DNA from: an uncultured Candidatus Udaeobacter sp.
Lineage (GTDB): Bacteria; Verrucomicrobiota; Verrucomicrobiia; Chthoniobacterales; UBA10450
Assembly: GCA_955652715.1 (NCBI GenBank)
Contig: CATPBS010000243.1
Coordinates: forward strand, 1 to 17,499
Direction of reading: 5' to 3'
DNA length: 17,499 nt
Position 1 is the first letter of the stretch, and every line of letters begins with the position of its first letter. Below the pieces are notes generated by a model. That model had not been told where the DNA came from and searched no databases. It saw nothing but the letters and a program-made list of their open reading frames with translations. Positions 1 through 17,499 of this stretch are shown in pieces. The translations under genes and the position numbers were made by a program.

Positions 1-127
1 CGCGGTCGGAAGGACCAAGCTCCGCCCTGGCAAGAAGCCTTGAGATGATCGAGTCGGCGAAACGCTTTCCTTTTCGCCACGACGACAAGGCTGCCAGCGC
101 GATCTGGCGAGCAGAGAGCTTCGCCAT
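1..127 (-). CDS. rsmB: 16S rRNA (cytosine-967-C5)-methyltransferase RsmB, N-terminal fragment (cut by window edge)
   Basis: Partial gene: 42 codons are visible from an ATG at 127 reading leftwards off the window. The peptide begins MAKLSARQIALAAL, continues with a WRKGKRFADSIISRLL stretch, and reaches LGPSDR at the edge. This is the pattern of the NusB-like RNA-binding domain that opens RsmB/Sun proteins: a helix with ARxxAL, then a helix leading to LLxRxxLxxxDR. The full protein would carry a C-terminal Rossmann SAM-methyltransferase domain, which is outside the window. The start lies 11 bases after the ugd stop, so it is probably co-transcribed with ugd and lptD. No strong Shine-Dalgarno precedes the ATG, which fits read-through from ugd. 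A standalone NusB is the main alternative; the remainder of the gene would decide. Confidence 0.72.
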   Translation of the reverse strand, partial: MAKLSARQIALAALSSWRKGKRFADSIISRLLARAELGPSDR

Positions 128-138
128 ATCTTTTGCGG

Positions 139-1452
139 CTATTGAGGTTTCACACTCGCGCGTCCAATGGAATAATAATGAAAGCCCAGTCGCCGCAGCG
201 TTTCAGGGTCCAGGAGGTTTCGCCCGTCGAAGACGATCGGCGTTCTCATTTTGTCTTTCACGACTGCGAGGTCCACATTGGCAAATTCATTCCATTCTGT
301 GGCGACGACCAGTGCTTCGGCATCAGTCACTGCTTCGAGAGCCGATGAAGCAAATTCTGCTTCGGCGATGGGTTTTAACGCGCGGGCTTTTTGCATCCCT
401 TTTGGATCGTAGGCAACCACATGCGCTCCTTCGCGCAGCAGATTTGTCACCAGTTCTATTGCCACAGACGAGCGCACGTCGTCTGTGTCTGGCTTGAATG
501 TGAGGCCCCACACTGCAATCCGCTTTTCTCGCAACACCCACAAAGTTTCCCGGATCGCCTTCAGGAAACGCTCTTTTTGAGCATTGTTTATGCGTTGCAC
601 CTCCTTTAGCAGATTGAACGGAGTGCCAAGCCGCTCGCTGATCGTAATGAACGCAGCGATGTCTTTGGGGAAACAGGAACCGCCGTATCCAATTCCAGCA
701 TTGAGAAAATCACGGCCAATGCGATGATCCATTCCAATTCCGTCGGCGACTTTTTCGACATCGGCGCCGCTCGCCTCACAAATCGCCGAGACAGCGTTGA
801 TATACGAAATCTTCAGCGCGAGGAATGAGTTCGCGCAATGCTTGATGAGCTCGGCGCTGCTAATATCAGTCACCAGCATCGGCGCCATGAATGGCTCATA
901 AACCTTCTTCATGAGATCGATGGCGTGTTCGCTTTGCGCTCCGATAACAATGCGATCAGGACGCATCAGATCCGCTACCGCACAGCCTTCGCGCAAAAAT
1001 TCAGGGTTGCTGACTACATCGAAATCCGCGCCGTGGCGGTTGTACCTTTTGATTGATTGGGCCACTTTTTCGCCCGTTTTCACGGGCACTGTGCTCTTGT
1101 CAACAATCACGCGATAATCCCTAAGGACTCCGGCGATTTCGCGTGCGACTTTCTCCAGAAAACTGAGATCGACATCGCCATCCGGTTGCTGCGGAGTAGG
1201 AACAGCGATGAAGACGATTTGTGAGTTGTTTACTCCTTCCTCAATGCTGCCAGTGAAGCGCAGCCGACGCGCGGAGACGTTGCGGTGAATAATCTCTTCA
1301 AGTCCCGGCTCATAAATTGGCACCTCGCCTGCTTGCAGTTGTTTGATCTTTTGCGCGTCGTTATCCACGCAAATGACATTGTGGCCGACATCAGCGAAAC
1401 AAGCGCCCGTCACCAGGCCGACATAACCGGAACCGATGATTGAAAGATCCAT
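139..1452 (-). CDS. ugd: UDP-glucose 6-dehydrogenase
   Basis: 437 aa, a normal length. It oxidises UDP-glucose to UDP-glucuronate with two NAD+ in the cytoplasm, supplying precursors for capsule, exopolysaccharide and LPS sugars. The N-terminal Rossmann motif is IIGSGYVGLVTGACFADVGH (residues 5-24). Further family signatures are VDKSTVPVKTG (118-128), NPEFLREG (149-156), and the active-site block GYGGSCFPKD (255-264) with catalytic Cys260, Lys263 and Asp264. The conserved K204 and N208 pair and the C-terminal NAD-domain motif WGLTFKPDTDDVRSS (315-329) are also present. I chose the ATG at 1452 because the family begins a few residues before the GxGYVG motif; the open frame extends to a GTG at 1488, which adds 12 non-conserved residues. 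It lies 84 bases downstream of lptD and 11 bases upstream of rsmB on the same strand. Confidence 0.97.
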   Translation of the reverse strand: MDLSIIGSGYVGLVTGACFADVGHNVICVDNDAQKIKQLQAGEVPIYEPGLEEIIHRNVSARRLRFTGSIEEGVNNSQIVFIAVPTPQQPDGDVDLSFLEKVAREIAGVLRDYRVIVDKSTVPVKTGEKVAQSIKRYNRHGADFDVVSNPEFLREGCAVADLMRPDRIVIGAQSEHAIDLMKKVYEPFMAPMLVTDISSAELIKHCANSFLALKISYINAVSAICEASGADVEKVADGIGMDHRIGRDFLNAGIGYGGSCFPKDIAAFITISERLGTPFNLLKEVQRINNAQKERFLKAIRETLWVLREKRIAVWGLTFKPDTDDVRSSVAIELVTNLLREGAHVVAYDPKGMQKARALKPIAEAEFASSALEAVTDAEALVVATEWNEFANVDLAVVKDKMRTPIVFDGRNLLDPETLRRLGFHYYSIGRASVKPQ

Positions 1453-1536
1453 AATCGAAGAATGGTGCGGGCGAATCAACGGCAGCACAAGTGGCGGAAC
1501 GCGGCCAGGGGCGTCACGTTATTCGTGCACTGTGCA

Positions 1537-3777
1537 TCATTGGCCCTGAGAGGCGGGATCGAAGTTCAAATCGAAACCAAATTTCGGGAACGCCTTCAGC
1601 GTTACGGTGAAAAGAACACCATATTCTTTCACTCCTCCATTGTCGCGTATTATGCCACCGAAAGAGGCAACCCAGCTCGACAGATCCCGGTAAATGGAGT
1701 AGCGCTGCTCCTCAAGGGTGCTCGTGGTGGCTTCATATTGCTCCTGGACTCCGACACCCCAGTTGTCGTCGATGCGATAATACCCACCGACCACAAACAA
1801 ACTGCTATTATCGAAGAAGGGATTGCTGTTCAAGTAACGGTGTCCCACGTTCAGTTGCAGATTCGACATCGGTTGAACGCTGGCGGTTGTATCGACTTCC
1901 GTAAACCCTTTGGAGAAGGCAGGCACTTGAGAGTTGATCGAGAACGACACCCAGGGGAGCGGTGAAAAGCGAATGTTGTTAAAGAAGTTTGAGTAATCCG
2001 TGCGGTCGTAGGGATTTTCGAAGTTCACATCAAAAAAGGTATCGAGTTCAAACCAAGTGATCTTTTGATCGTCGCGGCGCGTTTCCAACCGGTTGCGAAC
2101 ACCAACTCGCCAGACAGTCCAGCTAGCGATGGAATCAATCGTGGTGAACTGTGGGAAGTCGATTGCCCGTAGCTGGGTCGAAGGCTCAAACCGATCAAAC
2201 CCCAAAATTGACGTCGGGTTGGGCCCGTTTTCTTTAACGTATGAAAAGTCTGTGAACGGTTGGATAACGTGCATGAGTCCGTCTAATCCGAGCGCGCGGC
2301 TTTGCACATTCTCCCATGTACGCGAAATCTTAAAAGACGCCTCTGCACCTGTGTTAAAAACCGTGCGAAATGTGTCTCCGTCGAACTTGACCGGGTTAGC
2401 CAATGTTGGGGGCGGAAGGATAAAGTCAGGTACGAGCGGATTTGATGGCGGGATGAAGGTTGTCGATCCCAGGTCCCATGTCTTGCCATAATAGGTGCCT
2501 CGAAAGCCAACCCGCGGCACAATGGAAAGCCATCCAAAGTACGTGTTTGGGTAAGTCAGTTGATGGAAGGTGTCGAAACGATCGGTGCCGTAATTCTCGA
2601 AACCTGCGCCTTCAGGGAATTGTAGTCGCAAATTGGCAAAGCCGGTCTCGCCTTCATAAAAAATGGGTCCCCCGAAAAGGCCGTGACGCTTAATGTCCAG
2701 TACTACTTCCGGCGAACGCTCTGTTGTAGTGAAAAACTCGTTCGCCTGAAAACGCGCGATCCCTGTGAGGGTAAAGAAAGGGTTTGTCTTCGTCACTGCG
2801 ACCACATTGTCTGGCACAGGATCGATACGAAACTCACCTGGATAGAAGTCCTCCATCACGTACCGGTCACTAAGCTTCGTGATATTAGCGATGCCGTATA
2901 TATCATCGGTAAAGTTCGTCCGATCTTCGAGGCTAAGGCGGTATCGATCGGTAGGAACATCCTGCCGCGGCACGTTCGTCTGATTTATATCCGGGTTTTG
3001 ATCATGAATGTAAAAAGTCTTGAGTCTCGCCTGACTGCTCTCGTCCTTCCCATAATCGATAATGGGATCAAAACCGATGGCGGGCCCACGACGGCCAAAG
3101 TAATCGAGCCGGACGCGCCCCTTGATGTTGTCCGTAATGGGAAACGTGACCTCAGTAAGAAGCGATGGTCCCCATTTGCTCGTGTACGCGGGCGAAATCG
3201 TAAAACTGAACGTGTCACTGAGGGACTGATAGAGATAAGGCCACCAGAAAACAGGTACCTTCCCGACGTACGCCGTCACGTATTGGAAAATGACGCGATC
3301 CCCTTCATAAATACGAATCTTTCGCGCGTGAAGATGGAAATCGGGTTTCGCCGAATCCTGCGTCGTAAAATTACCTCCCCGTACAAGATAACCGTTGTCC
3401 GAGATTGAGTCCATGTTCGCGCCGGTCAGAAAATAAGGCTGCGACTCGGTCCGCCCGTTTATCGCTCGGATCTTCTTTGTCTCGGTATTGTACACCCCGC
3501 TTTCGGAGATGTAGAGGCTCGTATCTCGATAGATACGCACGTGCCCTCTCAAGTCCACGTCGTGCGTGGTGGAATTGTACTGTGCGTAATCGGCGTAGAT
3601 GTCTGTATTGCCAATGTGAATCGCGACATTATCGCGTGCTGTTGCCAGCCCGTTTTCATAGGTTGTCTGGCCGGTGGAAGTGATTTCAATCGGCACATTC
3701 TGTGGAGTTTTTATCTCTCCACTGATCAAACCGGCGCTCGCAAAAAGAGCGGCGATCAACAAAACCAGCATTCGCAT
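1537..3777 (-). CDS. lptD: LPS-assembly protein LptD (OstA family)
   Basis: 746 aa from the chosen start. LptD is the outer-membrane beta-barrel that, with LptE, inserts lipopolysaccharide into the outer leaflet. The protein opens with a Sec signal peptide (MRMLVLLIAALFASAG, then a small-residue cleavage region). An LptA/OstA-like beta-jellyroll domain follows at about residues 25-140, with GQTTYENGLATARDNVAIHI and repeated VDLRGHVRIY-type strands. Next comes the linker motif KVPVFWWPYLYQS, typical of LptD, and a long barrel domain rich in alternating aromatic/polar strands, ending with VLFTVTLKAFPKFGFDLNF. The open frame extends 15 codons upstream to 3822, but only the ATG at 3777 puts the signal peptide at the N terminus; ATG 3771 is also possible. 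It is the first gene of a leftward operon with ugd, and is divergent from nuoH. No LptE was seen. The sequence is far from the enterobacterial proteins, but the domain order is clear. Confidence 0.88.
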   Translation of the reverse strand: MRMLVLLIAALFASAGLISGEIKTPQNVPIEITSTGQTTYENGLATARDNVAIHIGNTDIYADYAQYNSTTHDVDLRGHVRIYRDTSLYISESGVYNTETKKIRAINGRTESQPYFLTGANMDSISDNGYLVRGGNFTTQDSAKPDFHLHARKIRIYEGDRVIFQYVTAYVGKVPVFWWPYLYQSLSDTFSFTISPAYTSKWGPSLLTEVTFPITDNIKGRVRLDYFGRRGPAIGFDPIIDYGKDESSQARLKTFYIHDQNPDINQTNVPRQDVPTDRYRLSLEDRTNFTDDIYGIANITKLSDRYVMEDFYPGEFRIDPVPDNVVAVTKTNPFFTLTGIARFQANEFFTTTERSPEVVLDIKRHGLFGGPIFYEGETGFANLRLQFPEGAGFENYGTDRFDTFHQLTYPNTYFGWLSIVPRVGFRGTYYGKTWDLGSTTFIPPSNPLVPDFILPPPTLANPVKFDGDTFRTVFNTGAEASFKISRTWENVQSRALGLDGLMHVIQPFTDFSYVKENGPNPTSILGFDRFEPSTQLRAIDFPQFTTIDSIASWTVWRVGVRNRLETRRDDQKITWFELDTFFDVNFENPYDRTDYSNFFNNIRFSPLPWVSFSINSQVPAFSKGFTEVDTTASVQPMSNLQLNVGHRYLNSNPFFDNSSLFVVGGYYRIDDNWGVGVQEQYEATTSTLEEQRYSIYRDLSSWVASFGGIIRDNGGVKEYGVLFTVTLKAFPKFGFDLNFDPASQGQ

Positions 3778-3940
3778 CGCGAACGCCGAAGGTACTGCAG
3801 CAAAAGCTCCCTGAAAAGCCAAAACCGCTCTATGGCAGACAAAAGTTGCTCATCCGGCCGATTAGGAGCCCTCTTTAAACCGAAAGTCATCCGCGTTCTG
3901 CCTTGATTAACGCACCGATCAACGGTTTTCTTCATCCAGG
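3778..3940. promoter_or_regulatory. Divergent intergenic region between lptD and the nuo operon
   Basis: 163 bases separate the lptD start (minus strand) from the nuoH start (plus strand), so promoters for both transcription units should lie here. I see AT-rich patches (TTTAAA at 3874-3879, TTGATTAACG at 3904-3913) but no pair of -35/-10 hexamers with correct spacing that I would call. nuoH has only a weak purine run (AGG) directly before its ATG. The promoter role is inferred from geometry alone. Confidence 0.4.
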
Positions 3941-5128
3941 ATGAGCAAGTCAATCGACCAGATCTTTGTCAACGCAAAGCAATGGCTGCTTACGTGTCTC
4001 GGGGGGTCGCCGACCTGGGTCATTCAAGTGGTGTCGAGTCTGGTCAACATTTTCGCGCTACTCGCTGTATTCCTAACGCTTTTCGCGCTCATCTCGGTGT
4101 TGGAGCGAAAAATTCTTGCACGAATACAGAACCGCTACGGTCCGAATCGTGTGGGTCCCTTCGGTCTTTTTCAACCCATCGCCGACGGCATTAAAATGTT
4201 GATCAAGGAAGACATCGTGCCGGCACGGGCAGACAAGATCGTCCACTTTCTCGCGCCGATTCTTATTGCCGCCGCGGCCATCCTTGCGCTCGGCGTGATT
4301 CCGTACGGCCGAAAGATGACGCCGTTTACAATCGACGGTGGCATTCTCTTTTTTTTTGCGGTGGGATCGACTACGGAGCTCGCCGTGTTCATGGCCGGCT
4401 GGGGCAGCAACAACAAATTTTCGATGCTCGGGGCGATGCGCGCCATAGCCCAAATGATCAGCTACGAACTGCCGCTCATTCTCACCGCGTTGCCGGTGGT
4501 GATGGTCGTTAGCTCGCTCACACCCGACCGGATTGTTGCTGCGCAAGCTGGTTACACGTTTGGGCTAGTGCCGCGCTGGTTTGTCTTTACGCCTTGGGGC
4601 GCAGCCGCGTTTATTCTGTTTTTCATCTCGGGTCTGGTGGAGTCAAATCGCACTCCATTCGATGTACCCGAGGGCGAATCGGAAATTGTCGCGGGTCACA
4701 TGACCGAATATTCCGGATTCAAGTACGCCACGTTTTTCATGGCGGAATACATTGGCATGTTCGCCATCAGCGGTCTCGGCGTGACTTTGTTTCTTGGTGG
4801 CTGGCACGCGCCCGCGCGCGCTCTTGAGTTCGTTCCGTCTTACGTCTGGTTTTTCGCGAAACTGAGCACGTTGCTATTCGTTTACATCTGGGTCCGGGGA
4901 ACGCTCCCACGCACGCGCGTCGATCAAATGATGAACTTTGCCTGGAAGTTCATGTTGCCGATGGCGTTCACGTGCATCCTTGCCGCTGCCGTCTGGCATT
5001 ATGCTGGACGCGGCTTGCGCGGCTGGCTGTGGTCGCTTCTGGTGATCGCAATTGTTTACACCGCCCTGTCGACGTTGCTCGACACGAGAAGAAAATTCGC
5101 GCCGCGCGTTTATCGCTTCGCCGAATGA
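3941..5128 (+). CDS. nuoH: NADH-quinone oxidoreductase subunit H (NuoH)
   Basis: 395 aa integral membrane subunit forming the quinone-chamber end of the complex I membrane arm. Family blocks seen: LERKILARIQNRYGPNRVGP (54-73), QPIADGIKMLIKED (78-91), WGSNNKFSMLGAMRAIAQM (154-172), NRTPFDVPEGESEIVAG (236-252), EYSGFKYATFFMAEY (256-270) and WVRGTLPRTRVDQM (317-330). The charged loop residues that line the quinone site are present. It is longer than the 325-residue E. coli protein. There is an N-terminal extension, and a further predicted membrane helix (about 362-380) lies after the helix that normally ends the protein. It is the first gene of the operon. Its stop overlaps the nuoJ start (ATGA at 5125-5128), whereas nuoI normally follows nuoH. 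Confidence 0.97.
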   Translation: MSKSIDQIFVNAKQWLLTCLGGSPTWVIQVVSSLVNIFALLAVFLTLFALISVLERKILARIQNRYGPNRVGPFGLFQPIADGIKMLIKEDIVPARADKIVHFLAPILIAAAAILALGVIPYGRKMTPFTIDGGILFFFAVGSTTELAVFMAGWGSNNKFSMLGAMRAIAQMISYELPLILTALPVVMVVSSLTPDRIVAAQAGYTFGLVPRWFVFTPWGAAAFILFFISGLVESNRTPFDVPEGESEIVAGHMTEYSGFKYATFFMAEYIGMFAISGLGVTLFLGGWHAPARALEFVPSYVWFFAKLSTLLFVYIWVRGTLPRTRVDQMMNFAWKFMLPMAFTCILAAAVWHYAGRGLRGWLWSLLVIAIVYTALSTLLDTRRKFAPRVYRFAE

Positions 5129-5607
5129 ACAGCGGCGCGTTTATCCTCATCGCCATTTTCACGCTCGCCGCGGCGTTGGCAGCTGCAACGTTGCGAAAAC
5201 TGATGCACGCCGCGCTCAGTTTCGCGCTCGCCTTCGTTGGGCTGGCATCCTCTTTCTTTCTGCTGGGCGCGGAATTTGTCGGCTTGGCGCTGGTGTTCGT
5301 TTACATCGGCGCGGTCGCGGTGTTGATCGTTTTTACGATTCTGCTTACGCGGCGCGATGTTGAGAAAGATCGCGGTTTCAACTGGGGCGGCGTTCCAATC
5401 GCTGTTGCTGTATTTGGCGGTTTGACGTGGTCGATTCTAAAGACGCAATCAATTGCCATCGTCGCCCCACGCATGCCAGCGCTTACGGTAAAACAAATTG
5501 GCGCAGCATTGATGACCAGCTACGTGTGGCCGTTGCAATGCGTCGGGCTTCTGCTGACGGCCGCGCTGATTGGCGCCCTTATTCTCGTGATCGAGGAAAA
5601 GCGATGA
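5125..5607 (+). CDS. nuoJ: NADH-quinone oxidoreductase subunit J (NuoJ)
   Basis: 160 aa with five predicted membrane helices. NuoJ packs between NuoH/NuoA and NuoK, and its third helix carries the pi-bulge involved in conformational coupling. The hallmark is EFVGLALVFVYIGAVAVLIVF (residues 50-70, Glu50 and Tyr60), followed by the TILLTRRD basic loop. The start was set at the ATG overlapping the nuoH stop (ATGA, 5125-5128), which implies translational coupling. The frame is open further upstream, but that part overlaps nuoH and is not membrane-like. The C terminus, IGALILVIEEKR, is typical. A 95-base gap follows before nuoK, unusual in an operon where most junctions overlap. Confidence 0.95.
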   Translation: MNSGAFILIAIFTLAAALAAATLRKLMHAALSFALAFVGLASSFFLLGAEFVGLALVFVYIGAVAVLIVFTILLTRRDVEKDRGFNWGGVPIAVAVFGGLTWSILKTQSIAIVAPRMPALTVKQIGAALMTSYVWPLQCVGLLLTAALIGALILVIEEKR

Positions 5608-5702
5608 ACAGCGTTAACGAGTTATACCATTTCCAACGTTAAGTCATCGCAGACACTAACTCCTCCGTAACCATGCAACTTTCTTTGACGTAACTGCTCA
5701 CT
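5608..5702 (+). other. 95-base spacer between nuoJ and nuoK with a 12-codon overlapping mini-ORF
   Basis: An ATG at 5604-5606 overlaps the nuoJ stop as ATGA and opens a 12-codon frame (MNSVNELYHFQR) ending at TAA 5640-5642. After it come about 60 bases with no recognised element. The spacer holds a CGTTAACG palindrome (5612-5619) and a further CGTTAA (5637-5642). No terminator-like hairpin with a T-run was seen, so the operon probably continues through it. Whether the mini-ORF is translated cannot be told. Confidence 0.35.
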
Positions 5703-6017
5703 ATGACACCCACACTTCAAGCCTTCCTCATCGTATCCACCGCACTCTTTTCCATCGGCCTGCTCGCGGCATTGAGTCGCCGCCATGCTATTTTCATTCT
5801 CATCGGCATCGAAATGATGCTTGCCGCAGCAAACTTAAATTTCATCGCCTTCTGGCGTTTTGGTCCGCACCATCAACCACCGATTGGCGTGATGATCGCA
5901 CTATTTTCTATTGCCATCGCCGCTGCCGAAGCCGCCGTCGGGCTCGCGATGGTAATCGCCGTTTATCGCCACTATCGCACGACCAACGTCGATCAGCTTG
6001 ACCAGCTCCGGGGATGA
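5703..6017 (+). CDS. nuoK: NADH-quinone oxidoreductase subunit K (NuoK)
   Basis: 104 aa with three membrane helices, the MrpC-like subunit linking the quinone module to the first antiporter-like subunit. The two membrane glutamates of the central hydrophilic axis are present: Glu37 in LIGIEMMLAAANLNF and Glu76 in IAIAAAEAAVGLA (equivalent to E36 and E72 of E. coli NuoK). The cytoplasmic end is VYRHYRTTNVDQLDQLRG, a common family ending. Its stop overlaps the nuoL start (ATGA at 6014-6017). Confidence 0.97.
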   Translation: MTPTLQAFLIVSTALFSIGLLAALSRRHAIFILIGIEMMLAAANLNFIAFWRFGPHHQPPIGVMIALFSIAIAAAEAAVGLAMVIAVYRHYRTTNVDQLDQLRG

Positions 6018-8011
6018 ATTCCTGGATCGTAACCTATCTCTGGTTCGTGCCCGCAGCGCCCTTCGTGGCTTCGCTGATTATTTTGACTTTGTCGAACGCG
6101 CGGCGAAGAAGCGCAGCCGCGCTGGCGATTGCCGGACAAATCGCGGCATTAGCAATGTCGATCCTGGCATTTGGGCAGACGCTGCAGACGCCCGGCTTCC
6201 GTGTCGTTCAGAATTTCACCTGGTTCACTTTCGGCGAACAAGCATTGCGTCTCGGATTTGTTTTTGATCCCCTTGGTGCCGCGATGCTGCTGATGGTCGC
6301 GCTCGCCGGGCTTTGTATTTTTGTCTTCAGCGTCGGCTATATGGCCGAGGACAAAAATTTCACCCGTTTCTTCGCGTACCTGTCGTTCTTTTCCGGCGCC
6401 ATGCTCGGCTTGGTTATCGCCAACAGTCTGCTTCTGCTATTCATTTTTTGGGAATTGGTCGGACTCGCTTCGTATTTGCTCATCGGGTTTTGGATCGAGC
6501 GACCGAGGGCGGCGGAGGCCGCAAAAAAGGCCTTCATCACCACGCGCATCGGCGACATGGGATTCTTTCTTGGCATCCTTTGGCTCTACGGCCGCAGCGG
6601 CACCCTTCTTTTCTACGATCGTGGGAACGGTTGCCTTGAGAGCGCCGGCCTGGCCATGCTCGGCGCAAGCGCGACCTTCATCGCGCTGCTGATTTTCTGC
6701 GGCGCCGTCGGAAAGTCGGGACAATTCCCGCTGCACGTCTGGTTGCCTGATGCGATGGAAGGGCCCACACCGGTCAGCGCGTTGATCCACGCCGCGACGA
6801 TGGTGGCCGCCGGTGTGTTTCTGGTCGCACGCGTCTATCCGCTCTTCTCTTTAGGCCCAATCAATGGCGTGACGCCGTCGCTCACCGTCGTCGTATGGAT
6901 CGGTGTAACTACTGCGCTGATGGCGGCGCTCATCGCGATCGCGCAAGCCGACATCAAACGCGTCTTGGCGTATTCGACCGTGTCGCAACTTGGTTTGATG
7001 ATGGTCTCGTTAGGCGTCGGCGGCGTCGCGGCGGGGATAATGCACCTGCTGGCGCACGGATTTTTTAAAGCGCTCCTGTTCCTCGGCGCGGGCTCCGTGA
7101 TTCACGGATGCCACGGAGAACAGGACATCCGTAAAATGGGCGGCCTGCGGCGCCTCATGCCGGTGACGTTTTTCACGTACGCCGTCGGGATGATGGCGCT
7201 CAGCGGGGTGCCATTCTTTTTCTCCGGCGGCTGGACGAAAGAGGAAATCCTTCATGCCACGGCGAGCTGGGCGCCATCGCATGCACCGTATTACCTGATT
7301 CTCGCCGGAGTCGTTCTCACTGCGCTCTATATGACGCGGCAAGTCATCTACGTCTTTTTCGGTAACCCACGCGCTACTGCGGAGCACGCGCACGAAAGCC
7401 CGCGTGCCATGACGATGCCTCTGATCGTGCTGGCGCTTTGCGCAATTTTTTTCAGCGTGGTGCTCACGCCTGCGTGGCCGTGGCTGCATGGATATCTAAC
7501 CGGCGAACCCGTGCACTTCGAGATCGCGCGTTTGATTCAGCCGATGCTCTTCGTTTCGCTTGTGCTTGTTGGCGGGGGTGTCGCCGCTGGCATCTGGATC
7601 TATCGCAAAGCTGGGGCCCCAGAACGCGATCGCCCAGCTGAGATCGATCCGCTCGAATATGCGCAGCCCGCATTGTTTCGCTTTCTGGCAAACGGGATGT
7701 GGATCGACGAACTTTATGATCGCACGGTCATCGCGTTCAGCTGGGCGAGCGCGCGTCTCTCCGACTGGATGGATCGTTATTTCTGGGATGGGCTCGTGCG
7801 CGGATTCGGTGCGATCGCCCAGCTTTTTGGAATCTTTACAACCAGCGTTGGTGAGCGCGGGATCAATGCCGGAGTCGATGAGACGACTGTTGGCACGCGC
7901 GGTCTGGGCCGCCTGATCTCCGCGGCGCACTCCGGACAAATCCAAACCTACCTCGGCGCAGTCGCCATCGGAATGCTCGCGCTGCTCCTTCTCTACGCAT
8001 GGTTGGCTTGA
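6014..8011 (+). CDS. nuoL: NADH-quinone oxidoreductase subunit L (NuoL) with extended lateral helix
   Basis: 665 aa, against 613 in E. coli. This is the distal antiporter-like proton pump, with a long C-terminal amphipathic helix (HL) running back along the membrane arm. Pump residues are complete: Glu147 in FIFWELVGLASYLL (TM5), Asp181 in TRIGDMGF, Lys234 in VGKSGQFPLHVWLPDA (TM7), His259 in SALIHAATMV (TM8) and Lys409 in GGWTKEEIL (TM12). The HL region from DELY (565-568) to GQIQTY (641-646) spans 76 residues; in ordinary NuoL sequences as I recall them it is about 50. The extra stretch sits around DRYFWDGLVRGFG and ERGINAGVDE, whose acidic-Arg starts are 27 residues apart. It overlaps nuoK by 4 bases and nuoM1 by 13. 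Confidence 0.97.
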   Translation: MNSWIVTYLWFVPAAPFVASLIILTLSNARRRSAAALAIAGQIAALAMSILAFGQTLQTPGFRVVQNFTWFTFGEQALRLGFVFDPLGAAMLLMVALAGLCIFVFSVGYMAEDKNFTRFFAYLSFFSGAMLGLVIANSLLLLFIFWELVGLASYLLIGFWIERPRAAEAAKKAFITTRIGDMGFFLGILWLYGRSGTLLFYDRGNGCLESAGLAMLGASATFIALLIFCGAVGKSGQFPLHVWLPDAMEGPTPVSALIHAATMVAAGVFLVARVYPLFSLGPINGVTPSLTVVVWIGVTTALMAALIAIAQADIKRVLAYSTVSQLGLMMVSLGVGGVAAGIMHLLAHGFFKALLFLGAGSVIHGCHGEQDIRKMGGLRRLMPVTFFTYAVGMMALSGVPFFFSGGWTKEEILHATASWAPSHAPYYLILAGVVLTALYMTRQVIYVFFGNPRATAEHAHESPRAMTMPLIVLALCAIFFSVVLTPAWPWLHGYLTGEPVHFEIARLIQPMLFVSLVLVGGGVAAGIWIYRKAGAPERDRPAEIDPLEYAQPALFRFLANGMWIDELYDRTVIAFSWASARLSDWMDRYFWDGLVRGFGAIAQLFGIFTTSVGERGINAGVDETTVGTRGLGRLISAAHSGQIQTYLGAVAIGMLALLLLYAWLA

Positions 8012-9483
8012 TTACAGCGATCATTTTTATTCCGCTCGTCGGAGCGCTCGCGGTCTGCGCCTGGCCGCAGAGGAATGGTCGTCCAATCGCTCTGATGTTT
8101 AACGCCATCTCCGCAGTGTGCGCTTTGGTATTATGGCGGAATTTTGACCCCACTTCCTCGGGGCTCCAGTTCGTCGAACGCCATGCCTGGATTCCCGCCA
8201 TCGGCGCTGAATATCTGCTTGGCGTCGATGGCTTGAGTCTGCTGCTGGTATTACTCACATCGACAATCGTTCCGTTTGCACTTCTGGCGCAACCAGTTCC
8301 AGGCGCAGGTCGCGCCTTCTATGCGACGATGCTGATAATGCAGTCAGCCCTCTACGGCACGTTCACTGCGCAGAATTTCATTCTCTGGTTCTTGTTTTAC
8401 GAAATGAGTCTGCTCCCCGCGTTTCTGCTGATCAAAATATGGGGCGGCGAAAACCGTGACCGCGCTGCGACCAAGTTTTTCCTTTACACATTCCTGGGCA
8501 GCGTGGCGATGTTGCTTTCGTTCCTCGGGATTTATTTCGCGAAAGGTACGTTCGACTTTGCCGCTCTCGCCGCCTTCGGGAAGAACGGTCTGCTGACAGG
8601 TAAACTCGCGTGGCTTGCGTTTGCCGGAATCTTTGTGGGTCTCGCAGTAAAAGTGCCGCTGTTTCCGTTTCACACCTGGCTGCCCGACGCGTATCAAACC
8701 GCGCCTACGGGCGTGTCGATGGTGCTCACGGGCGTCCTCTCGAAAATGGGCGTTTATGGTTTCGTGCGTCTGTTGCTTCCTCTTTTTCCAAACGAGATCA
8801 AGATCATCGGTCCATGGCTTCTTGGGTTGGCGATCTGCTCGATTGTATTTGCTCCGTTGGCTGCGTGGGCGCAGCGGGATTTGAAACGCATGATTGCCTA
8901 CTTGTCGATCAATCATCTCGGTTACTGCATGCTTGCTCTCTTTGCGGTAGCCGCCTCACCTGTTGTTGGTGCAACGATCGATATGCAGGCAGCGTTGAGC
9001 GGCGTGTTCATGCAAATTTTCAACCACGGCATCACCGCGGCTACGCTTTTCTATTTTGCCGGTCTGCTTGAACGACGGCGCGGTCTACGTGGCATCGATG
9101 ATTTCGGTGGGCTGATGCAGCGAACACCGCTCCTCTGCGGCTGGATGAGCGTTGCGATGTTTTCATCTTTGGGTTTGCCGGGACTGAACGGATTCATCGG
9201 AGAGTTTCTCATCTTCAAAGGCTCATTCGCGATCGCGGCCGCGTTTACGGCCATTGCTGTGATCGGGCTCCTCGTCACAGCCATCGTCTTTGTGCGCGCA
9301 ATGCAATCCCTCTTCAGTGGGCCACTCGCAGAAAGTTGCAGCGGGTTTCCTGATCTTTTGCGAAGTGAAAAGCTCGTCATCGTTCCTGTGACATTGCTCA
9401 TGTTCGCCATCGGCATCGCGCCGCAATTTATCTTCAACATCTTCAACGCAACCGTCGTTCAAATGGCGCGGCTGTTTGGTTGA
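7999..9483 (+). CDS. nuoM: NADH-quinone oxidoreductase subunit M, first copy (canonical NuoM)
   Basis: 494 aa antiporter-like proton pump with about 14 membrane helices. All charged residues of the proton path are present: Glu135 in FLFYEMSLLPAFLL (TM5), Lys218 in GLAVKVPLFPFHTWLPDA (TM7), Lys249 in GVLSKMGVYG (TM8) and Glu402 in NGFIGEFLIFKG (TM12); these match E144, K234, K265 and E407 of E. coli NuoM. The connecting loop AQRDLKRMIAYLSINHLGYC is typical. The start ATG lies inside the last codons of nuoL (13-base overlap). The next gene is an ORF6N-domain gene 12 bases downstream, not nuoN. Only general family blocks are shared with the second NuoM in this operon, so the two are old paralogues. 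Confidence 0.96.
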   Translation: MVGLITAIIFIPLVGALAVCAWPQRNGRPIALMFNAISAVCALVLWRNFDPTSSGLQFVERHAWIPAIGAEYLLGVDGLSLLLVLLTSTIVPFALLAQPVPGAGRAFYATMLIMQSALYGTFTAQNFILWFLFYEMSLLPAFLLIKIWGGENRDRAATKFFLYTFLGSVAMLLSFLGIYFAKGTFDFAALAAFGKNGLLTGKLAWLAFAGIFVGLAVKVPLFPFHTWLPDAYQTAPTGVSMVLTGVLSKMGVYGFVRLLLPLFPNEIKIIGPWLLGLAICSIVFAPLAAWAQRDLKRMIAYLSINHLGYCMLALFAVAASPVVGATIDMQAALSGVFMQIFNHGITAATLFYFAGLLERRRGLRGIDDFGGLMQRTPLLCGWMSVAMFSSLGLPGLNGFIGEFLIFKGSFAIAAAFTAIAVIGLLVTAIVFVRAMQSLFSGPLAESCSGFPDLLRSEKLVIVPVTLLMFAIGIAPQFIFNIFNATVVQMARLFG

Positions 9484-9495
9484 GATGCGTCGCGG

Positions 9496-10047
9496 ATGAG
9501 CAAAGAGATCATTCCCATCGAGCGCGTAGCGCAATCGATTCGCTGGATTCGCGGCCAGAAAGTGCTGCTCGATTCTGATCTCGCGACCTTATATGGCGTG
9601 ACCACGGGAAACCTAAATAAAACTGTAAAGCGCAACGCTGATCGGTTTCCCTCCGATTTCATGTTTCAGCTTAAGCCTGAGGAACTTGCAAACTTGAAAT
9701 TCCAATTTGGAATATCAAGTTGGGGCGGCCGCCGGCGATCGCGTCCCTATGTTTTCACAGAGCAGGGCATCGCCATGCTCTCGATCGTGTTAAACAGCGA
9801 GCGCGCGATCAAAGTGAACATCGCGATCATGCGCACATTCGTGAAGCTGCGCGAGATGCTCGAGACGAATCGCGAGTTAGCGCGAAAATTTTCGGAGCTC
9901 GAACATGTCGGCAAGCACGATGAGGAAATCGCCGCTGTCCTCGAAGCGATCCGACGGCTGATGGCGCCGCCGGAAAAGCCACGGCGTGAAATCGGGTTTC
10001 ATGTGCGCGAGAAGGGCCCGCGGTATCGGGCGCGTAAACGCGCATGA
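9496..10047 (+). CDS. ORF6N-domain DNA-binding protein inside the nuo operon
   Basis: 183 aa soluble protein. Residues about 6-95 match the ORF6N domain known from phage antirepressor-like proteins and widespread chromosomal relatives: VAQSIRWIRGQKVLLDSDLA, LYGVTTGNLNKTVKRNADRF, PSDFMFQL, SSWGGRRRSRPYVFTEQGIA and MLSIVLNSERAIKVNIAIMR. A charged helical stretch follows (120-155, likely coiled coil), then a basic tail, LMAPPEKPRREIGFHVREKG to the end. Family knowledge supports DNA binding; no cellular function is established. It starts 12 bases after nuoM1, and its stop overlaps the nuoM2 start (ATGA at 10044-10047), so it is transcribed and translated with complex I. Nothing in it resembles a complex I subunit: it has no membrane helix and no cysteine cluster. 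No clear terminal repeats mark it as a recent insertion. Confidence 0.93.
   Translation: MSKEIIPIERVAQSIRWIRGQKVLLDSDLATLYGVTTGNLNKTVKRNADRFPSDFMFQLKPEELANLKFQFGISSWGGRRRSRPYVFTEQGIAMLSIVLNSERAIKVNIAIMRTFVKLREMLETNRELARKFSELEHVGKHDEEIAAVLEAIRRLMAPPEKPRREIGFHVREKGPRYRARKRA
10030..10043 (+). promoter_or_regulatory. GC-rich hairpin abutting the nuoM2 start codon
   Basis: GCGCG-TAAA-CGCGC forms a perfect five-pair stem (a T-A sixth pair is possible) ending at the base just before the nuoM2 ATG at 10044. It occupies the position where a Shine-Dalgarno would be, and no purine-rich site is visible there. With the ATGA stop/start overlap this suggests that nuoM2 is translated mainly by ribosomes that have just finished the ORF6N gene. 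The structure is seen in the sequence; the role is inferred. Confidence 0.45.
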
Positions 10048-11525
10048 TCGCCTGGACGATTTACATTACGTTCGCGGGCGCAGTGCTGCTGCTTGTCTTG
10101 CCACGCACGTTTGCGCGCTGGATCGCGCTGCTTACAACGATCGCAGGCCTCGCCTTGGGCCTCATCGCATTCGTTCGCACGCCGATTGGCGATCTTGCGC
10201 ATTTCGCCACGATTGTGCGCGTGCCCTGGGTGCCGGCCCTCGGGATGAATTACCATCTGGCGATCGATGGCGTCAGCCTGACGATGGTTCTTGTTACGGG
10301 TATCTCGGCCGTAAGCACCGTGCTGTTTTCATGGGACGTTGAACATCGGCAGAACGAATTTTTCTTCTGGTTACTTCTGGTGGTGGCCGGGTCCTACGGA
10401 GTTTTTCTAAGCGCCGATTTGTTTCTGTTTTTCGCGTTCTACGAGCTGGTGATCGTGCCGAAATATTTTCTAATCGCCATTTTTGGATCCACTAACAAGG
10501 AATACGGGGCGATGAAGCTGACGCTCTATTCGTTTTTTGGCGGCATGCTCGTATTCATCGGGATACTTGCCGCATACGTAACTGCCGGATCGCTGGACAT
10601 GAATCAGCTCGCGCAATTTCAATTCAATCCGCAACTGCAATCGTGGGCGTTTCCTGTGTTGTTTCTCGGTTTCGCCGTGCTCGCCGGAATTTGGCCACTG
10701 CATACGTGGGCGCCGACGGGTCACGTCGCGGCGCCTACGGCCGGTTCCATGCTTCTCGCCGGGATCGTGATGAAACTCGGCTCTTACGCAGGGCTCCGCG
10801 TCGCGATGAATCTCTTTCCACTGGGCTTCCAGATGTGGAGCAAATGGATCGCCTTTCTGGCGGTCGTTGGAATTGTTTACGCCGCGGCCGTAGCGCTCCG
10901 TCAACGTGATCTGAAATTTGTTATTGGTTATTCGAGCGTCAGCCACATGGGCTTCGTGTTGCTGGGTCTCGCCGCGGCAACGGCGCTAAGCGTTTCAGGG
11001 GCGGTATTGCAAATGTTTTCGCACGGCGTGATTGCGGCCCTTTTGTTTGCCGTCGCTGGACGCATGATCTATCGCCGCACACACACGCGCGAGCTCGACG
11101 CGCTCGCCAGCATGAACCTGGGCCGCGCTCTGCCGTTTGCCGCGTTCACTTTTGTCATCGCCTCAGCCGCGTCGATGGGCATACCCGGTTTCAGTGGATT
11201 CGCTGCCGAGATCACAATTCTCATTGGCGCATGGAAAACTTATCCGCTCGCGGTCTGGATCACCGGCGCTGGCATGGTGCTCGTTGCTGCATTCACGTTG
11301 CGGGCGTTAAAGCAATCGTTCTTCGGCGAGGCGGAGCCAAGCGTGCTCTTGCAAAAAGGCCGGGTAGCGCTCGACCCGGATTGGAATGAACAACAAAGCA
11401 TTACGGCTGCGGAAAAATGTGGTGCTTGCCTGCTCATGTTCGCGACGCTCGCGGTTGGGATTTATCCCAAACTGTTGCTCGATCGCATTATGCCTGCAGT
11501 CGAATCGATGAGGTTTCTGAAATGA
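10044..11525 (+). CDS. nuoM: NADH-quinone oxidoreductase subunit M, second divergent copy (NuoM2)
   Basis: 493 aa antiporter-like subunit with about 14 membrane helices, the fourth pump-type subunit of this operon. Conserved residues: Glu134 in FAFYELVIVPKYFLIAIFG (TM5), Lys244 in AGIVMKLGSY (TM8) and Glu389 in GFSGFAAEITIL (TM12). The loop ALRQRDLKFVIGYSSVSHMG is normal. The TM7 block reads GFAVLAGIWPLHTWAP (209-224), where canonical NuoM has FAVKVPLFPFHTWLP, so the TM7 lysine is replaced by Leu213 (codon 10680-10682). The alignment is ungapped and anchored by FAV and HTW. The rest of the protein is intact, so this is not decay. The start is fixed by the ATGA overlap with the ORF6N gene. Position between NuoM1 and NuoN fits the 2M complex I layout. 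Its stop overlaps a short 8-codon frame (11522-11548). Confidence 0.93.
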   Translation: MIAWTIYITFAGAVLLLVLPRTFARWIALLTTIAGLALGLIAFVRTPIGDLAHFATIVRVPWVPALGMNYHLAIDGVSLTMVLVTGISAVSTVLFSWDVEHRQNEFFFWLLLVVAGSYGVFLSADLFLFFAFYELVIVPKYFLIAIFGSTNKEYGAMKLTLYSFFGGMLVFIGILAAYVTAGSLDMNQLAQFQFNPQLQSWAFPVLFLGFAVLAGIWPLHTWAPTGHVAAPTAGSMLLAGIVMKLGSYAGLRVAMNLFPLGFQMWSKWIAFLAVVGIVYAAAVALRQRDLKFVIGYSSVSHMGFVLLGLAAATALSVSGAVLQMFSHGVIAALLFAVAGRMIYRRTHTRELDALASMNLGRALPFAAFTFVIASAASMGIPGFSGFAAEITILIGAWKTYPLAVWITGAGMVLVAAFTLRALKQSFFGEAEPSVLLQKGRVALDPDWNEQQSITAAEKCGACLLMFATLAVGIYPKLLLDRIMPAVESMRFLK

Positions 11526-11535
11526 AATCCGCCGA

Positions 11536-11559
11536 TTCAACGACTTAACGCTTCAACGA
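11536..11559 (+). repeat. Three 8-base tandem units abutting the nuoN start
   Basis: TTCAACGA, CTTAACGC and TTCAACGA follow each other without gaps, giving the consensus YTYAACGM. The last A is the first base of the nuoN ATG. The units fill most of the 33-base gap between nuoM2 and nuoN. Related TTAACG cores occur in the gaps before nuoH, after nuoJ and after nuoN. Function is unknown; no Shine-Dalgarno is evident in this leader. Confidence 0.45.
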
Positions 11560-13100
11560 TGTCCTATCTCCAGCTTCTCAAACTTGCCTCGCCCGAGGCT
11601 GTGGTCGTTGTTACCGCACTCGTACTCCTTGCCGTCGGGCTGACTATTCGGCGCCGAACGGTTGACGCGACCGTCTCGACCATGCCACTGGATCAAAATG
11701 CAAGCGGCACGCCTGCCGCCATGCCAGACGCATTGGGACCAATCTGTTGTTCCATTGCCGCACTTGGGCTTGTAGTTGCAATCGGCACAGTGCTGATGTT
11801 GCCTCGCAACGCGAACCTTTTCGGCGGGATGCTCGTGATCACCCCGCTCACCTGCCTCTTCAAAATTATCTGTATCGCCTTAGCATTCTTCACCGTCCTC
11901 CTGACGACATCAGAAAAGGCGCCGCGTCATCCGGGCGAATATTTGGCGCTTGTGTTGTTCGCAACAGTCGGCCTGATGCTGCTAGTCGGTAGCGAGGAGT
12001 TACTGATGATTTTCATCGGACTCGAACTGCTCGGCTTGTCGCTTTATGTGATGACCGCATTCGACAAGACGGATGTGCGTTCCGCGGAAGCCGGTCTGAA
12101 ATACTTTCTGTTCGGCAGCACCTCCAGCGCTTTCACGCTTTTCGGAATCAGCTTGATCTATGGTATGTCGGGCACGACGAGTCTTGCGGCGATTTCGGAA
12201 AATCTGGCCACCGCATCTGTGCAACCGTTGCTAGCCGTTGGGCTTGTCATGACGCTCATCGCTTTCGCGTTCAAAATCGCCGCCGCACCGTTTCACGTCT
12301 GGGCGCCGGACGCCTATCAGGTCGCGCCCGTTCCCAGCGCAGCATTTATTGCCTCGGCCTCGAAGGTCGCGTCGTTTGTGGTGCTGGGGAAGATAGTGCT
12401 GGTCGGGTTTGCTCCCCTGCACGGTGCCGCCGCGTGGCACGCCATGGTTGCTGGTTGGTCGCCCGTCCTTGCCGCGCTGGCAGCGTTATCGATATTGGTC
12501 GGCAATCTGGTGGCGCTCGCGCAATCAAACGTGCGCAGACTGCTTGCCTACTCCGCAGTGGCACATGCTGGATACACACTCATTGGACTGGTCGCTGGCG
12601 ATCGCGACGGATTTTCCGCCGCGTTATTCTACGCCACCGTCTATGCCATCACACTTGTCGGTGCATTCGGCATAATTGCTGTGGTGCGGCGCGAGACGGG
12701 TGGCGACGATTTCTCAAACTTTCGCGGATTGGCTTCCCGATCTCCCTTGCTCGCGGGATGCATGTCTATCTTCATGTTGTCACTGGCAGGAATACCGCCG
12801 CTCGCCGGATTTTTTGGAAAATTTTATATATTCAGTGTCGCGCTTCGCGCCGGTGCAAACCTGGGGTTGCTCTGGCTCGTAGGAGTCGCGCTTCTTGGCA
12901 GTTTCATCTCGCTGTACTATTATCTGCTCGTCCTGAAGACGATTTTCGTCGATGAGCCTCCGCTTCCCGCCGAGCGACACGTCGATGTCCAGCCTGATCT
13001 GCTGCTGCGAACTACGGTCGCTGTGCTCGCTGCGACGGTTCTTTTGCTCGGCGTGGCGCCGGAGATCCTGGCAGCGCGGATCCTTGCCGCGGTACCGTAA
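11559..13100 (+). CDS. nuoN: NADH-quinone oxidoreductase subunit N (NuoN)
   Basis: 513 aa antiporter-like pump subunit, nearest to NuoK. Conserved residues are Glu155 in IFIGLELLGLSLYV (TM5), Lys239 in AFAFKIAAAPFHVWAPDAYQ (TM7), Lys269 in FIASASKVAS (TM8) and Lys421 in PPLAGFFGKFYIF (TM12); lysine rather than glutamate at the last position is the norm for NuoN. The block AQSNVRRLLAYSAVAHAGY is typical. Residues about 31-60 form a polar insertion between the first two helices (RRRTVDATVS through NASGTPAAMPDA) that looks non-conserved. It is the last complex I gene of the operon, 33 bases after nuoM2, with no SD-like purine run before its ATG. Confidence 0.96.
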   Translation: MSYLQLLKLASPEAVVVVTALVLLAVGLTIRRRTVDATVSTMPLDQNASGTPAAMPDALGPICCSIAALGLVVAIGTVLMLPRNANLFGGMLVITPLTCLFKIICIALAFFTVLLTTSEKAPRHPGEYLALVLFATVGLMLLVGSEELLMIFIGLELLGLSLYVMTAFDKTDVRSAEAGLKYFLFGSTSSAFTLFGISLIYGMSGTTSLAAISENLATASVQPLLAVGLVMTLIAFAFKIAAAPFHVWAPDAYQVAPVPSAAFIASASKVASFVVLGKIVLVGFAPLHGAAAWHAMVAGWSPVLAALAALSILVGNLVALAQSNVRRLLAYSAVAHAGYTLIGLVAGDRDGFSAALFYATVYAITLVGAFGIIAVVRRETGGDDFSNFRGLASRSPLLAGCMSIFMLSLAGIPPLAGFFGKFYIFSVALRAGANLGLLWLVGVALLGSFISLYYYLLVLKTIFVDEPPLPAERHVDVQPDLLLRTTVAVLAATVLLLGVAPEILAARILAAVP

Positions 13101-13194
13101 GAAATTTTCGGCAAAAGCGCGATTAACGCTTGACTGCCGCGGTATAAGTTTTGCATCAAAAGCGGAGTAGCCCCCCATTGCAAGAGTTGGTCAA

Positions 13195-14172
13195 GTGAAG
13201 ATGGGCAGCATCAGCCAGTTCATTGATCGCCACTTCCGGCATTTCAACGCGGCGGTCGTAAAAGACGCTGCTGATGCCTACAGCACGCACCTGGATCGCG
13301 GGGGAAAAATGATGATCACACTGGCGGGCGCCATGAGCACCGCCGAACTCGGTATTTCTCTCGCGGAAATGATTCGCCGGGACAAAGTCCACGCCATCAC
13401 CTGCACCGGAGCAAATCTGGAGGAAGATCTTTTTAATCTGGTCGCGCGCAGCCAGTATGTCCGCCTGCCGAATTATCGCGAGCTAAGTCCGCAACAAGAA
13501 GAAGAGCTGCTTCGTCGTCATCTGAATCGGGTCACCGATACGTGCATCCCGGAAGAGGAAGCAATTCGCCGGATCGAAAAAGTAGTGATCAACGAATGGA
13601 TCGCCGCTGCGCAGAAAAAAGAACGCGGGTTTCCGCACGAGTTTCTTTTCAACATCTTGCGAGAATGCCGGCTCAAGAAGTTTTATGAGATCGAGCCGGG
13701 GGACAGTTGGATGATCGCCGCCGCGCACAAGGATCTTCCAATGTTTGTGCCTGGCTGGGAAGATTCGACTTTGGGAAATATTTACGCAGCGCGTTGCATC
13801 ACTCGAGCAATCCCCGACGTCAACACCATTCGTTCCGGCATTGAATACATGATCGCGCTCGCTGAGTGGTATCGCAGCGTATCCCAGAATTCGTCCATTG
13901 GCTTTTTCCAAATCGGCGGCGGCATTGCGGGCGATTTTCCCATTTGTGTCGTGCCCATGTTGAATCAAGACGTTGTCCGTGACCCTGTGCCGGAGTGGGG
14001 TTATTTTTGCCAGATCAGCGACTCGACCACCAGCTTCGGGTCGTACTCGGGCGCGGTGCCTAACGAGAAGATCACGTGGGGGAAACTTAGCATCGATACT
14101 CCGAAATACGTCATCGAGTCGGACGCAACGATTGTGGCGCCGCTGATTTTCGCAAAGATTCTAGGCTGGTAA
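13195..14172 (+). CDS. Deoxyhypusine synthase family protein (bacterial DHS-like)
   Basis: 325 aa. The family transfers the aminobutyl group of spermidine via NAD+. Eukaryotic and archaeal members modify eIF5A; bacterial members have no eIF5A partner, and some DHS-like enzymes make homospermidine. Evidence: TLAGAMSTAELGISLAEMIR (42-61), ITCTGANLEEDLFNLVARS (68-86), FVPGWEDSTLGN (184-195), FQIGGGIAGDFPI (238-250) and DSTTSFGSYSGAVPNEKITW (276-295) followed by GK. The Lys in WGK (Lys297) aligns with the catalytic lysine that forms the imine intermediate. The frame opens with GTG at 13195, preceded by a GAG purine site eight bases upstream; ATG 13201 is an equally possible start. It lies 94 bases after nuoN and may have its own promoter. 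It converges with the lipoprotein gene. The substrate cannot be told from sequence. Confidence 0.9.
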   Translation: MKMGSISQFIDRHFRHFNAAVVKDAADAYSTHLDRGGKMMITLAGAMSTAELGISLAEMIRRDKVHAITCTGANLEEDLFNLVARSQYVRLPNYRELSPQQEEELLRRHLNRVTDTCIPEEEAIRRIEKVVINEWIAAAQKKERGFPHEFLFNILRECRLKKFYEIEPGDSWMIAAAHKDLPMFVPGWEDSTLGNIYAARCITRAIPDVNTIRSGIEYMIALAEWYRSVSQNSSIGFFQIGGGIAGDFPICVVPMLNQDVVRDPVPEWGYFCQISDSTTSFGSYSGAVPNEKITWGKLSIDTPKYVIESDATIVAPLIFAKILGW

Positions 14173-14191
14173 CAATTACTGTCCTCTTGGG

Positions 14192-14550
14192 CTACTGCCA
14201 GTGGCCTGGAATCCATACCCAGCCACCCGCACGAGGCATCCAATGGCCTTCCACCCAGACTGCGGCTGGTCGTGGGCGAACTACCCAGGTTCCCGCCACC
14301 CACACGTAGGTTGTTCCGGTCCATCGCCAGTAACCGTTCGTCCAGACGTATCCCGGTCCAGGTGTTACCGTCTGAGTTTCGATGCGAACTGGCGGCGGCG
14401 CTCGGGTCACCACGACCTCGCGAGCCGGTCCCGTCGTTGTGACTTCCTGTGTCGTTGTTGTGGTCGTCACAGTCGTTGGTTCCGCCGCACACAGCCGACC
14501 AAAGCTAGCCCTAGTAACGCCAGCATTGGTAGATAAGAGCTCATTCTCAT
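14192..14550 (-). CDS. WXXGXW (YXWGXW)-repeat small lipoprotein, apparent frameshift at the lipobox
   Basis: The C-terminal 92 codons (14470 down to 14192) encode a Thr-rich start (TTTTTTQEVTTT) and four copies of a W-x-x-G-x-W motif: VWTNGYW, VWVAGTW, VWVEGHW and VWIPGHW. This is the family of small envelope proteins with WXXGXW repeats. That frame has no ATG or signal peptide, only a GTG at 14470. A different frame starts at ATG 14550 behind a strong GGAGGG site and encodes a lipoprotein signal (MRMSSYLPMLALLGLALVGC), then stops at 14469-14467. Removing one dinucleotide from the CACACA run (14488-14493) fuses the two frames into LVGC-AAEPTTVTTT..., a 118-residue lipoprotein. The first-frame TGA overlaps the GTG (GTGA), so low-level reinitiation without a signal is possible. 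Error, pseudogene or phase variation cannot be separated here. Confidence 0.8.
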
Positions 14551-14554
14551 ATTA

Positions 14555-14560
14555 CCCTCC
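14555..14560 (-). promoter_or_regulatory. Strong Shine-Dalgarno for the lipoprotein gene
   Basis: GGAGGG on the minus strand, four bases before the ATG at 14550, is the strongest ribosome site I saw in the window. It supports 14550 as the true start and hence the frameshift interpretation of the downstream WXXGXW frame. Confidence 0.75.
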
Positions 14561-14563
14561 GTT

Positions 14564-14603
14564 ACGAATTCGTTTTGTGACCGCCCGCCGGCTTTGTCAC
14601 AAA
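14564..14603. promoter_or_regulatory. Dyad-symmetric elements between the lipoprotein gene and rsmI
   Basis: TTTGTGAC (14574-14581) and GTCACAAA (14596-14603) form a perfect 8-base inverted repeat with a 14-base GC-rich spacer. The half-sites are 22 bases apart centre to centre, about two helical turns. A perfect 10-base palindrome, ACGAATTCGT (14564-14573), is directly adjacent on the left. No T-run follows on either strand, so a terminator is unlikely. An operator for one or both divergent genes is the simplest reading; the regulator is not identifiable. Confidence 0.45.
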
Positions 14604-14659
14604 TTAAAACAGCCCGTTGGTTCGATAGCCAAGGACCGATTTTGAACCGATCATACGGA

Positions 14660-15322
14660 ATGCTTTACGTCGTCGCCACACCGATTGGCAATTTGGGCGA
14701 TATCACTTTGCGCGCCATTGAGGCAGTGAAATCGGCTGATGTGGTCGCGGCTGAAGACACTCGGCGCTCGGGGATGTTGCTGAAGCATCTGGGAATCAAA
14801 AAGTCCTTCATCAGTTATCACGAGCATAATGAAGCGGCCCGTACGACGGAGCTTGTCGGACGGCTCGGACACGGCGAAAACGTCGCGTTGATTACGGACG
14901 CAGGAACGCCAGGATTGTCTGACCCGGGGCTGCGGCTCATTCGCGAATGCATTAAACGCGAACTCCCGTTTACCATCATCCCCGGGCCATCATCAATCCC
15001 CACGGCTCTTCTTGGTTCCGGATTTTCGGCTGAGAAATTTTGTTTCCGAGGATTTCTTCCGGTCAAAAGTGGACAGCGCGAACGCGAGTTGCGAGCAGCG
15101 GCCGAGCGCGCCGAAACTATAATTTTTTTCGAATCGCCTTATCGATTAACAAAAACACTCGCTGCTTGCGTTAATGTAATACCCGAGCGGCAGCTTTGCG
15201 TCGCCCGAGAGCTGACAAAAAAGTTCGAGGAATTCCGCCGCGGCACGGCCAGCGAGCTCCTTTCACATTTTCAGGCGCATCCACCGAAGGGCGAGATCGT
15301 GCTTGTGATCTCTGGATCGTAG
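14660..15322 (+). CDS. rsmI: 16S rRNA (cytidine-1402-2'-O)-methyltransferase RsmI
   Basis: 220 aa. RsmI uses SAM to methylate the ribose of C1402 in the 16S rRNA decoding centre. Family signatures: MLYVVATPIGNLGDITLRAI (1-20), VAAEDTRRSGMLLKHLGI (29-46), SYHEHNEAAR (52-61), ITDAGTPGLSDPG (78-90), IIPGPSS (106-112) and FFESPYR (156-162). Family members as I recall them are about 280 residues, so this copy lacks most of the C-terminal extension; the catalytic tetrapyrrole-methylase fold is complete. The start is uncertain: ATG 14660 has no well-spaced SD, while an in-frame TTG at 14642 has AAGGA six bases upstream and would add six residues. An upstream in-frame ATG at 14594 lies within the inverted repeat and is unlikely. 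It is divergent from the lipoprotein gene. Confidence 0.94.
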   Translation: MLYVVATPIGNLGDITLRAIEAVKSADVVAAEDTRRSGMLLKHLGIKKSFISYHEHNEAARTTELVGRLGHGENVALITDAGTPGLSDPGLRLIRECIKRELPFTIIPGPSSIPTALLGSGFSAEKFCFRGFLPVKSGQRERELRAAAERAETIIFFESPYRLTKTLAACVNVIPERQLCVARELTKKFEEFRRGTASELLSHFQAHPPKGEIVLVISGS

Positions 15323-15604
15323 CAGTTTCGCCGGCTCGCTCCGCGGTCCCCGAAGTGGCTCCGAAGAACGTACCAACAATGACTTCCCGCGAATAAACAA
15401 AGCGGAACCGCCGTCAAACCTCGTCACGCGAATCAAGGTGGCCCTTGCTGCAAATAATGTGTTCCAAGATTGTTTCTGCCGAAATTCCTAAAACTCGTTG
15501 CAGTCCGGATGCGTTTGTCATCTTCCTGGCGGTTCCTGGTGGGACGGCTTGCCCGGCCCCAGAGCTTCGCGAGCTAAAAGTTCGCATGCTGCGATTATGA
15601 TGTG
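15323..15604. other. 282-base gap without a recognised gene
   Basis: The gap lies between rsmI and the glycosyltransferase gene. A 47-codon plus frame (15457-15600) and an 81-codon minus frame (15414-15659) are open, but neither resembles a known family nor has a convincing ribosome site, and the minus frame overlaps the start of the next gene. No strong hairpin plus T-run and no promoter pair that I would call. It probably carries the promoter of the downstream gene pair. Confidence 0.5.
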
Positions 15605-16831
15605 ATGACCCGGGTGCAATCTTTACTGAAGCCTTTGCTCGCGGGACTGGCAGTGACACTGCTGCAGCTTGCGATGGCAGTGGCCTTGCTCGCTCCGGAA
15701 GAGCCTATCTCGGACCGCTACTCCACATTGGTTCAGCACGACAGCTACTGGTTTATGAACATCATCGATCGCGGGTATCAGACGATTGTCCCTCCCATCG
15801 ATCACAAGGTAATGGAAGTGTCGAATGTCGCATTTTTCCCCGCGTATCCTGCGATTGCCGGGTTATTCCGGTACGCGTTTAACATTCACACGGCTACTGT
15901 GCTGCTGATCATTGCTCAGCTGGCTGCGTGGGGTTTCTGGAGTTATTTCTTCCTGTTTTGTAAGCGCTGGAATGTTTCACCTGCCCTCCAGATTTGCGGC
16001 GCGTTACTAATCGTCGCCCATCCGGCAGCGTTCTTTCTGGTCGCCGGCTACTCCGAATCACTATTTTTAATGGCGCTCCTTGGCTTCATCTACTGGAGCG
16101 CTGCGGAAGGGAAGTGGGCGAAATTTTGGGCAGCGGTGCATGGTGTCTCGATGTCCGCAACGCGAATCGTCGGGATTGTATGCGCTGCGTTTCCTCTGGT
16201 GCGCTCGGTAGTTCAAACTGGATGGCGCGGTTTAGTTGAGCCGCGGAAGTGGTTTCGCGAGTATGGCCCAGCGCTTGGTATGACGCTGATCGCGGCGTGC
16301 GGCGCGATCGGTTTCTTCGTTTACTGTCAATTGCGCTGGGGTCATTGGGACATTTACATGCTCACACAGGCAGCCGGCTGGGGGATTGTTCCCGATTATT
16401 TGGCGGTGTTTAAGCCGAGCAGTTATCGCTGGCTTGTACCGGCGCTCAATGATCCGACTGAAGCGAGCCAAATGTCGATGACGGTGGGCGCTCTGCTCCT
16501 GGTAGGCATCGCACTTTGCCAACTGGTTCCAACGATTCGACGGCGAGTCGGCTTACCAGTGCGTGCAGGCATCTATTTCTGTGCGGCGGCGATCTATTAC
16601 CTCTCTGTCAGCGGCGTGGCCTGCGTGGATATGGAAAGCATGCTTCGCTATGAATTTGCCGTACACGCTTTGATCGTGCTGGCGTTTTTGAATTTTCTGC
16701 GTCAATTTCGTGCGCCGCCGGTGTTTGTGCGGGCATTCGCCATCGCGGCAGTAGCGTTGGTCAGCGCTGCTGGGCTGTGCGTACAGGGTTGGTACGTCTG
16801 GAATTTCACCCGGGGTAACTGGGTCGCGTAG
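15605..16831 (+). CDS. PIG-V-like GT-C mannosyltransferase family membrane protein
   Basis: 408 aa multi-spanning membrane protein. The first periplasmic loop carries the GT-C pattern of PIG-V-related proteins: an acidic motif, QHDSYWFMNIIDRGYQ (residues 44-59, Asp46 as likely catalytic base), followed by SNVAFFPAYPAIAGLF (73-88). Further on are AHPAAFFLVAGYSESLFLMA and SATRIVG, also typical; the latter is the short Arg-containing segment after the 'YSESLF' helix. Such enzymes transfer a sugar from a polyprenyl-phosphate donor on the outer face of the cytoplasmic membrane. The acceptor is unknown. I preferred ATG 15605 to the GTG at 15602 directly before it; no good SD is seen for either. It ends with a double stop (TAGTAG), and six bases lie between the first stop and the next gene, so the two are likely co-transcribed. 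Confidence 0.82.
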   Translation: MTRVQSLLKPLLAGLAVTLLQLAMAVALLAPEEPISDRYSTLVQHDSYWFMNIIDRGYQTIVPPIDHKVMEVSNVAFFPAYPAIAGLFRYAFNIHTATVLLIIAQLAAWGFWSYFFLFCKRWNVSPALQICGALLIVAHPAAFFLVAGYSESLFLMALLGFIYWSAAEGKWAKFWAAVHGVSMSATRIVGIVCAAFPLVRSVVQTGWRGLVEPRKWFREYGPALGMTLIAACGAIGFFVYCQLRWGHWDIYMLTQAAGWGIVPDYLAVFKPSSYRWLVPALNDPTEASQMSMTVGALLLVGIALCQLVPTIRRRVGLPVRAGIYFCAAAIYYLSVSGVACVDMESMLRYEFAVHALIVLAFLNFLRQFRAPPVFVRAFAIAAVALVSAAGLCVQGWYVWNFTRGNWVA

Positions 16832-16837
16832 TAGAAG

Positions 16838-17499
16838 ATGAAAACAAAAGTCGCCATTATCGGTGCGGGGCCAGCAGGTCTGACTGCCAGCTATCTTCTC
16901 TCGAAAGAGGCGGTGGATGTCGTTGTCTTGGAAGCCGATCCTGTTTACGTCGGCGGGATTTCCCGGACCGTGACTTACAAGGGTTTCCATTTCGACATCG
17001 GCGGCCACCGTTTTTTTTCCAAGAATGCCGAGATCGAAAGGCTCTGGGGCGAGATCCTTGGCGACCGGATGCTGGAGCGCGAGCGGCTCTCGCGCATCTA
17101 TTATCGAGGCCGGTTTTTCAAATATCCGCTCGAGACTTGGGACGCGCTGAGTCAACTCGGCCTGCTCAAGTCGTCCGCCTGCGTGCTGAGTTACCTGGCG
17201 GCCCGCGTACGGCCGCGGCGCGAGATTCGCAGCTTCGAGGATTGGGTGGTCAACGCTTTCGGCCGACGGCTGTACGAAGCCTTCTTTCGCAGCTATACGG
17301 AGAAGGTTTGGGGTATCCCGTGCAGTGAGATCAGCGCCGACTGGGCGGCCCAGCGGATCAAGGACGTCTCGATGCCCGTGCTGATTCGGCGCGCGCTGGG
17401 ATTGGGCAAGCGCAACGGCCAGGTCATCAAGACTCTGATCGATCGCTTTCGCTACCCAATGCACGGTCCCGGCGAGATCTGGGAAGAGCTGGCCAGGAC
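16838..17499 (+). CDS. UDP-galactopyranose-mutase-like FAD-dependent oxidoreductase, N-terminal part (runs off window)
   Basis: 220 complete codons from ATG 16838 with no stop before the right edge, so the gene is partial. The N-terminal FAD-binding Rossmann motif is VAIIGAGPAGLTASYLLSKE (5-24), with an acidic residue ending the second strand (VVVLEAD). Next come VGGISRTVTYKGFHFDIGGH (38-57) and RFFSK, resembling the flavin-contact region of UDP-galactopyranose mutase and protoporphyrinogen-oxidase-like proteins. The block SYTEKVWGIPCSEISADWAA followed by QRIKDVSM is typical of a common bacterial family of NAD(P)/FAD-dependent oxidoreductases found near glycosyltransferase genes. The true substrate is uncertain. 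Position six bases after the PIG-V-like gene suggests a shared role in a lipid-linked or cell-surface glycan. Confidence 0.88.
   Translation, partial: MKTKVAIIGAGPAGLTASYLLSKEAVDVVVLEADPVYVGGISRTVTYKGFHFDIGGHRFFSKNAEIERLWGEILGDRMLERERLSRIYYRGRFFKYPLETWDALSQLGLLKSSACVLSYLAARVRPRREIRSFEDWVVNAFGRRLYEAFFRSYTEKVWGIPCSEISADWAAQRIKDVSMPVLIRRALGLGKRNGQVIKTLIDRFRYPMHGPGEIWEELAR

Follow-up and report, generated by a model that had tools for sequence, protein, structure and literature searches.

The window analyzed here, meaning the whole stretch of 17,499 nt, is contig CATPBS010000243.1 of assembly GCA_955652715.1, the MAG of an uncultured Candidatus Udaeobacter sp. The host is a soil bacterium from a verrucomicrobial group that is abundant and seldom cultured. 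The window contains a run of full-length complex I genes in the order nuoH-J-K-L-M1-M2-N (Table 1), and the reading frames of L, M1, M2 and N, all on the plus strand, have no internal stop. An earlier note on this DNA had placed the membrane-arm run at 6014..13100. The genes for L, M1, M2 and N are indeed located there, but the run begins further upstream, with nuoH as its first gene, followed by nuoJ and nuoK. Genes nuoA-G and nuoI are absent from the run. NCBIfam scores were judged against curated cut-offs.

Table 1. Features of the complex I gene run, in window positions
Feature	Positions	Strand	Length	Evidence	Remarks
nuoH	3941..5128	+	395 aa	PF00146 E 1.2e-111; NuoH equivalog NF004741 above cut-off	Quinone-site membrane subunit
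nuoJ	5122..5607	+	161 aa	PF00499 E 3.7e-28	
nuoK	5703..6017	+	104 aa	PF00420 E 7.6e-26	
nuoL	6014..8011	+	665 aa	NF005141 593.8 bits (cut-off 556)	Distal pump; lateral-helix region lengthened
NuoL extension	7793..7867	+	~25 residues		About residues 594-618; edges are an alignment choice
nuoM1	7999..9483	+	494 aa	TIGR01972 NDH_I_M 470.0 bits (cut-off 263.8)	TM7 lysine present
ORF6N-domain gene	9496..10047	+	183 aa	PF10543 E 1.1e-32; 4-base ATGA overlap with nuoM2; dN/dS	In the M1-M2 interval
nuoM2	10044..11525	+	493 aa	TIGR01972 421.4 bits (cut-off 263.8)	Leu213 for TM7 lysine; extra Lys140 in TM5
M2 Lys140 codon	10461..10463	+			E. coli NuoM position 150; M2-specific lysine in TM5
M2 Leu213 codon	10680..10682	+			E. 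coli NuoM Lys234 position
nuoN	11559..13100	+	513 aa	TIGR01770 380.0 bits (cut-off 332.6)	

The earlier note had described two full-length, strongly diverged NuoM genes between nuoL and nuoN in one tightly packed operon. Both genes are present and intact in this interval, and they are strongly diverged (M2 is 33% identical to M1). However, they are not adjacent, as the space between them is filled by an ORF6N gene that had been overlooked. An ORF6N match lies between M1 and M2 in 33 of the 56 rows measured, and the 4-base overlap of ORF6N with M2 is found in 20 of 24. In families that lack ORF6N, M1 and M2 are adjacent. ORF6N proteins are of a DNA-binding type, and the gene is both conserved and embedded.

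Both M1 and M2 are NuoM proteins. In a tree that also includes NuoL, NuoN and four hydrogenase antiporters of E. coli (HycC, HyfB, HyfD, HyfF), both fall inside NuoM and apart from these antiporters. Their NDH_I_M scores are 470 (M1) and 421 (M2), versus at most 158.6 for the listed models named after cation antiporters or hydrogenases. Family scores and tree together rule out that M2 stems from a hydrogenase antiporter, whereas a relation to Mrp was dismissed on family scores alone. A recent tandem duplication of NuoM is also ruled out, because M1 and M2 lie in separate supported clades, with M2 grouping with the canonical verrucomicrobial NuoM. Since M1 forms one clade and M2 forms one clade, the pair has been inherited together.

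The order of M1 and then M2 between L and N recurs on many other MAG contigs and in the single-contig genomes of relatives, which rules out chance or misassembly as its source. Two contigs filed under Acidobacteria, L071 and L080, share 84% and 89% identity with M2 of the window and look misbinned; the other complex I clusters seen in the same bins have a single NuoM, with the TM7 lysine present. Spread of the pair to Acidobacteria or Omnitrophota is not supported. A related contig, L081, is in an Omnitrophota bin.

In complexes with two NuoM subunits (2M), the NuoL lateral helix is reported to contain an insertion of ~26 aa (PMC9040806, in excerpt). For the 33 2M rows (29 distinct sequences), the distance between NuoL anchors R588 and G641 is 53 residues without exception, and it is likewise 53 in one further genome, G203. 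The corresponding distance is 28 in the canonical NuoL that this MAG also encodes, 27-29 in six canonical or single-M verrucomicrobial NuoL rows and E. coli, and 27 in the single-M NuoL of Prevotella. The 2M mark is thus a lengthening of exactly 25 aa in 33/33 rows, with none in the canonical NuoLs measured. A pattern count over the canonical NuoL homologues among the matches listed gave a single canonical length for all 120 of them. AlphaFold predicts one helix at 564-609 in the window's NuoL and at 520-548 in the canonical NuoL; because pLDDT is mostly <50 over the lateral helix in both, we did not take these helix spans as evidence. The lengthened lateral-helix region and the NuoM identity of both proteins bear out the earlier note's proposal of a 2M-type complex I. 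Because NuoL is constantly lengthened by 25 residues, we infer that M1 and M2 are part of one complex. A lengthened NuoL with only one NuoM is reported in Manganitrophaceae (PMC9040806, in the same excerpt), and this combination was not seen among the rows measured here.

Completeness of the window's MAG is 69%, and it is apparently a mixture of two relatives. We therefore read the gene set from better genomes as well. The remaining core subunits, namely A, B, C, D, H, I, J and K, are all encoded in the MAG: H, J and K in the window, A and part of B (which is broken by a contig end) on contig C33, and C, D and I on contig C109. Among 20 fetched loci (L127-L146), the order A-B-C-D-I-H-J-K-L-M1-M2-N is unbroken in nine, which belong to relatives. 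Even in G203, where M2-N is located ~36 kb from M1, the sets A-B-C-D-I, H-J-K-L-M1 (with lengthened L) and M2-N are all retained. A canonical 14-subunit NADH:quinone enzyme would have NuoE, F and G with its membrane arm, but none of the 20 loci has a match to NuoE, F or G at E 1e-4. The same MAG also encodes an ordinary complex I with a single NuoM. The earlier note's idea of a complete complex I plus one pump finds no support in that form, given that no NADH-module gene was found alongside the cluster, that A, B, C, D and I are encoded elsewhere, and that a single-M complex I is encoded in this MAG as well. The note had regarded its proposal as endangered by a single-NuoM cluster elsewhere together with evidence that M1 and M2 never co-assemble; the former exists, while the lengthened NuoL argues against the latter.

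Our preferred hypothesis, to which we assign a probability of roughly 80%, is that this DNA carries the genes for the membrane arm of a second complex I, which is of the 2M type and lacks the NADH module. NuoA, B, C, D and I from the two other contigs would combine with this arm into a 12-subunit enzyme. Going by gene order, its four antiporter-like pumps would be arranged N-M2-M1-L, and the lengthened NuoL lateral-helix region would span the extra pump. Electrons would probably enter via NuoI from a low-potential donor, for which ferredoxin is the usual proposal, and quinone would be reduced while protons are pumped. Alternatively, the enzyme might run in reverse, making reduced ferredoxin. 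Two points count against this hypothesis: M2 has lost the TM7 lysine, and the MAG's single-M complex I may in principle have subunits in common with the 2M arm.

Proteins with a POR_N domain (PF01855) are possible makers of reduced ferredoxin. At E 1e-40, all 16 genomes that have the 2M set show a POR_N match, versus 7 of the 12 that lack the set (exact test p 0.008, where the cut was picked after seeing the list and the kinship of the genomes is ignored). The default threshold gives matches in 26 of the 28 genomes, including 10 of the 12 without the 2M set. The link to ferredoxin is therefore weak, and we regard POR_N as only a hint of a ferredoxin donor.

The earlier note further cited the proposal that 2M complexes move one extra proton per cycle, and took the cluster to imply unusual respiratory energetics. 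For this enzyme the extra proton is an inference and is unproven, because M2 does not have the lysine corresponding to Lys234, which is essential in E. coli. Among the residues we looked at, L, M1 and N retain all except Asp400 of L, which is Glu; these include the TM7 lysine of M1 and all five key residues of NuoN. M2, with Leu at the Lys234 position, breaks the full pump-residue set. This Leu is present in 37 of 37 M2-called rows (32 distinct; 36 of the rows are 2M, and one is the only NuoM at locus L140), and in 120 of 120 among the matches listed for each of two M2 queries, which were gathered by sequence and not by gene neighborhood. The missing residue leaves membership in the 2M family standing, as a full set is no known defining feature of that family.

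Lacking the Glu-Lys gate, M2 might serve as a relay, structural or electrostatic, and not pump in full, so that there would be four pump-like subunits and no fifth proton. In favor of such a relay, PMC5061711 (in excerpt) describes work by Euro 2008 in which substituting E144, K234 or K265 of the E. coli NuoM abolished quinone reductase activity. However, Glu144, Lys265, His322, His348 and Glu407 are retained in all 37 M2-called rows and, except for His348 in 2 of 240, among the listed M2 homologues. Moreover, the canonical complex of these Verrucomicrobia has the same Leu in its sole NuoM (10/10), as does the single NuoM of Prevotella, so the TM7 lysine seems dispensable in M2's NuoM lineage, and M2 has a new lysine, Lys140, six residues beyond the TM5 Glu. 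The relay is possible, but on balance we think it unlikely. E. coli HycC also has Leu at the Lys234-equivalent place (PMC5061711, in excerpt).

A more speculative elaboration of the 2M arm, which we consider doubtful, is that it combines two NuoM lineages whose gates differ. M1 would be gated by the textbook pair of TM5 Glu and TM7 Lys, and M2 would use its own TM5 Lys instead of the TM7 Lys, such that adjoining pumps are gated differently. In the window's family, ORF6N would have been domesticated within the operon and translationally coupled to M2.

It is also conceivable that the 2M arm and NuoA, B, C, D and I borrow NuoE, F and G from the canonical complex, resulting in a 2M enzyme that oxidizes NADH. 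Nine of ten genomes have exactly one NuoF (the tenth has three), which is located in the canonical cluster in the window's MAG and in genome G007, and the genomes contain two types of NuoD. These counts fit such borrowing, and the NuoF count and placement fit our preferred hypothesis too, but we judge borrowing improbable in view of the lack of NuoE/F/G matches in all 20 fetched loci and of the 2M complexes without these subunits that are described elsewhere (PMC7300363, in excerpt). Least probable is that M1 and M2 replace one another as the NuoM of a three-pump complex, depending on conditions, with ORF6N perhaps setting their ratio: the frequent intervening ORF6N gene, its overlap with M2 and the distant M2-N of G203 would suit this idea, but one would not expect the constant lengthening of NuoL unless an extra pump is there, and M1 and M2 are adjacent where ORF6N is lacking.

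Udaeobacter has been called globally abundant in soil (PMC7343977, in its title), and a four-pump complex I without NuoE, F and G could therefore bear on energy saving in a dominant soil group. The presence in one arm of M1, which has the TM7 lysine, and M2, which does not, would provide a natural test of whether pumping needs the Glu-Lys gate. The M2 of one family (f16) has close matches in proteins that carry the names of the culturable Lacunisphaera, Opitutus and Didemnitutus, so culturable hosts may exist.

In the portions of the 2M-related and Chadwick et al.-citing literature available to us, which do not extend to Chadwick et al. 2018 itself, we found no description of a verrucomicrobial 2M complex. 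Nor did the best matches in the literature on the NuoM TM7 lysine, likewise in part, describe an M2 without this lysine, although Chadwick et al. 2018 may include either. Of the papers that cite it and also name Verrucomicrobia, the one match is on archaea (PMC12533140). Among the matches listed for Udaeobacter and relatives, none dealt with NuoM.

The closest known systems, going by what excerpts of the respective papers state, are in other phyla. Chloroflexi 2M clusters also have an extra NuoM between L and N, and their peripheral genes may sit apart. The cluster listed for Chloroflexus aggregans, nuoABCDHJKLMMN, lacks E, F and G as here, and this genome has a second, 14-gene complex I (PMC8004040). 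A Lost City Chloroflexi MAG has its nuoBCDI on another contig, but with a fused nuoCD (PMC7117926), in contrast to the separate C and D here, and the window's locus differs by the ORF6N gene between M1 and M2. The 2M complex of heterotrophic marine Thaumarchaeota (Chadwick et al. clade 2, cited in PMC7300363) similarly has a duplicated NuoM, no NuoEFG and an uncertain donor, but is archaeal. Both the Chloroflexi and the Thaumarchaeota systems are likened by description, not by sequence. Nitrospira (clade 3; PMC6606698, PMC9040806) shares the two NuoM and a NuoL lateral helix that is ~26 aa longer; however, nuoE, F and H are missing from its complex and its nuoG is enlarged, whereas the cluster here includes nuoH, and no nuoG was found alongside it. 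The direction proposed for it is from quinol to ferredoxin.

Acidobacterium capsulatum, as partly seen in PMC11636273, resembles our case in combining an ordinary complex I and one with duplicated nuoM in one bacterium. The acidobacterial-type clusters seen in two bins (L170-L173; not A. capsulatum itself) are unlike 2M, being single-M with the TM7 lysine present. Prevotella nigrescens (Bacteroidota) shares the Leu at the Lys234 position but has a single NuoM and no NuoL extension; we take its complex to be the 11-subunit enzyme without NuoE, F and G. 2M complexes, some without these subunits, are thus already published, and the verrucomicrobial 2M complex I adds one that has an unusual M2 and an embedded, conserved ORF6N gene.

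The window carries on its forward strand, in this order, nuoH, J, K, L, M1, an ORF6N-domain gene, M2 and N, where M1 and M2 are two NuoM subunits. All Nuo frames are full length. The earlier note had described two full-length NuoMs between nuoL and nuoN, and this holds except that the ORF6N-domain gene separates them. A divergent LptD-type gene lies upstream of nuoH and a deoxyhypusine synthase-type gene (PF01916) downstream of the run; nuoA to nuoG and nuoI are missing from the window. The source MAG (G000) comprises 1.98 Mb at 69% completeness, and close M2 genes come from records titled Verrucomicrobia, Spartobacteria, Chthoniobacterales or Candidatus Udaeobacter.

A mark of complex I with an extra NuoM (2M), as described in passages of PMC9040806 and PMC6606698, is a NuoL lateral helix longer by ~26 residues. 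The lengthening expected of the proposed 2M type was found: two conserved residues of this region are 53 residues apart in 33 of 33 2M rows (29 distinct sequences), and likewise in the NuoL of G203, from another genus. The same distance is 27-29 in six canonical or single-M verrucomicrobial rows of the alignment, 29 in E. coli and 27 in a single-M Prevotella; by a pattern count, canonical NuoL homologues have one constant length (120/120 among the matches listed). At 1.5 Å per residue, 25 helix residues span ~37 Å, and the width of one complex I pump is close to 37 Å. The 2M length is identical across four families (f1, f2, f10, f16), suggesting a rigid spacer and giving the strongest indirect sign that M1 and M2 would share one complex. 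As a strict 2M mark the insertion is weakened, since PMC9040806 reports an insertion of this kind in single-M complexes of Manganitrophaceae.

In quick trees (18 M1 and 18 M2 rows, SH-aLRT support only, long branches flagged), M1 and M2 each form one clade. M2 clusters with canonical verrucomicrobial NuoM, the NuoM of the single-M cluster L140 and an Omnitrophota-bin NuoM (97-100% support). M1 falls outside that group: one tree joins it to E. coli and acidobacterial NuoM (94%), and a second makes it sister to all others. Branching of M2 with hydrogenase antiporters had been named as a possible objection; in a tree including four of these, both M1 and M2 lie within NuoM.

Most pump residues (E. 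coli numbering) are conserved. The 2M NuoL retains Glu144, Asp178, Lys229, His254, Lys342 and Lys399, with Asp400 replaced by Glu in 31/33 rows; NuoN retains Glu133, Lys217, Lys247 and Lys395 in 34/34 rows and His305 in 32; M1 retains all six NuoM residues examined (33/33 rows, 29 distinct). M2 retains Glu144, Lys265, His322, His348 and Glu407, and has Leu at the Lys234 position in all 37 rows (36 2M rows plus L140; 32 distinct). According to PMC9271201, Lys234 and Glu144 make up the NuoM ion pair; PMC5061711 describes both, together with Lys265, as essential in E. coli. The Leu is also present in canonical NuoMs of these bacteria (10/10) and, among the matches listed, in 240/240 homologues of two M2 queries, two of these homologues differing at His348. 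M2 has a Lys six residues past the TM5 Glu in 36/37 rows, the exception being L140, and in 240/240 homologues among the matches listed; in canonical NuoM (10/10), by contrast, TM8 holds a second Lys. Either Lys may replace Lys234. An i+6 position points to a different side of the helix. Since single-M complexes with this Leu are presumed functional from their conservation, we argue by likeness that M2 could pump.

From gene content alone, we propose that electrons from a low-potential donor probably enter at NuoI and pass via NuoB/D to quinone, and that the coupling wave probably runs from NuoH/A/J/K through N, M2 and M1 to L. In the usual bookkeeping, the E-channel counts as one proton alongside the pumps. 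If all four pumps work, the yield would be 5 H+ per 2 e-, a figure less certain because M2 is without Lys234.

A single-NuoM cluster elsewhere in the genome, one half of the refuting condition in the earlier note, does occur in the MAG: contig C235 carries a conventional cluster, G-H-I-J-K-L-M-N. The MAG has seven PF00361 pumps, four in the window and three on C235; of seven better genomes, six also have seven, and G052 has nine. A further G and H lie on contig C298 of the MAG, together with D and an apparently fused E-F. Because the canonical nuoG and nuoH copies on C235 (L008) and C298 (L098) differ, the MAG seems to be a mixture of two related genomes.

Same-genus relatives have a second NuoD type of ~390 aa with nuoA, B, C and I, adjoining genes that by eye resemble rpoA and rplQ. 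In the MAG, A and part of B lie on C33, and C, D and I on C109; there and in four same-genus relatives the ABCDI and window-type sets are on separate contigs. Two other f1 genera (G052, G203) have ABCD or ABCDI in head-to-head orientation to HJKLM1. On G203:C14 (L128, L184) the 2M operon is split between M1 and M2, with ABCDI next to HJKLM1 in head-to-head orientation at one site and M2-N alone ~36 kb away. Among 20 fetched loci (L127-L146), all twelve genes A-B-C-D-I-H-J-K-L-M1-M2-N form a single run in nine, from f16, f2 and f10 (L129-L133, L137, L138, L141, L142). L135 matches all twelve, all but A having been placed, and the remaining ten leave the fetched stretch, are split forms or are single-M (L140). 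NuoE, F and G had no match in any of the 20. Exactly one NuoF was found in 9/10 genomes searched, and three in G206.

Features in the window and in fetched loci
Locus	Positions	Strand	Feature	Context
Window	9496-10047	+	ORF6N-domain gene	between M1 and M2; also L061, L127, others
Window	14192-14470	-	small ORF, WXXGXW repeats (PF12779)	
L008	4582-4986		PD-(D/E)XK gene (PF13366, GxxExxY-type)	canonical operon of the MAG, nuoK/nuoL gap
L098	2895-3329		PD-(D/E)XK gene (PF13366, GxxExxY-type)	canonical operon of the MAG, nuoEF/nuoG gap
L098	3333-5354		NuoE and NuoF apparently fused, 673-aa frame	canonical complex I
L058	3591-5783		hybrid histidine kinase	K/L gap, relative's operon
L074	2679-5041		long insert with beta-lactamase-like serine hydrolase (by eye)	relative's nuo operon
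L104	15131-19001		4-kb gene set	between canonical nuoH and nuoI, relative's operon
L129	613-4268		second B, C, D, H, I-like set; putative, resembling membrane hydrogenase-type module	downstream of f16 2M cluster
L135	5-4490		as for L129	downstream of f16 2M cluster

An ORF6N match lies in the M1-M2 gap in 33 of 56 measurable rows (several contigs counted twice). It is reduced to a diverged remnant in L041/L108 and missing from eight Udaeobacter-type rows on six contigs (L043, L046/L146, L051, L066/L145, L078, L082; gaps of 6-60 bases), ten f16, f2 and f10 rows (-1 to 58 bases), L081 (9 bases) and L058 (631 bases). The 991-base gap of L074 holds a PIN-domain gene. The ORF6N gene is positionally conserved, and the overlap of its frame with the start of M2 is exactly 4 bases in 20/24 rows, L061 and L127 being one contig. 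Its median dN/dS is 0.13 (94/105 pairs, 15 copies), compared with 0.091 for M1 and 0.092 for M2 at similar dS; because near-full-length copies were chosen and dS is near saturation, this indicates purifying selection on intact copies and says nothing on function. The gene looks like an old operon resident rather than a fresh insertion.

In 288 evenly drawn verrucomicrobial genomes, the MAG included, M2 matched (E 1e-95) in 16; one (G051) is single-M, and the other 15 belong to f1 and f16. Of the 14 checked for M1 (all but G197), 13 have it beside M2, and in G203 it is ~36 kb away. Families f2 and f10 of the same order also have the 2M set, and proteins close to the f16 M2 carry the names Lacunisphaera, Opitutus and Didemnitutus. 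Two contigs filed in Acidobacteria bins (L071, L080) are probably misbinned, given 84% and 89% identity to the window M2. In literature other than Chadwick et al. 2018, the searches showed no verrucomicrobial 2M case. In the published accounts, as far as covered, 2M complexes are known from Nitrospira, Chloroflexi and marine Thaumarchaeota, those of the last being described as without EFG (the NADH module), and nuoM is duplicated in Acidobacterium capsulatum.
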